A stretch of DNA of 64,000 nucleotides. Source: Albibacterium bauzanense (lineage in GTDB: Bacteria; Bacteroidota; Bacteroidia; Sphingobacteriales; Sphingobacteriaceae). Numbering within the stretch: the stretch's first letter is position 1; each line of letters starts with the position of its first letter. This document shows positions 1 through 64,000 of the stretch, piece by piece. The translations under genes were made by a program, and so were the position numbers. A model generated the notes under the pieces. That model had not been told where the DNA came from. It saw only the letters and a program-made list of their open reading frames with translations, and ran no database searches. The DNA lies in NCBI RefSeq assembly GCF_004339765.1, contig NZ_SMGO01000001.1, forward strand, positions 248,001 to 312,000, given 5' to 3'.

Positions 1-2
1 TT

Positions 3-149
3 TCTGTAATAGTTAATGGAATACGCCCTAGAAAAGGTTATGGCTATGTTTATGGCCATGGTTATGGTTACGGTTATTATGCAGATGATGTAATAAAAAA
101 GGAGAATAGCTTAATTAAATTCTTTAAACGACTATTGAGGATAACCTAA
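3..149 (+). CDS. Wzc-like tyrosine autokinase, C-terminal tail only (partial)
   Basis: Only the last 48 codons lie in the window; the reading frame is open to the left edge. The piece starts with a hydrophobic stretch ending in VNGIRP, then a run of Gly-Tyr pairs (about positions 36-80), then a basic tail. The same design (VNDI, Gly-Tyr run, Lys-rich end) closes the full-length Wzc at 20847-23216, so this is very probably the tail of a second Wzc/BY-kinase chain-length regulator. In that family the Tyr-rich tail is the autophosphorylation cluster. It lies 70 bp upstream of the first transferase gene and probably belongs to the same operon. The kinase domain is not visible, so the call rests on the tail and context. 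Confidence 0.75.
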   Translation, partial: SVIVNGIRPRKGYGYVYGHGYGYGYYADDVIKKENSLIKFFKRLLRIT

Positions 150-219
150 TATATTTAGTTATTAAATTCTGAGCAGTAGAGTAGATGACTGTTTATTTTA
201 AAAAAATCGAAAGCAATAT

Positions 220-1377
220 ATGGGTAATACGATTTTAGTATTTGTTATGATGCGAATTTATAGAGATTCTCATCGCAAAATATTCGATATTGACCGTTTA
301 GTTAATGAAGGTCATGAAGTGTTATTCCTTTCATTTTGTGGTTGGAATGGATATTCAGCAACTGTAAAAGACCCATATTTGATTGAGAAGACTCTTTTCA
401 TTAACAATGATAATGATATAGAGAATTTCATTAATAAGTATACTGATAAAACTGTTTTATATATAACAAGTGTAAATTATCCTCGCTCATTTATAAAACA
501 TTTTAATTCGTTAAAAAATCATCCATCAAGTCAAGTCTTAGGATATAGCACAAGAATGGTACCCTCCATGATTGATTTAAATATTAGAAAATCCATATCT
601 CATGGAATAACAAAATTCATAGCCTATCGACCCCTAATAAAGAGGCTTCTTTCAAGCTTTAATTTTAATAAAGTGAAGCTTGATTATTTATTAGCCGGAA
701 CACTTTATCAGACTCCTTTTTTTACTAACTTTTCTAATACAAAAATTATATCGGTGCATACAGATGATGTGAATCAAATATTATCTGTTCAAAATGAATC
801 ACAACCAATCCATACAGGCAATTATGGTGTTTTTACAGATCAATTGATCCCTTTCGCCTTTAAACACTTATATAATGAATCAGAAAGAGATGAATATTAT
901 CAAAATCTTAGTGATTTTCTTGAATATCAAAGAGTCAATATGGGGTTAGATATAATATATTTTGCTGCCCACCCTGAAATAGAAGTATATAGTATGCAAT
1001 ATGATTTTTTAAAATATGATTTCAATATAGTAAAGAATGATGTTGTAAGGTTAATCAAAGACTCAACAATAGTATTCACTCATTTCAGCACTACAGTGGG
1101 CGTAGCTGTATATTTTAATAAACCTGTACATATTTTAATCGATAATAAATTAAAGGATCATAAAAGTGTTATAAATCGAATTGAAGTAATATCAACTCTT
1201 TTAAATTCACCGATTTCAAATATGGATAATTATTTAGAAAGTGATTCAAAAATAGTTAAGGTAACAGTAAATAGTGCTTTATATTCCAACTATAAAATTA
1301 AATATTTAAAAGATAATGAAATACAAGAGCACTCGTATTGCCATGCTATTAGAACTATCTTAGAACTCAAAGGTTAA
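220..1377 (+). CDS. Putative glycosyltransferase with HP and Ser-Thr motifs (polysialyltransferase/KpsC-like fold)
   Basis: The 385-residue protein has no signal peptide or clear TM segment, so a cytoplasmic role is likely. Two short motifs stand out: AAHPE (His251-Pro252) and HFSTT (Ser290-Thr291) near the C-terminus, followed by VAVYFNKPVHILID. An HP motif followed about 40 residues later by S-S/T is the signature of the GT-B sialyl-, polysialyl- and Kdo-transferase families that use CMP-sugars. The rest is not recognisable to me. It sits 8 bp before a second HP-type transferase and close to an ABC flippase, which points to a locus-specific glycan. The donor could also be another nucleotide sugar or CDP-polyol; no CMP-sugar synthetase is in view. 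Confidence 0.55.
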   Translation: MGNTILVFVMMRIYRDSHRKIFDIDRLVNEGHEVLFLSFCGWNGYSATVKDPYLIEKTLFINNDNDIENFINKYTDKTVLYITSVNYPRSFIKHFNSLKNHPSSQVLGYSTRMVPSMIDLNIRKSISHGITKFIAYRPLIKRLLSSFNFNKVKLDYLLAGTLYQTPFFTNFSNTKIISVHTDDVNQILSVQNESQPIHTGNYGVFTDQLIPFAFKHLYNESERDEYYQNLSDFLEYQRVNMGLDIIYFAAHPEIEVYSMQYDFLKYDFNIVKNDVVRLIKDSTIVFTHFSTTVGVAVYFNKPVHILIDNKLKDHKSVINRIEVISTLLNSPISNMDNYLESDSKIVKVTVNSALYSNYKIKYLKDNEIQEHSYCHAIRTILELKG

Positions 1378-1385
1378 ACATTAAA

Positions 1386-2390
1386 ATGAACTCTGTATTA
1401 CTTATTATTTCCACAGAAAGACATATTCAGGAAGCGCAGCAATTTTTTAACTGCTGTTTACAAGTAGATTCAGAGTGGAACTTAGATATCGTTTTATTAG
1501 GAAGCCTAGTAATACCCGATCAAGCGAAACGTTTATACTCCATATTTAATAAAATCAGGGTGCTTTCACTCTATGAAAAGACTCATAAGTATAATTCTAC
1601 ATTCTTATTAAAGAACATAATAGAATTCATTAATTTTCGTAAAACCAAATATAAGATATTGATTTTTACTAATTTCATGAGCCACCGTCAACGATGGCTT
1701 ATAAATTTTGTGAAATACAATAGATCAGTATCCCTTACAGATGGTTCTGTAATTCTGTATATTAACAGTAATCGAATTAAAAATATAGACTTAGTTAGAG
1801 ACAATTATAAATTATTTAAACCTCGTAGAATTAAACATATACTGTTTTTTAGTAAATTTCATTTTAACACAAGTGCTCATGACTCACTAATTACATATTC
1901 AGAAAAATACTTAAAAAGCATTATTTCACCAGTTGATGAATGGCATTTTATAGGTTCACCTTTAATTGAACTGAAGAAAATGTCAAGTGTTGATCTTGAA
2001 CTAATTATTGATAAGCTTATTATGGATAGTGGCAGTTCTATAAAATATTATATGCATCCCCGGGAATCAAATCAATCCTTGATTAACATAAAAAAGAAAT
2101 GTGAAGTTATACCTTTTGAAAAAACATATGAAGAAAGAATTCGTAATGGTATGAGACCTCAAGTTGTTCTTTCATTCTATAGTACAGTTCTATTTGAACT
2201 GTTAGATGTTGATAGTTCTAATTTAAAATTAATATTTATCGACATTAGAGACTTACTTAAAAAGAATGATGCAACGGAGGAATATTATTCAAAAATAGAA
2301 ACAGTTTACAAGTATATCCATAAACAATCCGAAGTGAATGAAAACGTAAAATGTATACCTTTCTATGAATTCATTAGTTGTTCTCTATAG
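1386..2390 (+). CDS. Putative GT52-like (sialyl/polysialyltransferase-type) glycosyltransferase
   Basis: The 334-residue protein opens with a Rossmann-like strand (MNSVLLIISTERHIQEAQ) typical of the GT52 and alpha-2,8-polysialyltransferase families. It then shows EWHFIGSPLIE, which resembles the conserved G-x-P-L-x-E segment of GT52, followed by YYMHPRE (His224-Pro225) and SFYST (Ser266-Thr267). This arrangement fits a CMP-sugar-dependent GT-B enzyme better than an ordinary GT4. Its stop codon abuts the start of the ABC flippase with no gap, so the two are surely co-translated. The actual sugar donor is unknown. Confidence 0.55.
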   Translation: MNSVLLIISTERHIQEAQQFFNCCLQVDSEWNLDIVLLGSLVIPDQAKRLYSIFNKIRVLSLYEKTHKYNSTFLLKNIIEFINFRKTKYKILIFTNFMSHRQRWLINFVKYNRSVSLTDGSVILYINSNRIKNIDLVRDNYKLFKPRRIKHILFFSKFHFNTSAHDSLITYSEKYLKSIISPVDEWHFIGSPLIELKKMSSVDLELIIDKLIMDSGSSIKYYMHPRESNQSLINIKKKCEVIPFEKTYEERIRNGMRPQVVLSFYSTVLFELLDVDSSNLKLIFIDIRDLLKKNDATEEYYSKIETVYKYIHKQSEVNENVKCIPFYEFISCSL

Positions 2391-4187
2391 ATGAAAATAT
2401 TAAAACAATTTATAATAAAGAATTTTAGAAGTTTTGTTTACTTCTATTCCTTTTTAAAATACCGCATTTTTATTTCTATAGCGTTAAGTCTACTAGTAGG
2501 AGTATTGGATGGCTTTGGGTTGGCTATGTTTTTACCACTATTACAAATTGTGGGAAATCCTAATGGCGTAGACTCAACTCAAATGGGAAGCTTAAGTTTC
2601 TTATTGGATGGATTTGATACGCTAGGAATCGAATTAAATCTAATATCCATTCTGTTATTAATGCTAATCTTTTTCATTCTAAAAGGAATATTTAAATTTA
2701 TTGAAGGATATTACCGCTTAATATTACAATTAGATTTTACAAAGAAAATCAGATTCTCCAATATAAATCTTCTCTCTAATTTTAAGTATAGCGCATTCGT
2801 AACAAGTGATACCGGCAGGATTCAAAACACTTTTAGTGGAGAAGTTGAAAAAGTAGTGCAGGCGTATCGTAATTACTTTACTGCATTTCAATATGGTGTA
2901 CTGGTATTTGTTTATATCTTTTTAGCATTTCTCGTTAATCCACAATTTGCCTTATTAGTGAGTATTGGAGGTGGTTTGACTAACTTTATCTTCAAGAAGT
3001 TTTACTTTTTTACAAAATCCAATTCTAAAAAACTTACTAAAGAACTTCATGCTTTCCAGGGCTTACTTATACAGATAGTCACGAATTACAAATACCTTAA
3101 AGCGACGGGTTTAGTTTTTAGTTTTGCTAAAAAATTAAAGAATACAATTGATGAAACTCAGGTATCCCAACAAAGGATCGGCATATTGGCAACGTGGCTA
3201 AATGCTATAAGAGAGCCTATAATCATGATTGTTATAGTCAGTGTAATACTTATTCAAGTGAGTATATTTAATCAACCTCTAGCATTAATTATTTTAAGCC
3301 TTTTGTTTTTTTATCGATCATTAAGTTTTTTAATGTCTTTACAGAACTATTGGAATGGGTTTCTTGCTGTATCGGGATCATTAGAAAACATGAAGGAATT
3401 TACAAAGATACTTTCTAAGCATCAAGTGGAAAACGGAACCCTAACTTTCGAAGGGTTTAAAAACAGAATTGATATTAAATCCTTGAATTTCTTTTATGGC
3501 GATAAACATATACTTAAAAATATAAATTTAGACATTAACAAAAATGAAACCATCGCTTTTGTTGGAGAAAGCGGATCTGGTAAAACTACATTAATTAATA
3601 TACTATCAGGTCTCTTACAAATTAAGGAAAACAGTTATTATATTGATAACAATGATGTCTGTAAATTAGAAATGCATTCATTTCATAAACGTATAGGTTA
3701 TATAACACAGGAGCCTGTTATTTTTAACGATACCGTCTTTAATAATATAACATTTTGGGATCAACCAACAACAGAAAATATAAATCGCTTTGAAATTGCA
3801 CTGAAAAATGCTTCTATCTTTGAATTCGTTATGAGTTTACCGGATAAAGGAAATGCTTATTTGGGAGACAATGGTATTATGATTAGCGGTGGACAAAAAC
3901 AAAGAATATCAATTGCCAGGGAACTATATAAAGATATTGATATTCTATTTATGGATGAAGCTACTTCGGCATTGGATTCCCAGACTGAAATGGATATTCA
4001 ATCAAGTATAGACAAACTGAAAGGAAAATATACTATTATATTGGTTGCTCACAGATTATCAACAGTTAAATCTGCTGATAAGATCGTCTATTTGAGTGAA
4101 GGTGAAATTTGTGGAATCGGGGATTTTGATACCTTGAAATCTAATTCTACTGGGTTTAAAGAAATGGTAAGCTTACAAGGTTTTTAA
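2391..4187 (+). CDS. ABC exporter, PglK/MsbA-type lipid-linked glycan flippase
   Basis: This 598-residue half-transporter has an N-terminal membrane domain of about six helices (residues 20-320, with LDGFGLAMFLPLLQI in the first pair) and a C-terminal ATPase domain. The ATPase has Walker A GESGSGKTT (about 391-399), signature ISGGQKQRIS (about 498) and Walker B ILFMDEATSALD (about 518-528), followed by a His switch (AHRLST). Homodimeric ABC exporters in glycan loci flip undecaprenyl-linked oligosaccharides (PglK) or lipid A (MsbA). Here the position between HP-motif transferases and GT genes favours a glycan flippase. Together with the Wzx at 23358 it gives the window two independent flippases. 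Confidence 0.85.
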   Translation: MKILKQFIIKNFRSFVYFYSFLKYRIFISIALSLLVGVLDGFGLAMFLPLLQIVGNPNGVDSTQMGSLSFLLDGFDTLGIELNLISILLLMLIFFILKGIFKFIEGYYRLILQLDFTKKIRFSNINLLSNFKYSAFVTSDTGRIQNTFSGEVEKVVQAYRNYFTAFQYGVLVFVYIFLAFLVNPQFALLVSIGGGLTNFIFKKFYFFTKSNSKKLTKELHAFQGLLIQIVTNYKYLKATGLVFSFAKKLKNTIDETQVSQQRIGILATWLNAIREPIIMIVIVSVILIQVSIFNQPLALIILSLLFFYRSLSFLMSLQNYWNGFLAVSGSLENMKEFTKILSKHQVENGTLTFEGFKNRIDIKSLNFFYGDKHILKNINLDINKNETIAFVGESGSGKTTLINILSGLLQIKENSYYIDNNDVCKLEMHSFHKRIGYITQEPVIFNDTVFNNITFWDQPTTENINRFEIALKNASIFEFVMSLPDKGNAYLGDNGIMISGGQKQRISIARELYKDIDILFMDEATSALDSQTEMDIQSSIDKLKGKYTIILVAHRLSTVKSADKIVYLSEGEICGIGDFDTLKSNSTGFKEMVSLQGF

Positions 4188-4219
4188 ATAATGGGAAATG
4201 GTCTTAAAAAAGCTATTAA

Positions 4220-5365
4220 ATGAAGCTTAATAAAAAAAATATAGAACAAATTTTTTTTTCTAATATCCAAAATAAAGCTCATCTGAAAGTAAGGAAGCGC
4301 AGCAATCTAAGAATTCTAATTACCCATATTTTTGATTTGTTTCATTATAAAGTACATAAAAATGAAAAGTTAGAAAATGCAACAATGATTTTTAGTGCTC
4401 CAGAGTTTTTAGATGCTAGTTTATTTCCGGGTTTTTTAGCGTTAAATGCTAAGAATAAACATATATGTGACCTTAAAAATGGCTGGCGTTTTGAAGAATA
4501 TCTCTTATCTCTTGGGTTTCTATTAAATAGTAGCCTACGCCTTTCATTGTCAAAATATATATTAAAAAGAGTAGAAAGGAAATTGAATGGGATTACTTTT
4601 AATGCTTTTATCTGTTCTTTTCCTATACCTATATGTTATTTTATCGCATTAGTTTTAAAAGACCGCAAAACAAAGATATTCACCTTTCAACACGGTATTT
4701 ACTTAGCCGATTATTATAGAGCCAACTTTTTTGAAAAACAGATTGCTGATTACAATTTGGTTTGGGGACAGGTGTACAAGGATTGTTATATAAGAAATGG
4801 AATAAGTGAAAAGAATATAATTATTGTAAATGCTATTATAAATAAAAATTATAATAGAGATATTAATAAGAGAGGTGTTAATCCAGTTTTTTTAGGTCAA
4901 CAACTGTACAAGGTTTTACCTCGAATATTTACAGAGTATAATAATACAATATCCAACCTTATTGATTTTTACGCTAAACATAATATACGACTAAAATATA
5001 AACCTCATCCTAGAGAAGATATAAAAATGAGCTTAAGCAAAATTAATAGAAGTAGATTGTACTTCTATGAAAAGAAAAGAGTTCAGAGTGATTTCTTTAA
5101 TTCGATAACTCATGCATTTTCAGTAAATTCAACTGCACTTATTCAGGCTTTATGTTTGGGTGTTAAATGCTGCCAAATATTAAATCCAGGAATACCCAAT
5201 ATCGATTTTACAAAATATACATCCATAACTAGTTTGAATCTTGAAGGCGATACAGATGATCTTATATCGATTCAGGATAATTCCTTCTTTATTGAGGATA
5301 GATTTCTTAAATTAAGCAGTAATACTCAATACGATAATTCTGAATTGATATTAAAATATATTTAA
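4220..5365 (+). CDS. Putative glycosyltransferase with KPHPRE and NST motifs
   Basis: The 381-residue protein carries FTFQHGIYLADYY in the middle, the KPHPRE motif (His263-Pro264) and VNSTALIQALCLG (Ser304-Thr305). These are the donor-site motifs of GT-B enzymes related to polysialyltransferases, KpsC/S and CDP-glycerol-type transferases. Q-H-G in the first half is also common in such capsule transferases. It is the third HP/ST protein in 5 kb; the three are not obviously near-duplicates. The gene follows the ABC flippase by 32 bp. The sugar transferred cannot be read from sequence. Confidence 0.55.
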   Translation: MKLNKKNIEQIFFSNIQNKAHLKVRKRSNLRILITHIFDLFHYKVHKNEKLENATMIFSAPEFLDASLFPGFLALNAKNKHICDLKNGWRFEEYLLSLGFLLNSSLRLSLSKYILKRVERKLNGITFNAFICSFPIPICYFIALVLKDRKTKIFTFQHGIYLADYYRANFFEKQIADYNLVWGQVYKDCYIRNGISEKNIIIVNAIINKNYNRDINKRGVNPVFLGQQLYKVLPRIFTEYNNTISNLIDFYAKHNIRLKYKPHPREDIKMSLSKINRSRLYFYEKKRVQSDFFNSITHAFSVNSTALIQALCLGVKCCQILNPGIPNIDFTKYTSITSLNLEGDTDDLISIQDNSFFIEDRFLKLSSNTQYDNSELILKYI

Positions 5366-5381
5366 TCTTCTGTAATACCAA

Positions 5382-6302
5382 ATGGTTTCAAATAGTCTCA
5401 TATCTGTAATTCTACCAACTTATAATCGGGGTGATTTTATTTCCAGATCGGTTAGGAGTATACAAAATCAAACCTATCCTCATTGGGAATTAATAGTAGT
5501 TGATGATGGATCAGAGGACAATACAGACAAGATAATTAATGAATTCATTAGAAAGGATAGTAGAATATCATATATCAAGCTTACTAAAAACGTTGGGGCA
5601 AGTAGAGCAAGAAATAAGGGAATAGAGTTATCTAAAGGGGATTATATAACCTTTATTGATTCTGATGACGAATATCTGTCTGAGAAGATAAAAAGCCAAT
5701 TGGAGTTGTTTTTAGCAGATAAAACTCATCAAATAGGATTGGTAACCTGTGGAAGACAAGATTTTAGAGCTGACAGATTATATAATGTATGGGTACCTGC
5801 AATTAAAAGCAATGTATTAAGCAATCTTTTTAAAGGTAAGCAGATAGGAGCAGGAACTCCTTTCTTGATGGTAAGCAGAAAAGTAATTGAGTCGGGTGTA
5901 AGATTTGATATAAATATCAATGTTGTTGAAGACTTTGACTTTGTAGTACAAACTTTAGTGAATGGATTTAATCTTGACTTCGTCAATAAACCGCTCGTTA
6001 ATGTATTCCACGATGCACAGGAAAGAAATTTTAATTATGAACAGGGGTTTTCAGCAAGAGAATATCTCTATAAAAAGTACAAAGATTATTTTATAAGAAA
6101 TAAAACAGAAAGGAAATCTTTTCTTTTAAAAAGTTGCTTCTTTTATGTTGAGATGAATAATAGAAATAAAGATTCCAATATAATAAGAGATGTAAAAAAA
6201 GAATGGCCTATGGCATGGTTTACTTTCTTGATTATGAGAACAATACCAAAAGGCAGGCTTAGAAATGCTTTTATAAAACTTCACAAACTGGTTATAAAAT
6301 AA
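5382..6302 (+). CDS. Family 2 glycosyltransferase (GT-A fold)
   Basis: The N-terminal half (residues 1-110) is a standard GT2 domain: SVILPTYNRGDFISRSVRS, then the nucleotide-binding VVDDGSEDNT, then the metal-binding IDSDDEYL. The C-terminal half is variable, with no TM segments, as in soluble capsule glycosyltransferases of about 300 residues. It starts 16 bp after the HP-type transferase and precedes three GT4 genes, so it is one step of repeat-unit assembly on the inner face of the cytoplasmic membrane. Donor and acceptor are unknown. Confidence 0.85.
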   Translation: MVSNSLISVILPTYNRGDFISRSVRSIQNQTYPHWELIVVDDGSEDNTDKIINEFIRKDSRISYIKLTKNVGASRARNKGIELSKGDYITFIDSDDEYLSEKIKSQLELFLADKTHQIGLVTCGRQDFRADRLYNVWVPAIKSNVLSNLFKGKQIGAGTPFLMVSRKVIESGVRFDININVVEDFDFVVQTLVNGFNLDFVNKPLVNVFHDAQERNFNYEQGFSAREYLYKKYKDYFIRNKTERKSFLLKSCFFYVEMNNRNKDSNIIRDVKKEWPMAWFTFLIMRTIPKGRLRNAFIKLHKLVIK

Positions 6303-6310
6303 AAAAGATT

Positions 6311-7444
6311 ATGAAAGTTTTGTTTTTTATAGATACCCTACAGACTGGAGGTGCTGAAAAAAGCATATTAGAAATAGCTGCGAATTTAAAAGAGTTCGAT
6401 CCCATTATTTGTACACTATTCTCTGACAAGGATGACTTGAAAAAAGAATTTGCAAAGGTTAAGATCCCTGTATATGAACTAGGTTTAAAGAAATCTTCCA
6501 AATTCTGGATATTCAAAGGTAAAAAAGCCTTCGAGACGCTCATAAAGACAATTGAACCAGATATAATTCATGCTCATCTTTTTAAAAGTGAGTTAGTTGC
6601 AAGGATTTCTAATCGACCGAAATCGATACTTTTAATAGGAGCCTTTGTAAATGATTCCTATTCTAAGGAAAGATACGAAGCGCAAACCTTTACAAGGAAT
6701 ATTAAGCTAAATATGGTCAAATTTATCGATCGTATTTTGGCTAAAAAGGTTGATTATTTTACTTCTATAACTAAAACAATATCAATTTCAAATGCCAGGG
6801 CATTAGGAGTTGACATCAATAAGATAACTACTATATATAGAGGAAGATCTATTGAGAATTACAATCCAGTTCAACCTATGTACGAATCTAAAGATCGATT
6901 TGTGTTTTTAACCATTGCGCGCCTCTTAAAAAGGAAAGGTTATATAGAATTAATTGACGCAATTGGCGAATTAAAAAATACCAACGAGGATTTTATCTGT
7001 ATGATTGCTGGCGATGGAGCTGATGCTAATGAAATTAAACTTTACGCCAATAGAAAAGGAGTTTCAAATAATATTGAATTTTTAGGTAATCGAAATGATA
7101 TTTCTGCCCTTCTTCAAAAGACTCATTCATTTATCTTCCCATCTCATTATGAAGGACAAGGTGGGGCTTTAGTAGAAGCAATGTTATCTGCTAAACCAAT
7201 AATCCTTTCGGATATTGATGTTTTTAAGGAACAAATTAATGAAGGAGAAACCGGGATTTTTTTTAAATTGAAGAACCCTATTGATTTAGCTGAAAAAATG
7301 AATTGGATGATGAACAATTATGACAGTGGTAAAGAGATGGGATTAAAAGCAAGATCTGTTGCAATGGAAAAGTTTGATATTTTAAAAATAGGGGATCAGC
7401 ATGATTCTTTTTATAAAAGTGTGCTGGAAAATTTTGATAAATGA
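6311..7444 (+). CDS. Family 4 glycosyltransferase
   Basis: This 377-residue GT-B enzyme starts with FIDTLQTGGAEKSILEIA, the N-terminal glycine loop typical of GT4, then IIHAHLFKS. In the C-terminal nucleotide-sugar domain it has TIARLLKRKGYIELIDAI and the donor-binding region HYEGQGGALVEAMLSAKP, where the E-x7-E pattern is present. It overlaps the next GT4 gene by 4 bp (ATGA), which implies translational coupling. It probably adds one residue to the locus A repeat unit; specificity is not inferable. Confidence 0.85.
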   Translation: MKVLFFIDTLQTGGAEKSILEIAANLKEFDPIICTLFSDKDDLKKEFAKVKIPVYELGLKKSSKFWIFKGKKAFETLIKTIEPDIIHAHLFKSELVARISNRPKSILLIGAFVNDSYSKERYEAQTFTRNIKLNMVKFIDRILAKKVDYFTSITKTISISNARALGVDINKITTIYRGRSIENYNPVQPMYESKDRFVFLTIARLLKRKGYIELIDAIGELKNTNEDFICMIAGDGADANEIKLYANRKGVSNNIEFLGNRNDISALLQKTHSFIFPSHYEGQGGALVEAMLSAKPIILSDIDVFKEQINEGETGIFFKLKNPIDLAEKMNWMMNNYDSGKEMGLKARSVAMEKFDILKIGDQHDSFYKSVLENFDK

Positions 7445-8529
7445 TTATTTTCCAACTAATACAGAAATCACAACTCCGGGGCGCAGAGATATTTGCTGCT
7501 CAGCTTTCACAGCATTTGGAGGCGGCAGGACATGAAGTGTTTCTGATTAGTGTATTTCCAGGGAACGATGTGCTTCCCTTTGATGGAAAGAAAATACAGT
7601 TAAACAGACCCCTATCAAAAAGGTGGTTTGATATAAAAGGGTGGAAAGCATTAAATTCTTTAATTAAGCAGCATCAACCAGACATTATCCAGTGTAATGC
7701 TGGTGATACCTTGAAATTTACCGTTTGTTCGAAGCTGTTATATAATTGGAGAGTGCCTATTGTTGCAAGAAATGCAAGTATGGTCAGCCAGTATATTAAG
7801 AACCCGTTGATAAAAACCATAAATCGATGGTTATATAAAAAAGTGGATGCTATTATATCGGTTTCTAAGCATTCAAAAGATGACATCAATGAATTATTTC
7901 CTGAAACTAAAAAGAAGACTTCAGTAATTCCAATAGGTATTGAATTAAAAAACATAGAGAATGTTAACTGGCTAGGTAATAACAATTCTAGTTTAAACAT
8001 TATACATGTTGGCGGTTTCACATTTGAAAAAAATCATGAAGGGCTTTTAAGAATTTTTAAATTATTTTTAGAAAGGCAGTCAGATGCTCATCTACACTTG
8101 CTGGGAGAAGGCTCTAAACGTAAGGAAATAGAAGAAAATTCTAAGCAAATAGGCTTGCAAGATAATATTACTTTCTATGGATGGAGAACAAACCCAATGG
8201 ATTACATTGGTAAAGCAGATATGCTCTTGCTACCCAGTATCATTGAAGGATTACCAGGTGTGATTCTTGAGGCAATGGTATGTAAAACTCCAGTAATCGC
8301 TTATAATGTTGGTGGAATATCAGAAATTGTCCAACAAAATGAAACAGGATTTCTAATCAATAGAGGTGACGAAAAATCTTTTGCATTATTAATGGAACAA
8401 GCATTGCTTCCTTCTGTAAAACAAATTACACAGAATGCATATGATAAAGTTATTCAAGATTATAATAATCAATCCATTGCTCAACAGTTTGAAAGCACAT
8501 ATATAAAGATGATTCATGGAGAAAATTAA
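7441..8529 (+). CDS. Family 4 glycosyltransferase
   Basis: A 362-residue GT4 protein. QLSQHLEAAGHEVFLISVFPG near the N-terminus is the acceptor-domain glycine region. VGGFTFEKNHEGLLRIF and SIIEGLPGVILEAMVCKTPV in the second domain include the E-x7-E donor motif. It is coupled on both sides: a 4-bp overlap with the preceding GT4 and a 14-bp overlap with the next. The three consecutive GT4 genes differ clearly in sequence, so they are not a recent tandem duplication and should make different linkages. Confidence 0.85.
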   Translation: MIIFQLIQKSQLRGAEIFAAQLSQHLEAAGHEVFLISVFPGNDVLPFDGKKIQLNRPLSKRWFDIKGWKALNSLIKQHQPDIIQCNAGDTLKFTVCSKLLYNWRVPIVARNASMVSQYIKNPLIKTINRWLYKKVDAIISVSKHSKDDINELFPETKKKTSVIPIGIELKNIENVNWLGNNNSSLNIIHVGGFTFEKNHEGLLRIFKLFLERQSDAHLHLLGEGSKRKEIEENSKQIGLQDNITFYGWRTNPMDYIGKADMLLLPSIIEGLPGVILEAMVCKTPVIAYNVGGISEIVQQNETGFLINRGDEKSFALLMEQALLPSVKQITQNAYDKVIQDYNNQSIAQQFESTYIKMIHGEN

Positions 8530-9628
8530 AATATTACATATCATTAAATCTTTAGGAAGAGGTGGAGCAGAGATGTTACTACCCGAAACCCTAAAACTCC
8601 ATAATCAAGAACGATTTGAATTTCATTATATTTATTTTCTGCCTTGGAAAAACCAATTAGAAAATGCCCTTAAAGATGCTGGAGGAAAGGTCTCTTGTTT
8701 TTCAGCTAAGAACAATATTGAATTGATGCTTCAATGGAGAAAAGTGATTCGTTATATCACTCAGCATAACATACAATTGGTTCACTGTCATCTTCCCTGG
8801 GCAGGCTTTTTAGGGCGTTTAGTACACCGTTTAAAAGGAATTCCTCTGATCTACACAGAACATAATAAACAAGAACGTTATCATAAAATCACCTTTTATT
8901 TAAATAAATGGACTTTTAACAGCCAGAGCAAAGCAATCGCTGTTTCAGAAGACGTAGCTCTTTCAATCCAGAAAAACATTCAACCAACAATACCTGTAGA
9001 AGTTATTTCAAATGGTGTTAATACTTCTTCTTTTAAACGTAATACTCAGGATGGAGTTGCTATACGTAAAGACTTAGGATTGCCAGAAAATGCATTAATT
9101 ATAGGAACGGTTGCAGTTTTTAGATTTCAAAAAAGACTCTTGGAATGGTTAGAAGTTATGGCACAAGTCTGTGCGAATGATGAGCGTGTTTATGGCATTA
9201 TCGTTGGCGACGGTCCATTAAAAGAAGAACTTCTTAACAAAAGAAGAGAATTAGGTTTAGAAAACAGAGTTTTTATGCCAGGTTTGAAGGTAGAGGTTAA
9301 ACCTTGGTTATCAGCAATGGACATCTATATGATGAGCTCTGAATTTGAAGGGCTGCCTATTGCTCTATTAGAAGCTATGAGTATGGGTTGTGCAGTTGTA
9401 ACAACAGATGCAGGTGGTATTAAAGAAGTGATTCAAAATAATATAAATGGTTTAATGGTACCGGTTGAGGAATGGAAGAGTTTAAAAAATGAGGTTTTGA
9501 AATTAATATATAGCGAACCTTTACGACTAGAATTAGCACAAAATGCAGAAAAACGAGTGCAAGAGGCATTTAGTTTGGACAAAATGGTTTATGAGCTAGA
9601 AACAGTATATGAAAATATGTTTCAATGA
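8516..9628 (+). CDS. Family 4 glycosyltransferase
   Basis: A 370-residue GT-B enzyme beginning KILHIIKSLGRGGAEMLLPE, a classic GT4 N-terminus. LVHCHLPWAGFLGRL and YTEHN follow in the acceptor domain, and SEFEGLPIALLEAMSMGCAV with a downstream DAGGIKEVI in the donor domain. It overlaps the upstream GT4 by 14 bp and the downstream acetyltransferase by 4 bp, so it belongs to a tightly packed operon. The exact sugar is unknown. Confidence 0.85.
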   Translation: MEKIKILHIIKSLGRGGAEMLLPETLKLHNQERFEFHYIYFLPWKNQLENALKDAGGKVSCFSAKNNIELMLQWRKVIRYITQHNIQLVHCHLPWAGFLGRLVHRLKGIPLIYTEHNKQERYHKITFYLNKWTFNSQSKAIAVSEDVALSIQKNIQPTIPVEVISNGVNTSSFKRNTQDGVAIRKDLGLPENALIIGTVAVFRFQKRLLEWLEVMAQVCANDERVYGIIVGDGPLKEELLNKRRELGLENRVFMPGLKVEVKPWLSAMDIYMMSSEFEGLPIALLEAMSMGCAVVTTDAGGIKEVIQNNINGLMVPVEEWKSLKNEVLKLIYSEPLRLELAQNAEKRVQEAFSLDKMVYELETVYENMFQ

Positions 9629-10581
9629 GTGATACAATGCAAATAAGAAAAGCAAACTCAGAGGATATTCCGAAAATTATTGAACTCTTAAAAATCTCAT
9701 TAGGGGAATCTTTAATACCTAAATCTGAAAAGCTTTGGCGATGGAAACATATTGATAACCCATTCGGCGCCTCAACAGTCTTACTAGCAGAAGAAAATGA
9801 GCAGATAATAGGCCTAAGAGCATTTATGAATTGGGAATGGAAAGATCAGGATCAGAGCTATAAAACCGTTAGAGCAGTAGATACAGCAACTCATCCTGCT
9901 CATCAGGGAAAGGGAATTTTCAAAAATTTAACCTTAAAAGGTTTGGAGGAAATCAAACAAAATACAGCTTTTGTTTTTAATACTCCTAATCAAAAAAGTA
10001 AACCAGGTTACCTAAAAATGGGCTGGGAAGAACAAGGAAGAATGCCCATACAACTAAAAATAAATCCCTTTGCATTTAAAGGCAAGATACCATTAGAATT
10101 ATTCTCTTGGAATGGTTTAAAGTTATCGGATAAACTCTTCGAAAATCCAGGGCCTGGAATCCAAACTAATTATAGCAGGGCATATTTTGAATGGCGGTAT
10201 TCAGCTAATCCTATGTTTGACTATCAATTCTTAACTGACAACGATAGTTATCTAATAGTTTATCGTTATAAGCAGCATAAGTTTGGGGTAGAGCTTCGAA
10301 TTGTAGATTTTTTAGTAAACAAGAATATTTTTAATTCCGATAAAAGAAAGCAGTTAAGTTATGAGCTAAAATTGCGATGTAAAAGAGTATTTTTGACTAC
10401 AGTTTCTGGTAACCATTATAAAAACATGAATTTTCAATATCCATTCTTAGGTCTATTGCCAATTCTTAAAATAGGGCCTATGATCACTCTAAAAAATATT
10501 GGGCTTTCTTCTTCGGAATTTGAAGAACTCTTGAATACCGAATCTTGGATATATAGTTTAGGGGACTTAGAGTTGTTTTAA
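9625..10581 (+). CDS. GNAT-family N-acetyltransferase (Acetyltransf_9-like)
   Basis: The 318-residue protein has a GNAT domain at residues 1-140: IRKANSEDIPKIIELL, then the acetyl-CoA pyrophosphate loop VDTATHPAHQGKGIFKNL (a Q-G-K-G version of the R/Q-x-x-G-x-G/A motif), then PNQKSKPGYLKMGW. The larger C-terminal half resembles the extension seen in glycan-locus GNATs of the Acetyltransf_9 type. In this context it probably N-acetylates an amino sugar or nucleotide sugar of the locus A glycan. It overlaps the GT4 gene before it by 4 bp. The substrate is unknown. Confidence 0.75.
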   Translation: MSDTMQIRKANSEDIPKIIELLKISLGESLIPKSEKLWRWKHIDNPFGASTVLLAEENEQIIGLRAFMNWEWKDQDQSYKTVRAVDTATHPAHQGKGIFKNLTLKGLEEIKQNTAFVFNTPNQKSKPGYLKMGWEEQGRMPIQLKINPFAFKGKIPLELFSWNGLKLSDKLFENPGPGIQTNYSRAYFEWRYSANPMFDYQFLTDNDSYLIVYRYKQHKFGVELRIVDFLVNKNIFNSDKRKQLSYELKLRCKRVFLTTVSGNHYKNMNFQYPFLGLLPILKIGPMITLKNIGLSSSEFEELLNTESWIYSLGDLELF

Positions 10582-10601
10582 TTAAATAGAAATACTACAT
10601 T

Positions 10602-11795
10602 ATGGTAGGCGCATTGATTTTAGCAATTATTCTTTATGGGCTGCAACAGCCTTTATTAGCAAACCTAAAAAATAAACATCCTTTTATTAATTTAAGACTT
10701 TTAGACAATCTATATGTTTACCACCTGCTTTTTTGGCTGATATATTATATCTATACCCGCTCTAGCCGATCTGATTCATTCGCTTATTTTAATAGAGCAG
10801 AAAATGGTGATACATGGCTCGGAATCTATCATACAGGAACGCGATTTATAGATTTTGTAGCTTATCCATTTGTGAATTTAGGATTTAACTATGAAATGAT
10901 GATGATGCTTTTTGCATGGTTTGGGTTTATCGGATTCGTCTATTTCTATATCTTTTTTAAAGAAAACAACCGTTTACTAGTTAGATATCAAGGCTATGAT
11001 CTGATTGCTATCTTACTATTTCTTCCAAATATGCATTTCTGGACTGTATCTTTGGGTAAGGGATCATTGATATTCTTAGGTTTAGGCTTATTTGCATATG
11101 CGATGAAAAAACCTCAAGCGCGTTTGATTGCATTGACTTTAGGAAGCTTAATCGTGTTTAACATAAGGCCACATGTATTTTTATTTCTAGGGGCTGGTGC
11201 AGTAATTGGCTATTTAACCGGAAGAGAAAAAGTACCTCTATATCAAAAGATTTTAGTTTATATTACTTTTATAGGTGCTATATTTTTATTTTATGGTCAG
11301 ATATTGGCCGTCGCAAACTTAAATGAGGCTGATATCATTGGCAGCTTTGACGAATTTGCAACAAAAAGGGCGGGAGAGCTTTCCTCATCAGGGTCTGGTG
11401 TAGATTTAAATAATTATTCCTTGCCCCTAAAGTTATTTACGTTTTGGTTCCGACCATTATTCCTGGATGCTTCTGGGATATTAGGCATCTTTGTTTCGTT
11501 AGAAAATCTCTTATATTTATTGTTGGTTTATAAACTATTTGACAAGCAATTTATAAGCTTCTTCAAACAGTCTTCTTCTTTAGTAAAAATGAGTGCCGTC
11601 ATTTTTTTAACTTCCTCCATAGCGTTATCTTTTGTAATGTCAAATCTTGGTTTAGTAATACGGCAAAAAAGTATGGTTATGTATTTTCTATTCTTTGTTA
11701 TCCTTTCCTTTTTGTCATACAAAGAGAATTTGCGCAGAATCTGGATTAACAAACGTAAAGCGGAACTAGTAGCAAAAACTGAAAATGAAAAATAA
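10602..11795 (+). CDS. Polytopic membrane protein, candidate Wzy-type polymerase of locus A
   Basis: The 397-residue protein has about ten hydrophobic segments and a periplasmic-type loop with RSSRSDSFAYFNRAENGDTW near residues 50-70. SLGKGSLIFLGLGLFAYAM and FNIRPHVFLFLGAG lie in the middle. Size, topology and position in a glycan operon fit an O-antigen/EPS polymerase, and no other polymerase candidate exists in locus A. Wzy proteins share little sequence, so the assignment is by topology and context. It overlaps the deacetylase gene by 11 bp. Confidence 0.6.
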   Translation: MVGALILAIILYGLQQPLLANLKNKHPFINLRLLDNLYVYHLLFWLIYYIYTRSSRSDSFAYFNRAENGDTWLGIYHTGTRFIDFVAYPFVNLGFNYEMMMMLFAWFGFIGFVYFYIFFKENNRLLVRYQGYDLIAILLFLPNMHFWTVSLGKGSLIFLGLGLFAYAMKKPQARLIALTLGSLIVFNIRPHVFLFLGAGAVIGYLTGREKVPLYQKILVYITFIGAIFLFYGQILAVANLNEADIIGSFDEFATKRAGELSSSGSGVDLNNYSLPLKLFTFWFRPLFLDASGILGIFVSLENLLYLLLVYKLFDKQFISFFKQSSSLVKMSAVIFLTSSIALSFVMSNLGLVIRQKSMVMYFLFFVILSFLSYKENLRRIWINKRKAELVAKTENEK

Positions 11796-12744
11796 AGGCA
11801 CATTCACTATTTCTTTAGATTTCGAATTATACTGGGGAGTATTTGAAAAAGTAAACCTTCAGGATAGGCTTACCTATTTCAGAAACACTCGAGAAGTGAT
11901 TCCAAGAATGTTAGAACTATTTAATAAGTTTAATGTACATGTTACCTGGGCAACCGTAGGAATGTTATTTGCTGAGAATTGGGAAGAATGGGAGGAGATT
12001 AATCCGGTATGTAAACCCAATTACTTGAACCAACATGTTAATCCATATAGATTACAAGAAATATATGGTAAAAGAAAGGAATTAGAATTTTGTTTTTTTG
12101 CTCCAGATTTAATAAAACAGATCATCAGCAGTGAAAATCAAGAACTAGCAAGCCATACGTACTCCCATTATTTTTGCCAGGAGGAAGGTCAGGATGAAGC
12201 TAGTTTTGATGCTGATTTAGAAATAGCGGTTAAATTAGCTAAACGATTAGGAGTGGATTTGAAATCATTGGTTTTTCCACGGAATCAGATCCGTCAAGAT
12301 TATCTAAAGATATGTAGTCAACATGGAATAGAGGCTGTTCGTTCAAATCCTATTGATTGGTATTGGAATGAAACAGGTAAAGAAACCTTAATGAAAAAAG
12401 TATTCAGAACAGGTGATGCGTTTATTCCCTTGGGTTCGAAAAAGTCATATAAGCTCTCAGATACAAATTTAGAGGAAGTAATACAGTTAAAGGCAAGCCG
12501 CTTCTTGAGGCCTTATTCCTCAAAAAGTATAATTAATGCTTTGCGCTTGCGTCGCATATTAAAAGAAATGGAAAGTGCTGCTATTGATAAAGAACATTAT
12601 CATTTATGGTGGCATCCGCACAACTTCGGAACGTTCCCACAGGAAAGTTTGGCTGGATTAGAAATTATATTGAATAAATATAAAGAACTCCAACTCCGAT
12701 ATGGGATGCAAAGTTTTACAATGAAAGAAATCAGTAATTTTTAA
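11785..12744 (+). CDS. Polysaccharide deacetylase (NodB-like, carbohydrate esterase 4 type)
   Basis: The 319-residue protein opens with GTFTISLDFELYWGVFE, where Asp-Phe-Glu is the CE4 first-motif variant. It continues with WATVGMLFAENWE and LASHTYSHYFCQ, the metal-binding H-S/T-x-x-H motif, then LVFPRNQ. A WWHPHNFGT stretch near the end supplies another His pair. There is no signal peptide, so it probably acts in the cytoplasm on a lipid-linked intermediate or nucleotide sugar rather than on exported polymer. It overlaps the upstream membrane protein by 11 bp. Confidence 0.8.
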   Translation: MKNKGTFTISLDFELYWGVFEKVNLQDRLTYFRNTREVIPRMLELFNKFNVHVTWATVGMLFAENWEEWEEINPVCKPNYLNQHVNPYRLQEIYGKRKELEFCFFAPDLIKQIISSENQELASHTYSHYFCQEEGQDEASFDADLEIAVKLAKRLGVDLKSLVFPRNQIRQDYLKICSQHGIEAVRSNPIDWYWNETGKETLMKKVFRTGDAFIPLGSKKSYKLSDTNLEEVIQLKASRFLRPYSSKSIINALRLRRILKEMESAAIDKEHYHLWWHPHNFGTFPQESLAGLEIILNKYKELQLRYGMQSFTMKEISNF

Positions 12745-12747
12745 TTC

Positions 12748-13914
12748 ATGAGTAATCCCAAGCTTATCCGTATTACTACTGTCCCTCTTTCATTAGAGAA
12801 GCTGCTTGAACATCAACTTCGTTTCATGAGTCAATATTATGAAGTTATAGCAATATCGTCTGATAAGCCTTGGTTAGAGAGAATTGGAGAGAAGGAACAA
12901 GTTTCAACATATAACGTTGAAATGAGCCGACAAATCACACCAATTTCAGATTTGAAAGCATTGTGGAGGCTCTATCGCTTTTTTAAGTTAGAGAAACCTT
13001 TGATTGTTCATACACATACTCCAAAGGCTGGTATTGTAGGTATGCTTGCTGCAAAAATGGCTGGTGTTCCACATCGTTTCCATACGGTTGCAGGAATGCC
13101 ATTAATGGAAACTACCGGTAATAAAAGAAAGCTGCTTAATTTTACAGAACGATTAACCTACAAATGTGCTAACGCAGTTTTTCCTAATTCTAAAGGATTG
13201 AAGGAAACCATTTTAAAAGAAGGGTTTTGTGTAGAAAGCAAGTTGAAAGTTATTGGAAACGGTAGCTCGAATGGTATTAATACATCTTATTTTGATCCTG
13301 CACTTTACTCCTTGGACGACGTACAAATTTTAAAAGATGATTTAGGAATTGATATTAACGATGTTGTTTTCCTTTTTGTGGGTCGTTTAGTGGGTGATAA
13401 GGGAATAAATGAACTGGTTTCTGCCTTTAAAAAATTGAACATCCAATCTCCAGCAACAAAAATAATCTTAGTAGGTCCTCAAGAACAACATTTGGATCCT
13501 TTACTGCCAGATGTAGTTAGAGAAATAGAGAACAACCCTTCCATTATATCGCTTGGTTACCAATCTGATGTAAGAGCATATTATTCAATAAGTGATGTAA
13601 TGGTTTTACCAAGCTATCGGGAAGGCTTTCCGAATGTCGTAATGCAAGCAGGTGCGATGGGATTGCCTTGTATTGTATCTAATATTAATGGGTGCAATGA
13701 AATTATTATAGAAGGAGAAAATGGTTTAATTATCCCCACAAAGAATGAGAAAGCCTTATTGGAAGCAATGATTAAATTTGTGAATAATAAAGACTTGTTA
13801 AATAAATTAAAAGCGAATACCAGAAAAATGATCATTGACCGTTATGATCAACAGCATTTCTGGAATCTTCTATTGAATGAATATAATACACAGATTCAAA
13901 AATGTATCAAATAA
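12748..13914 (+). CDS. Family 4 glycosyltransferase, probably second step after PglC-type priming
   Basis: A 388-residue GT4 protein with VHTHTPKAGIVGMLAAKMAG and RFHTVAGMP in the N-terminal domain, and FVGRLVGDKGINELVSAF plus SYREGFPNVVMQAGAMGLP in the donor domain. The HTHTPKAG segment is typical of PglA/CapM-like enzymes, which lie immediately upstream of PglC-type phosphoglycosyl transferases. Here it overlaps such a gene by 13 bp. It therefore probably adds the second sugar to undecaprenyl-diphosphate-linked bacillosamine or FucNAc-like sugars. That is inference from neighbour and family. Confidence 0.85.
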   Translation: MSNPKLIRITTVPLSLEKLLEHQLRFMSQYYEVIAISSDKPWLERIGEKEQVSTYNVEMSRQITPISDLKALWRLYRFFKLEKPLIVHTHTPKAGIVGMLAAKMAGVPHRFHTVAGMPLMETTGNKRKLLNFTERLTYKCANAVFPNSKGLKETILKEGFCVESKLKVIGNGSSNGINTSYFDPALYSLDDVQILKDDLGIDINDVVFLFVGRLVGDKGINELVSAFKKLNIQSPATKIILVGPQEQHLDPLLPDVVREIENNPSIISLGYQSDVRAYYSISDVMVLPSYREGFPNVVMQAGAMGLPCIVSNINGCNEIIIEGENGLIIPTKNEKALLEAMIKFVNNKDLLNKLKANTRKMIIDRYDQQHFWNLLLNEYNTQIQKCIK

Positions 13915-14507
13915 TCATTAAACCTGTTTTTGATTTTAGTTTAGCATTCATGGGCTTTGTGCTTCTTTTGCCAATATTTTTCATACTTGTCATTCTTTTA
14001 TTTTTTGCGAATCAAGGAAAACCTTTTTTCATACAAGCCCGTCCGGGTAAAAATGGAAAGATATTTAATCTTATCAAATTTAAAACCATGAATGATAAAA
14101 AGGCTGCAGATGGAAATTTGCTTCCTGACTCCGATCGACTAACGGCAATCGGCTCTTTTATACGTAAAACCTCCCTTGATGAAATACCTCAATTATTTAA
14201 TGTAATTAAAGGCAATATGAGCTTAGTGGGACCACGGCCTTTATTGGTAGAATACCTGCCATTATATACTTTGGATCAGAATCGCAGACACGAAGTAAAG
14301 CCAGGAATTACAGGTTGGGCACAAGTGAATGGTAGAAATACCATTTCATGGGAGAAGAAATTCGGGTATGATGTTTGGTATGTGGACAATATATCTTTGG
14401 CCTTAGATGCAAGAATTTTATGGAGAACCATGGCAAAGATTTTCAAGGGCGAGGGTATTAATGCAGGAGGGCAGGCAACTATAAATAAATTTAAAGGAAG
14501 TATATAA
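13902..14507 (+). CDS. PglC-type monotopic phosphoglycosyl transferase
   Basis: At 201 residues this is the small, single re-entrant-helix form of the bacterial sugar transferase family. It has the N-terminal hydrophobic segment (residues 10-33), QARPGKNGKIFNLIKFKTM, the catalytic TSLDEIPQLFNVIKGNMS (Asp-Glu pair), LVGPRPLL and the KPGITGWAQVNGRN signature. The enzyme links a sugar-1-phosphate to undecaprenyl phosphate and starts the locus A repeat unit. The acetyltransferase after it (1-bp overlap) resembles PglD, so the substrate may be an acetylated diamino sugar. Confidence 0.9.
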   Translation: MYQIIIKPVFDFSLAFMGFVLLLPIFFILVILLFFANQGKPFFIQARPGKNGKIFNLIKFKTMNDKKAADGNLLPDSDRLTAIGSFIRKTSLDEIPQLFNVIKGNMSLVGPRPLLVEYLPLYTLDQNRRHEVKPGITGWAQVNGRNTISWEKKFGYDVWYVDNISLALDARILWRTMAKIFKGEGINAGGQATINKFKGSI

Positions 14508-15115
14508 TGGTATATTTAATTGGAGCGAGTGGACATGCTAAAGTAATAATCGAAATTCTTGAAGACCTTGATATAAAAGTCGGTGGTCTATTGGATTCTA
14601 ATCCAGAAATTAAAACATTATTAGATTACAAAGTTTATGAAGGACTTCCTGTTTCATTCAACCCGAATGAGGATAAATTAATCATTTCAATAGGGAATAA
14701 TGCAATCAGAAAAAGGCTGGCTTCTTCTAGTATTCATAAATTTATTTCAGTTCGTCATATCAATACAAGCATTTCTAAACGATCAACTATTGGAGAAGGT
14801 ACTGTAATAATGGCCGGAGTATCTATGAATTCATCATGCAATATTGGAAACCATGTTATTATTAATACAAACGCTTCCATTGATCATGATTGCATACTTG
14901 AGAACTATGTACATATTTCACCAAATGCTGCTTTAGCTGGTAATGTGCAAATAGGAGAGGGAACACATGTAGGTATTGGGGCTTGTATTATTCAAGGAAT
15001 CAAAATTGGGAGATGGTGCACAATAGGTGCGGGGGCTGTGATTATCCATGACGTACCAGATGGTGCAACGGTTATTGGTAATCCTGGGCGTATAATTAAA
15101 ATGGGGAAAATTTAA
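14507..15115 (+). CDS. PglD/NeuD-like sugar O/N-acetyltransferase
   Basis: The 202-residue protein has a small N-terminal Rossmann-like domain (LIGASGHAKVIIEILED) followed by a left-handed beta helix of hexapeptide repeats (about residues 90-195; for example IGEGTVIMAGVSMN and GNHVIINTNASIDHDC). SIDHDC contains the conserved His-Asp of PglD/NeuD enzymes. Such proteins acetylate UDP-4-amino sugars or sialic acids. Paired with a PglC-like transferase, a bacillosamine-like role is the best guess. Its stop codon overlaps the stop of the convergent response regulator by 4 bp. Confidence 0.85.
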   Translation: MVYLIGASGHAKVIIEILEDLDIKVGGLLDSNPEIKTLLDYKVYEGLPVSFNPNEDKLIISIGNNAIRKRLASSSIHKFISVRHINTSISKRSTIGEGTVIMAGVSMNSSCNIGNHVIINTNASIDHDCILENYVHISPNAALAGNVQIGEGTHVGIGACIIQGIKIGRWCTIGAGAVIIHDVPDGATVIGNPGRIIKMGKI

Positions 15116-15744
15116 TGAGTATTCTGCACCCACTTATTCTTATTAGCAACCCGAATTGCGTCTTCCTTGCTTACAACTTCTAGTTTACGGTAAATATTTT
15201 TAATATGCGTCTTAACGGTTTCTTTACTAATAAATAGCTCATCTGCAATTTTTGAGTAACTTTTGCCTTCTGAGATATACTGTAATACTTGCGATTCCCG
15301 ATCTGATAAAGGAGAGTCATTCTGCTTTTGGAAGGATTCAACAACCATCTTTGAAATCGATAAACTCATAGGCGCACCACCAGCAAGTGCTTCTTCAATA
15401 GATTTTTTAATTGTATCCAGACTGGCTGTTTTAATAATATAACCACTTGCTCCAGCACTTAATGACTTAAATACTTGACTACTATCCTCAGAAACGGTAA
15501 TAATAAGAATAATACAATTCGGTAATTTTTTTCTAATTAACGTAGTGCCTTCAATTCCACTTATTCCAGGCAGTTGTATGTCTATCAAAACAATGTCAGG
15601 AGCATCGCGCTCTAAATTAGCAATCGCATCTTCACAATTGCTATAAGTGCTAACAATAACATATTTTCCTGCCGACTGCAAGATCATTCTTAAACTTTCA
15701 CGTATCAACTGATTATCATCAATAATAATAATCCTATTCTGCAT
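15112..15744 (-). CDS. NarL/FixJ-family orphan response regulator
   Basis: This 210-residue regulator has a receiver domain (acidic pocket Asp9-Asp10, phospho-acceptor Asp55 in LIDIQLPG, Thr83, Lys105) and a C-terminal LuxR-type helix-turn-helix (about 145-205, LSDRESQVLQYISEGKSYS then VKTHIKNIYRKL). No histidine kinase lies nearby, so its sensor is elsewhere. It sits alone on the minus strand between the two glycan loci. A palindrome with CCCA/TGGG arms lies 185 bp upstream of its start and in front of locus B. NarL-type proteins bind CCCAT-like inverted heptamers, so it is the obvious candidate regulator of the loci. That link is inference. Confidence 0.92.
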   Translation of the reverse strand: MQNRIIIIDDNQLIRESLRMILQSAGKYVIVSTYSNCEDAIANLERDAPDIVLIDIQLPGISGIEGTTLIRKKLPNCIILIITVSEDSSQVFKSLSAGASGYIIKTASLDTIKKSIEEALAGGAPMSLSISKMVVESFQKQNDSPLSDRESQVLQYISEGKSYSKIADELFISKETVKTHIKNIYRKLEVVSKEDAIRVANKNKWVQNTH

Positions 15745-16090
15745 TTTTGTTTAATTTTTTTGTTCGGTTTATAAAAGGTGGTAGTTCAATATAGCTCAGA
15801 TTTCAATTAACAAATTTTTATTTTATTCAGGTTAAAATTGATGAAATATTTGTATTTCTTGTAATAAAAAAGTTAAGTCATATTAAAAATAACCTTCTCT
15901 TAACAAATATGTAACTAAATTACGAAATATCCCCCATAATGGGTGATATAAAAGGATTATTTTTGAATTAGCTTTGAACAAATTAAGAGATATAATCCAT
16001 GAATTTAAACCTGAACACTAATTTTAAGAAGCTAATCAATTAACCCTAAGTTGAAAAGATAATTTTTCTCATTGTATTTAATTAATAATT
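15745..16090 (+). other. 346-bp divergent intergenic region with locus B promoter
   Basis: This gap separates the divergent response regulator and the first gene of locus B. It holds the palindrome and -7 box described separately. On the minus strand, CATATTTG at 15911-15904 is a one-mismatch -7 box that could drive the response regulator. No open frame of note was seen. The remaining 110 bases before the 16091 start would form an AT-rich leader with no obvious riboswitch structure. Confidence 0.6.
15929..15976 (+). promoter_or_regulatory. 19-bp palindromic operator plus -7 box, locus B promoter
   Basis: ATCCCCCATAATGGGTGAT (15929-15947) is an inverted repeat with 8 of 9 arm positions paired around a central A. 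A perfect Bacteroidota -7 box, TAGCTTTG, lies at 15969-15976; its TTTG starts 35 bases after the palindrome centre. The site upstream of rfbC (35928-35975) matches 17 of 19 bases and has the same 35-base spacing. The predicted start of transcription places the operator near -43, where class II activators bind. Confidence 0.6.
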
Positions 16091-16789
16091 ATGAAACCAT
16101 TGTTATACTTAACAAGCGTAATGTGTGTATTGCTGGGAAGTTTTTCTCAAGCAAAAAGTCAAACTCCGGACAACCCTGTTTATGTTCGCTCTATCGGAAT
16201 TCAAGCCGGTACACAAGGAGTAGGGGTAACCTTTTCGGTACCTTTTCAAAACCACCTCGCCCTTCGCGCAGGCGCAGCTTTTTTACCTTTTGATACCGAT
16301 GTATTGAAAACCTATAATAACTATAAAACGACAAACGATATTACTGCACGTATGTCCAATATACATTTACTAGTTGACTGGACTCCATTTGATGCAAATG
16401 ATAACTTTGGTAAGCATTTCGCAATAAGTGGTGGTATGGGCTATTTCTTTAAGGCAAAAGGTACATTTGTAACTAAACTTACTGAACCTTATCAATATGG
16501 GGAAATTGAGATTGCTCCGGAAGATATTGGTGTTCTTACAAGCAGTATTGACTGGGAATTCTCTTTAGCTCCTTATTTAGGATTAGGGTTACAAAATTTC
16601 AATTTAGGACCAAAGCTTGGTTTAGATCTTAATCTGGGTGCTTATTACCTTGATAAACCTAATGTTCGCATCGTAGGAACTAACTTGTTGGACGGAAACG
16701 AAGCAAACGCAAAATTAGTAGAAGATAATGTAGATAAATATCGTTTCTTACCGGTTGTTCAATTAAGTCTAAGCTATAAAATTAAATAA
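16091..16789 (+). CDS. Exported beta-barrel-type protein of unknown function
   Basis: The 232-residue protein has a clear signal peptide (MKPLLYLTSVMCVLLGSFSQ, cleavage after about residue 24). It continues with alternating aromatic/hydrophobic strands (for example VGVTFSVPFQNHLALRAGA, LGLGLQNFNLGPKLGLDL) and ends in VQLSLSYKIK, a plausible outer-membrane beta-signal. It is probably a small outer-membrane barrel of about eight strands. It is the first gene after the palindromic promoter and lies 2 bp before a large exported protein, so the pair should be made together at the head of locus B. The family is not recognised. Confidence 0.7.
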   Translation: MKPLLYLTSVMCVLLGSFSQAKSQTPDNPVYVRSIGIQAGTQGVGVTFSVPFQNHLALRAGAAFLPFDTDVLKTYNNYKTTNDITARMSNIHLLVDWTPFDANDNFGKHFAISGGMGYFFKAKGTFVTKLTEPYQYGEIEIAPEDIGVLTSSIDWEFSLAPYLGLGLQNFNLGPKLGLDLNLGAYYLDKPNVRIVGTNLLDGNEANAKLVEDNVDKYRFLPVVQLSLSYKIK

Positions 16790-16791
16790 AA

Positions 16792-18453
16792 ATGAAAAGG
16801 ATATACTTTATATTAGTAGGGGCGTTGATTTCAACCATGTTGTTCTCACAATGTGCTGATCCCCTAAAAGGTTTTGAATTAAATGTTAGTACAGACGTAA
16901 TTCACTATACTACTTTAATTCAAGTTAAAGATGCCAATGGTGGTTCAGTAGGTAATGATATTACTGTAACCATTACTGGTCGCGATGCCGCCTCTATTTA
17001 TAATCTTGCCGGTGAAAAGCAGTTTGCTTTATCTAGTGGAATTTTAGGCTTAGGTGTTACTCCATATGCAGATCCTACAGCAGGTAATAACATTCAGTTT
17101 ACGGTAGTTCTTTCTGGCGCAGGTTATGTTACTCAGAATGTGCCTGTAACCATTAACTACAATCAATTTGAGAGTGTTAAAACTGTTACCTTATTAAAAC
17201 CAGCTAACCCTCCGGTTGATGGTATTGTTGAGAGTATAACAACTACTGCATTGGTTAACAATGCTACTGCAAGCCCAATTGTTCTTACAACAGGTAGTGG
17301 GGATATAGGCAAACAATCTGTTAATATTGAGATTGCCAGTGGTACACAGTTCTTAGATGCAGCCGGTACAGTTATTACAGGTGCATCATTAAGGAGTTCA
17401 GTAACGTTATTCGATCCATCTGAAGAAACAGCTCTTGCTGTATTCCCTGGTGGAAGTTTAACAACAAACAATGTTATTCCTGAAGGTGGCGGTGCTGCAG
17501 AAACTGGTTCATTTGTACCAGCAGGGCTTGTAAATATTGAATTCAGTATAGGTAATACGCAAGTAAAACAATTTAGTAAACCAATTACAATTGATATTGG
17601 ACTTGAGCCGACCTTCATCAATCCAAGCACTGGTGCTTCCTTACAAGCAGGTGATGAGTTGGGTATTTACAGTTATGATAATGCTACCGCACAATGGACT
17701 TTTGAAAAGAATGTAACTGTAACCATGGTGAATGGCAATCCGGTTGCTCGTTTTGAAACCAATCACTTAACCTGGTACATGATAGGAAGTTTCTTTAAAT
17801 CATGTAATACTCCACTTGTTATCAATGTTCTATCTCCATGGATGCAAGATGGTATTACCTATTCTTTAACTGTGGAAGCTATTATAGCAGGAAAGGTTGT
17901 TTCTTCTACCCAGGCTTCTGTAACGAAAGAAAATCCTACAATTACACTTCCTCAACTACCGGTTTCAAGTGGTTTAATAAGTATTCGTGTTCGGGACAAC
18001 TCAGGTAGAGACTTAACAGAAAATGAAGGCTTCTATGGTATAAAACTTGTCGCTCTGGGATGTACTGCACTTCCATTTAACTTCCAGCTTAATGAGCCAA
18101 CAAGTAATCCTAAAGTAACCTTACAACTATATGTTCGTTGTCCGGGTGATGATTTGGTGCTAAATGTTCTTCCAACATTCTATCTATATGTTCGTGACCG
18201 TGAGAACGGTGAAACTGAATTCAAACTATTAGGTGTTGTTAAAAATGGCTTCATATCCACTTCTATGTTAACTGCTGGTGCAAAATACGATTTCAAAGCA
18301 GTTTGGGGTGATAAAGTTAAAGTTGTTGTTGGCAAGACAGTAACAGCCGATAATTCAGGAACAGTAGGTATTGAACCGGGTGATATCATTGGCGAGAAAG
18401 CTGGTGCAGTTAACCTTGAAATGCTAACTGAAGCTTGTAATACTATAAAATAA
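16792..18453 (+). CDS. Large exported surface protein or lipoprotein, unknown function
   Basis: The 553-residue protein has an N-terminal signal (residues 1-20) ending MLFSQC. A Cys follows the signal, but Gln at -1 is unusual for a lipobox, so lipidation is uncertain. The mature part is Thr/Val/Gly-rich and beta-like, with segments such as DANGGSVGNDITVTITGRDA that recall Ig-like or bacterial adhesin domains. HLTWYMIGSF in the middle recalls ZU5/UPA-like or PKD-adjacent modules. Seven Cys occur, several in the C-terminal half. It is co-transcribed with the barrel gene and ends just before a strong hairpin that separates both from the biosynthetic genes. A glycan-anchoring surface role is possible but unproven. 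Confidence 0.6.
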   Translation: MKRIYFILVGALISTMLFSQCADPLKGFELNVSTDVIHYTTLIQVKDANGGSVGNDITVTITGRDAASIYNLAGEKQFALSSGILGLGVTPYADPTAGNNIQFTVVLSGAGYVTQNVPVTINYNQFESVKTVTLLKPANPPVDGIVESITTTALVNNATASPIVLTTGSGDIGKQSVNIEIASGTQFLDAAGTVITGASLRSSVTLFDPSEETALAVFPGGSLTTNNVIPEGGGAAETGSFVPAGLVNIEFSIGNTQVKQFSKPITIDIGLEPTFINPSTGASLQAGDELGIYSYDNATAQWTFEKNVTVTMVNGNPVARFETNHLTWYMIGSFFKSCNTPLVINVLSPWMQDGITYSLTVEAIIAGKVVSSTQASVTKENPTITLPQLPVSSGLISIRVRDNSGRDLTENEGFYGIKLVALGCTALPFNFQLNEPTSNPKVTLQLYVRCPGDDLVLNVLPTFYLYVRDRENGETEFKLLGVVKNGFISTSMLTAGAKYDFKAVWGDKVKVVVGKTVTADNSGTVGIEPGDIIGEKAGAVNLEMLTEACNTIK

Positions 18454-18460
18454 TAATCTT

Positions 18461-18501
18461 ATAACCTTATCCTGATCAATTATTAATCAGGATAAGGTTA
18501 T
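18461..18501 (+). terminator. Hairpin terminator or attenuator inside locus B
   Basis: A perfect 16-bp stem (left arm ATAACCTTATCCTGAT, right arm ATCAGGATAAGGTTAT) encloses a 9-base loop. It starts 7 bases after the stop of the surface protein gene. The following T-run is short (TTTCAT), so termination may be partial. Partial read-through would give the two exported proteins more transcript than the downstream biosynthetic genes. Confidence 0.7.
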
Positions 18502-18553
18502 TTCATAGACACATCCATTGTGTTTACCTCTTGTTTTGTTTATTAAGTAAATC

Positions 18554-19945
18554 ATGCAATCGAGTTTCGCTTATATTTCTAAATATATTGTAGCCTTAAC
18601 AGATGTTATTCTGGTAAGTGTTGTCTTTCTTATTTCGGCTGAATTAACAGAATATGTATTTGGCTTGAATATCAGAGATTTCTATAAATATTATTTATTA
18701 ATTGTAAACTCAACCTGGTTGGTAATTGCCTTGGCTTTTGGTTTATATACAGCCATTGGTATGGAGAATTTAGAGAAGTTTTACCGCAGCACTTTTCGTT
18801 GCAGTGTATTCCATCTCCTTTTTTTTGGTATCACCTTATTTTTTATTGAAAACAGCTTCCTTTCTTTAAAGGTATTTATTTTCTTCTATCCTTTACTGGG
18901 TTTAGGTCTATTGCTTAGTCGCTTCGTTGGTACCTATTTTCAAATGGTTGTTTTGAGCAAATTTAATGTTCGTAAATCGGTTGCCATTATGGGTAATAAT
19001 CAGGGTGGACAAAAATTGGCTCAATATTTCAGTACACATGAACTTAATTATTCTTTCGAAGGTTTCTTATCAGAATCTGATTCTTTATTGGTTAATGATA
19101 AGGGTGAATTGATGCCTGCTGCCTTTGGACAATTGCAAAAAGCCGTCGATCAAAATATCAATGAGGTTTATGTTTCGCTGAAACCAGAGCGCATGTCACT
19201 CACTACTTCTTTATTGGCAGAAGCAGAACGCCAGTGTATTCGTATTAAATTGGTGCCAGATTTAAGTATGGAAAATAGGATACCTTTTGAAATGAGCTTT
19301 ATGGGCGAATTGCCTGTGTTGAGTGTTCGACAGGAACCATCTTACGAGATAGAGAACCGCTTTAAGAAACGTGTTTTCGATCTGTTCTTTAGTTCATTGG
19401 TAATTATCTTTTTGTTAAGCTGGCTTTATCCAATTTTAGCTATTCTAATAAAATTAGAAAGCCCAGGACCTGTCTTATTCAAGCAGCAACGTAGTGGGAG
19501 GGATAATAAACCTTTTTGGTGCTATAAGTTTCGTAGCATGGAAGTAAATGAGAATAGTGATTCTCTACAAGCATCCAAAAATGACTCTAGAGTAACGAGG
19601 TTAGGTAAGTTTATGCGAAAAACGAGTATTGATGAACTTCCTCAATTCTTTAATGTGCTTCAAGGCACTATGAGTGTAGTAGGCCCTCGTCCTCACATGC
19701 TAAAACATACCAAACAATATAGTAGGATTATAGAGAAATATATGGTAAGACAATTTATGAAACCAGGTATTACGGGTTGGGCGCAAGTTAATGGTTACCG
19801 CGGAGAAACGAAAGACCCTGCTTTAATGGAGAAAAGAGTGACTCATGATATTTGGTACATGGAAAACTGGACTGCAATGCTGGATGTAAAAATTGTATTT
19901 TTAACTGTAATTAATATCCTTACCGGAGAAGAAAATGCAATCTAA
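18554..19945 (+). CDS. WcaJ-type polyprenyl-phosphate glycosylphosphotransferase
   Basis: The 463-residue protein has four N-terminal TM helices (about residues 10-130), a Rossmann-like middle domain (SVAIMGNNQGGQKLAQYF) and a C-terminal bacterial sugar transferase domain. That domain has FKQQRSGRDNKPFWCYKFRS, TSIDELPQFFNVLQGTMS, VVGPRPH and KPGITGWAQVNG. This is the full-length PssY/WcaJ architecture that primes undecaprenyl phosphate, usually with glucose-1-P or galactose-1-P. It starts locus B glycan synthesis, separate from the PglC-type enzyme of locus A. Confidence 0.92.
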   Translation: MQSSFAYISKYIVALTDVILVSVVFLISAELTEYVFGLNIRDFYKYYLLIVNSTWLVIALAFGLYTAIGMENLEKFYRSTFRCSVFHLLFFGITLFFIENSFLSLKVFIFFYPLLGLGLLLSRFVGTYFQMVVLSKFNVRKSVAIMGNNQGGQKLAQYFSTHELNYSFEGFLSESDSLLVNDKGELMPAAFGQLQKAVDQNINEVYVSLKPERMSLTTSLLAEAERQCIRIKLVPDLSMENRIPFEMSFMGELPVLSVRQEPSYEIENRFKKRVFDLFFSSLVIIFLLSWLYPILAILIKLESPGPVLFKQQRSGRDNKPFWCYKFRSMEVNENSDSLQASKNDSRVTRLGKFMRKTSIDELPQFFNVLQGTMSVVGPRPHMLKHTKQYSRIIEKYMVRQFMKPGITGWAQVNGYRGETKDPALMEKRVTHDIWYMENWTAMLDVKIVFLTVINILTGEENAI

Positions 19946-20016
19946 AATTAACAGGATTGCACAATTAAGTTGATATCTTCGCGTTTGCTAATTATCAACC
20001 ATTTCATATATCTACC

Positions 20017-20820
20017 ATGTACAAACATATACCCAACACAAGAATATTTGTTCTTCTAACATCTTTCTTTCTCTTGTCATTTTCATCTTGCGTAGTAACC
20101 AAAAAATCAGTTTATTTTAACGATCTACCTTTTGATAGTACTGCAGTTGTAAACTTGGCTAAGTTTAATGAACCTGTTATTCAAGCTGATGATATTCTTA
20201 ACATAACGATACAAACAGTTGATGTAGATGCAACAGCTGCCGTTAATCAAGTGTCAACGGTACCCGCAGTAGGTGCCAGTTCAGCATCAACAGTAGGCAA
20301 TCAGGTTATTAAAGGATTTTTGGTCGATAAGGATGGAAATGTAGCGATACCTATGCTAGGAAATATTAAAGTAGCAGGCTTAACTACCTATGATGCACGC
20401 CAGTTAATCGCTGAAAATGCTTCTAGATTTTTTAAGGAGCCTACGGTTCAAGTACGCTTTGCAAACTTTAAGATAACCATTATTGGCGAAGTAGCTAAAC
20501 CTGCAACTTATACAGTACCAAATGAAAAAGTAACCTTATTAGATGCCATTGGCTTAGCTGGTGATTTAACCATTTATGGCAAAAGAGAAAATGTAATGCT
20601 CATAAGAGACAACCTGAATGGTGAAAAGGAATTTATACGCTTTAACCTTAATTCTTACGATACCTTTAAATCACCTTATTTCTATTTACAACAAAACGAT
20701 GTGATATATGTAGAGCCAGGTAAAGGTAAAGTTGCAGCTAATAATGCTGCAAGGACTCAAACTATATCCTTAATTAGTGCACTTGCATCTTTAGCAATCG
20801 TTGCATTATCCAGATTATAA
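20017..20820 (+). CDS. wza: Wza-family outer-membrane polysaccharide export lipoprotein
   Basis: The 267-residue protein begins with a lipoprotein signal (lipobox SFSSC, Cys near residue 26). The Poly_export domain follows (FNEPVIQADDILNITIQTVD and GNVAIPMLGNIKVAGLTT), then a SLBB domain (ITIIGEVAKPATYTVPNE, LLDAIGLAGDLTIYGKRENV), and a C-terminal hydrophobic helix (about 245-265) that may sit in the inner or outer membrane. Wza-type proteins form the outer-membrane channel for EPS. It precedes wzc by 26 bp, the usual order in Bacteroidota. Confidence 0.93.
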   Translation: MYKHIPNTRIFVLLTSFFLLSFSSCVVTKKSVYFNDLPFDSTAVVNLAKFNEPVIQADDILNITIQTVDVDATAAVNQVSTVPAVGASSASTVGNQVIKGFLVDKDGNVAIPMLGNIKVAGLTTYDARQLIAENASRFFKEPTVQVRFANFKITIIGEVAKPATYTVPNEKVTLLDAIGLAGDLTIYGKRENVMLIRDNLNGEKEFIRFNLNSYDTFKSPYFYLQQNDVIYVEPGKGKVAANNAARTQTISLISALASLAIVALSRL

Positions 20821-20846
20821 AATTCTAAAATAAAAAGACTTATTAT

Positions 20847-23216
20847 ATGAGCGAGTGGGAGGAATATGGCTTCAAAGAAGAATCAAATGATGCTAATAAA
20901 GCAATTATTGGTTTGCTTAATAAATTATTGAAAAATTGGTATTGGTTTGCATTGGGTGCTTTTATTGGTTTAGCAATAGCATTTACTTATTTACGTTACA
21001 GCACTCCAATTTATCAAATCAATGCTAAGGTTTTGGTAAGTGATGAAAAAAAGGGAGCTGGTGTAGAAAATGCTCTATTAGGTGATTTTGCTGGCATGCT
21101 AGGCGCTAAGAGTACAGTTGATAATGAAGTTGAGATATTGAAAACTCGTACTTTAATGGAGGAGGTAGTTCAGGAACTTCATTCCAATATTGTGTATTAT
21201 CGAAAGGGAAATATAAGAGACGTTGAGCTCTATAAACCGCCGTTTTATATCGATATTATAGAGATAGATTCTAATGTTGTTAATAACCTTTTCAACTTAA
21301 AACCTATTAGTGAAAAACAAGTTCAAATATCAAATAGTGATTTTCAAGAAACAATTTCTTATAATCAGATACTAATTATTCCTGAGATTGGTAAGTTTCA
21401 AATTATAAGGAATAGTGAAGTATCATTTTTAGATGAAACCTATCAGTTCAGTATTTCAAGTTTAGACAATAGGGTCGTTGATTTTATGAAGAGACTTAAT
21501 GTTGAAGTCGCTAATAAATTAGTTACAGTTATCGATTTGGGCTTTGAATATCCTCTAAAGAGAAAAGGTGAAGATATTTTAAATACCTTGATTAATAAAT
21601 ATGTTCAAAGTAACTTGAGAGATAAAAATACTATTGCAGATAGTACCATAGCATTTATAGAGGATCGTTTAGTCTTAGTCAGTCAGGAATTGGGAAGTGT
21701 AGAGGGAGATATCCAGAGCTTTAAACAAAAAAGCCAATTGGCAGATATGACTGTACAGTCTCAAATTCTTTTAGAAAATTCGAGTCAATATATCAAAGAC
21801 CTAGCTGCAATAGAAACACAATTAAGTATTCTTAGCAGCATGCAGGGTTATTTAGACGACAGAAATAATGCACGAATTATTCCCAGTGCCATGCTGCCTA
21901 GCGATGTTGTTTTTAGTGGACTTGCAGAACGTTATAATACATTATTATTAGAACGTGATCGTAGATTACTAAGTTCAACTCCAGATAATCCAACCATAAT
22001 TAATCTGGATAAACAGCTTACTAATTTAAGGCAAGACATCCAAGGTAATCTAAATAGTACAAAAGCAAATTTAACTATTACAAGAGCTGATCTTTTAAAG
22101 AAAACAGAACAATTAGAAGGAGCCATTCGTAGTGTACCTGCTACTGAAAGAACCTATCTAGATTTAGAAAGACAGCAGCAGATCAAACAAGAACTCTATG
22201 TATTCCTCCTACAGAAGAGAGAAGAAACGGCTATTAGTAAAACCTCAAATATCTCAAATAGTAGAATAATTGATGCTCCTAAAGCTGAAAATCTTCCAAT
22301 TAGTCCTAAAAAATTGTTTGTTTTAGCTGTCGGTTTATTATTTGGTTTAGCTATACCTTTTATTATTTTATATCTAAAGGATATTTTAAATACAAAGATT
22401 CAGGATAAAGAAGATATTAAACGGAGAACACAGGTTCCAATAATTGCAGAGATTGGTCATAATGATAAATATGAAATTGAGTTAATCACAAAAGAATCAC
22501 GTTCAGCTCTCTCTGAGAGTTTCCGATCATTAAGGACGAATTTAGATTTTTATTTAAGATCTAATGATCAAAAAGTTGTTTTACTTACCTCTAGTATGAG
22601 TGGAGAAGGAAAGTCTTTTGTTGCAATTAACTTAGCCTTGGTTCTAGCTTTTTCCGGAAAAAAAGTAGTTGTTATGGAAATGGATCTTCGTAAACCGAAC
22701 CTTTCTGTTAAACTAAACTCAAAAAATACCATTGGATTTAGTAATTATATTATTTCAGAACAGTTAACCTCGGAAGATATCATACAACCTTCAGGTATAA
22801 ATGATAATTTGTTTTTAATAAGTTCTGGGCCAATTCCTCCAAATCCATCTGAATTAATATTAAATGAGCGTACAGATCAATTAATGACGACATTAAAAAA
22901 TGAATTTGATTATATAATCATTGATGCGCCACCAATTGGATTAGTTACAGATGCTCAATTATTGAGTAAGTATGCAAGTCTCTCGCTATATGTGGTACGA
23001 CAAGGATTTACAATGAAAGGTCAATTAGGAATTGTTAATGATTTGGGGCAAGATAATAAATTGGGTAAAATTGCGATTCTTGTGAACGATATTAAATATA
23101 ATAAGGGTTATGGCTATGGCTATGGCTATGGTTATGGCTATGGTTATGGCTATTATGAAGATTCTCATAAAAAAAATTCTAAGAGATGGTTGACTTGGTT
23201 TTCGAATACTAAATAA
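20847..23216 (+). CDS. wzc: Wzc-type chain-length regulator and BY-kinase
   Basis: The 789-residue protein has two TM helices (about 34-52 and 488-508) flanking a periplasmic Wzz domain with coiled coil. The cytoplasmic tyrosine kinase has Walker A SSMSGEGKS (about 582-590), Walker A' VVMEMDLRKPN (about 609) and Walker B YIIIDAPP (about 688-695). The tail is eight Gly-Tyr pairs from about residue 754, followed by a Lys-rich end. Tyr-cluster phosphorylation cycles drive Wzc octamer assembly and polymer length. The tail matches that of the partial gene at 3-149, which points to a paralogue. Confidence 0.95.
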   Translation: MSEWEEYGFKEESNDANKAIIGLLNKLLKNWYWFALGAFIGLAIAFTYLRYSTPIYQINAKVLVSDEKKGAGVENALLGDFAGMLGAKSTVDNEVEILKTRTLMEEVVQELHSNIVYYRKGNIRDVELYKPPFYIDIIEIDSNVVNNLFNLKPISEKQVQISNSDFQETISYNQILIIPEIGKFQIIRNSEVSFLDETYQFSISSLDNRVVDFMKRLNVEVANKLVTVIDLGFEYPLKRKGEDILNTLINKYVQSNLRDKNTIADSTIAFIEDRLVLVSQELGSVEGDIQSFKQKSQLADMTVQSQILLENSSQYIKDLAAIETQLSILSSMQGYLDDRNNARIIPSAMLPSDVVFSGLAERYNTLLLERDRRLLSSTPDNPTIINLDKQLTNLRQDIQGNLNSTKANLTITRADLLKKTEQLEGAIRSVPATERTYLDLERQQQIKQELYVFLLQKREETAISKTSNISNSRIIDAPKAENLPISPKKLFVLAVGLLFGLAIPFIILYLKDILNTKIQDKEDIKRRTQVPIIAEIGHNDKYEIELITKESRSALSESFRSLRTNLDFYLRSNDQKVVLLTSSMSGEGKSFVAINLALVLAFSGKKVVVMEMDLRKPNLSVKLNSKNTIGFSNYIISEQLTSEDIIQPSGINDNLFLISSGPIPPNPSELILNERTDQLMTTLKNEFDYIIIDAPPIGLVTDAQLLSKYASLSLYVVRQGFTMKGQLGIVNDLGQDNKLGKIAILVNDIKYNKGYGYGYGYGYGYGYGYYEDSHKKNSKRWLTWFSNTK
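23106..23153 (+). repeat. Eight-copy hexamer tandem repeat (GGYTAT) in the wzc tail
   Basis: Eight consecutive GGTTAT or GGCTAT units encode (Gly-Tyr)8. The units differ only at the third base of the Gly codon. Slippage would change the number of Tyr residues without breaking the frame. A decayed version of the same array (GGTTAT, GGCTAT, GTTTAT, GGCCAT, GGTTAT, GGTTAC, GGTTAT) occurs at 36-77. Confidence 0.9.
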
Positions 23217-23237
23217 GTATTCTAATTATTTAGTATT
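23205..23237 (+). other. AT-rich hairpin at the wzc stop codon
   Basis: AATACTAAATAA (23205-23216) and TTATTTAGTATT (23226-23237) form a perfect 12-bp stem with a 9-base loop. The left arm contains the last codons and stop of wzc. There is no T-run after it, so it is more likely an mRNA processing or stability element than a terminator. The 120 bp between it and wzx show nothing else. Confidence 0.4.
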
Positions 23238-23357
23238 GCATTTATAATTGTTATAAGTCTCAAAACAATTCGTCTTATAATAATTATAAATGTTTTAGAA
23301 ATATTATAAAGCATAATTCGTAAAAACATAAAAGAAGATTAAGAATTCTAAAAGAAA

Positions 23358-24884
23358 ATGGTTCCGGCAAATAGGGTAGTACTAAATACTGTAATATTAT
23401 ACGGTCGCATGTTAATTACAATGGGTATTACTTTGTATTCGACACGTTTAGTTTTAAATACCTTAGGAAGTACGGATTATGGTATTTTTAATCTTCTTGC
23501 AGGGATTATTACAATGCTATCATTTCTGAATACAGCAATGGCAACTTCAACTCAACGCTATCTATCCTTTTATCAAGGGACAGATAACATCTCGATGCAA
23601 AAACGAATTTTCACAAACTCCTTTTTTCTGCATATTATTATCGGGGGAGTTATAGTCTTAATTTTAGAGATTTTGGGTCTATTTTTATTTGATGGTGTTT
23701 TAAACATTCCACAAAATAGAATTGAACAAGCAAAGATAATCTATCATTTTATGTCCTTAACTGTTTTTTTTACAATTATAACTGTTCCTTTTACGGGAAC
23801 TCTAATTGCAAATGAAAATATGCTTTGGATAGCCATTGTAAATATTTTAGAGACATTGTTAAAGTTAATCATAGCGATTTCATTATATTATGTAACTTTT
23901 GATAAACTTGTATTTTATGGTTTCTTTACAGCAGGAATTAGTATAATAAGCTTTTTCTTGTTTTCTGTCTATTGTTTTAGAAGGTATAAAGAATGCACTT
24001 TCAAACGAGTGTTTAATGTTGATAAAACATTAATAAAAGAATTAAGTTTTTTCGCAAGCTGGAACCTCTTTGGAACTTTTTGTGGCTTAGGGAGAAATCA
24101 GGGCCTGGGGATTCTGATGAATCTATTTTATGGAGTAATCATTAATACTTCATATGGGATTGCCAATCAAGTCTCTGGTCAACTTAAATTTTTTTCTGCT
24201 ACATTGTTACAAGCAATAAATCCGCAAATAATGAAAAGTGAAGGTGCAGATGATAGAGAAAGAATGTTAAGACTCTCTATGATTGGAAGTAAATTCAGCT
24301 TTTTCTTACTAGCTCTTTTTGCTATTCCTTGTATTTTTGAAATGGAACAGATTTTGCAACTTTGGTTAAAGAATGTTCCCGAATATGCGGTAGTATTTTG
24401 TGACCTGATTTTAATTGCAACTTTAGTTAATCAATTGACAATAGGATTACAGTCCGCTTTTCAAGCCACGGGAAAAGTGAAAGTTTATCAAGCTATTGTT
24501 GGTACAATTTTATTATTCAACCTTCCTTTTTCCTATATTTTGTTGAAGCAAGGCTTTCCTGTTTATTCTGTATTAATCTGTTATATTGTTTTAGAAGCTA
24601 TAGCGTGTATGGTGCGGGTTGTGCTTTTAAAAATAATTGCTGGATTGTCAATAAAAGAATATATGGAAAGAGTTTTAGGAATGACAATAATTCCCGTACT
24701 ACTTTCTATTGTGGTTTGTGCGATATTTAAATATAAGGTTGAATTACCTTTTAGGTTTTTATTTACAGGAATTGTGTCTGCTATTACATTTATTACTGCT
24801 ATTTATACCGTAGGCCTATACAAAGATGAAAAGAATATGTTAATGCAAATATTTAATTATGCACTTAATAAATTTAGAAAATGA
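23358..24884 (+). CDS. Wzx-type oligosaccharide flippase (MOP superfamily)
   Basis: The 508-residue protein has about fourteen hydrophobic helices. Its start, with STRLVLNTLGSTDYGIFNLL and MATSTQRYLSF, is typical of PST/Wzx proteins in Bacteroidota EPS loci. It would flip the undecaprenyl-linked repeat unit of locus B across the inner membrane. Its stop overlaps the start of the next gene (ATGA), and it lies 141 bp after wzc. Confidence 0.85.
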   Translation: MVPANRVVLNTVILYGRMLITMGITLYSTRLVLNTLGSTDYGIFNLLAGIITMLSFLNTAMATSTQRYLSFYQGTDNISMQKRIFTNSFFLHIIIGGVIVLILEILGLFLFDGVLNIPQNRIEQAKIIYHFMSLTVFFTIITVPFTGTLIANENMLWIAIVNILETLLKLIIAISLYYVTFDKLVFYGFFTAGISIISFFLFSVYCFRRYKECTFKRVFNVDKTLIKELSFFASWNLFGTFCGLGRNQGLGILMNLFYGVIINTSYGIANQVSGQLKFFSATLLQAINPQIMKSEGADDRERMLRLSMIGSKFSFFLLALFAIPCIFEMEQILQLWLKNVPEYAVVFCDLILIATLVNQLTIGLQSAFQATGKVKVYQAIVGTILLFNLPFSYILLKQGFPVYSVLICYIVLEAIACMVRVVLLKIIAGLSIKEYMERVLGMTIIPVLLSIVVCAIFKYKVELPFRFLFTGIVSAITFITAIYTVGLYKDEKNMLMQIFNYALNKFRK

Positions 24885-26302
24885 CCAATAGTATAAAAGA
24901 GGCTGAATCTTTAATGGAGACGGTCGTGAAAGGTGGATATTGTGTTGGTTGTGGAGCTTGTTCTGCAGTAGAGAATTCCCCAATACGCATGGAATTGGAT
25001 GCTGATTCTAAATATCAAGCTACTTTGGACATTAAAGATGTTAGCTCTGATTTTAAAAAATCTGTTTTAGAAGTTTGCCCTTTTTCTGACCAAAGTCTCA
25101 ATGAAGATCAAATTGGCAAAGATCTATATGGATCGCATGCAACAATGCATGATAAATTAGGATATATAATATCTACATATGCTGGTTATGTAGCACAAGA
25201 TAATTTCCGTGAAATGGGTAGCTCAGGAGGTATGGGTACTTGGATATTGTCCGAATTATTAAGTCAAGGGTTGGTAGATGGAGTTATTCATGTAAAAGAG
25301 AGGAAGGATTCAGAGGACCATTCGATGATCTTTAAGTATTCTATATCAACAACACTTGACGAAGTTATAGAAGGTGCAAAATCAAGATATTATCCAATAG
25401 AAATATCTGAAGTTATAAATTTAGTAAGAAATAGACCAGGTAAATATGCTATTGTTGGTTTACCTTGTTTTATAAAGTCTATTCGTTTATTAACTAAACA
25501 AGATCCTGTTTTAAATGAACGTATTAAGTATTGCATTGGACTTATATGCGGCCATTTAAAAAGTGAGAATTTTGCAAAAATGTGGGCATGGCAATGTGGA
25601 GTACATCCAGATAATTTAGAATCTATTGATTTTCGAACTAAATTAGAAGGGTATACTGCTAATCAGTATGGTGTTACAATTAAAGGAGAAATAGATAATA
25701 AAAAAGTTGCAATTCAAAGCCCTCCCTTGAATCAATTATTTGGCGCAAACTGGGGATGGGGACTTTTTAAGTATAAGGCTTGTGATTACTGTGATGATGT
25801 TACTGCAGAAACAGCTGATATTACTATTGGAGATGCTTGGTTACCAAAATATCTGAATGATAGTAAAGGGACAAATATTATAATAGTAAGAAATCCTATA
25901 ATCAATGAATTAATAATTAAATGTCGATTGGAGAAGAAATTGATAGTAGAAGAAATAAGCCCTCAAGAAGCAATTGCATCTCAAAGTTCTGGATTTTCGC
26001 ATAGGAGAGAAGCTTTATCGTTCCGTTTATTCTTAGCCGATGAAGAAAAGAAATGGCGACCGCAAAAAAGAGTATTGGCTTCAAATTCAACGATTAGCGA
26101 CCTTATGAAAACCCGTCAAATACTGCGTATGGATATGGCAAGAACAAGTCACTCAGCATTTAATGAATCACTAAGACACAATGACTTTAATATATTTAAA
26201 AATCAACTCGATCCAATAATTAAAGAGTATAAAAGAACATATGCTCAAACGATAGGAAGAAAAGTTCTTAATAAAATAAAAAAATACCTTAAAAAGTATT
26301 AG
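24881..26302 (+). CDS. FrhB-family (coenzyme F420 hydrogenase beta-subunit-like) Fe-S flavoprotein
   Basis: The 473-residue protein starts with a Cys cluster, YCVGCGAC, for an Fe-S centre, and has SSGGMGTWILSELL and VGLPCFIKSIRLL, hallmarks of the FrhB N/C domains. YKACDYCDDVTAETADITIGDAW near residue 310 adds further Cys. Homologues lie beside polysaccharide pyruvyl transferases in many EPS loci, as here (38 bp before one). No F420 or hydrogenase genes are present, so a sugar-modifying redox role is more likely than hydrogen metabolism. The reaction is unknown. Confidence 0.8.
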   Translation: MTNSIKEAESLMETVVKGGYCVGCGACSAVENSPIRMELDADSKYQATLDIKDVSSDFKKSVLEVCPFSDQSLNEDQIGKDLYGSHATMHDKLGYIISTYAGYVAQDNFREMGSSGGMGTWILSELLSQGLVDGVIHVKERKDSEDHSMIFKYSISTTLDEVIEGAKSRYYPIEISEVINLVRNRPGKYAIVGLPCFIKSIRLLTKQDPVLNERIKYCIGLICGHLKSENFAKMWAWQCGVHPDNLESIDFRTKLEGYTANQYGVTIKGEIDNKKVAIQSPPLNQLFGANWGWGLFKYKACDYCDDVTAETADITIGDAWLPKYLNDSKGTNIIIVRNPIINELIIKCRLEKKLIVEEISPQEAIASQSSGFSHRREALSFRLFLADEEKKWRPQKRVLASNSTISDLMKTRQILRMDMARTSHSAFNESLRHNDFNIFKNQLDPIIKEYKRTYAQTIGRKVLNKIKKYLKKY

Positions 26303-26340
26303 TATAAGTACATTTTAAAGAATAATAAGTAAAGATTAAT

Positions 26341-27423
26341 ATGAAAATTGGAATAATTACTTTTCATTGGGGAGCAAATTATGGTGGTGTTTTACAAGCT
26401 TATGCGTTACAACAATTCTTGAAAAAAAATATAAAAGGAAGTGAAGTAAGCATTATAAATTATGTTCCAAAAACTCCTACACAGTCATTGTTCAAATGCA
26501 TTGCAACGAGAAAAATAAAGTATATTCCGAGTAATTTAATTACCTATTTTAAAGAAAGAAACTTTGTGCCTTTTAGAGATAAGAATTTAATATTGACAAA
26601 AAAATATTCTTCTTTAAAAGAATTGCAAGAAGACCCTCCTGAACTAGATGTTTATATTACTGGAAGTGATCAAGTATGGAATCCTTATATTATTAATAAA
26701 CATGGGACACCTTATTTTTTGACCTTTGGAGATAAATCAATTAAGAGAATTTCGTACGCTGTTAGTTTTGGGTGTACAGAATATCCTGAAAGGGAACTTT
26801 CATTAATTAAACCTTTTATTGAAAAATTTGATGTCTTAAGTGTACGTGAAAATACTGGATTATCAATTCTGGAAAAGGTGGGAATAACAAAAGTGGAATT
26901 AATGCCTGACCCAACACTATTGTTAGAGGAATCTGACTTAGAGAGATTGATTTCTGAAAAGAAGAAAACGAAATCAAAAAAATTCATCTTTTTTTACATC
27001 CTTCAAGAAAATCAAAACTGTATTCAAGAAATTTACAACTATTTAAAGTCTCGAAAAGGAATAAAAACTATAAATACAAAAAGATTAAGATTCTCAACTA
27101 TAAATATTGAAAGCTGGTTATTTAATATCAAATATGCAAAGTGTATAATAACTAATTCTTTTCATGGAGTTGTATTTTCTATATTATTTAATAAGAATTT
27201 TATTGTAGTTCCAATTGAAGGGAGACATAAAGGAATGAATGATAGAATATATACTTTACTTAATAAATTTGATTTAAATGATCGAATCTTAGAAAAATAT
27301 GATGAGGCACTAATTAATAGTAAAATAGATAATCCTATTGATTGGAATAAGGTAAATCAAACTAAAAAAAGAGTAAGTAGCCTGGCTTCCGAATTTTTAA
27401 AAAATGGTATTATTAATCCTTGA
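26341..27423 (+). CDS. Polysaccharide pyruvyl transferase family protein
   Basis: The 360-residue protein has the CsaB/WcaK family pattern: KIGIITFHWGANYGGVLQAYAL at the N-terminus, ITGSDQVWNP (about residue 110), SYAVSFGCTEYP, LSVRENTG and the C-terminal ITNSFHGVVFSILFN. This family moves a pyruvyl group from phosphoenolpyruvate onto glycan residues, giving charged ketal groups. The match to the family is strong; the target sugar is unknown. It directly follows the FrhB-family protein. Confidence 0.88.
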   Translation: MKIGIITFHWGANYGGVLQAYALQQFLKKNIKGSEVSIINYVPKTPTQSLFKCIATRKIKYIPSNLITYFKERNFVPFRDKNLILTKKYSSLKELQEDPPELDVYITGSDQVWNPYIINKHGTPYFLTFGDKSIKRISYAVSFGCTEYPERELSLIKPFIEKFDVLSVRENTGLSILEKVGITKVELMPDPTLLLEESDLERLISEKKKTKSKKFIFFYILQENQNCIQEIYNYLKSRKGIKTINTKRLRFSTINIESWLFNIKYAKCIITNSFHGVVFSILFNKNFIVVPIEGRHKGMNDRIYTLLNKFDLNDRILEKYDEALINSKIDNPIDWNKVNQTKKRVSSLASEFLKNGIINP

Positions 27424-27499
27424 TAAAGTCAAGTCTTAAAATTAGAAATCCAATATTTTATTAAAGGATATGAAAAAAGGTAAACCGTCTTCTTAATTT

Positions 27500-28591
27500 A
27501 TGACTCCGTATATAACTTTATATTTAATGCTTATATGTTCTTTTCTAATAACATGGAAAAGAGAAAATATAGAAGCTAAATGGCTTTTTGGATTTTTTTG
27601 TATAATTGTTTTCTTGCTTCCTGCTTTAAGAGATATTAGTGTAGGAACTGACACAATTAATTATATTCATTTTTTTCAGCATCCAACGATCGGCTATGAT
27701 GTTAGGGCGAATACCGAATATGGTTACAAATTATGGAATTCCATAATCTCCTATATATGGAATAACAAACATTTTTTTATATTCACAAGTGCTGTATTAT
27801 CGTTAAGTGGTGTATTTTTCTTCATCTATAAAAGATCTCCTTATCGAATTCTATCTCTTCTTTTATTTGTATTGGTTGGGCATTTTTACCTTTTCCAATT
27901 TTCCGGTATGAGGCAATCTATTTCAATTTCCTTTTTTCTGTTTGCTCTTCATTATTATATAAAAGGCAAAGATTATAGACTAATAGCTATAGTCTTCTAT
28001 ATTTTGTCTATTAGCTTCCATACCACAGTTTTGTGGTGTTTGCCAGTAATATTAATCGTAGAAAGGATCAAATTCGACAAAAAATGGTTGTATATTTTGT
28101 TATGGTCTTCTTTCATAATTGGATTATCCGGTATTCTTAACTATAGGTTATTAATTTCAATGTTTTTTGAAGTTGTAGGACAGGGAATCAATGTAATCAA
28201 TAGATATGATTCATATACAGATTCCCTTTCAGACGTACAAATGTCAACCTATCGAATTCTTGCAGATATGACTCCTCTAACACTTATAGGCACAGCTTGT
28301 ATATATTATGTAAAGGATATGAATGGTTTATTACTAAAGTTGTTTATTATAGGAATATTTACAAACAACATGATTATTACTTACCCTATTGGTTTTCGTT
28401 TAGTAATATATTTAGTTATATTAATTATAGTTGTTGTGCCATCTATTTTTCAACGAAAAGACACAACATCGCTTTTATTTTATCTATTAATAATATTATA
28501 TTATTTATATAAATCCTATAGCCTCTTAGTTGTGCAATATAGTTCTGATTTCATTGGGAATAAAGTTATACCTTATAAAATGTTTTTTTAG
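27500..28591 (+). CDS. EpsG/Wzy-like polysaccharide polymerase
   Basis: The 363-residue polytopic protein has about ten TM segments. It shows the EpsG-family signatures LRDISVGTDTINYIHFF (about residues 46-62) and FQFSGMRQSISISFFLF (about 134-150), where the GMRQ motif is conserved. It would polymerise the locus B repeat units in the periplasm. The 76-bp gap upstream shows no clear terminator, so it belongs to the same transcription unit. Confidence 0.85.
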   Translation: MTPYITLYLMLICSFLITWKRENIEAKWLFGFFCIIVFLLPALRDISVGTDTINYIHFFQHPTIGYDVRANTEYGYKLWNSIISYIWNNKHFFIFTSAVLSLSGVFFFIYKRSPYRILSLLLFVLVGHFYLFQFSGMRQSISISFFLFALHYYIKGKDYRLIAIVFYILSISFHTTVLWCLPVILIVERIKFDKKWLYILLWSSFIIGLSGILNYRLLISMFFEVVGQGINVINRYDSYTDSLSDVQMSTYRILADMTPLTLIGTACIYYVKDMNGLLLKLFIIGIFTNNMIITYPIGFRLVIYLVILIIVVVPSIFQRKDTTSLLFYLLIILYYLYKSYSLLVVQYSSDFIGNKVIPYKMFF

Positions 28592-28594
28592 GTG

Positions 28595-29782
28595 ATGAAT
28601 AGAAAAATTAATGTACTCTATATATCTGTGGGTGAAGGAGGATCTGATATAGCTCTATTAAATATGCTTAATGGTCTTTCTGTATATGAGAATATCAATC
28701 CTGTTGTTTTAGTAAATCCAAGAAAAGTATTAATCCCAGAGCTAGAGTCAAGGAATATTGTATATAAGATTGTTAACTATAAATTCTCTCTCTGGCCGAG
28801 GTTTAATTACTGGTCAGAGAAAATCCGTTACCCATGGAGGTTAATTTCCAATCCAATTAAGAATTTTATTGCCGTTAAAAAGATTATTAAGATTGCGTCT
28901 GATTACAATATAGATATCATACACACAAATGTAGGCGTTATTCAAATTGGTTACATTGTAGCAAAAAAGCTTGGCATACCACATATTTGGCATCTTAGAG
29001 AATACCAAGGGCCAGAATTTAAAATGTGTCAATTTCCGAGCAAAAAATTTTTTTTTGACAAATTAAACAATGACAATAACTATTCAATAGCTATCACGAA
29101 CGGTGTATATAATCATTTTAAATTGAATCAGCAGAATTCTTGTCTTATTTATGATGGAGTACTTAAGAATAATCAGACTAGGTTTATACTTGAAAAGGAA
29201 AAATATTTTTTATTTGTTGGAAAAATAACAGATAATAAAGGAGTTACTGAATTATTAGAAGCTTTCATTGAATTTGCAAAGACTGATGAATTATATGAAT
29301 TAAGAATCGTTGCTAAATTTACTATAAATGAATATACTCGAACATTAATTAAAAAAATTAAAAAGAGTGGTTTGCAGGACAGGATTAAATTTTTAGGTTA
29401 CCGCCAAGATACTTATGAGTTGATGTCAACTGCTTCGGCATTAATTGTCCCTTCTAAGTTTGAAGGTTTTGGTTTAACAACAGCAGAAGCAATGTTTAAT
29501 GGTTGCTTAGTAATTGGTAAAGATATTAGTGGTACAAAAGAACAATTTGATAATGGTTTAAAAGAATGCGGATTAGAAATTGGAATACGCTATTCTACTT
29601 TAAAGGAATTAACTTTAGCAATGAATGATGTAAAAACTAATGGTATTCAACATTATGTTGAGCAAATAAAAAATGCACAAGCTACAGTTAAAGGATTGTA
29701 TTCTATTGAAAAAAACACACAAGAAATAAATTTACTTTATAAAAAAACCATGAATAAAATTAATAGAAGAATCATAAAGTAA
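28595..29782 (+). CDS. Family 4 glycosyltransferase
   Basis: A GT4 protein of 395 residues. I chose the ATG at 28595; a GTG one codon earlier is also possible. The N-terminus has NVLYISVGEGGSDIALLNML. The donor domain has FVGKITDNKGVTELLEAF and SKFEGFGLTTAEAMFNGCLV with the E-x7-E pattern. IIHTNVGVIQIGYIVAKKLG is the usual acceptor-domain strand. It starts 3 bp after the polymerase gene. Specificity is unknown. Confidence 0.85.
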   Translation: MNRKINVLYISVGEGGSDIALLNMLNGLSVYENINPVVLVNPRKVLIPELESRNIVYKIVNYKFSLWPRFNYWSEKIRYPWRLISNPIKNFIAVKKIIKIASDYNIDIIHTNVGVIQIGYIVAKKLGIPHIWHLREYQGPEFKMCQFPSKKFFFDKLNNDNNYSIAITNGVYNHFKLNQQNSCLIYDGVLKNNQTRFILEKEKYFLFVGKITDNKGVTELLEAFIEFAKTDELYELRIVAKFTINEYTRTLIKKIKKSGLQDRIKFLGYRQDTYELMSTASALIVPSKFEGFGLTTAEAMFNGCLVIGKDISGTKEQFDNGLKECGLEIGIRYSTLKELTLAMNDVKTNGIQHYVEQIKNAQATVKGLYSIEKNTQEINLLYKKTMNKINRRIIK

Positions 29783-29791
29783 TACTTGAAT

Positions 29792-30703
29792 ATGGATGTA
29801 TCAGTAATAATCGTTTCTTATAATACAAAAGACTTAACTTTACAATGCGTTAATAGTGTTCTAGAACAAACTAAAGAAGTCAGCTTTGAGGTCATTATTG
29901 TAGATAATGATTCTAAAGACGGGACAAAAGAATACTTTATTAATGATTCGCGCATTACTTATATACAAAATGATTCGAATGTTGGGTTTGGAATAGCAAA
30001 TAATATTGGGGTCAATGTATCAAAAGGCAGGTATGTTTTTCTGTTAAATTCAGATACAATACTTTTAAACAATGCCATTAAGTTATTTTATGACTTTATG
30101 GTAGAGAATGAAACAAAAAACACTGTTGGCGTAATTGGTACTGTTTTATTGAATATGGACAAAACAGAAGGTCTTTCTGTTATTCATTTTAAAAGTATAT
30201 CATATTTGTTGAGGTTGTCGTTCAGGAAGCTAATCCAAAAGATATTCGGTCTCTCTCAAGCTTTTGTTGATAAAAAACTACCTAATAAAATGACCTTTAA
30301 TGTGGATGGAGTAATGGGAGCTGATATGTTTATACCTTCCACAGTTTATAAAAAAATTAATGGTTTCGATGATTCCTATTTTATGTTTGGAGAGGAAGTC
30401 GATCTGCAAAAAAGAATCAAAGATTTAGGACTTCAGCGATTAATAATTAGAGGGCCACAAATTATCCATATTCATGGAGGAAGTGGGGATAATGATGGTC
30501 GAAAGTTGTCTTTTAGATCTATTTACTCTATACAAAAAGGTTCTATTTTTTTTATTAAGAAGAACTATTCAAGTCTCTATTATATTTCATATAAATTTAT
30601 CCTCTTGTTGATTTGGTTTCCATGGGTATTGATTGATAAAAGATTCGATGCAATACAGCGTATTTCATTATTTAAACTAATTATTAATCCCTCGAAATAT
30701 TGA
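29792..30703 (+). CDS. Family 2 glycosyltransferase (rhamnosyltransferase-like)
   Basis: I chose the ATG at 29792 (MDVSVIIVSYNTKDLT) over an in-frame TTG six bases upstream. Motifs include VIIVDNDSKDGT, SNVGFGIANNIGV and FLLNSDTIL (the metal-binding D-x-D region), then GADMFIPSTVYKKINGFDD and FGEEVDLQKRI, the pattern of WbbL/RfbF-type rhamnosyltransferases. A C-terminal hydrophobic stretch (about residues 265-280) may anchor it to the membrane. Rhamnose as donor would fit the RfbC gene at 36019, but this is inference. Confidence 0.85.
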   Translation: MDVSVIIVSYNTKDLTLQCVNSVLEQTKEVSFEVIIVDNDSKDGTKEYFINDSRITYIQNDSNVGFGIANNIGVNVSKGRYVFLLNSDTILLNNAIKLFYDFMVENETKNTVGVIGTVLLNMDKTEGLSVIHFKSISYLLRLSFRKLIQKIFGLSQAFVDKKLPNKMTFNVDGVMGADMFIPSTVYKKINGFDDSYFMFGEEVDLQKRIKDLGLQRLIIRGPQIIHIHGGSGDNDGRKLSFRSIYSIQKGSIFFIKKNYSSLYYISYKFILLLIWFPWVLIDKRFDAIQRISLFKLIINPSKY

Positions 30704-30797
30704 TTACTTCTGACCTTTCTTTTCCCTTATGCCCATCCAATTTATTTGAATTTAATTTTTACCCTTATATAATAAATACTAGAAATATTCATTAAAT

Positions 30798-31808
30798 ATG
30801 AAAACAAAGAATACTGAAATGTTCATTGCTTGGATTAAGTTTCAACGGCGAGCATCTTCTATGCAACCATTTTTCAATTTTAATCTTCAATTTATTCTCC
30901 CTATTTTCCAGCAGAGAAAGTTAAAGATATTCGATTATTTTGGTAAAGGAATAGAAACTTTATGGATGTTACTAAAAAGACGCCCAAAAACTTTATGGGT
31001 TCAATTGCCCCCAACTCCACTTTTAAATATAGCTTTAATTTACAAACGTTTCTTTAATAAAAATATGATAATCATTGCAGATTGTCATAATGGACTTTTT
31101 AGTGATAAATGGGCTCGATTTTTAGGAAATTGTTCAACCTTAAACAAGGCTGACTTAATATTAGTGCACAACCATGTAATTGAGAGAATAGCAATCGAGC
31201 GAGGAGTTAAAGCTTCCAAATTATTAGTTCTAGAAACGAAACCTGCCTATAAAAATACACAAAATATATCCTCATATAATCTAAATATACAAACACCATG
31301 GATATTAATGCCGTGTGCTTTTGCAATAGATGAGCCTATTTCTGTCGTTTTTGAAGCTGCTAAATTAATACCTGAAATTCAAATATTAATTTCAGGGGAT
31401 ACCAGAAGAGCTGTTGGAATTCATGATTTAAATAAAATACCTGAAAATGTCACTCTTACTGGCTATCTTTCAGAAGATGATTACGAATCTTTGTTTATTC
31501 AAGCACACGCTATATTAGGACTAACAACTGAATCACATATTCAACTTAGTGTTGCTAATGAAGCCACTGGATTTGAGAAGCCTATGATACTGTCTGATAC
31601 GGAATTACTTAGAGATCTATTTAATAAAGGTGCAGTTTATGTTGATACATTAAGCCCAATGTCTCTAGCTGAGGGAATAAAAACTGCGATTCTAAATAAA
31701 GATAGTTTAGCAGAGGATGTCAGAGTATTGAAAATTGAGCGAAATAAAAAATGGGAAATGCAGGCAACAAGAACTAAGGAAGCAATAAAAAAATTAAGTT
31801 TACAATAA
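30798..31808 (+). CDS. Putative GT-B glycosyltransferase
   Basis: The 336-residue protein has a GT4-like layout: PKTLWVQLPPTPLLNIALIY, then IIIADCHNGLFSDKWARFLG (a conserved D-x-H in the acceptor domain), then ADLILVHNHVIERIA. In the second half, WILMPCAFAIDEPISVVFEA and ILGLTTESHIQLSVANEATG replace the usual EGxxxxxxEA motif by a variant with Glu residues. It is shorter than its neighbours by about 40 residues. A 94-bp gap upstream could hold a weak internal promoter. The specificity is unknown. Confidence 0.65.
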   Translation: MKTKNTEMFIAWIKFQRRASSMQPFFNFNLQFILPIFQQRKLKIFDYFGKGIETLWMLLKRRPKTLWVQLPPTPLLNIALIYKRFFNKNMIIIADCHNGLFSDKWARFLGNCSTLNKADLILVHNHVIERIAIERGVKASKLLVLETKPAYKNTQNISSYNLNIQTPWILMPCAFAIDEPISVVFEAAKLIPEIQILISGDTRRAVGIHDLNKIPENVTLTGYLSEDDYESLFIQAHAILGLTTESHIQLSVANEATGFEKPMILSDTELLRDLFNKGAVYVDTLSPMSLAEGIKTAILNKDSLAEDVRVLKIERNKKWEMQATRTKEAIKKLSLQ

Positions 31809-31827
31809 CAAATAATATATATATATA

Positions 31828-33138
31828 ATGAATATAAGTATTTTCGGGTTAGGTTATGTTGGATGTGTTAGTATTGGCTGTTTAGCTAAAAATGGTAATC
31901 ATGTAGTAGGTGTTGATCCAAACATTATTAAAGTCAATCAAATTAATAGTGGACGTGCGACAATAATTGAGAAGGATATTGATCATATTATAAAAGAGCA
32001 AAAAGAAGCTGGTCGAATTTCTGCAACAATAGATTATAAGAAAGCTATTCTTGAAACTGATATTTCTATTATTGCAGTAGGTACTCCTTCTACATTGAAT
32101 GGTCACCTGAATTTAGGTTATATGTTTAATGTTGCTGAAAATTTTGGTGAAACACTTATGGAAAAAGAAGGGTTCCATGTGATTGCGATACGTTCTACCG
32201 TTATGCCTGGTACAGCCGATAGGTTTGCTACAATAATTGAAGAAAAATCCGGCAAACTAAGAAATGTGGATTTCGCAATTGTAAGTAATCCTGAATTTCT
32301 TCGAGAAGGTTCTGCTGTTGCAGACTACAATAATCCCCCTCTTACTTTAATAGGTTCTCATAATCCACAGGCGACAAAAATAATTTCTTCTTTATATGCT
32401 CATTTACCAGCTGAAATAGTAATCACTGATATAAGAGTAGCTGAAATTATGAAATACGTTAATAATACGTTTCATGCATTAAAAATATCTTTTGCAAATG
32501 AAATCGGAAATATTTGTAGCGCACTAGATATTGATTCTCATAAGGTAATGGATATTTTTTGTAAGGATAAGCATTTAAATATTTCTCCATATTACTTTAA
32601 ACCTGGTTTTGCTTATGGAGGTTCATGTCTTCCAAAAGATTTAAAAGGTCTTCAAACACTTGCACATGATTTATATATTAAAGCTCCTGTTATTGAAAAT
32701 ATCGACAAAACCAATGAAGTGCAGATTCAAAGAGCTGTAGAGATTATTGTAAACAAGAATAAGAAAAAACTTGGGTTTTTAGGTCTTAGTTTTAAAGCTG
32801 GTACAGATGATTTACGGAATAGCCCATCGGTATCTCTAATAGAAATACTTTTAGGTAAAGGATATCAAATCAGCATTTATGATAAAAATGTTGAGATTTC
32901 AAAACTAACTGGAACAAATAAAGAATATATCGAAGCGCGTATACCTCACTTATCTAAATTAATGGAAAGTAGTATAAATTCATTACTAGATGATTCTGAT
33001 ATGATAATTGTTAACAATAAAGAAGAGGAGTATTCTGAAGTTTTATCTTCATGGAATAGTGATAAAACTATTTTGGATATGGTTAGATTAGATCAAGAGG
33101 TAAGGAAACTGCCGGGATATAAAGGTATTAACTGGTAG
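31828..33138 (+). CDS. Nucleotide-sugar dehydrogenase, GDP-mannose 6-dehydrogenase (AlgD) type
   Basis: The 436-residue protein has NAD-binding ISIFGLGYVG, VGTPSTLNGHLNLGYM and SNPEFLREGSAVADY, and the catalytic FAYGGSCLPKDL with Cys267. The position matches Cys268 of AlgD, and the SCLPKD and LNLGY wording fits GDP-mannose rather than UDP-glucose dehydrogenases. It would make GDP-mannuronate from GDP-mannose by two NAD-dependent oxidations. GDP-mannose could come from the ManC at 36600. A uronic acid in the locus B glycan is therefore expected. Confidence 0.85.
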   Translation: MNISIFGLGYVGCVSIGCLAKNGNHVVGVDPNIIKVNQINSGRATIIEKDIDHIIKEQKEAGRISATIDYKKAILETDISIIAVGTPSTLNGHLNLGYMFNVAENFGETLMEKEGFHVIAIRSTVMPGTADRFATIIEEKSGKLRNVDFAIVSNPEFLREGSAVADYNNPPLTLIGSHNPQATKIISSLYAHLPAEIVITDIRVAEIMKYVNNTFHALKISFANEIGNICSALDIDSHKVMDIFCKDKHLNISPYYFKPGFAYGGSCLPKDLKGLQTLAHDLYIKAPVIENIDKTNEVQIQRAVEIIVNKNKKKLGFLGLSFKAGTDDLRNSPSVSLIEILLGKGYQISIYDKNVEISKLTGTNKEYIEARIPHLSKLMESSINSLLDDSDMIIVNNKEEEYSEVLSSWNSDKTILDMVRLDQEVRKLPGYKGINW

Positions 33139-33151
33139 GTAACACTTTAAA

Positions 33152-33271
33152 ATGAGTTCAAGGAGAAATCAAGCACCAAATTACCGAATTTTGGAGAGAT
33201 TGGAGCAGGAGCAAAGAGATGCTGTAAGACGATTGGACAAACTTACCATATTCTGCAGATACTTTAATTGA
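33152..33271 (+). CDS. Possible small protein of 39 residues
   Basis: An ATG 13 bases after the dehydrogenase stop opens a 39-codon frame with Arg/Glu-rich, helical sequence (RILERLEQEQRDAVRRLDKL) and an aromatic C-terminus ending FCRYFN. It fills most of the 165-bp gap before pssD. It may be a short regulatory or scaffold peptide, or a chance frame; no family is recognised. Confidence 0.3.
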   Translation: MSSRRNQAPNYRILERLEQEQRDAVRRLDKLTIFCRYFN

Positions 33272-33303
33272 AAAGTTGAAATATATTTGTAATAAATTAA
33301 TAA

Positions 33304-33753
33304 ATGAGTAAAAAAATCATAGCTATTGCTTCTGCAGGAGGGCATTGGATACAACTATTACGCATTGCACCTGCTTTTGAAAACAATGAAGTAGTTTTTG
33401 TCTCTACTGAACCAAGTTTCGCTAGCTCCGTCAAAAACTTTGACTATTATCTTATTCCTGATGCAAGTCGATGGGATAAAATCGGACTTTTAAAGAGCTT
33501 TTACTCTGTATTTAAAATGATTTTGAAATTAAAACCGGAAATAATTATTACAACAGGGGCAGCTCCAGGTTTAATGGCCATTATCGTCGGACGTATTATT
33601 GGATGTAAAACCATATGGATTGATAGTATTGCGAATGTTGATAAAATATCGATGAGTGGTAAAATCGCATTACGATTTGCAAACATAGTATATACACAGT
33701 GGCCGGAACTAGTGAAAGGGAAGATAGTTTACCACGGAAATGTTATATCATGA
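33304..33753 (+). CDS. pssD: PssD/Alg14-like membrane subunit of a split glycosyltransferase
   Basis: The 149-residue protein begins IIAIASAGGHWIQLLRIAPA and has IIITTGAAPGLMAIIVGRII, the hallmarks of the Alg14/PssD half of GT28-type UDP-sugar transferases. The short hydrophobic region around residues 80-100 recruits the catalytic half to the membrane. It overlaps pssE by 4 bp (ATGA), which suits a 1:1 complex. Alg13/Alg14 pairs add GlcNAc; PssD/PssE adds GlcA. GlcA or another uronic sugar is possible here. Confidence 0.88.
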   Translation: MSKKIIAIASAGGHWIQLLRIAPAFENNEVVFVSTEPSFASSVKNFDYYLIPDASRWDKIGLLKSFYSVFKMILKLKPEIIITTGAAPGLMAIIVGRIIGCKTIWIDSIANVDKISMSGKIALRFANIVYTQWPELVKGKIVYHGNVIS

Positions 33754-34247
33754 AGAGAATATTTGTTACTATTGGAACACAGGTTCCGTTTGATAGATTA
33801 ATTTCCGCGATGGATGAAATCGTGGGTCAATTAAATGAAAGTTTAACATTACATGTTTTTGCACAAACTGTAAGTTCTAAGTATAAACCTAAAAATATGG
33901 AATGGACAAGCTTTATGTCTCCTTCTGAATTTAATAGGCATCTTAATGAAGCGGACTTAATTGTTGCACATGCAGGAATGGGCACTATAATATCTGCATT
34001 AACCTTAGATAAACCAATAATTGTATTACCAAGATTATTAATTCACAATGAGATCAGGAGTGATCATCAAATATCCACTTGTAGGACTTTTGATAAATTA
34101 AAATATGTTCATGTGATTTATAATGAAAGTGAACTAAAGACTAAAGTAGAGGATATCTTGACCGAAAAAATAGAAGGTAGCCTTCATAAAATAACTAATT
34201 TTGCTTCAGCAGAACTTATATTATCTATAAAGAATGAATTGCAATAA
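33750..34247 (+). CDS. pssE: PssE/Alg13-like catalytic subunit of a split glycosyltransferase
   Basis: I start it at the ATG at 33750, which overlaps the pssD stop and gives the family N-terminus KRIFVTIGTQVPFDRLI. An upstream in-frame ATG would run 51 bp into pssD and lacks family sequence. The C-terminal half has ADLIVAHAGMGTIISALTLD, the UDP-sugar-binding motif of Alg13/MurG, and PIIVLPR. At 165 residues it is the expected length. It works as a complex with PssD on the cytoplasmic face of the inner membrane. Confidence 0.88.
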   Translation: MKRIFVTIGTQVPFDRLISAMDEIVGQLNESLTLHVFAQTVSSKYKPKNMEWTSFMSPSEFNRHLNEADLIVAHAGMGTIISALTLDKPIIVLPRLLIHNEIRSDHQISTCRTFDKLKYVHVIYNESELKTKVEDILTEKIEGSLHKITNFASAELILSIKNELQ

Positions 34248-34291
34248 TCATATATAATTCTATAAAGGGAAAATAAATTCATTAAATAATG

Positions 34292-35827
34292 CTAATTAAA
34301 ACTTCTGACTAACTTCAATTGAAGACCAATAGAATTGTCTAATAATCTTCCTTGATCTAATGCGACAACCATTCCCATAGTTAGTTTCTTATTAAATTCC
34401 TTTTGTAATTCTAATTGCCCTGAAAATTGATTAACAGTTTCAAAGAGTCCATAAATAGGAGGATTTCTTATTTCTCCTATCGAACCACCTATAGGGCTAG
34501 TATTATAAGTTCCAAAATTCCTTGAATAGGAAACCTTAGAAATAAAATTCCAATCTTTCAAATGGCCGGAAAAACCTAAATGGAAAGAATATAAACGATT
34601 ATTAATGAAATATTCATTTGGATTTTTAATCTGACCCTTTTTTGATTCAGACACTGTTGTAATAAAGGGGGTTCCTAATCCTTGTCCATTATAAGACCAC
34701 CCTTCTTTGTAATAATAACTATTATAATAGTTTTCATCTCCAGATTTGGTAATTTTAGACCAAAGCTCTCCTGCTTGATTTTTAGTATAAAGAAACTCAA
34801 AAAGGATAGTTTTCCATTGAAAAACATTTTCATTTTGGAGTCTTGGCCTTTTGTTTTCCAAACGAATACCATTTAAACCATCCCTGATATTTGCTAATTT
34901 TGAAAGTGCACCTACATCGTAAAAATTCTGTCTATAAACAAGAAGGTTACTATTTTTAAATTCATATTCTGCACCGACATCAATTGAGCCTAGTTGATTT
35001 CCTATTTTAGAAGAAAGTACTATGCCATTTGCATATGGTTTACCAGTTATTACGTATAAAAATGTTTCAAAGCTTGAAAGATCGAAATCAGCACCATAAA
35101 CATCCTTTTCGTTTCCCCACATTGCTTGGTGACTAAAACCACCATAAAGTTTAAGTTTCCAACTATCTCTTCCAATCCGGCCATATAAAGATTTTTGATG
35201 AATGTAGGTTTTTGTATTAATTGTTTCATCTTCTAATGTTCCTACTTCTTCTAACTCTACGGTTTGCACTGTATATTTTCCAGCCCAACCGTGTGAAAAA
35301 TTCCCTTTGATAGCTATTAGTCCATCCCAAAGAGGCAAAGTATAATATTCAGGTATTGAAATCTCAATTTTAGGTATGCCTAATGCATTTCCTGAGATTG
35401 CAAAGTTCCCGGAAGTAAGTGAACTATCCCCATTAAGCCCCATTACATCTTTCGTTCTTCCTGCCTTAAGTTCAAAGATGGCTACTCGCATTTTGCCATA
35501 GCCTTCAATTAAAGCTAGGTTTGATTCTTTTCCGAGGTTGGTTCTGCCTTCAAATCCTGCCCCCCAATCAATAAGCTTTTTTTTACCATACCAAGTATTA
35601 CTTCTCGTTGTATCGTAGGCTTTAGATGCTCTACCAAGAAAGCTTCCGGAAACGCCGGCGTTTGGTATAGAGCCATATTGGTTTGAGCGCATCCAGAAAG
35701 GAACAACACCATTGCTTGTAGCAGTTGTTTGGGCTTCTACTTCATAATGGAAGAGGGAATCTTGCGCGAAAACATTTAATTGCAAACAGAAAATAATGCT
35801 TAAAATTGTAAAAAGAGGTCGTGTCAT
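34292..35827 (-). CDS. Capsule assembly Wzi-family outer-membrane protein
   Basis: I start at 35827, which gives 511 residues and a clean signal peptide (MTRPLFTILSIIFCLQLNVFAQ); a start 25 codons upstream would bury it. The mature N-terminus has VEAQTTATSNGVVPFWMRSN, typical of the Bacteroidota Wzi family (E. coli Wzi is an outer-membrane barrel that anchors capsule). The protein is rich in amphipathic beta strands and ends in LKLVRSFN. It is the only gene of locus B on the minus strand and is convergent with pssE. Confidence 0.85.
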   Translation of the reverse strand: MTRPLFTILSIIFCLQLNVFAQDSLFHYEVEAQTTATSNGVVPFWMRSNQYGSIPNAGVSGSFLGRASKAYDTTRSNTWYGKKKLIDWGAGFEGRTNLGKESNLALIEGYGKMRVAIFELKAGRTKDVMGLNGDSSLTSGNFAISGNALGIPKIEISIPEYYTLPLWDGLIAIKGNFSHGWAGKYTVQTVELEEVGTLEDETINTKTYIHQKSLYGRIGRDSWKLKLYGGFSHQAMWGNEKDVYGADFDLSSFETFLYVITGKPYANGIVLSSKIGNQLGSIDVGAEYEFKNSNLLVYRQNFYDVGALSKLANIRDGLNGIRLENKRPRLQNENVFQWKTILFEFLYTKNQAGELWSKITKSGDENYYNSYYYKEGWSYNGQGLGTPFITTVSESKKGQIKNPNEYFINNRLYSFHLGFSGHLKDWNFISKVSYSRNFGTYNTSPIGGSIGEIRNPPIYGLFETVNQFSGQLELQKEFNKKLTMGMVVALDQGRLLDNSIGLQLKLVRSFN

Positions 35828-35927
35828 TTTAATAAATATGGAACATGCTATTGTTGAATGTACTAAAGTACTACTTACATTTTTAAAATTTAAAATAACC
35901 ATGTTAACTTAATATAAATCTTAAAAA

Positions 35928-35975
35928 ATCACCCAAAATGGGTGATTAATATCCGCTTTTAAAAATGATACTTTG
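35928..35975 (+). promoter_or_regulatory. 19-bp palindromic operator plus -7-like box, rfbC promoter
   Basis: ATCACCCAAAATGGGTGAT (35928-35946) pairs at 8 of 9 arm positions around a central A and matches the site upstream of the 16091 gene at 17 of 19 bases. The TTTG of ATACTTTG (35968-35975) begins 35 bases after the palindrome centre, exactly as at the other site. It lies 73 bp before rfbC and 101 bp before the divergent Wzi gene; the spacing points to rfbC. Confidence 0.6.
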
Positions 35976-36018
35976 TCCTTTAAATGAATATTACAGGAAG
36001 TAATTTAGATAAGTCACA

Positions 36019-36591
36019 ATGGAAATAATTAACACTGGTTTAGCCGAGTGCTTCATAATAAAACCAAAAATATTTGAAGATTCAAGAGGCTATTTTTTTG
36101 AAAGTTTTAATGAAACATCCTTCAAAAAAACAATAGGAAAGGATATTAATTTCGTTCAAGATAATCAATCTTATTCTTCATATGGAGTAATAAGAGGATT
36201 GCATGCCCAAAGTGGGGATTATGCTCAAGCAAAATTAGTAAGAGTTTTAGGTGGGGGTGTACTAGATGTTGCAGTAGATGCTCGACCAGAGTCTTCTACA
36301 TATGGTAAACATATCGCAGTTGAATTAACTGCAGAGAATAAGTTACAGCTATTTATTCCTCGTGGTTTTTTACATGGCTTTGCAGTATTAAGTAAAACTG
36401 CCGAATTTTTTTATAAATGCGATAATCTATATAAGAAGGAAGCAGAGCTAGGAGTTTCATATAACTCACCCGAATTAGGAATTGATTGGATTATTCCTCA
36501 AAAAGATCAACTTATTTCACAACGCGATTTAGAGCTACCACTATTTCTAAAATATAATAATTCTATTTTAGAATCCATTCCTTTAAAATAA
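36019..36591 (+). CDS. rfbC: dTDP-4-dehydrorhamnose 3,5-epimerase
   Basis: The 190-residue cupin has FEDSRGYFFESFNE, QDNQSYSSYGVIRGLHAQ with the catalytic His, KLVRVLGGGVLDVAVDAR, and FIPRGFLHGFAVLS. FFYKCDNLY carries the conserved Tyr. The H-A-Q after RGLH is slightly unusual (H-Y/F-Q is commoner). It makes dTDP-4-keto-L-rhamnose, but rfbA, rfbB and rfbD are not in the window, so the rest must be elsewhere or the product is another epimerised dTDP-sugar. It lies 8 bp before manC. Confidence 0.92.
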   Translation: MEIINTGLAECFIIKPKIFEDSRGYFFESFNETSFKKTIGKDINFVQDNQSYSSYGVIRGLHAQSGDYAQAKLVRVLGGGVLDVAVDARPESSTYGKHIAVELTAENKLQLFIPRGFLHGFAVLSKTAEFFYKCDNLYKKEAELGVSYNSPELGIDWIIPQKDQLISQRDLELPLFLKYNNSILESIPLK

Positions 36592-36599
36592 TACCTAGA

Positions 36600-37685
36600 A
36601 TGAATAACAAGCATATTAACTTATTTATAATGGCTGGTGGTGTCGGTAGTAGATTCTGGCCAAAAAGCCGAAATGCCTTTCCAAAGCAGTTTATCGACAT
36701 TCTGGGAACAGGTGATTCCCTCTTACAATTAACATACAATCGATTTAAAGATTATATAAACAACGATAATATACATATAGTAACAAATCAAGATTACAAA
36801 CAATTAGTTCATGAGCAATTGCCAAATCTTACAGTTAAGAATATCATTTGTGAACCGTCAAGAAATAATACAGCACCATGTATTGCCTATTCTGCATTTA
36901 AATTATTAAAGAAAGACCCAAATGCAATAATGATTATTGTTCCATCTGATCATTTGATATTAAAAGAAAGCGCCTATCTAAATATTATTCAAGATGCCGT
37001 AAATCATGCAATGAAAAGTAATGTTTTAGTAACTTTAGGCATATCACCTACGCGCCCGGATACGGGTTATGGTTATATTCAATATGATGCATCGGATAAT
37101 GAGAAATTACATCTGGTAAAAGCATTCCATGAAAAACCTCAGTTAGAGTTAGCTATTAAATATATAGAAGAACCTGATTTTTTATGGAATGCAGGTATGT
37201 TCATTTGGAAAGCAGCGGATATCATTGAAGCGTTCAGACTTTATTCACCTGATATATATAAATTATTCGATTCTGGATTTGAATATTACAATACTGATAA
37301 TGAAGAAGAATTTATAAATAATAACTACCCTAATTCACCTAATGTATCAATTGATTATGCAGTTATAGAAAAGGCAACAAATGTTTATACTATTCCTGCA
37401 GATATTGGATGGAGTGATTTGGGAACTTGGAATTCTTTGTATGAAATAAGTGATAAGGATAATAACAACAATGTTCTTATTGGAACCAATAAGTATGAAA
37501 TTAATAATTCTAATGGATGCATTATTAGTGCATCAGCGGAGAAATTAGTAATTATAGATGGTTTAGATGATTATATTATTGTTGATGATGATAATGTATT
37601 GCTAATTCATAAGAAGAATAGGGAACAAGAAATTAAAACAATAGTCAATTCTTTCAAAGATAAAGGGCTTAATGAATATTTGTAA
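36600..37685 (+). CDS. manC: Mannose-1-phosphate guanylyltransferase
   Basis: The 361-residue protein has the nucleotidyltransferase pyrophosphorylase loop FIMAGGVGSRFWPKSRNAFPKQF, then EPSRNNTAPCIAYSA, VPSDHLIL, GYIQYD, FHEKP and FLWNAGMFIWKA. These are the classic GDP-mannose pyrophosphorylase motifs. It is the short form without the fused isomerase domain. Its product GDP-mannose feeds the GDP-mannose 6-dehydrogenase at 31828 and perhaps mannosyltransferases of the locus. Confidence 0.92.
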   Translation: MNNKHINLFIMAGGVGSRFWPKSRNAFPKQFIDILGTGDSLLQLTYNRFKDYINNDNIHIVTNQDYKQLVHEQLPNLTVKNIICEPSRNNTAPCIAYSAFKLLKKDPNAIMIIVPSDHLILKESAYLNIIQDAVNHAMKSNVLVTLGISPTRPDTGYGYIQYDASDNEKLHLVKAFHEKPQLELAIKYIEEPDFLWNAGMFIWKAADIIEAFRLYSPDIYKLFDSGFEYYNTDNEEEFINNNYPNSPNVSIDYAVIEKATNVYTIPADIGWSDLGTWNSLYEISDKDNNNNVLIGTNKYEINNSNGCIISASAEKLVIIDGLDDYIIVDDDNVLLIHKKNREQEIKTIVNSFKDKGLNEYL

Positions 37686-37900
37686 TATTCAATAGGAAAT
37701 TCTTGTTACATTACTAAAAAACAAACCGATTGAATTACAGCAAACTAGACAATAAAAGCATTAGAATAAAATGCATATTTATTACTAGAATAATTTCACC
37801 CGTTCTTCTAATGAAAAAAGCTAATGTTAGCATAAAAAATATAGGATTAAGTCAACTCTGTATTTAAGAGTCGGTTATGAAAGTTTAAAAACTTATTTAA

Positions 37901-38905
37901 ATGGAAAAAAGAATACCATATTATGATTTGTTAAGAGCTGTTGCAATATTAGCAGTTTTATTGATTCATTCTTTAAATGCAGAAATCAATAATGAAATTT
38001 CTTGGATAGTTGTTTTGGTTAGGCAATTAATCAATTTTGCAGTTCCTCTTTTTATCGCCCTTTCAGGATACTTTATGGTAGACAAAGTTTTTAACGCTGA
38101 ATATACTTATAAAATGTTTCTTCAAAAGCAGATTTCAAGAGTTTATTTGCCATACCTAGTTTGGAGTTTGCCCTATATTTTCGTGGCTCTTTATTTCAAA
38201 GGAGAGACCATTTTGAATAGTTTATATAAGCTTTTAACTTTTCAAATTTCAGGAATATTTTATTACGTTTTCTTGATAATTCAGTTTTATATATTCTTTC
38301 CATTGCTAAAGAAAATGACGAATAAAAGAGGTCTTGTTATAGCTACTCTATTAAGTTTTATCTGTTGTTTAATTTTCTTTTTTTTGAAATTATTCTTGAA
38401 TATTGATATACCTTTAATTATCTATGCGGGTAATTTTATAACCTGGATAATGTTTTTTATTCTAGGTATGTATCTAAAAAGAAATAAGGTAAGCTTAAAT
38501 AATAAAACATTAATAATTCTAATATTTCTTAGTTTAATATTAGAATTGATTGAGACAAAAATTCATTTTAATATGTTAAATAATATAGGCGAGGCGATAA
38601 CTGCTGTGAAGATATCGAGTTTTATATATTCTGGATTGTTAATAATACTTTTACTGAAGGAAAACATGGTAAATATTAAAACCTCTAAATTTTTAGAATC
38701 TTTAGGGCAAGTATCATACGCAATTTATTTAAACCACTTGCTTGTTTTGATTTTTGCAAATAAAATTGTAAAGCTCATATTTATGGAAAACACTTTGCTT
38801 ACACAGCTATTAGTTTTCTTAATTACAATGGTTGTTTCATATTTACTTTGTATAATGATAAAATCTATTGATAAATCTAGGGCACATAAATACTTAGGAA
38901 TATAA
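37901..38905 (+). CDS. Acyltransferase family 3 (OafA/WecH-like) membrane protein
   Basis: The 334-residue integral membrane protein has about ten TM segments. IPYYDLLRAVAILAVLLIHS holds the conserved R-x10-H motif of acyltransferase 3 proteins. VPLFIALSGYFM and YAIYLNHLLVLIFA near the end are also family-typical. It would O-acetylate (or succinylate) a sugar of the glycan in the periplasm. A 215-bp gap separates it from manC, so it may have its own promoter. It is the last recognisable glycan gene. Confidence 0.82.
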   Translation: MEKRIPYYDLLRAVAILAVLLIHSLNAEINNEISWIVVLVRQLINFAVPLFIALSGYFMVDKVFNAEYTYKMFLQKQISRVYLPYLVWSLPYIFVALYFKGETILNSLYKLLTFQISGIFYYVFLIIQFYIFFPLLKKMTNKRGLVIATLLSFICCLIFFFLKLFLNIDIPLIIYAGNFITWIMFFILGMYLKRNKVSLNNKTLIILIFLSLILELIETKIHFNMLNNIGEAITAVKISSFIYSGLLIILLLKENMVNIKTSKFLESLGQVSYAIYLNHLLVLIFANKIVKLIFMENTLLTQLLVFLITMVVSYLLCIMIKSIDKSRAHKYLGI

Positions 38906-39246
38906 ATTAAAATAAATACTAATCGCTACTGATAAACTCTATCAAAAAACATGAATGGAAAGACTCAAAGCATTTTTAGGTACGACCTTGCCATTCCTCG
39001 ATAAAACACAGTGCTTATCTTGAAAGCTACTAAAATACTGTTTCCTAATTAATATATCGTTAAGAAATTAATAGCTGTACTCTGTTATTAAGAAAATCCC
39101 CCAATATGGGGATAGGTTAAGATAAAGATATACCTATGGCACGATTTTCTTTTAAAACAATAGTTTTCTTTCATAACGTAATCTAAAATGTTTAGCAAGA
39201 ATGTAAGAAGCAACCGAATTAATACATAAGCGGTTATGTTTATATC
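38906..39246 (+). other. 341-bp intergenic region between the acyltransferase and a small ORF
   Basis: It contains the diverged palindrome at 39096-39113 and, 21 bases later, TACCTATG (39131-39138), a one-mismatch -7 box. No convincing terminator or gene was seen in the first 190 bases. It marks the border between the polysaccharide loci and the accessory island. Confidence 0.5.
39096..39113 (+). promoter_or_regulatory. Diverged third copy of the CCCA/TGGG palindrome
   Basis: ATCCCCCAATATGGGGAT shares the left arm of the 15929 site exactly and has a shortened right arm; it is one base shorter overall. The GGG-to-box distance is 27 bases here, against 32 at the two better sites. It sits 134 bp before the 62-residue ORF. 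It may be a functional operator with a different geometry or a decayed site. Confidence 0.4.
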
Positions 39247-39435
39247 ATGGATGAACAACAAGCCTTAATATTGGTGCAACTTCTGAAGAATGAAGCTGCC
39301 ACCTTATCATTAGCAAAGTCGCTAATGACAGAAGAAGAATTTGCTAAATATCTAGAAATGTACCGCGAAAGTTTTAATTTAACGCTGAATTCATTTAAGG
39401 ATTGGTTTCCGGGAATGATTGAGAAAGAAAGTTAG
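39247..39435 (+). CDS. Small acidic helical protein, unknown function
   Basis: A 62-residue frame with an ATG start, mostly helix-forming: QQALILVQLLKNEAATLSLA, then EEEFAKYLEMYRESFNLTL, ending in an aromatic KDWFPGM. No signal peptide or TM segment is present. A palindrome and a -7-like box lie upstream, which favours a real gene. No family is recognised. Confidence 0.5.
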   Translation: MDEQQALILVQLLKNEAATLSLAKSLMTEEEFAKYLEMYRESFNLTLNSFKDWFPGMIEKES

Positions 39436-39527
39436 CTTAAGAATAATACTGTGTGCAATAGCATGTGTACTTGCTGCTAAGTAGTCTAATTAATAGGCAG
39501 AGTTGGAACGATGTAACATTTATTAGG

Positions 39528-39835
39528 TCAGATTACAACATACATCCTCCCCCACTTATCTTTAAAACAGTCAGTCACTGTCTTTAGATAAATGGGGGAG
39601 TAATGTTCTTGAACAAATTCATTCATTTCAAGAAAGAATTCAGGGTCATAAAAGGTTATTTCTGCTATGGTTTCAGTACAAACATCAATTTCTGCGCCTC
39701 GTTCCCCGTCTATATATTGTTCGTGAAAACAAAGAGCCCAACCTTCATCATTATAATAATATAAGCCCCTTCACTTTGACACATAGGGATTACACGACCA
39801 CTCACAATAAGAAAGACATTAATACCTTTAGCCAT
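39528..39835 (-). pseudogene. Frameshifted small gene (about 100 residues when restored)
   Basis: Starting at 39835, MAKGINVFLIVSGRVIPMCQ reads in one frame and then fails. The continuation, LYYYNDEGWALCFHEQYIDG and on to KDKWGRMYVVI, is in another frame. The switch lies at the GGGG run (CCCC at 39766-39769 on the plus strand). One added G would restore a single frame of about 101 residues ending at 39528. The second part is long, acidic and codon-like, so this was a real gene. It is either a recent pseudogene or a homopolymer sequencing error. The product is not recognised. Confidence 0.6.
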
Positions 39836-39843
39836 ATCTCCAA

Positions 39844-40713
39844 TCACTTTCTTTTATGATACATCTTTATTTGGTAATCATTATATTCCCTTAGTATTTC
39901 GAGCAGATCTGCCATCTTATAGAGAGTTATAAGACTATAGGTATTAAAACGAGACTTTAGCGTATTTGTACTAAATTTCTTACCATCAGCACGACGAACA
40001 AGTTCGCTTATTACCTCAAAAAAGGATTTAAAGGGTATATGGAGTTTTATTATGTTTGTGTTAATGAGCATATTAAACGCATACATCATGACCGCAGAGG
40101 TTCCTATAAGGTTGATAATTCTGGGTATATGGCGATAGCCTGTATGGACAGATTGCATCGCTTGTTCATTTTCACGCTTGGATTGACACTTTAAAATGGA
40201 TATGTGGTTATTAATAGTTGTACCGAGACAATGATTAGCAGATGTGTAAATTATATCCTTTTTGGGTAGATAATGGCTCTCAATCCAATAGCAGTTTAGT
40301 ATATCGTCTTTACTATCAGGGTTATTTTCGATCTCAGAATCTATTTTATTAATATAATATTCAATAATTTGATCTTTATTAAAGTTTATTAAAATAAAAA
40401 AACGCAGCAAGAGCTGTTCTTTAGGTACACTGCTTTCTATCTTTAAAACCTTGATAAGTCGATAGCTAATTATTCGTAAATACATAATGTTTCGTTCGCT
40501 GGGTACTTCCTGGGGTCTCTCATTATTTAGATTAAAATAATAGCTGAGGATGCGAAATAGATCGGAATCAATAGCTGCTTTCTCTAATAAAGCGACAAGC
40601 TTCTTCTTTACTGTTTGTACTTTCTGTATTATTATTGCATTTTCTTTAAGCTCAATGTTAAGCGTACTTTCGCTGTAAGAGTATTCTGAGAATAGGTTGA
40701 TTTTATTTTCCAT
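39844..40713 (-). CDS. Unknown protein paired with an HTH regulator
   Basis: The 289-residue protein is Lys/Glu/Ile-rich, with no signal peptide or TM segment. The C-terminal part (from about 180) has IPRIINLIGTSAVMMYAFN, FKSFFEVISELVRRADGKKF, and a closing RFNTYSLITLYKMADLLEIL. Its start overlaps the end of the excisionase-like HTH gene by 11 bp, so the two are translationally coupled. In Bacteroidota, HTH/RteC pairs from conjugative elements have a similar layout, but I cannot see enough RteC sequence to name it so. Confidence 0.6.
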   Translation of the reverse strand: MENKINLFSEYSYSESTLNIELKENAIIIQKVQTVKKKLVALLEKAAIDSDLFRILSYYFNLNNERPQEVPSERNIMYLRIISYRLIKVLKIESSVPKEQLLLRFFILINFNKDQIIEYYINKIDSEIENNPDSKDDILNCYWIESHYLPKKDIIYTSANHCLGTTINNHISILKCQSKRENEQAMQSVHTGYRHIPRIINLIGTSAVMMYAFNMLINTNIIKLHIPFKSFFEVISELVRRADGKKFSTNTLKSRFNTYSLITLYKMADLLEILREYNDYQIKMYHKRK

Positions 40714-41050
40714 TATCTCCGCCTCCTTCCTTCTTTTTTATTGGGCCAGTTCTGTAATTTCGATCAAGAAACTTTTTAATGTCGCTTTCAAAGAAAACAT
40801 GACGATTGCCGATTCTGCTGCAGGGAATATGTCCTTCATTTACATAGCGATAGAGGGTAGTTGGACTAAGCCGAAGCTTTTGAGAGAGCTCTTCTATGAA
40901 GATAAGGTCATGCAGCACGGAGACAGGAGCTTTATCTTGTGCTTTTATCTCTTCGATGGTTCTAATAATCTGCTCGTTTGTTTGAAGTAGCTGGTTTAGA
41001 GCTTTTACCAACTTGGATAGTTCATAAGTGAATACATCATCTGTTTTCAT
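40703..41050 (-). CDS. Excisionase-like helix-turn-helix (HTH_17/MerR-type) DNA-binding protein
   Basis: The 115-residue protein has an N-terminal helical segment (likely coiled coil, residues 5-40) followed by FIEELSQKLRLSPTTLYRYV and IPCSRIGNRHVFFESDIKKF, the winged-helix HTH_17 pattern of excisionases and mobile-element regulators. The tail is basic. It forms an operon with the unknown 289-residue gene and lies downstream of the lysis-like cassette. It may control that cassette or mobility of the island; both are inference. Confidence 0.8.
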   Translation of the reverse strand: MKTDDVFTYELSKLVKALNQLLQTNEQIIRTIEEIKAQDKAPVSVLHDLIFIEELSQKLRLSPTTLYRYVNEGHIPCSRIGNRHVFFESDIKKFLDRNYRTGPIKKKEGGGDNGK

Positions 41051-41150
41051 AGAAATAGATTTTAATTATTTGAATTATTCGGTTATTTACATTCGTTAAT
41101 TAGGTTTACTGCCGCGTAGGGGCTTATTGTAGATGTGTTTACAAATGAGT

Positions 41151-41165
41151 GCATTTAATAAATGC
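41151..41165. promoter_or_regulatory. Perfect 15-bp palindrome
   Basis: GCATTTAATAAATGC is a perfect inverted repeat around a central A, located between the stop of the spanin-like gene and the start of the HTH gene. There is no T-run on either side, so it is a better operator candidate for the HTH protein than a terminator. Confidence 0.35.
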
Positions 41166-41175
41166 TTAGCAAGTA

Positions 41176-41679
41176 CTATCTTTTGTTCCTTTTGAGTTTG
41201 TATGCAAGGAGAAGGGGAGATAGGATAGCAATTAGTACCAATAGTATGAGCCATTTTAATGGGATAGATGGAGAGCGTTCTTTTTCATGCTGCAGATTGC
41301 TTTGTTCTTGATGGATACTAAGCTCTTGCTGTTGACGGTTATGATTGCTTTCTTGTTCTTTGTTTGAAAGGACTTGATGGTTTGTAGCTGTTTGCTGTTT
41401 TAGCTCACTGAAGATGATACTGCCTTTGCTTAACTGAAAACCACCGTTGGGTTGATAGCTGATTGTTGAATCGGAATGGATAAGGGTAGTGCTGTAATGA
41501 AGCTGTTCTATCCATGATTGAAGCCATTGGCTTGCCTCAAGGCTAAGGTGGCTGTCATGGCTTTCTAAACTTGTAATTCCTGCTGTTTGCGCCGACTGCT
41601 GTAAGCTTTGTTTTTTATGGAGGCTTGCACAGCTAAGAATTAGGAGGCTGCTGATTAGTAGGAAGGGTATTCTTTTCAT
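41176..41679 (-). CDS. Lipoprotein with C-terminal TM segment, u-spanin topology
   Basis: The 167-residue protein has a lipoprotein signal (MKRIPFLLISSLLILSCAS, lipobox ILSC with Cys17), a long Gln/His/Ser-rich helical middle (about 20-135) and a C-terminal TM helix (KWLILLVLIAILSPLLLAY, about 142-160) with a basic tail KLKRNKR. An outer-membrane lipid anchor plus an inner-membrane TM helix is exactly the layout of unimolecular spanins such as phage T1 gp11, which fuse inner and outer membranes at lysis. It lies 6 bp after the endolysin gene. There is no sequence family match I recognise; the call is by topology and context. Confidence 0.65.
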   Translation of the reverse strand: MKRIPFLLISSLLILSCASLHKKQSLQQSAQTAGITSLESHDSHLSLEASQWLQSWIEQLHYSTTLIHSDSTISYQPNGGFQLSKGSIIFSELKQQTATNHQVLSNKEQESNHNRQQQELSIHQEQSNLQHEKERSPSIPLKWLILLVLIAILSPLLLAYKLKRNKR

Positions 41680-41685
41680 GATGAT

Positions 41686-42267
41686 TTATTTTAGGGGTGT
41701 GATCCAATCTGATACTTGAAAGATGCTGCTAATGGGTCTTCTTTTTCGATACACGCCATCGCCTTCGCGGCTATTGGCATCGTTTGTATTTCCTTCGACC
41801 GTGATTACATATTTATCGCCCCATTCGTCTACAAAGCCTGCATGAGCGATGCGCTTTAAGTTGGAATAATAAATTCCGAAAACATCTCCTGCTTGAGGAA
41901 TGGGCTTGTTTTGATTCTTTCGCCAGATGATTCGTTTGTTGGGAAATAGGGAAGGAGACCAGGCTGTTTTTGGTTCTTTTAGTCCTGCCTGGCCAAACGA
42001 CCAGGAAACGAAGGCTGCGCACCAGGCATAGCCTTCGTTTAAACCTGTGTATTTTAGATATTCACCAACTCGTTCGCCATCGTTCTTATTGCTTTTCTCG
42101 CGTACTCCGATTTCTTGTGTATAAATTGTACGGATCTGGGCTCGCTGCTGTTCTGGCAGGTTGGTGGCCTCTGTTTGAGCTTGTATTACATAAAAGCTGC
42201 TGTTGCTAATATGAAGGCATAGAAAACTGCCAAATAGAAGGAGAAGTAGATCAATACTTTTTGCCAT
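41686..42267 (-). CDS. Exported CHAP/NlpC-like peptidase, endolysin-like
   Basis: The 193-residue protein has a signal sequence (residues 1-31, ending VIQAQ) and a TIGR02594/CHAP-type amidase or endopeptidase domain. The catalytic set is Cys83 (YAWCAAFVSW), His142 (RIAHAGFV) and Glu158/Asn160 (TVEGNT). KRKRRPISSIFQVSDW-like sequence near the end is typical of CHAP lysins. It should cut peptidoglycan peptides in the periplasm. Its first 27 codons overlap the end of the holin-like gene in another frame by 82 bp, and no other start removes the overlap. Confidence 0.8.
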   Translation of the reverse strand: MAKSIDLLLLLFGSFLCLHISNSSFYVIQAQTEATNLPEQQRAQIRTIYTQEIGVREKSNKNDGERVGEYLKYTGLNEGYAWCAAFVSWSFGQAGLKEPKTAWSPSLFPNKRIIWRKNQNKPIPQAGDVFGIYYSNLKRIAHAGFVDEWGDKYVITVEGNTNDANSREGDGVYRKRRPISSIFQVSDWITPLK

Positions 42268-42560
42268 GATAGTAGGGATTTAAAGGTTCTTTCTAAAAAA
42301 ATGTGTTGATATTCATTCAATACAGGCCATTGCCAGGCGATCATCCATCCGGTTAAAATCATAAAGGATATAACGGTGATGGCTGATAGGGGTATGACTG
42401 CCAGTACGCCCAGATCAATGGGAGCTGCTGTGATGTCTATCCTCCGGATGGTATCGCCAAAAAAGATGAATACAAGGATGGATAATACCAGCATTAAACT
42501 GAGCTTGTGCTGATTGAAGAAGTAGTTGAACTGATCGAAAACTGTTTGGATGTGATTCAT
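42186..42560 (-). CDS. Three-TM holin-like membrane protein
   Basis: The 124-residue protein has three hydrophobic helices (about residues 20-36, 50-76 and 98-123), a short soluble N-terminus and a very short C-terminal tail. Size and topology resemble class I holins. It lies between DUF6266 and the endolysin-like gene and overlaps the latter by 82 bp. Both overlapping frames encode hydrophobic segments here (its TM3 and the endolysin signal peptide). No holin family is recognised by sequence. Confidence 0.6.
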   Translation of the reverse strand: MNHIQTVFDQFNYFFNQHKLSLMLVLSILVFIFFGDTIRRIDITAAPIDLGVLAVIPLSAITVISFMILTGWMIAWQWPVLNEYQHIFLERTFKSLLSWQKVLIYFSFYLAVFYAFILATAAFM

Positions 42561-42654
42561 GATGATTGGGTGCTAAAGTGAATGGATTTGGGGTTAGAGC
42601 TTGTTTAGAGCGGGAAATTATGGAGGACCTCTTGCGAGATCCTCCATATGGATG

Positions 42655-43287
42655 TTACAAGAGTGTAAGCGACCCGAAGTAACTGCTGTTTGAGCGTTTT
42701 GATCCATCGCTGGAACTTACTGCGCTCCAAATGTGAAGTTCTCCCTGACCCATGATCTCAGGATTGATAGAGTCTTCACCATCCTCGCGAATAGCATCTT
42801 GATACAGGAAGTAATCTTTTGTTGCTTCGTTGTACATGATGAAATAAACCAGATCATCTGCTTCGGACGATAATGGGTTGACGGTAGGATCCCACGTGAT
42901 ATCCAGATCTCCATCCAGGTTCTTAGTAACCAAAGGTGAGATGGTTTTTAGTGAGCCCTTTGAAAGTCTCACATCATCATACGGAATGCTGAAGTCTGGA
43001 TATTGTCCTTCGACTTTTGGCAGCAAGTGCCTTACTGCCCGGTTAAAGGCTGTCATCTTTCGCTCTTGGGAATCGTTGTATCCCATGTTTATAAAGCTTC
43101 GCAAGGGGTTGAGGAATTCAATAACTAAAGCAAACTTTGACCGATGTGCGATTTGCTTAGCTGTTGCTGCTTTCTTTGACGGTTTAGGAAGCGACCTTAA
43201 GTAGTCGATAGAACGCCAATTAGATCCTACAACGTTTCCAAGCTTCCCTGAGAATGAGCCCAATGCTCCTTTTACATAAATTGCCAT
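42655..43287 (-). CDS. DUF6266 family protein
   Basis: The 210-residue protein starts with the family signature KGALGSFSGKLGNVVGSNWR and YLRSLPKPSKKAATAKQIAH, then FALVIEFLNPLRSF. The C-terminal half is beta-like, with acidic DLDITWDPTVNPL and a Ser-rich end. Function is not described as far as I know. There is no signal peptide, so it would need another exit route. It is first in a four-gene minus-strand cassette with holin-, endolysin- and spanin-like genes, and is a candidate cargo of that set. Base composition here looks more GC-rich than the glycan loci. Confidence 0.88.
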   Translation of the reverse strand: MAIYVKGALGSFSGKLGNVVGSNWRSIDYLRSLPKPSKKAATAKQIAHRSKFALVIEFLNPLRSFINMGYNDSQERKMTAFNRAVRHLLPKVEGQYPDFSIPYDDVRLSKGSLKTISPLVTKNLDGDLDITWDPTVNPLSSEADDLVYFIMYNEATKDYFLYQDAIREDGEDSINPEIMGQGELHIWSAVSSSDGSKRSNSSYFGSLTLL

Positions 43288-43644
43288 TTTCTTAAAATTA
43301 AAAGGTGAATAAAACTGTTAATTGAATGAGCAACCGGTTTGCAATCATTGGGAACAAACATATCGTAGGGTACTGCCCTCTAAAACTTATTGGGAATATT
43401 GCTTGCTAAAGGGCTTATTTGATTAATGGTATTTGATTGATTTCGAAACTTGTGCTTAGAAAGGCTTTGATTGAACAGGAGAAGGTTAGTGGGTTTGGGT
43501 GAATGGGAGTAGGTGAGGGGGAAATTTGGAGGAGAGAGGTTTTATTAGTTATAATGAAATGCTCAAGAGGAAAGAAAGCTATATTGGTAGAATGAAATAT
43601 TCAGATGGAGAATGAGGGGCTTTATTTTTATACAGAAAGAATAT
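43288..43644 (-). other. 357-bp gap between hipA and DUF6266
   Basis: It contains the cassette promoter described separately. The part next to hipA (43440-43640) is purine-rich on the plus strand, with repeated GGAG/GGGT runs and no open frame. Nothing else is recognisable. Confidence 0.5.
43355..43379 (-). promoter_or_regulatory. Candidate promoter with palindrome, lysis-like cassette
   Basis: On the minus strand TATGTTTG (43362-43355) is a perfect TAnnTTTG -7 box, 67 bases before the DUF6266 start. Directly upstream is AGGGTACTGCCCT (plus strand 43367-43379), 4-bp arms around a 5-base centre, in the place of the promoter spacer. A protein bound there would block or control transcription of the whole cassette. 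Confidence 0.45.
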
Positions 43645-44892
43645 TTAAACCTTAAAGGCGGCTGCCATTAGTATTTGTTCACTACGAGATATTCCAATAC
43701 CCTTTGCTATTTCCCGCCAACTAGATACAGCATTTTTCACTTCTTCTATTATTTCGTTCATCTTTTTCTCACTCAACCTACAATGAACACCAATGCTCTT
43801 GGCAAGATTGATGTCTAATAGATTGTTTTCTGTATCAATATTTAATGCCAAGCCTCCTTTGTCTATAGAAGGGTTTATATCAAAAGCAGGAGATAAGCGC
43901 CAACCTTCATTTGTAAGTATAAAACCATGATTTCTTAAATGATCATCAGTATTAGAAATTAGTATATTAAAAATAATTCTTCTCCAAAGTTGTTGTAGAT
44001 CATCATCTATATGCACTCCAGAAAATTGAATAAATTCTATAATATTCAAATATGAAGGTGTAGTATTACGAATGAGTTCTTCATTATTTCCGGTCATAGT
44101 CATTGCAGAAGCGAAATGAACCCTAGCCTCCTTATCTCTATCGAACCGTTTAGTAAAAAAAGTATAATGAGCTCCAGCGACATGTTCTATTTTTGATTCT
44201 GTCATAACAATACCCGCATTGACAGCAAGGCGATATGCCAAATATTCCCATGCACCTTTATTTATAGCATTATCATTCTTTGAAGGAAACTTAGCAATCC
44301 AAGGGTGACTATCATTATCCAAAATATTAGCTTTAGGTCTAGCTCCTCCAAGCGAGGAACCTGGAGCCATCAATATAGCAAGCCATTTGTTTATTTCGAT
44401 CGAATCGATATCAGATTCAATCATTTTTGCGCCATACTGTAATTCTCTAATACTTGCCCAAGGAGGAGTAGGTGAAACCGAATCGTTATTAAGGAAATCT
44501 CCATCAGGTTCTTTCTTAAATCTTAAAGCCCCCATTCTGCTTAAATCATGGACTCCCAAAAGAAAGTCAATATCATATAAAGTAGGTGCTGTTTCTCCCC
44601 GTTCATGTGCAATAAAAGCAGCTCGCCGTTTCATTAAAGTTCTTCCCCAAGTATCTGGCATGGAGTCCATAAATACACCAAAGTTTTCTTTTTTATTGGG
44701 ATATTGTTGTCCACTATACCATTCAATATCAGGATCAAGTAACATTTGCTCATGAGAAATTATCCAGTCCTTATCGTAGGAAAAACTAAATGCTTTTCTT
44801 CCTTTAGCATGGTGGGCAGATAATACCCCAATACATTTAGGAGAATCCATACCTTTCCAATCTGCGTAAACCCATATATCTGTCTTTGCCAT
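43645..44892 (-). CDS. hipA: HipA-family serine/threonine kinase toxin
   Basis: The 415-residue protein is of the usual HipA length. It has the N-terminal HipA_N region (YADWKGMDSPKCIGVLSA, FMDSMPDTWGR), a P-loop segment SSLGGARPKANI (about 179-190), WIAKFPS (Lys201), TFFTKRFDR, the catalytic ISNTDDHLRNHGF (Asp316) and LSPAFDINPS (Asp338, metal site). HipA inactivates GltX by phosphorylation in E. coli and triggers dormancy. It lies 3 bp after hipB, and all key kinase residues are intact, so it should be active. Confidence 0.92.
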   Translation of the reverse strand: MAKTDIWVYADWKGMDSPKCIGVLSAHHAKGRKAFSFSYDKDWIISHEQMLLDPDIEWYSGQQYPNKKENFGVFMDSMPDTWGRTLMKRRAAFIAHERGETAPTLYDIDFLLGVHDLSRMGALRFKKEPDGDFLNNDSVSPTPPWASIRELQYGAKMIESDIDSIEINKWLAILMAPGSSLGGARPKANILDNDSHPWIAKFPSKNDNAINKGAWEYLAYRLAVNAGIVMTESKIEHVAGAHYTFFTKRFDRDKEARVHFASAMTMTGNNEELIRNTTPSYLNIIEFIQFSGVHIDDDLQQLWRRIIFNILISNTDDHLRNHGFILTNEGWRLSPAFDINPSIDKGGLALNIDTENNLLDINLAKSIGVHCRLSEKKMNEIIEEVKNAVSSWREIAKGIGISRSEQILMAAAFKV

Positions 44893-44895
44893 CTT

Positions 44896-45189
44896 TTATT
44901 TTCCCATTAGACTAAGATCTTGTAATTTCCTTCCAAACTCATCGTCTGTTGCCACTTTTAAAAAATCATCATGAAGTCCTAATACTCTAAGTACATTAAA
45001 ATATGCACCCATTGATACACTAGGATTCCCTTTTTCAATATAATATAATGTAGAACGATCAATACCCGCTCGTTCTGACACTTGTATGGTAGTTAGTTTA
45101 CGTCGTTTCCTAGCTAATTTGATGTTTTCTCCCACTTGTTCTAATTCTTTCTGATACTTAGGAAGCAGGATTTGTTTCTTCAACTTCAT
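44896..45189 (-). CDS. hipB: HipB-family antitoxin and autorepressor
   Basis: I start at 45189 (MKLKKQILLPKYQ), giving 97 residues; a start 30 codons upstream would add a hydrophobic segment foreign to the family and cover the operator region. The XRE-type helix-turn-helix spans about 18-75 (NIKLARKRRKLTTIQVSERA, DRSTLYYIEKGN). HipB neutralises HipA and represses the operon. The short spacing to hipA is normal. Confidence 0.88.
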   Translation of the reverse strand: MKLKKQILLPKYQKELEQVGENIKLARKRRKLTTIQVSERAGIDRSTLYYIEKGNPSVSMGAYFNVLRVLGLHDDFLKVATDDEFGRKLQDLSLMGK

Positions 45190-45191
45190 AA

Positions 45192-45244
45192 TATGTTGTT
45201 TATTATCTACAATAATAGCAATTTTGATTGAAATATACAACATA
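45192..45244. promoter_or_regulatory. Candidate hipBA operator (8-bp inverted repeat)
   Basis: TATGTTGT (45192-45199) and ACAACATA (45237-45244) are perfect inverted copies separated by 37 bases, immediately upstream of the hipB start. Two half-sites flanking a promoter would fit autorepression by a HipB dimer pair. No canonical HipB operator (TATCC-N8-GGATA) was seen. Confidence 0.35.
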
Positions 45245-45375
45245 AAGATAATAGAGAGGTAGCTATCCGATTGTAACAATTATCTCTACGTATAAAACAA
45301 TTTCGTATTTAAACAGTATTTTAATAAAATAAACAAAAGTTAAATACCTAAATACTAATTATATATGAATGAATT

Positions 45376-46767
45376 ATGGAAAGAGATACCACTCAAAACG
45401 TGGCACCTAAACACCAGCTAAGTATTACTGATGCTGTTGCTATTATTGTAGGCATTGTAATAGGCGCTGGGATTTTCAGAACACCTTCTTTAGTTGCAGC
45501 CAATACAGATTCTGACTCATTATTTTTATTTGCCTGGATATTAGGCGGAGGAGTATCATTAATTGGTGCACTTTGTTATGCCGAACTTACCACCGCATTT
45601 CCCAATGCTGGTGGAGATTATCACTTCATAGGTAGAGCTTATGGAAAGAAGCTCGCTTTTCTTTTTGCATGGGCCAGGATGAGTGTTATTCAAACTGGAT
45701 CAATCGCTTTACTAGCTTATATTTTCGGAGATTATTTTAGCCAGATACACAGTCTCGGTGAGTTTTCGTCTGTGATATATGCTGCACTTGTCGTCATAGT
45801 TCTTACAGCCATTAACATTACGGGAATTAGATTAGGGACGGGCACACAAAAATTATTTACAGTGGCGGAGGTAGCTGGTGTTTTACTGATTGCCGCTGCT
45901 GGGCTGATCTTTGCACCGGAGGTTATTGAAACTGCTCCGCCTGTAATGGATGCATCTACATCCTCTGGCAACTTTATAGGGTTGGCAATGGTTTTTGTTC
46001 TACTCACATTTGGTGGATGGAATGAAGCAGCATACATATCGGCTGAATTAAAATCTGGAAAGAAGCGGATGGTTCAAGTGTTGATCGTCAGTCTGTTTAT
46101 TATTACAGCAGCTTATCTTTTAATTAATATAGGATTCTTGAGGGCATTGGGACACAGCGGGATAGCTCAATCTGATGCTGTAGCGGTAGATTTGATGAGA
46201 ATTGTGTGGGGAGAAACGGGTGTTTGGCTTATTGGAATTATTGTAGCTGTTTCGGCTCTAACATCTGCCAATGCAACGATTTTTACAGGTGCAAGAACCA
46301 ATTATGCATTAGGAAAAGATTTCAGGATACTTTCTTTTCTTGGAAGGTGGAATAGCCAGACATCTGGCCCGGTAAACGCGCTTTTAGTACAGGGATTGAT
46401 TGCCTTGGTATTAATAAGTTTAGGTTTATTTACACGTAGTGGTTTTGAAACTATCATTGAATATACAGCGCCTGTGTTTTGGTTTTTCTTTTTATTGGTA
46501 GGTATTGCATTATTTATATTACGTAAAAAAGAGCCGGATGTACCCAGGCCCTTTCGCGTTCCACTTTACCCGATTACACCTATTATCTTTTGTTTAACAA
46601 GTGCTTACCTTTTATACTCAAGCTTGATGTATACGGGTGTTGGTGCGCTGGTAGGTGTTGTAGTATTATTCGTAGGGGTATTACTGCTTGCGATATTTAA
46701 AAAAATAGAGGGAAGAAATAAATCTAAACAAAGCGATGAGTATCATGTTGATAAAATTATCACTTGA
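45376..46767 (+). CDS. APC-superfamily amino acid permease
   Basis: The 463-residue protein has twelve TM helices. The first contains IVIGAGIFRTPSLVA, the APC substrate-binding unwound helix G-x-G-I-F. FGGWNEAAYISAEL in TM6 and EPDVPRPFRVPLYP before TM11 are family hallmarks. It imports or exchanges amino acids in the cytoplasmic membrane; the substrate cannot be told. It is divergent from hipB and lies 187 bp away. Confidence 0.9.
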   Translation: MERDTTQNVAPKHQLSITDAVAIIVGIVIGAGIFRTPSLVAANTDSDSLFLFAWILGGGVSLIGALCYAELTTAFPNAGGDYHFIGRAYGKKLAFLFAWARMSVIQTGSIALLAYIFGDYFSQIHSLGEFSSVIYAALVVIVLTAINITGIRLGTGTQKLFTVAEVAGVLLIAAAGLIFAPEVIETAPPVMDASTSSGNFIGLAMVFVLLTFGGWNEAAYISAELKSGKKRMVQVLIVSLFIITAAYLLINIGFLRALGHSGIAQSDAVAVDLMRIVWGETGVWLIGIIVAVSALTSANATIFTGARTNYALGKDFRILSFLGRWNSQTSGPVNALLVQGLIALVLISLGLFTRSGFETIIEYTAPVFWFFFLLVGIALFILRKKEPDVPRPFRVPLYPITPIIFCLTSAYLLYSSLMYTGVGALVGVVVLFVGVLLLAIFKKIEGRNKSKQSDEYHVDKIIT

Positions 46768-46839
46768 TTGATATACAGAAACTTATAAAATATTAGATAT
46801 AATTAATTCATATATTTTTTAACCTTTAAATTAAACAAG

Positions 46840-47388
46840 ATGAAATCTGTAAAAAAACTAATTGGGGTCGTGCTTTTATTAGTATCTGTTGCTACTCTTG
46901 CAAATGCACAAGATCGTCCGGCGTTGGATGTTCCATACGTACCAACACGCCAAGCGGTTGTTGATGCAATGCTGAAATTAGCCGATGTAAAACCTGGTGA
47001 TGTATTGTATGATTTAGGATGTGGTGATGGAAGAATTGTTGTTACTGCTGCCAAAGATTATGGTGCAACAGGTAAGGGATTTGACATTGATCCTCAGAGA
47101 ATTGCAGAAGCTAATGCCAATGCTAAAAGTGCAGGGGTGAGCGATAAGGTTGAGTTTTTTAATGCTAACCTGTTTGATACCGATTTGAGCGGGGCTTCAG
47201 TTATTACTTTATATCTGTTACCTGATGTAAACATGAAATTACGTCCGAAAATTCTGGCTCTTAAACCAGGTACAAGGATTGTATCGCATGCTTTTACAAT
47301 GGGAGACTGGAAACCTGAAAAGACACAAACTGTTGATGGCTCAACAATTTACTTCTGGACTGTTCCTGAAGGAGGGGTTATAAATTAA
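46840..47388 (+). CDS. SAM-methyltransferase-fold protein with a signal peptide
   Basis: The 182-residue protein starts with a textbook signal peptide (KKLIGVVLLLVSVATLANAQ, cleavage after about residue 23). The methyltransferase fold follows: VLYDLGCGDGRIVVTAA (SAM motif I), GFDIDPQRIAEANANA (motif II acidic residue), then ASVITLYLLPDVNMKLRPKI. The SAM-binding residues are intact although the signal should send it to the periplasm, where SAM is not expected. It ends 30 bp before a strong terminator. Confidence 0.8.
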   Translation: MKSVKKLIGVVLLLVSVATLANAQDRPALDVPYVPTRQAVVDAMLKLADVKPGDVLYDLGCGDGRIVVTAAKDYGATGKGFDIDPQRIAEANANAKSAGVSDKVEFFNANLFDTDLSGASVITLYLLPDVNMKLRPKILALKPGTRIVSHAFTMGDWKPEKTQTVDGSTIYFWTVPEGGVIN

Positions 47389-47418
47389 GGGCTGTTTATA
47401 AAAACTAAATAATCGGAT

Positions 47419-47460
47419 AACAACACTTATTGCTAAGTTACAATGGGTGTTGTTTTTTTT
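47419..47460 (+). terminator. Rho-independent terminator of the methyltransferase gene
   Basis: AACAACACTTATTG (47419-47432) pairs with CAATGGGTGTTGTT (47441-47454) over 14 bp including two G-U pairs, with an 8-base loop, followed by six T after the arm. It lies 30 bases after the methyltransferase stop. The stop codon of the convergent MidA-like gene lies in the loop. Confidence 0.85.
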
Positions 47461-48499
47461 GAATTAAGAATTTGAACTTACTCCCCATATCGATCAATAG
47501 GGTATGGTTCAAAAAGGATATTTTGCGAGCAGCTTGAATAACATCATCTTCATGGGTGATCATTTGCTGAATTAGCTCTGTGAATCCCATAGATAATAGA
47601 AAATCACATTGACTGGTAAACGCACAATCATTCAGTCCACTTTTCCTGCCAGAGTTTATTAATGCTGAAAAATTTACATGAGAGGTAATATCTTGTATTC
47701 CGATATTGTCGTATAGATTATCATTGACCTTGTGATTATTATAACACATAAGTGTACCCTGGCTTCTATAAGGCTTATATAATTCCGAACTTAAATAGCC
47801 ATAATCGATCGTCATTACATAGCCTTGATTCAATGAGCTTGCTATTTCCTGGATCCAGTTAATGGCCTGTAAGTTTATTTCGCTGCGGAAATCTTTGGGG
47901 AGTTCAATATTTAGCTCCTTAAGATATTCTTTCAATTCTTCTTGGGCTGGCTGTAATACTTCTGTAAAGCCATTATCATAGCTTACGAAAACTTCCATGA
48001 GTTCATTTTTCATTACGACTTGATGAACAGCAAAATTATCTACCAGCTCATTTGAGAATATACAGCCATTAACTTCCGGAAGCTCATTAATTGAATTGAG
48101 CCACTCTACTTTTTCAAGTAAATGCGACTTTTCAATCTCTCGCATAATAGGACTCTTTTCGATGATGTAGTACTTTAACTGCTCATACATTTTCTCATTC
48201 TTCTTAAGGTAGGAAAGAATATCATGACATAACATGCCTGTACCTGCACCATATTCGACAATGGTAAAATCAGTGCAGCCGAGCGTTTTCCACATTTCTT
48301 CTAACTGCTTACCAATCAATGCACCAAAAACAGGTGTAAGGTATGCGCTGGTATAAAAATCACCATTCATTCCGATCTTATTTCCAGGAGAAGTATAATA
48401 CCCAAGTTCAGGATAATAGAGACACATTTCCATAAATTCCTCGAAGCTGATGACTCCTTCATCCTTAATTTTTTGCTGAATGATTTCTGTAAGACCCAT
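47438..48499 (-). CDS. MidA/NDUFAF7-type SAM-dependent protein arginine methyltransferase
   Basis: The 353-residue protein matches the Methyltransf_28 family: FEEFMEMCLYYPELGYYT at the N-terminus, GMNGDFYTSAYLTPVFG, VEYGAGTGMLCHDIL (SAM motif I), and CIFSNELVDNFAVHQV. Eukaryotic NDUFAF7 methylates an arginine of complex I; bacterial members are less well studied. It is convergent with the exported methyltransferase and divergent from padR. Confidence 0.9.
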   Translation of the reverse strand: MGLTEIIQQKIKDEGVISFEEFMEMCLYYPELGYYTSPGNKIGMNGDFYTSAYLTPVFGALIGKQLEEMWKTLGCTDFTIVEYGAGTGMLCHDILSYLKKNEKMYEQLKYYIIEKSPIMREIEKSHLLEKVEWLNSINELPEVNGCIFSNELVDNFAVHQVVMKNELMEVFVSYDNGFTEVLQPAQEELKEYLKELNIELPKDFRSEINLQAINWIQEIASSLNQGYVMTIDYGYLSSELYKPYRSQGTLMCYNNHKVNDNLYDNIGIQDITSHVNFSALINSGRKSGLNDCAFTSQCDFLLSMGFTELIQQMITHEDDVIQAARKISFLNHTLLIDMGSKFKFLIQKKQHPL

Positions 48500-48589
48500 A
48501 TTTATAAGACAATATGGTTGATAAATGGTTTTTACATCTTGCTTATATACATAAGTTACTTATATATAAATAAAATTATATATTTGTGT

Positions 48590-48937
48590 ATGGATTCGAT
48601 TAAATATAAAGGTTTATTAAAGGGGAGTCTTCAAATAATCATCTTGAAACTTCTTCAAAAAAATGGAAGGATGTATGGATATGAAATCACTCAAGTAGTT
48701 AAAGAAATTACCAATGGTGAGATCTTACTTACCGAAGGGGCTTTATATCCTGCTTTACATAAACTGGAAAAAGAAGGTTTGTTAGCAGCAAGTGTAGAGC
48801 TTGTAGATAATAGGGCGCGTAAATATTATACGCTTAGTGAGAAGGGGAGAACTGAGGTTGAAATTAAACTAAAAGAAACTAAAAGCTTTATGGGTAACCT
48901 GGATTTATTACTCAATTTAAATCTTAAGCTAACATGA
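48590..48937 (+). CDS. PadR-family transcriptional regulator
   Basis: I start at 48590 (MDSIKYKGLLKGSLQIIILK), giving 115 residues, the usual size of the short PadR class. A start 39 codons upstream would run into the divergent MidA gene. The winged helix covers GRMYGYEITQVVKEITNGEI and LTEGALYPALHKLEKEGLLA. TATATTTG at 48579-48586 is a perfect -7 box only 3 bases before the ATG, so the transcript may be leaderless. It overlaps the DUF2723 gene by 4 bp, which makes autoregulated co-expression likely. Confidence 0.9.
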   Translation: MDSIKYKGLLKGSLQIIILKLLQKNGRMYGYEITQVVKEITNGEILLTEGALYPALHKLEKEGLLAASVELVDNRARKYYTLSEKGRTEVEIKLKETKSFMGNLDLLLNLNLKLT

Positions 48938-51900
48938 AATTAACTGTTCTTCAGAAGCAAGAGATCCGTAAATATCTGGAAGAGGTAACTATCGTAAGAT
49001 CTAATTGTGATGAGTTGTTTGATCATATTATTACTGATTTAGAACAAAATTCGACATCGGATAAATTGGATATTGAAAGGGTTAAACAAAGCATTGTGGT
49101 TGAATTTGATTCAATGATAAATACTGAACAAGAGAAAAGAAACTATCGGCGAATCAATACAATAGTTGGTTTTACTTTGTTCTTATTTGCCTTAGTGGTT
49201 TATTGGCTGACCATGGAGCCAACTGTCAGCTTTTGGGATTGCGGGGAATTTATTGCTGCTGCATTTAAGCTTGAAGTTGGCCATCAGCCCGGAGCGCCCA
49301 TTTTTCTTATGCTGGGAAAGATCTTTAGTCTGTTTGCTTTTGGCGAAAGTTCTGCAGTAGCCTATTGGGTTAATTTTAGTGCTGCGTTTGCAAGTGCTGC
49401 TACCATTATGTTTTTATTCTGGACCATAACAGCTTTGGTTGCCAGGGCTTATAAGAATGAGAAGATTAAATCTAAGACTACAAGTATCATAATTGCTGGT
49501 ATAATAGGCGCTTTGGCTTATACCTTTTCAGATACATTTTGGTTTTCAGCGGTAGAGGCTGAAGTATATGCACTTTCATCCTTATTTACAGCTGTTACCT
49601 TTTGGGCGATTCTTAAATGGGAAAGTCAGGCAAATGACCGTTGGTTAATCTTAATTGCATTTATGATTGGCCTGTCGACAGGAGTTCACTTACTTAATCT
49701 GTTAACGATTCCAGCAATTACACTTGTTTATTATTATAAAAAAGCAGAGAACAGTACTACCTTAGGAACTCTTAAAGCTTTACTGATTGGGTGTGCAATC
49801 GTCGCTTTTGTTCAATTTGGAGTTATTCAATACTTTGTATTAGGAGCATTTAAATTCGATCTTCTTTTTGTTAATCTATTTGGGTTTTCATTTGGATCGG
49901 GCGCTTTGTTTTACATTGTTATAGTTGGATTTTTGTTGTTCTTCGGCGTTCGATATTCTATCCGAAAACATAATTACAAGCTAAATCTAGGTTTAATATG
50001 CACGGTATTCTTACTATTGGGATTTAGTTCTTATACAATGATTCTTCTTCGTGCAAATGCTAAACCTGCCATTAATCTAAGCAATCCGGATAATATTTAT
50101 TCACTCTATAATTATCTTGGAAGGACGAATTATAAATCTACTCCTTTATTGTATGGTAATACATTTGATGCTAAAAGCATTGAAAACGAAGTAACAGGAA
50201 ATCTATACAGAAAAGGGGAAAATAAATATGAGATTGCTGGAAATACATATAAAACGACTTATGATAAAAATTTACTATTTCCACGAACATATAGTCAGAC
50301 GCCACAGCATATTGATTTTTACAAGGAATGGATAGGACTCAGAGATGGGGAAACGCCAACTTTTAGTCAAAATCTTGGCTTTTTTGCCTCCTGGCAAATG
50401 GGAGTAATGTACTGGCGGTATTTTCTTTGGAATTTCTCTGGTCGGCAGAATGATATTCAGGGATATGGCGATATAAAAAATGGCAACTGGATAACAGGGA
50501 TTAAGCCTTTAGACGCCATTCGTTTAGGAAACCAAACGAATCTTCCGCCAAGTATAGTTGCAAACGAAGGACATAATGTATTTTATGGTTTACCTTTTTT
50601 ACTTGGCATAGCAGGTGCTATATGGCTGTTTAGAAGAAATAAGCAGATCGGTGTTATTCTTACTGCTTTCTTTTTCTTTACGGGCATAGCTATCATATTA
50701 TATCTGAACCAGGACCCTATGCAAGTTCGGGAACGCGACTATGCTTATGCTGGGTCTTTTTATGCTTTTGCAATCTTTATAGGCTTTGGTTTTCTTTTAA
50801 TTAAGGAAATTCTTCAAAGAACTTCTACGAAAAGGATAGGTTTAATAGCGGCTACAGTAATTTGTTTATTCTCTGTTCCATTTTTAATGGCTACTCAAGG
50901 CTGGAATGATCATAATCGGTCAGATAAAACAACATCTTTAAATTGGGCAAGGAACTACCTGAACTCTTGTGCTAAGGATGCTATTCTTTTTACGAATGCC
51001 GATAATGATACTTATCCGTTATGGTACGCGCAAGAGGTAGAAGGTATAAGAACAGATGTACGAGTAATTTGTCTTCAGTTTTTACAGGATGATTCATTTA
51101 TTGATCAATTGAAAGCAAAGGTAAATTCTTCAGAGGCATTGCCCATTAACTTATTGCATAAGCAATATCAGGCTGGTGTTAGAGACTTTTTCCCCTATGT
51201 GGATTATGGAATTACTGATAGTGTAGAATTAAGAGATCTGATTGCAGTAATGACCTCTGAGAATAAAAATGATAAAGTTCAAATGACAGATGGTTCTTAT
51301 ATGAATTTTATACCTGCCAGAAAATTGAAACTTTCGATAGATGCTGATCAGTTGATAGATACAAATACGATTCGGCCTGATCAAAAATCAAACGTGGTGC
51401 CTGCAATGGAATGGAGCTTTAATAAACCCTATGCAAGTAAAGGAGATTTAATTATGTTTGATATTTTGGCAAACAATGACTGGAAAAGGCCTATTTATTT
51501 TGCTACATCAGTATCTGAGGATACGTATATGGGTTTAGAACAATATCTATATCTGGAAGGATATGCTTATCGGTTATTGCCTTTAAAAAATGAGGGTAAA
51601 GAGGTGGATAAGACCCAGCGCACTAATACTGATGTAATGTATTCAAATGTGATGAACCGACTGGATTTTACAGCATTTAATAAAGCGAAATATATTGATG
51701 TTGAATCAAGGAGGGTTCTGAATAGTACATGGCAGTTAAATAATACATTGACTAATAACTTGATTACTGAAGGTAAAACAGATAAGGCAAAGCAGGTAAT
51801 GCAGAAAAGCATGAGGGAACTGCCTTTAAGAAATTACTCCATTATAGATACTCTGAATAAACTGAATACTGTAAGAAATTTATATGCACTGGATCAAACT

Positions 51901-52134
51901 GAGGAAGCTAACAATGTTACCAATACTACATTGGATTTCTTAACACAGGAACTGCAGTATATAACAACGCTTACTATTTCTCCACAATTAGCCTATCGGG
52001 ATGAAATTCAAATAGGATTGTATGTTTTGGATGAATTTGAAAGGATTACAGCTGGCTATCAGCAGAAGGAATTAAACCAACGAACTAAAGATGTTCTGGA
52101 TCAGATGATAGAGGCTTTTCAGATTAAAAGTTAA
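48934..52134 (+). CDS. DUF2723 (GT117-type) membrane glycosyltransferase with PadR-neighbour prefix domain
   Basis: The 1066-residue protein begins with a soluble domain (residues 1-70: LTVLQKQEIRKYLEEVTI, then CDELFDHIITDLEQ) like the prefix domain found on permeases next to PadR genes in Bacteroidota. DUF2723 follows (from about 75): LTMEPTVSFWDCGEFIAAAF with the Asp-Cys-Gly-Glu signature, VGHQPGAPIFLML, about twelve TM helices to residue 650, then a periplasmic domain (QDPMQVRERDYAYAGSFYAF, TNADNDTYPLWYAQEVEGIR). Family members are lipid-linked O-glycosyltransferases. The prefix domain is not usual for them. The gene is coupled to padR. Confidence 0.85.
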   Translation: MKLTVLQKQEIRKYLEEVTIVRSNCDELFDHIITDLEQNSTSDKLDIERVKQSIVVEFDSMINTEQEKRNYRRINTIVGFTLFLFALVVYWLTMEPTVSFWDCGEFIAAAFKLEVGHQPGAPIFLMLGKIFSLFAFGESSAVAYWVNFSAAFASAATIMFLFWTITALVARAYKNEKIKSKTTSIIIAGIIGALAYTFSDTFWFSAVEAEVYALSSLFTAVTFWAILKWESQANDRWLILIAFMIGLSTGVHLLNLLTIPAITLVYYYKKAENSTTLGTLKALLIGCAIVAFVQFGVIQYFVLGAFKFDLLFVNLFGFSFGSGALFYIVIVGFLLFFGVRYSIRKHNYKLNLGLICTVFLLLGFSSYTMILLRANAKPAINLSNPDNIYSLYNYLGRTNYKSTPLLYGNTFDAKSIENEVTGNLYRKGENKYEIAGNTYKTTYDKNLLFPRTYSQTPQHIDFYKEWIGLRDGETPTFSQNLGFFASWQMGVMYWRYFLWNFSGRQNDIQGYGDIKNGNWITGIKPLDAIRLGNQTNLPPSIVANEGHNVFYGLPFLLGIAGAIWLFRRNKQIGVILTAFFFFTGIAIILYLNQDPMQVRERDYAYAGSFYAFAIFIGFGFLLIKEILQRTSTKRIGLIAATVICLFSVPFLMATQGWNDHNRSDKTTSLNWARNYLNSCAKDAILFTNADNDTYPLWYAQEVEGIRTDVRVICLQFLQDDSFIDQLKAKVNSSEALPINLLHKQYQAGVRDFFPYVDYGITDSVELRDLIAVMTSENKNDKVQMTDGSYMNFIPARKLKLSIDADQLIDTNTIRPDQKSNVVPAMEWSFNKPYASKGDLIMFDILANNDWKRPIYFATSVSEDTYMGLEQYLYLEGYAYRLLPLKNEGKEVDKTQRTNTDVMYSNVMNRLDFTAFNKAKYIDVESRRVLNSTWQLNNTLTNNLITEGKTDKAKQVMQKSMRELPLRNYSIIDTLNKLNTVRNLYALDQTEEANNVTNTTLDFLTQELQYITTLTISPQLAYRDEIQIGLYVLDEFERITAGYQQKELNQRTKDVLDQMIEAFQIKS

Positions 52135-52148
52135 TATTCTAAAAGCTT

Positions 52149-52931
52149 TTACCATAGATCTTTTAAGCCATTTTGTAAAGCTTCTTCGTAGCTTTCTTTA
52201 TCAAACCGATAGAGGTAGGGTGCTTTGTAGGCTCCACCTTTTCGTTTAGTGGGTAAACGTTCAAGTATTTTATAGCTGAGCATTTTGCGTTGAAAGTTTC
52301 TACGATCAAGAGTTTTACCTAAAAGGGTTTCATAGAGTCTTTGAAGCTCGGGCATGGTAAATTCATGCGGAAGCAGGCTTAAACCAATGGGCTGATAATT
52401 TAACTGCTGCCTTAATGTTTTAAGTGCTGTTTCTATAATTGATTGATGGTCTGAAACAAGTAATGGCAGATCTTGAACATCATGCCAACGGCACTCAATT
52501 GTAAAGATATCATGTTTGGGCTCTACTTCTGTAAATTCTACGAGAGCGTAAAAACCTATGGTTATAAAACGGCCTAGTACCCACTCAATAAACTCTTGTG
52601 CATATTGATCTTTAGCATATTGTTCTTTTAAAAGTTCGGCACGTTTATTTATTCGTGTACGTTCAGGATCACCAAAGGCATGGAACTGCTGAAGAAAGAT
52701 ATTATTCAATCCTGTTCTTGAAAAAAGTAAACGATTGGCAGCTTCTTCAAGGCTTTCTTCTTTGCCAATAAATCCACCAGGGAGGGTCCAGCTTTCCTTA
52801 TCCTTATTCTTTAATAATAATATTCTCAGGTGGTTTTCATGAAAACCAAAGATTGCTATATCTATCGATATGGATGGTAAATTATCTTCGATAACATTCT
52901 TTAACGAGATAATCTCATTATCTTTTGCCAT
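52149..52931 (-). CDS. NUDIX-domain transcriptional regulator (NrtR/AraR-like)
   Basis: The 260-residue protein has an N-terminal NUDIX domain (SIDIAIFGFHENHLRILLLK, WTLPGGFIGKEESLEEAANR) and a C-terminal winged helix (about 175-255: FTMPELQRLYETLLGKTLDR, then RRNFQRKMLSYKILERL). The NUDIX box has lost the metal-binding E-x-x-E-x pair (it reads NRLLFSRTGL), so hydrolysis is unlikely and sugar or ADP-ribose sensing is expected. Such regulators control sugar or NAD genes. It is divergent from an exported esterase. Confidence 0.85.
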   Translation of the reverse strand: MAKDNEIISLKNVIEDNLPSISIDIAIFGFHENHLRILLLKNKDKESWTLPGGFIGKEESLEEAANRLLFSRTGLNNIFLQQFHAFGDPERTRINKRAELLKEQYAKDQYAQEFIEWVLGRFITIGFYALVEFTEVEPKHDIFTIECRWHDVQDLPLLVSDHQSIIETALKTLRQQLNYQPIGLSLLPHEFTMPELQRLYETLLGKTLDRRNFQRKMLSYKILERLPTKRKGGAYKAPYLYRFDKESYEEALQNGLKDLW

Positions 52932-52989
52932 ATTACAAAGTAAAATATTTTTTTGGAAATTAGGTGGCCTAGAATCTTTTAATTATTAT

Positions 52990-53012
52990 TGTGTCAATGT
53001 AACACATATTTG
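52990..53012 (+). promoter_or_regulatory. Candidate operator and -7 box between the NUDIX regulator and esterase
   Basis: TGTGTCAATGTAACACA (52990-53006) has perfect 5-bp arms and a 7-base centre. It overlaps CATATTTG (53005-53012), a one-mismatch -7 box 16 bases before the esterase ATG. A regulator bound here would block the esterase promoter. The divergent NUDIX regulator is the natural candidate. Confidence 0.4.
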
Positions 53013-53027
53013 TTAAATATAAGAACC

Positions 53028-53897
53028 ATGAAGAAATCAATACTGTTCTTTTTCTTTTTAATTATCGCTTTTTCATCTTTCGCAGCCAAGGTAGATACTA
53101 TTGAGGTCTATAGTAATGCTATGGGCAGGAGCCTTAAAACAGCTATTGTTACTCCAAATTCGTATAACAAGAATAGTTCAGCATACCCGGTTTTATATCT
53201 TTTACACGGGGGTAGCGGTAGTTACCGCGACTGGCATCATTCTATACCAGACAAGTCTTTACTTCATAAATTAGCAGACCAATATAATTTGATTATTGTA
53301 ACTCCTGATGGAGGAACTACCAGCTATTATTTTGATAGTCCGACTGATAAAACAAGCCAATACGAGACTTTTATTTCTAAAGAACTAATTGAGAGTATTG
53401 ACAAAAATTATAGAACAATTAAAGATCGAAAAGGAAGAGTTATTGCTGGATTATCGATGGGAGGGCATGGTGCTTTCTTTCTTGTCACGAAACACCCTGA
53501 TTTGTATTCAGCAGCTGGAAGCATGAGTGGCGTTATGGATATTAATACGGCTCAATGGGTTGTTCCGGCTGAATTTGCTGAATCAAGAAAACAAAATTTC
53601 ATTAAACTTCTAGGACCTGAAAGTACAGGTGAATTTATTTACCCTAATAATACAATGATTGCCATGGTTAGCAAAATGAAGACCAGCAACGTGAAATATA
53701 TATTTGATTGTGGCGTAGACGACTTTTTAATTAAGACTAACAGGGCTTTGCATGAAAGACTGGTTTATAATGGAATACCACATGAATATATTGAGCGTCC
53801 GGGTAAACATGAATGGCCATATTGGGAAAACGCCTTATACTATCAAGTACTATTTATGCACAAGGTATTAGAAGAAAACGGGGCAAACGTTCTTTAA
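53028..53897 (+). CDS. Exported alpha/beta-hydrolase esterase (esterase D family)
   Basis: I start at 53028 (MKKSILFFFFLIIAFSSFAA), which gives a signal peptide and 289 residues. Motifs: VLYLLHGGSGSYRDWHHS (oxyanion region), VIAGLSMGGHGAFFL (G-x-S-x-G nucleophile Ser), DCGVDDFL (acid) and GKHEWPYW (catalytic His). It matches the putative esterase/acetyl xylan esterase group, acting on acyl groups of glycans in the periplasm. It converges on the desaturase gene with a 13-bp gap. Confidence 0.88.
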   Translation: MKKSILFFFFLIIAFSSFAAKVDTIEVYSNAMGRSLKTAIVTPNSYNKNSSAYPVLYLLHGGSGSYRDWHHSIPDKSLLHKLADQYNLIIVTPDGGTTSYYFDSPTDKTSQYETFISKELIESIDKNYRTIKDRKGRVIAGLSMGGHGAFFLVTKHPDLYSAAGSMSGVMDINTAQWVVPAEFAESRKQNFIKLLGPESTGEFIYPNNTMIAMVSKMKTSNVKYIFDCGVDDFLIKTNRALHERLVYNGIPHEYIERPGKHEWPYWENALYYQVLFMHKVLEENGANVL

Positions 53898-53910
53898 TAC
53901 TTATAACCTA

Positions 53911-55029
53911 TTAAGCAACGCTGAATTTCTTTAGAATTATATAATGAGATTTCATAGCATCCCAAAAAGTAATGTTTTCAATATAGGGAAGTTGATATTG
54001 ATGGGCCGTTTCTCTAACAATATGTGATATGGCAGGGTAGTGGATATGACATATTTTAGGGAATAAATGATGCTCAACCTGTTGATTTAAACCGCCGAGC
54101 AGGAATGCTGCTAATTTACTTTTCATAGAAAAGTTGGCTGTAGTTCTCATTTGATGTTCTGCCCAGGCATCTTCCATATTTCCCTCTCCATTGGGAATGG
54201 GGAATTCTGTACCTTCAACCACATGTGCAAGTTGGAATACTAATCCCATAACCAAGCCTTGTGCAAAATGAAGGGCTACAAAGCCAATAATTCCTTGCCA
54301 CCAGGTAATATCTGTTAAGAGTACCGGTAAGCCGAAGAAAAGGAAATAGTACAAAAACTTGAAGAAGAACAGGTTAAAGTATTCTATTTTAGGGTGTTTC
54401 GGACTTACGCATTCACCCACTTTTGATTGAAAGAACTTCTTATAATCCTTACGAAATACCCAGGATAGGGAAGCTAAACTATATAATGGAAAGGCATAGA
54501 AATGCTGAAAACGATGCATACTGGTTAATTTATCATCATCAGATAGTCGAATAAGACCCGGGGCTATTTCAAGATCTTCATCATGACCGGCAATATTGGT
54601 ATAAGTATGATGGACCACATTATGAGTAATATTCCAAACGTAAGGATTGGCTCCAACAAAGTGAAATACAGTACTGAATATTTTATTTACTCTGGAGTTA
54701 GATGAAAGGGCACCATGGATGGCATCGTGGCAGATATTAAATCCGATAAAAGCACTGAATACGCCTAATAAAACGGCAAACAGCAGCATAATTAAAGGAT
54801 TAAAGAGGTTAGAAATTATTAAGGCATATAATAATACAAAGCCTGTTAGGAAAATAACAGCCTTTGTCCACATGGCTCCATTTGCCTTCTTTTCTATTTT
54901 ATTAGATTTAAAATAGTGGTCTACCTTATGTCGCACGTCGGCGAAAAAAGAAGAACGGTTCTTATTGTTGAATTTTAATTTGTTGGAAGACTCATTAAGA
55001 GTACTATCAATCTTTATGGTTGATGACAT
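53911..55029 (-). CDS. Membrane fatty acid desaturase (front-end/linoleoyl-CoA type)
   Basis: The 372-residue protein has the three histidine boxes HDAIHG, HNVVHHTYTN and QQVEHHLFPK, the last with Gln as in front-end (delta-5/6) desaturases but without a cytochrome b5 domain. About four TM segments surround the boxes. It introduces a double bond in membrane lipid acyl chains with two iron ions and an external electron donor. The gene is preceded by a 209-bp gap toward the next minus-strand gene, so it is likely a single-gene unit. Confidence 0.9.
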   Translation of the reverse strand: MSSTIKIDSTLNESSNKLKFNNKNRSSFFADVRHKVDHYFKSNKIEKKANGAMWTKAVIFLTGFVLLYALIISNLFNPLIMLLFAVLLGVFSAFIGFNICHDAIHGALSSNSRVNKIFSTVFHFVGANPYVWNITHNVVHHTYTNIAGHDEDLEIAPGLIRLSDDDKLTSMHRFQHFYAFPLYSLASLSWVFRKDYKKFFQSKVGECVSPKHPKIEYFNLFFFKFLYYFLFFGLPVLLTDITWWQGIIGFVALHFAQGLVMGLVFQLAHVVEGTEFPIPNGEGNMEDAWAEHQMRTTANFSMKSKLAAFLLGGLNQQVEHHLFPKICHIHYPAISHIVRETAHQYQLPYIENITFWDAMKSHYIILKKFSVA

Positions 55030-55186
55030 TATGTTTTGTTGTTCATTATTAAAGTAATTCCTGGGAGATACAATGAATCGTTAATCTATCAACGTTTTTA
55101 ACTTTAATAATTACTCAAAACAGGCACCTAAAGTCTTTTAATGACTTATCCTTCGTTACACATTAGTAAATATAAGAAATATAAAA

Positions 55187-55218
55187 TGCCTATATCTCAG
55201 AAAATCAAGATATAGGCA
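55187..55218 (-). terminator. Terminator of the sugar isomerase-like gene
   Basis: A perfect 11-bp stem (TGCCTATATCT / AGATATAGGCA) with a 10-base loop. Read on the minus strand it is followed by TTTTATATTT, a fair U-tract, and lies 21 bases after the isomerase stop. The plus-strand side has no T-run. Confidence 0.8.
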
Positions 55219-55238
55219 TAAAAAACAAAAAGGTTACA

Positions 55239-56156
55239 TTAAATTAATTCTGTTTTAATGTAATTAAAGCTTTGCGTAATGCTTTCATAAGGATCCATGC
55301 TGAAGTTTTCTTGTTCTACAAAGAAACGCTTCATTCCGGATTGCTCTGCACCGGCAAAGATTGCTTTAAAGTCAATAGAGCCACTTCCTACTTCAGTATT
55401 GATGGTTGGAGTAGCTTTATCCATATCTTTTATATGCCACATTGCAAAACGACCAGGGAATTCATTGAATAAGGCAATAGGGTCATTTCCTGAACGAACT
55501 GCCCAATATAGATCTAATTCAAACTGAACTAATTCAGGATCTGTATTATTCATAAAGATTTTAAGGGCAGTTTCACCACCTCCCAGATCTGCAAATTCAA
55601 AATCATGATTATGGTAGCCTAACTTTAAACCTGCTGTTTTACACATTTCTGCAGCTACGTTTAATTTATCAGCAATCATTTTGTAGCTATCAAGTGTCCT
55701 TAAGTCTTCTGATAGATAAGGTACAGTAACGTATTCATTACCAATAACTTTAGCTGCATCAATAATAGCCTGAAGTTCATCTTTACTATCGGTTCTGATA
55801 AACTCTTCGATTCCATAATGTCCGCTGGTACTAACCAGGTTATTTTGATCTAATAATGCTTTAAACTCTTGTGGACTTAATCCCCAGAAACCACCTTTAG
55901 ATGAAAAGCCATAGCCTTCAACATCTTTGTAACCAATTGCAGCTACTTTTCCAATCACTCCGGGTACATCTTGTCCGATGATTTCTCTTAAGGTATATAA
56001 CTGTAAACCGATGTTAGTATCAGCTGGTACTGATGCTTCATTATTTGCTTCCTGACTGTCTGAAGTATTATTTGTGTCGGACATGCATGAAGGCAAAATA
56101 AGTGCGCCTGCTGCAAGCATGGCTGATTGTCTTAAAAAGTCTTTTCTGCTTTTCAT
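55239..56156 (-). CDS. Sugar phosphate isomerase/epimerase-like TIM-barrel lipoprotein (Tat-type signal)
   Basis: I start at 56156 (MKSRKDFLRQSAMLAAGA), giving 305 residues. SRKDFL is a Tat-like motif (Arg-Lys variant), and ILPSC at about residue 23 is a lipobox, so a Tat-exported lipoprotein is likely. The mature part is an AP endonuclease 2-like TIM barrel: IGLQLYTLREIIGQ, GLKLGYHNHDFEF (metal His), FELDLYWAVRSG, MWHIKDMD and FVEQENF. Relatives act on ketosugars or their oxidised forms in the periplasm. The substrate is unknown. Confidence 0.82.
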   Translation of the reverse strand: MKSRKDFLRQSAMLAAGALILPSCMSDTNNTSDSQEANNEASVPADTNIGLQLYTLREIIGQDVPGVIGKVAAIGYKDVEGYGFSSKGGFWGLSPQEFKALLDQNNLVSTSGHYGIEEFIRTDSKDELQAIIDAAKVIGNEYVTVPYLSEDLRTLDSYKMIADKLNVAAEMCKTAGLKLGYHNHDFEFADLGGGETALKIFMNNTDPELVQFELDLYWAVRSGNDPIALFNEFPGRFAMWHIKDMDKATPTINTEVGSGSIDFKAIFAGAEQSGMKRFFVEQENFSMDPYESITQSFNYIKTELI

Positions 56157-56221
56157 TTGATTTGTTTTATGATTAAGGTTTAAAAAAAAATAATTATCTG
56201 ATAAATAAGATGTGAATACGT

Positions 56222-57211
56222 TTACCAACGTTTTAAACGATCTTCTGTTTGCACATTTGTTTTAAATGAATTGAAACGAGGTGTTACTATCTTGATACTA
56301 CGTTTAGAGAGTTCTATAGCTGCATTTAACTCAAAGCCGATTAATAATATTAAAGAGTTTAAATAGAGCCAGATCATAATAACGATTAAGGTACCAATAG
56401 AGCCGTATAGTTTGTTATAGGTATTAAAATGGTTTATATAATAAGCGAAGCCTATAAAAGTGAAAATAGCTAAAATTGTTGATAAGGTTGCACCCGGACT
56501 AAAAAATTTCCATTTTGTAGCTGAAGAAGGTCCGAATTTATAAACGAAACTTACAGTGAAGAAGTAGATTGCTGCTAAAATGAACCAGCGGGTTACCATA
56601 ATTACATTTAACCAGGAACTGCTTGCTATACCAAACAGTTCTTTAATAAAGTTAAATATCTGACTGGATATTGTAAGAAGGGTCATCCCGATTGTTAAGG
56701 CAACAACGATCATGAAGGCGAGACCGATAGCTACCAAACGCTGTTTTACCCAACCTCTGTTCTCTGTAATTAACGATGCTTTATTAAAAGCCATCATTAA
56801 GGATGTTAGGCCATTGGTAGCAAAAAGGGCTGCCGCAATAAAACCAAAAGAAAGCAATCCGCTGTTTTGATTAATAATAATATCTTCTACAGTTGTACGA
56901 ATGGTTTCATATGCATTTTCGGGCAAAACAAGTGCTATAAAGGAGAGTAGTTGATCTTGAAAGTTCTTTACCGGTATATAAGGAATTAAAGTAAAGAGGA
57001 AGATTATTGCCGGAAAAATAGCCAGCAGGAAGTTATATGCTAAAGATGATGCCTTGTTTAAAAGAGATTCGCGGGCAATTTCCTGAAAGAAAAACACGGC
57101 TACCGTATATAATGGCAATGAACCAAAACCAGGCAACACAACCACCTTTGTCCACTCAATTAAATAATCGTATGGTTTGAATTTCAACAAAGTTTGGTGA
57201 ATTCGATTCAT
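56222..57211 (-). CDS. YihY/virulence factor BrkB family membrane protein
   Basis: The 329-residue protein has six TM helices and the family features SSLAYNFLLAIFPAIIFLFT near TM1, ATNGLTSLMMAFNKA and IMIWLYLNSLILLIGFELNA toward the end. Function is not settled (once mislabelled RNase BN). It lies 6 bp after the thioesterase gene and shares its operon with mltG and the PASTA gene. Confidence 0.88.
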   Translation of the reverse strand: MNRIHQTLLKFKPYDYLIEWTKVVVLPGFGSLPLYTVAVFFFQEIARESLLNKASSLAYNFLLAIFPAIIFLFTLIPYIPVKNFQDQLLSFIALVLPENAYETIRTTVEDIIINQNSGLLSFGFIAAALFATNGLTSLMMAFNKASLITENRGWVKQRLVAIGLAFMIVVALTIGMTLLTISSQIFNFIKELFGIASSSWLNVIMVTRWFILAAIYFFTVSFVYKFGPSSATKWKFFSPGATLSTILAIFTFIGFAYYINHFNTYNKLYGSIGTLIVIMIWLYLNSLILLIGFELNAAIELSKRSIKIVTPRFNSFKTNVQTEDRLKRW

Positions 57212-57217
57212 GCTTTA

Positions 57218-57625
57218 TCAGGTAAAATAAGGAGCCATTTTTTTATTAAACTCTTCGGGTGGAAGACAGGGTTTGTTCTTTTCTATATTTACGAACACTA
57301 AAATGGTTTCTCCTATATTAATTAACTCTTGCTGTTCATTATGAATTTCATAATAGAACTTGATACGGATGCCTGGCTTTTCTTTAATCATAACAGTAAT
57401 AGTCAGGTTTTCATCATACCTGCCCGGTTTGATATATTTACAATATAAATCTAAAACAGGCATCATTACACCATTGTTTTCCATGTCTTTATACGAAGTA
57501 CCTAAACTACGTAACATTTCTACACGTGCAACTTCATAATATTGGGCATAATTACCGTAATATACATAACCCATTTGGTCAGTCTCTCCGTATCTTACCC
57601 TGATATTACAGCTGAATTTAAACAT
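57218..57625 (-). CDS. 4-hydroxybenzoyl-CoA thioesterase-like (YbgC) acyl-CoA thioesterase
   Basis: At 135 residues this is a single hot-dog domain: RYGETDQMGYVYYGNYAQYY with the catalytic Asp, and ITVMIKEKPGIRIKFYYEIH. YbgC-type enzymes hydrolyse acyl-CoA or acyl-ACP thioesters. It is 2 bp from mltG and 6 bp from brkB, so the operon is tight. Confidence 0.9.
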   Translation of the reverse strand: MFKFSCNIRVRYGETDQMGYVYYGNYAQYYEVARVEMLRSLGTSYKDMENNGVMMPVLDLYCKYIKPGRYDENLTITVMIKEKPGIRIKFYYEIHNEQQELINIGETILVFVNIEKNKPCLPPEEFNKKMAPYFT

Positions 57626-57627
57626 AA

Positions 57628-58677
57628 TTAACGTTTTATGTTTCTTTGATCTAATGCTCTTTGGAATTTTCTGGCATTTACTAAATGTTCTGCCACTGTA
57701 GTTGCAAAGTTATGATAACCTGAAAAATCATCTTTCGCGCACATATAAACAAAATCATGTGTTTGTGGATTTAAAACAGCATCGATAGAAGCGATACTAG
57801 GCATCATAATAGGTCCGGGCGGCAGGCCCTTATGTATATAAGTATTATAAGGTGAGTTAGTGCGTAAATGCACATTAAGTACTCTTCTGATAGTAAAATC
57901 TTGTGTTGCAAAGATTACAGTTGGATCTGCCTGCAGAAGCATACCTTTTCTTAATCGGTTCAAATATAAGCCTGCAATTTTAGGCATTTCATCGTTATGT
58001 AATGCTTCACCTTTTACGATTGCTGCCAAATTGCTTACCTCAATTGGAGTTAGATTAAGGGCTTTTGCCTTGGCTTTTCTTTCTTCATTCCAGAATGTTT
58101 CATATTCTTTATGCATCCTTTCAACAAACTGATCTGTAGAAGTATTCCAGAAAAATTCATAGGTATTGGGAATGAACATTGTAAAAAAGTTTTCATGGTT
58201 GAAACCATATTCCTTTGCCAGGCTATCGTTATTTAAGAGTTGAATAAAGGCAAGTGAATCTGGCTCAAGCTGCTTGGCTAATAAGCCCCCAAAGTTTTCT
58301 TTTAAACGAATATTCTGAAAACGAAGTTTAACAGGTTCTTGTAAACCGGCACTTAACTGGTTAAGGAGTGTACGATTGTTCATTCCTTCTGTTAGTTTAT
58401 ATTTACCAGCTTTAACACGCAATGGATAATCTTTCTTTTCTGCAGCCCATCTAAATGCTGCTGTATCTTCTAGTATTTCATTATCACCCATATTTTTCAT
58501 CAGGTCTTCGAAATCTGAACCTGTTGGAATATATAGGTAGGGCTGATTAGCTGTTACATTGGGTGCTAAAAATCGTTGATAAACGGTGAAGGCGATAGCA
58601 GCACCAATTATAAAAACAAGAACCCCGACAGCTAATAATATTTTCTTTATAGAAATTGATCTTTCTCTTTTTTGCAT
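57628..58677 (-). CDS. mltG: Endolytic murein transglycosylase MltG
   Basis: The 349-residue protein has one N-terminal TM helix (residues 11-31) and the YceG domain: PNTYEFFWNTS, LAAIVKGEALHNDEMPKIAG with the catalytic Glu, LYLNRLRKGMLLQADPTVIF, and PYNTYIHKGLPPGPI. It cuts nascent glycan strands at the inner membrane to stop synthesis. It is followed by the thioesterase and preceded by the PASTA gene. Confidence 0.95.
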   Translation of the reverse strand: MQKRERSISIKKILLAVGVLVFIIGAAIAFTVYQRFLAPNVTANQPYLYIPTGSDFEDLMKNMGDNEILEDTAAFRWAAEKKDYPLRVKAGKYKLTEGMNNRTLLNQLSAGLQEPVKLRFQNIRLKENFGGLLAKQLEPDSLAFIQLLNNDSLAKEYGFNHENFFTMFIPNTYEFFWNTSTDQFVERMHKEYETFWNEERKAKAKALNLTPIEVSNLAAIVKGEALHNDEMPKIAGLYLNRLRKGMLLQADPTVIFATQDFTIRRVLNVHLRTNSPYNTYIHKGLPPGPIMMPSIASIDAVLNPQTHDFVYMCAKDDFSGYHNFATTVAEHLVNARKFQRALDQRNIKR

Positions 58678-58686
58678 AGAAATTCT

Positions 58687-59451
58687 CTAGTTGCTTAATG
58701 CAAGGTTAATAGCAGTTCCTACACTTACCTTCTCCATTTGTAAAGAATCTGCAGGAGGTGTTTGACTTACCACACGTGCTGTTAAGCTGTCAGTAATATA
58801 ACCCATATAATTAACCGTACCAACAGTTAAGGAAGATCCTAAGATTGAGAAGCGGGCTTCACTTAGGGTTAAACCAACTACATTAGGCACTAGTACTTCA
58901 GAATCGCCCATTCCATTACCTAAAATCAAATTGATCCGGGAGCCTTTTGGTATTTCTTGTCCGGCTTTTAATTCTTCTCCGCCATAACGAACATCCAATA
59001 CTACATCTCGGGCAATATCAGCCACATAGGTTGTATCGCCTAAGCGAAGTTCATAATTACCAAGAATGGCACGAGCTTCAAGAAAGGTCATTTCACGTAT
59101 CTCAGGGAAGCTCACTACCGGCGGACTTAAGGTAATCATGGTAAGATAAATTGTACGATTATCTTTCACAAAAGAACCTCCAACAGGATCTTGATCAATA
59201 ATAACTCCTGGTTCAGCATTAGCTTGATATACGGAATCTACCTGATATCTAAAGCCTTGTTGCTCTAAAAGGCTAATGGCTTCTGTAATGGATTTGCTTT
59301 TTAAGTCTGGAACTTTAATCTTTTCACCATGGTGAGTATAATTCCGTAAAACAAAGAATATTAAGGAAACGAATACAATGATTGAAATGATTGCTATAAT
59401 CAAGTGTCTTCTAAATGTTTTAGTACCGAGGTACTGAAAGAGTTTACTCAT
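58687..59451 (-). CDS. PASTA-domain membrane protein
   Basis: The 254-residue protein has one N-terminal TM helix (about 15-35) followed by three PASTA repeats (about 40-110, 110-180 and 185-254), each with the VP-D/N-v...A...L pattern (KIPDLKSKSITEAISLLEQQ, VPNVVGLTLSEARFSILGS). PASTA domains bind peptidoglycan or beta-lactams. Without a kinase or PBP domain it probably acts as an accessory cell-wall protein. It lies 9 bp before mltG and starts the operon. Confidence 0.88.
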   Translation of the reverse strand: MSKLFQYLGTKTFRRHLIIAIISIIVFVSLIFFVLRNYTHHGEKIKVPDLKSKSITEAISLLEQQGFRYQVDSVYQANAEPGVIIDQDPVGGSFVKDNRTIYLTMITLSPPVVSFPEIREMTFLEARAILGNYELRLGDTTYVADIARDVVLDVRYGGEELKAGQEIPKGSRINLILGNGMGDSEVLVPNVVGLTLSEARFSILGSSLTVGTVNYMGYITDSLTARVVSQTPPADSLQMEKVSVGTAINLALSN

Positions 59452-59601
59452 ATTGATAATTTAAACAAATCTTCTTCTTTGTTAGCAAATATTAATCCAA
59501 TTGATTGGATACGGTTTTTGCACCTCCAAACTTACTCAAAATATTAAAGAGTGATCTACTTTTTTTTATGATGGGTAATTTATTCAACGTTAAATAAAAT
59601 C

Positions 59602-59609
59602 TATATTTG
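59602..59609 (+). promoter_or_regulatory. -7 box of the ddl promoter
   Basis: TATATTTG is a perfect TAnnTTTG box 18 bases before the ddl ATG at 59628. No clear -33 element (TTG) was found 19-21 bases upstream. Confidence 0.55.
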
Positions 59610-59627
59610 CTTTTAAAATTGCCCCAT

Positions 59628-60644
59628 ATGAAATTAAAAATCGCCTTGCTTTGTGGTGGATATTCAGGTGAAGATGAAGTATCTTATAAAAGTGCAGCCT
59701 TTGTTGAAGAGAGCCTGGATAGTGAACGTTATGACGTGTATAAAATAAAAATATTACCTCGTGAGTGGTTCTATGAAAATGCAGAAGGGTTTATTTATAC
59801 GATTGATAAGAATGATTTTAGCTTAACAATTTCTGGGAATAAAATCCAGTTTGATTTAATTTTTGTGATGATACATGGCTCTCCTGGAGAGAACGGATTG
59901 TTGCAGGGTTATTTTGAAATGTTGGGTTTACCTTATACGAGCTGCGACTCGCTGACATCAAGCCTGACCATGAATAAAGCATATACCAAGGCGGTTCTTC
60001 GAGGTATTTCAGATATGTATTTGGCTAATTCGGTTCAGTTGTTTGAACAGGATCAGGAAGGAGCAGTAGAAATTATCGAGAATAAACTTAGGCTGCCCAT
60101 TTTTGTAAAACCGAATGGGGGAGGAAGCAGCATTGGTATGTCTAAAGTGGATAAGGCTGAAGGTATTAAAGCTGCAGTTGATTTGGCTTTTAATACTGAA
60201 AATACAGGAAGACAGGTTTTGGTAGAGGAGTTTGTATCGGGCAGAGAGTTTTCAGTAGGGGTTTATCGCTTTAAAGACAGTGTACAAGTGCTTCCTGCAA
60301 CGGAAGTAATTACAGATCGTGATTTCTTTGATTATAAAGCGAAATACATAGCAGGGTTAACGCAAGAAATTACGCCTGCAGAAATTAATGAAGAACAGGT
60401 AGAACGAATGGAACGGATTGTAAAAGAAATCTATCTGAAATTAAACTGCAAGGGATTGGTACGTATTGATTTCTTTTTTGAACATAAAACTGATAACTTC
60501 TATTTTATAGAGATTAATACCATACCGGGACAAACAAAAACGAGCTTTATTCCACAGCAAATTCGAGCAACTGGAAAAACAGAGCGAGCCTTTTATACAG
60601 AATGGATAGAAAGCTCTTTACTCAGCTTTGCGACCAAAGATTGA
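59628..60644 (+). CDS. ddl: D-alanine-D-alanine ligase
   Basis: I start at 59628 (MKLKIALLCGGYSGEDEVSY), giving 338 residues; the longer frame begins before the promoter box. ATP-grasp motifs are KPNGGGSSIGMSKV, ALPGRE-like VSGREFSVGVY, VRIDFFFE and INTIPGQTKTSFIPQQ. It joins two D-Ala residues for peptidoglycan precursors. Its 3' end overlaps the convergent mlaD-like gene by 27 bp. Confidence 0.93.
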   Translation: MKLKIALLCGGYSGEDEVSYKSAAFVEESLDSERYDVYKIKILPREWFYENAEGFIYTIDKNDFSLTISGNKIQFDLIFVMIHGSPGENGLLQGYFEMLGLPYTSCDSLTSSLTMNKAYTKAVLRGISDMYLANSVQLFEQDQEGAVEIIENKLRLPIFVKPNGGGSSIGMSKVDKAEGIKAAVDLAFNTENTGRQVLVEEFVSGREFSVGVYRFKDSVQVLPATEVITDRDFFDYKAKYIAGLTQEITPAEINEEQVERMERIVKEIYLKLNCKGLVRIDFFFEHKTDNFYFIEINTIPGQTKTSFIPQQIRATGKTERAFYTEWIESSLLSFATKD

Positions 60645-61562
60645 GAAATGGACGTACCTTTTAGGATTTTGCTTAACATCGATAATTAGATTATCAAGGC
60701 TTTTTGATGCATCCTGAAGGTTATTGTATAGTTCATCATCGTTCAATAGTTTTCCTAATGAACCTTTACCACTGTTAATACTATCAACCGCCAATTGAAG
60801 GTCTGAAACAGCCATGTTTGCCTTATTCATTGTTTCTTCAAAGTTTAAGCGGGCGGCTTTATCACTTACCGTTTCTAAATTTGCAAATATGCGGGTAAGC
60901 TTTTCATTATTATCATTAAAATTAGCTGAGATGGATTCCATATTGGTTAAAATCCCTGAGATTTTTGACTTTTCAGTTCCTACCATACCATCTACCTGAG
61001 TTGCTGTATTCTCTAAGGTATTTAAGGTATTTGCAATACTTTGTAAACTTCGGTTGATGTTCTTTTGAAAATCCGGACTGATGGTATTATTAACAGAACT
61101 CAATACAGAATCTAATACAGCAAATAGGGCTTCGGCTTTCTTCTGAATAGGTTCAACCTGCTCCATAATATTTTTTTGAACGTCAGATTGCAAGGTATCA
61201 CCAGTTTGTGCATAGACCTTACTATCGCCCAGATCAAAAACAATGGCTTTACCTCCTAATAGATCTGTGCTGGCAATACGAGCAATTGTATTTTCAGGAA
61301 GCTCGTATTTCTTATCAATCTTAAATTCTGTCAGAATCGTACCATTAGGTAATAATGTTAATCCGGAAACTCGTCCTATTTGATATCCGTTTACATATAC
61401 GGGTTTAGAAACGGTTAATCCATCAACTCGTTCATAAACTGCATAATAAGTATTTTCTGAGGTAAAAACATCGTTTCCTTTTAAGAAACTATAGCCTAAT
61501 ACGAGTATAGCAATGGCAACAGTTGCCAATATTCCAACTTTAGTTTCGTTTTTTATTTTCAA
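60618..61562 (-). CDS. MlaD/MCE-family lipid transport protein
   Basis: The 314-residue protein has an N-terminal TM helix (about 9-27), one MCE domain (YAVYERVDGLTVSKPVYVNG, ARIASTDLLGGKAIVFD) and a long helical C-terminal region (140-300). MlaD rings in the inner membrane carry phospholipids between the membranes. The ATPase and permease partners are not in the window. It is convergent with ddl and overlaps its end. Confidence 0.9.
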   Translation of the reverse strand: MKIKNETKVGILATVAIAILVLGYSFLKGNDVFTSENTYYAVYERVDGLTVSKPVYVNGYQIGRVSGLTLLPNGTILTEFKIDKKYELPENTIARIASTDLLGGKAIVFDLGDSKVYAQTGDTLQSDVQKNIMEQVEPIQKKAEALFAVLDSVLSSVNNTISPDFQKNINRSLQSIANTLNTLENTATQVDGMVGTEKSKISGILTNMESISANFNDNNEKLTRIFANLETVSDKAARLNFEETMNKANMAVSDLQLAVDSINSGKGSLGKLLNDDELYNNLQDASKSLDNLIIDVKQNPKRYVHFSIFGRKAE

Positions 61563-61629
61563 AATAATTTCGGTTCTAAGGATTTATATTTCATAAACCA
61601 TAACAACTTTTTCTGCTGAATGTTTTAAA

Positions 61630-62430
61630 TTAACGTTCAATCAAACTTTTATATGATTTTATCGCGTTCGTTAAATTCTCTACAATTTCTGCTTGTCCGG
61701 CAGCTGAAGTCATGTATCTCTCTTCAGCCGGATTACTAATAAAGCCAATTTCTGTTAAAATAGCAGGCATTCCCGCTCTTGCCAATACGGCAAGCCCTTG
61801 TTCTTTAACCCCGCGGTTAATTCTGCCGGAAGTAGCATAATGATCTTGTACCAATGTTGCCAGCTTGATACTTTGATCACGAAACTGATTCTTCATTAAA
61901 GAGAAAATGATGTAGCTTTCAGGATCGTTGGGGTCAAAATCATAGTTCTGCTCATAATTTTCTTCTAAAAGCATGGATGCATTTTCGCGCATAGCAACAT
62001 CTTGTTCTCCCAATCTATGAAAACCTGAGACAAACGTTTCTGTACCGCTTACACGTTCATTACCAGCTCTTCTTGGCATAGAATTACAGTGAATAGAGAT
62101 AAACAGATCGGCATTATTATCATTGGCTACTGCGATTCTCTCATATAATTTTACAAAGACATCTGTTTTGCGGGTATAAATTACTTTCACGTCTTTCATC
62201 TCGCTTTCAATCTTTTTTCCAAGCTTTAAAGCAACTTGCAGAGCTACGTCTTTTTCCCGCGCTATTGCTCCACGCGTTGCTCCATCTTCTCCACCATGGC
62301 CAGCATCAATTACAATTGTTTTTATTCGAAAATCAGGTTTATCCTCTTGGTTGCTAAAACTTAGAAAGGGTATAAGAAAACATAAAAAGATAACGTTTAA
62401 TATTTTTTGTTGCGTATTTTTGATTTTCAT
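61630..62430 (-). CDS. N-acetylmuramoyl-L-alanine amidase (Amidase_3)
   Basis: The 266-residue protein has a signal sequence (residues 1-26) and the zinc amidase domain: IVIDAGHGGEDGATRG (His), FISIHCNSM (His), and LTEIGFISNPAEERYM (catalytic Glu). It splits stem peptides from septal peptidoglycan. It lies 67 bp after the MCE gene start on the same strand and is divergent from lptD, an arrangement common in Bacteroidota. Confidence 0.93.
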   Translation of the reverse strand: MKIKNTQQKILNVIFLCFLIPFLSFSNQEDKPDFRIKTIVIDAGHGGEDGATRGAIAREKDVALQVALKLGKKIESEMKDVKVIYTRKTDVFVKLYERIAVANDNNADLFISIHCNSMPRRAGNERVSGTETFVSGFHRLGEQDVAMRENASMLLEENYEQNYDFDPNDPESYIIFSLMKNQFRDQSIKLATLVQDHYATSGRINRGVKEQGLAVLARAGMPAILTEIGFISNPAEERYMTSAAGQAEIVENLTNAIKSYKSLIER

Positions 62431-62590
62431 AGCGGGAATAACAATTTTGTATTATTATTATTGTTTTAATAAATAGAGTTAAGCATTATCGTATTTTCGC
62501 AAATCTGAGATTTAAGAAATAGCTAGCTTAATTTTCATTAATTTTGGCATTTTCAGTTTGTTTTACAAAAGTACTATTCAAAGTCATATT

Positions 62591-64000
62591 TTGAAATTGA
62601 TTATAAGCATTTTTCAACAAATATTTTTCATTATAACGTTTTTTACGGTACTTTCTGTATACGGGCAAGATACAACAAACACGAATATAACTGGAATACA
62701 GGATACTTTAAAAAATGATGCAGACTCTATAGCTGCTAAAGATACGGTATTAGCCACTGAATTTCAGGATACCACAGCACAAACTACTAGTCCGCAAGAA
62801 AGAGCTAATGCGTTAAACTCTGCTATTAATACTGCTGCCAGCGATTCCTCCTGGATGGATTATCGTAACAATGTTATTCACTTTTTCGGAAACGCTAAGA
62901 TAAAGTATGAAGACTTTGAGTTAACAGCCGATTATATTCGCATCGATAATAACTCTCATTTGCTTTTTGCAAGTGGTTCTTATGACCATAATCACAAATA
63001 CAGAGGTCGTCCTATCTTTAAAACAGCAGCCGAACCACCGGCAACTACTGATTCTTTATACTATAACTTTGATACTAAAAAAGGTAAAGTCTATGGCACC
63101 TTTTCGGAAGTAGAAGGTGGATTTATACAGGCGCAGCAATTAAAGAAGAATGAATTTAATGAGGCATCTATCAAAAATGCCATTTATAGTACATGTAATT
63201 TACCTGAACCTCATACCCACTTTGGTATTTTTATCAGCAGGGGTCTTGTCACGGAAAAGAATGTAATTACCGGGCCTGCTTATTTAGTAATTGAAGATGT
63301 ACCCTTACCTTTTATAACGGTTCCATTTGCCTTTTTTCCGAAAATGAATAAAAGAACTTCCGGATTCTTATTCCCATCTTTTGGAGAGGACTATACGCGT
63401 GGTTTCTTTATGCGTGATATTGGTTGGTATATAGGCTTAAACGATTATTGGGACGCGGAAATCAGAGGTTCCCTCTATTCTAAAGGATCATGGGAGACGT
63501 CTTTAAGAACGCGTTACCGTAAAAACTATAAATACGACGGTGGCTTTAGTATGCGTTTTGCCAGTACCAGAACAGGAGTAGAGGGTACGCCAGGGTATAA
63601 ACCGAGTAAAGATTTCAATATTACATGGAATCATAGTAAGCGGCAAGAATCAAACCCAGGAACGACTTTTAGTGCCTCTGTAAATGTGGGTACAGGTTCT
63701 TATTTTTCTAAAACTGCTGCTGGCGGAAGTTATGATTATGACCAAATTACCCGTAATAGCATGTCTTCAAGTATTAGTTATGGTAAAATATTTGGCGATG
63801 GCCGTTTTAACTTTACTTCTTCTTTATCACACCGGCAAGATATTTCGGCAGGTACGGTTTTCTTAGAACTGCCTTCCTTTAACTTGAATATGACCTCTTT
63901 TAATCCTTTTGATTCTAAAGATAGGATTGGAGAACAAAAGTGGTATCAAAGAATTAACGTAGGGTACAGTTTACAGGGGCGTAATTCAATAAGTTCTACT
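62591..64000 (+). CDS. lptD: LPS-assembly protein LptD (OstA), 5' part, runs off the window
   Basis: The frame is open from a stop at 62513 to the window end with no ATG before the signal region. I propose the TTG at 62591, which gives LKLIISIFQQIFFIITFFTV as a signal peptide and cleavage after VYGQ. OstA-like sequence follows: NVIHFFGNAKIKYEDFELTA, DYIRIDNNSHLLFASG, KKGKVYGTFSEVEGG, then the barrel with PFAFFPKMNKRTSGFLFP and FMRDIGWYIGLNDYWD. LptD forms the outer-membrane channel for LPS with LptE. About 470 residues are visible; the barrel continues to the right. Confidence 0.9.
   Translation, partial: MKLIISIFQQIFFIITFFTVLSVYGQDTTNTNITGIQDTLKNDADSIAAKDTVLATEFQDTTAQTTSPQERANALNSAINTAASDSSWMDYRNNVIHFFGNAKIKYEDFELTADYIRIDNNSHLLFASGSYDHNHKYRGRPIFKTAAEPPATTDSLYYNFDTKKGKVYGTFSEVEGGFIQAQQLKKNEFNEASIKNAIYSTCNLPEPHTHFGIFISRGLVTEKNVITGPAYLVIEDVPLPFITVPFAFFPKMNKRTSGFLFPSFGEDYTRGFFMRDIGWYIGLNDYWDAEIRGSLYSKGSWETSLRTRYRKNYKYDGGFSMRFASTRTGVEGTPGYKPSKDFNITWNHSKRQESNPGTTFSASVNVGTGSYFSKTAAGGSYDYDQITRNSMSSSISYGKIFGDGRFNFTSSLSHRQDISAGTVFLELPSFNLNMTSFNPFDSKDRIGEQKWYQRINVGYSLQGRNSISST

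What the first reader, a model, noticed from the sequence alone, without database searches (positions are those of the whole stretch)
41176..43287. Stand-alone holin / endolysin / u-spanin cassette with a DUF6266 protein: possible type 10-like protein release system
Four consecutive minus-strand genes encode DUF6266, a 3-TM holin-like protein, a signal-bearing CHAP-type lysin with intact Cys83/His142/Glu158, and a lipoprotein (Cys17) with a C-terminal TM helix, the exact topology of unimolecular spanins. This is a complete phage-style lysis set for a Gram-negative envelope, yet no phage capsid, tail, terminase or replication genes are near. Holin, peptidoglycan hydrolase and spanin sets that release protein without a phage define the type 10 secretion concept (Serratia ChiWXYZ). 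DUF6266 lacks a signal peptide and is first in the cassette, so it could be the cargo. The three-part topology is seen in sequence; the secretion role is inference.
Basis: partly seen in the sequence, partly recalled or inferred. Interest (0 to 1): 0.88.

Follow-up and report, generated by a model that had tools for sequence, protein, structure and literature searches.

The report
Bacterial self-lysis cassette with dedicated passenger
A Bacteroidota bacterium carries a compact set of phage-derived cell-bursting genes, with no phage attached, that recurs across related species behind one particular soluble protein, which suggests the bacteria use sacrificial lysis to release that protein.

Summary
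They form a recurrent unit. In 60 related genomes, 13 of 18 strong homologues of the holin-like gene lie directly downstream of a DUF6266 gene. Of 80 genome loci found through the CHAP gene, 35 have DUF6266 upstream, and none of these lies among phage genes; 13 of the 45 without DUF6266 do. The same holin-CHAP pair is a common phage lysis module that never carries DUF6266 (0 of 82 viral loci). New here: a hairpin separates DUF6266 from the lysis genes; a promoter-plus-ACCGGT leader matches nowhere else in this genome; an HTH_17 gene accompanies most cassettes and no viral locus; nine DUF6266 loci precede a DUF5675 module instead; ten cassettes carry an unrelated FN3 protein. Best reading: a domesticated phage lysis cassette that works like a type 10 secretion system, with a unimolecular spanin and a dedicated passenger. 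Lysis, release and the role of DUF6266 are inferred. A virus-derived role for DUF6266 stays open: an 8-kb phage with a rolling-circle Rep encodes three relatives.

The parts
43355..43362 (-). Predicted Bacteroidota -7 promoter box TATGTTTG (TAnnTTTG) of the cassette
   Evidence: Located; the TTTG to palindrome-centre distance is 22-26 nt in 17 of 20 loci as measured, 23 here. The consensus itself is from general knowledge.
43325..43349 (-). Leader inverted repeat AATGAttGCAAACCGGTTGCTCATT centred on ACCGGT, putative operator or leader element
   Evidence: ACCGGT within 150 nt upstream: 22/37 holin-linked, 3/6 DUF5675-linked, 6/29 unlinked DUF6266 genes, 4.1% of random 150-mers. The box-plus-ACCGGT pattern occurs once in the 3.08-Mb genome, here; the backwards control pattern matches 8 times.
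42655..43287 (-). DUF6266 protein, putative passenger released by lysis; C-terminal half (about 111-210) has an FN3 fold
   Evidence: PF19781 113.8 bits; model pLDDT 85.5; FN3 matches Z 9.8-11.0, rmsd 2.2-2.9 A over 88-99 residues; adjacency to the lysis genes
42619..42648 (-). Terminator-like hairpin TATGGAGGATCTC-GCAA-GAGGTCCTCCATA between DUF6266 and the lysis genes
   Evidence: -23.5 kcal/mol, z -6.1; hairpins at this place in 6/6 first-of-two and 66% of other cassette DUF6266 genes, against 9% after holin and 14% after CHAP genes. No strong T tract here; not flagged by the terminator scan.
42186..42560 (-). Three-TM holin-like protein, 124 aa
   Evidence: Model pLDDT 90.4 with three long helices; the family sits beside CHAP endolysins in phages; sole copy in the genome
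41686..42267 (-). CHAP peptidoglycan hydrolase (endolysin) with an N-terminal hydrophobic segment, 193 aa
   Evidence: PF05257 31.8 bits, PHROG endolysin 5.6e-19; C83, H142, E158 invariant; sole copy
42186..42267 (-). 82-nt overlap of the holin-like and CHAP reading frames
   Evidence: conserved in most phage and bacterial homologues
41176..41679 (-). Lipoprotein with C-terminal TM helix and basic tail, unimolecular-spanin topology, 167 aa
   Evidence: Cys17 invariant, C-terminal hydrophobic segment in all 11 homologues; same topology and place in most cassettes
40703..41050 (-). HTH_17 (excisionase/MerR-like) regulator, probable fifth member
   Evidence: PF12728 47.8 bits; homologue within 4 kb of 32/44 DUF6266 cassettes, 7/10 alternative cassettes, 7/31 DUF6266 loci without holin, 0/78 viral contigs, 0/13 prophages
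39844..40713 (-). 289-aa protein overlapping the HTH gene by 11 nt; membership uncertain
   Evidence: No Pfam or NCBIfam match, PHROG only 0.006; no homologue listed in the 40 relative loci

Best explanation
This is a domesticated phage lysis cassette of Bacteroidota that works like a lytic type 10 secretion system with a dedicated, co-transcribed passenger. Proposed sequence of events. (1) Under a signal sensed through the HTH_17 regulator and the ACCGGT leader, the promoter upstream of DUF6266 fires, probably in a minority of cells. (2) DUF6266 accumulates as a soluble cytoplasmic protein. The hairpin behind it lets only part of transcription continue into the lysis genes, so passenger is high and lysis proteins low, as in colicin operons. 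(3) When the three-TM holin reaches threshold, the inner membrane is permeabilised or depolarised. The CHAP hydrolase, which carries its own N-terminal export or anchor segment, cuts the wall, and the lipoprotein-plus-TM protein fuses inner and outer membranes as a unimolecular spanin. (4) The cell opens and DUF6266 is released. Further DUF6266 genes elsewhere (two in this genome) could be released in trans. Shown by sequence: gene set, conserved topology, catalytic residues, recurrence, absence of phage genes, hairpin, leader and regulator association. Inferred: every biochemical step, the minority-cell expression, the regulator-leader link and the passenger role.
For: Recurrent unit: 13/18 strong holin homologues and 9/34 DUF5675 genes lie directly behind DUF6266 in 60 relatives; 35/80 CHAP loci have DUF6266 upstream. 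Not phage: 0/35 such loci have two or more phage-like ORFs against 13/45 loci without DUF6266; 0/82 viral loci have DUF6266 although nearly all have the holin-CHAP pair. Moves as a block: in the congener only the cassette genes and a weak HTH match are shared, and the flanks differ. Selection for function: catalytic residues invariant, spanin topology kept at 15-27% identity. Regulation: hairpin, leader, HTH_17 association. Passenger exchange: ten cassettes carry an unrelated ~210-aa FN3 protein between CHAP and spanin or before the holin, and DUF6266 also precedes a second, DUF5675-based module. Published type 10 systems release cytoplasmic proteins without signal peptides by lysis (PMC10847048).
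Against: No experiment. The holin-like family has no annotated relative. 40 of 62 DUF6266 loci have neither lysis module adjacent. The hairpin lacks a strong T tract here and the terminator scan did not flag it, so it could be only a 3' end. ACCGGT is missing or replaced in 15 of 37 holin-linked genes. The CHAP-anchored sample was the 80 best-scoring loci, not a random set. The outer arms of the leader repeat are only weakly supported.
Confidence: 0.55

Rival explanations
1. DUF6266 is a virus-derived structural or adhesive protein, and the cassette is the rump of a small ssDNA-phage-like element (virion protein plus lysis genes) that releases particles or still moves as a satellite.
For: The 8-kb phage record OP209177 encodes three DUF6266-like proteins (74.7, 41.7 and 22.1 bits against the family profile), a rolling-circle Rep (PF23343, 35.4 bits), a fibre-like protein and a CHAP endolysin. 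The best structural match of DUF6266 in the viral library is a 'virus sp.' protein (prob 1.00, TMq 0.54). The cassette occupies different sites in two congeners.
Against: That phage is a single record; further searches found no relative. No Rep was recognised in the relative neighbourhoods inspected. None of 82 viral loci of the CHAP/holin family has DUF6266.
Confidence: 0.15
2. A prophage remnant: a decayed lysis module that happens to lie next to DUF6266.
For: The holin-CHAP(-lipoprotein) set is a common phage module, and CHAP genes of cassettes and phages interleave in the tree.
Against: All ORFs and catalytic residues are intact; the same order recurs in many species with no phage gene nearby; a shared leader exists, and an associated regulator that phages lack.
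Confidence: 0.05
3. A colicin-like bacteriocin operon: DUF6266 is an antibacterial protein released by its own lysis genes, with the divergent second copy found in some loci as immunity or partner.
For: Passenger - hairpin - lysis-gene order; tandem divergent DUF6266 pairs; locus-to-locus diversity.
Against: No toxin domain or toxin-like fold was found; the C-terminal half is FN3 and no immunity-type gene is shared; only some loci have the second copy.
Confidence: 0.12
4. The genes act in wall remodelling or programmed cell death (biofilm DNA release, abortive infection), and DUF6266 is a regulator or antiholin rather than a passenger.
For: DUF6266 is basic at its conserved N-terminus (by inspection); the HTH_17 gene scores weakly against a defence model, mad1 (29.8 bits); a HipA gene lies upstream.
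Against: DUF6266 often stands alone and has its own hairpin end; no defence family matches the other genes; an unrelated protein can take its place.
Confidence: 0.13

Closest known systems
Type 10 secretion systems: Serratia marcescens ChiWXYZ (SmaLC), Yersinia entomophaga YenLC
   Same: Holin, peptidoglycan hydrolase and spanin genes outside a phage; candidate passenger without a signal peptide (PMC10847048)
   Different: Different phylum; CHAP cysteine hydrolase instead of the PepB/ChiX endopeptidase; one lipoprotein with unimolecular-spanin topology instead of the Rz/Rz1 pair; a passenger gene in the cassette behind the same predicted promoter; HTH_17 regulator; function untested here
Bacteroidota phage lysis module (holin-CHAP-lipoprotein) in IMG/VR contigs
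   Same: Homologous holin and CHAP with the same reading-frame overlap, often the lipoprotein too
   Different: Phages have no DUF6266, and no HTH_17 gene of this family within 4 kb
Unimolecular spanins (phage T1 gp11 type; reviewed in PMC6139136)
   Same: N-terminal lipobox and C-terminal TM with basic tail
   Different: No sequence match to a PHROG lysis family; the periplasmic part has its own conserved patch around P77-G80
Colicin operons with a lysis gene (general knowledge)
   Same: Passenger first, hairpin, then lysis function
   Different: Complete three-part lysis set instead of a small lysis lipoprotein; no toxin or immunity domain recognised

Membership tests
Type 10 secretion system | Holin gene | tested here: inconclusive
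   Three-TM topology, model pLDDT 90.4, next to CHAP in phages, but no match to an annotated holin family
Type 10 secretion system | Peptidoglycan hydrolase gene in the same cluster | tested here: met
   CHAP domain with invariant C83/H142/E158; enzyme activity not tested
Type 10 secretion system | Spanin gene(s) in the same cluster | tested here: inconclusive
   Unimolecular-spanin topology in all 11 homologues; no sequence match to a known spanin
Type 10 secretion system | Cluster lies outside a bacteriophage | tested here: met
   0/35 DUF6266 cassettes in a phage context; no PF05065 capsid or PF03237 terminase match in the genome
Type 10 secretion system | Required for release of cytoplasmically folded cargo | not testable with these tools
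   Needs deletion mutants and supernatant proteomics
Unimolecular spanin | Lipobox Cys plus single C-terminal TM in one protein of the lysis cassette | tested here: met
   and hydropathy scans
Unimolecular spanin | Fuses inner and outer membranes | not testable with these tools
   Needs complementation of a spanin-null phage or microscopy
Prophage | Capsid, portal, terminase or tail genes nearby | tested here: not met
Colicin-type bacteriocin operon | Toxin gene with immunity gene and lysis gene | tested here: inconclusive
   Gene order and hairpin fit; no toxin or immunity domain recognised
DUF6266 (PF19781) | Score above the curated cut-off | tested here: met
   113.8 bits against 23.4

The most novel reading that the evidence does not exclude
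DUF6266 is a virus-derived protein (three paralogues in a small rolling-circle phage) that Bacteroidota have paired with captured phage lysis modules. The result would be a widespread, passenger-specific lytic release system in which passengers (DUF6266, FN3 proteins) and lysis modules (holin-CHAP-spanin, DUF5675 type) are swapped, possibly releasing assembled particles.
Probability: 0.12. Interest if true: 0.9.

Novelty: new variant of a known kind. Interest (0 to 1): 0.7.

Why it matters
Type 10 secretion has been described mainly in enterobacteria, from few cases. A recurrent cassette of this design across Sphingobacteriaceae, with a one-piece spanin and a dedicated passenger behind the same predicted promoter, would extend lytic protein release to another phylum. 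It would give DUF6266, for which no paper was found in the open library, a testable function, and it would make the question of which proteins are worth dying for approachable by genome mining. The phage and bacterial versions of the same holin-CHAP pair also give a natural comparison of how a phage module is domesticated.

Tried and rejected
Prophage remnant: rejected on the neighbourhood statistics. Plasmid-borne cassette: no plasmid match to DUF6266. Looking for the 8-kb phage's relatives in viral contigs and phage records with its DUF6266-like and Rep proteins: nothing further. A viral-contig scan with DUF6266 itself: no relative (patterns from one sequence only, so a weak test). Solved structures by sequence for DUF6266 and CHAP: none. 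Homology between DUF6266 and the alternative FN3 passenger: not detected by profile comparison; both end in FN3-like domains, which may be convergence. Shared promoter sequence between the cassette and the two other DUF6266 genes of this genome: no word of 9 or more common to three of six genes compared, so co-regulation in trans is not supported here. RNA structure in the leader: outer arms not significant by folding energy, weak by arm matching (75% of loci with an arm of 5 or more against 35% in mismatched pairs). Exact mirror symmetry of the leader beyond about 10 bp: absent. Defence-system reading: only a weak mad1-type HTH match. Searches failed on limits or coordinates, and one search matched nothing; none is used as evidence. 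The CHAP tree is a quick tree with weak deep branches; I do not claim a number of capture events.

Full report
What is there. The window is C1:248001-312000 of a 3.08-Mb, six-contig genome. On its minus strand lie DUF6266 (42655-43287), a three-TM protein (42186-42560), a CHAP hydrolase (41686-42267) and a lipoprotein with a C-terminal membrane helix (41176-41679), followed by an HTH_17 protein (40703-41050) and a 289-aa protein without a clear family (39844-40713). Upstream lie HipA and HTH genes, then ordinary metabolic genes; on the other side is a polysaccharide gene cluster (by inspection). The genome holds a single copy each of the holin-like and CHAP families, three DUF6266 genes, and no match to the HK97 capsid or Terminase_6 families.

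Each protein behaves as its name suggests, by sequence. CHAP: C83, H142 and E158 are invariant in 12 homologues and its best phage families are endolysins. Lipoprotein: Cys17 is invariant and a C-terminal hydrophobic helix with basic tail is kept in all 11 homologues at 15-27% identity; topology outlives sequence, as expected of a spanin. Holin-like protein: a confident model with three long helices plus shorter ones. It matches no annotated holin family, so 'holin' rests on topology and on its place next to CHAP in phages. DUF6266: a confident model with a helical N-terminal half and an FN3 C-terminal half (FN3 matches with Z 9.8-11.0, rmsd 2.2-2.9 A over 88-99 residues).

The association is real. 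In 60 relatives there are 62 DUF6266 loci. Thirteen are directly upstream of a holin homologue and nine directly upstream of a DUF5675 gene; 13 of 18 strong holin homologues have DUF6266 upstream. DUF5675 belongs to a phage protein family of unknown function (PHROG 1501), and in several loci it is followed by small membrane proteins, so it looks like a second lysis-type module; this is inference. Anchoring on CHAP instead, 35 of the 80 best genome loci have DUF6266 just upstream. This sample is the best-scoring 80, not random.

The association is not phage. Of those 35 loci none has two or more phage-like ORFs, against 13 of 45 CHAP loci without DUF6266. Conversely, of 82 viral loci, most with the same holin-CHAP pair and reading-frame overlap, none has DUF6266. 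The test for phage-like ORFs used proteins shared by at least three of my viral loci, so it finds relatives of those phages only; the four single hits in DUF6266 loci were frames antisense to CHAP. In a CHAP tree the DUF6266 rows fall into separated groups among phage rows, but deep support is weak and I draw no number of captures. Between two congeners only the cassette is shared and its flanks differ, so the genes appear to travel as a block.

(a) Immediately behind the first DUF6266 of a cassette is a strong hairpin, before the holin gene: all six first-of-two genes and 66% of other cassette DUF6266 genes have z below -2, against 9% behind holin genes and 14% behind CHAP genes. Here it is 42619-42648. 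Many unlinked DUF6266 genes also have one, so it may be a plain 3' end. In a cassette it nevertheless separates passenger from lysis genes, the colicin-operon order. It lacks a strong T tract here and the terminator scan missed it. (b) Upstream of linked DUF6266 genes a TAnnTTTG promoter box is followed 22-26 nt later, in 17 of 20 loci as measured, by a palindrome centred on ACCGGT. ACCGGT occurs in 22/37 holin-linked, 3/6 DUF5675-linked and 6/29 unlinked genes, and in 4.1% of random 150-mers. Some linked genes carry a different palindrome at the same place (by inspection). The combined pattern occurs once in this genome, at the cassette; a control pattern occurs eight times. (c) An HTH_17 gene lies within 4 kb in 32/44 cassettes, 7/10 alternative cassettes, 7/31 DUF6266 loci without a holin, and in none of 78 viral contigs or 13 prophages; a few of these loci supplied the seed sequences. 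That the HTH protein binds the palindrome is a guess.

A second passenger. Ten CHAP loci (Parapedobacter, Sphingobacterium, bacterium A37T11) carry instead a ~210-aa protein with an FN3-like C-terminus, between CHAP and lipoprotein or before the holin. Profile comparison finds no homology to DUF6266. Two unrelated proteins in comparable slots argue for a passenger role rather than a structural part of the lysis machine.

How it probably works. The published type 10 model is controlled lysis of a few cells by holin, endolysin and spanin outside a phage, releasing proteins that lack signal peptides (PMC10847048). The same steps explain this cassette: DUF6266 made first and in excess, lysis proteins made by read-through, holin triggering, wall cutting by CHAP, membrane fusion by the one-piece spanin, release. 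The N-terminal hydrophobic segment of CHAP often contains a cysteine (20 of 31 cassette and 58 of 80 phage sequences with such a segment), which would suit a membrane-tethered, disulphide-caged endolysin released by depolarisation; this is speculation.

What stands against it. No experiment; 40 of 62 DUF6266 loci without either module adjacent; no shared promoter word with this genome's other two DUF6266 genes. The main alternative with interest of its own is that DUF6266 is virus-derived: an 8-kb phage record encodes three relatives with a rolling-circle Rep and a CHAP endolysin, and the top viral structural match is also from an unclassified virus. That record has no relative in the collections searched, so the lead is thin.

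Verdict. It is best filed as working like a type 10 system, a new variant with a unimolecular-spanin-type lipoprotein and a built-in passenger, not as a proven member.

Noticed in passing
L032, L033 (this genome's other DUF6266 genes), L047, L048, L036, L232 and others, about 60-390 nt upstream of DUF6266: Arrays of degenerate direct repeats with a 10-11 bp period, a different unit in each locus, often followed by the same unit inverted: z above 5 in 51/81 DUF6266 upstream regions against 30/404 random windows. Absent from the window cassette itself. Purpose unknown.
   Followed up: partly
L072 (OP209177, 8038 bp): 403-1158, 1996-2604, 2729-3499: A small phage record with a rolling-circle Rep encodes three DUF6266-like proteins plus a fibre-like protein and a CHAP endolysin, and no recognisable capsid gene; its virion protein is unknown.
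   Followed up: partly
G019 (same coordinates as bacterium A37T11, L171, L188, L190, L193, L200, L203, L211): Twenty-one holin-family matches in one genome, several of them in cassettes with the FN3 passenger and one with DUF6266.
   Followed up: partly
L177, L183, L191, L195, L201, L206, L224: In Aquimarina, Fulvivirga, Marivirga and Nafulsella the holin-CHAP pair sits in a conserved operon with a 'KPGSVRL' protein, a 1-TM protein and a 227-aa protein; it forms one CHAP clade (100 support) and may be a small integrated element.
   Followed up: no
L041, L047, L052, L064: DUF6266 - DUF5675 followed in most by a one-TM coiled-coil protein and a two-TM small protein: a second lysis-like module behind DUF6266.
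   Followed up: partly
window 41686-42267 and homologues: A cysteine inside the N-terminal hydrophobic segment of CHAP in 20/31 cassette and 58/80 phage sequences, possibly relevant to endolysin caging.
   Followed up: partly
window 43645-45279: A HipA-like kinase gene with an HTH partner directly upstream of the cassette; not shared with the congener's cassette.
   Followed up: no
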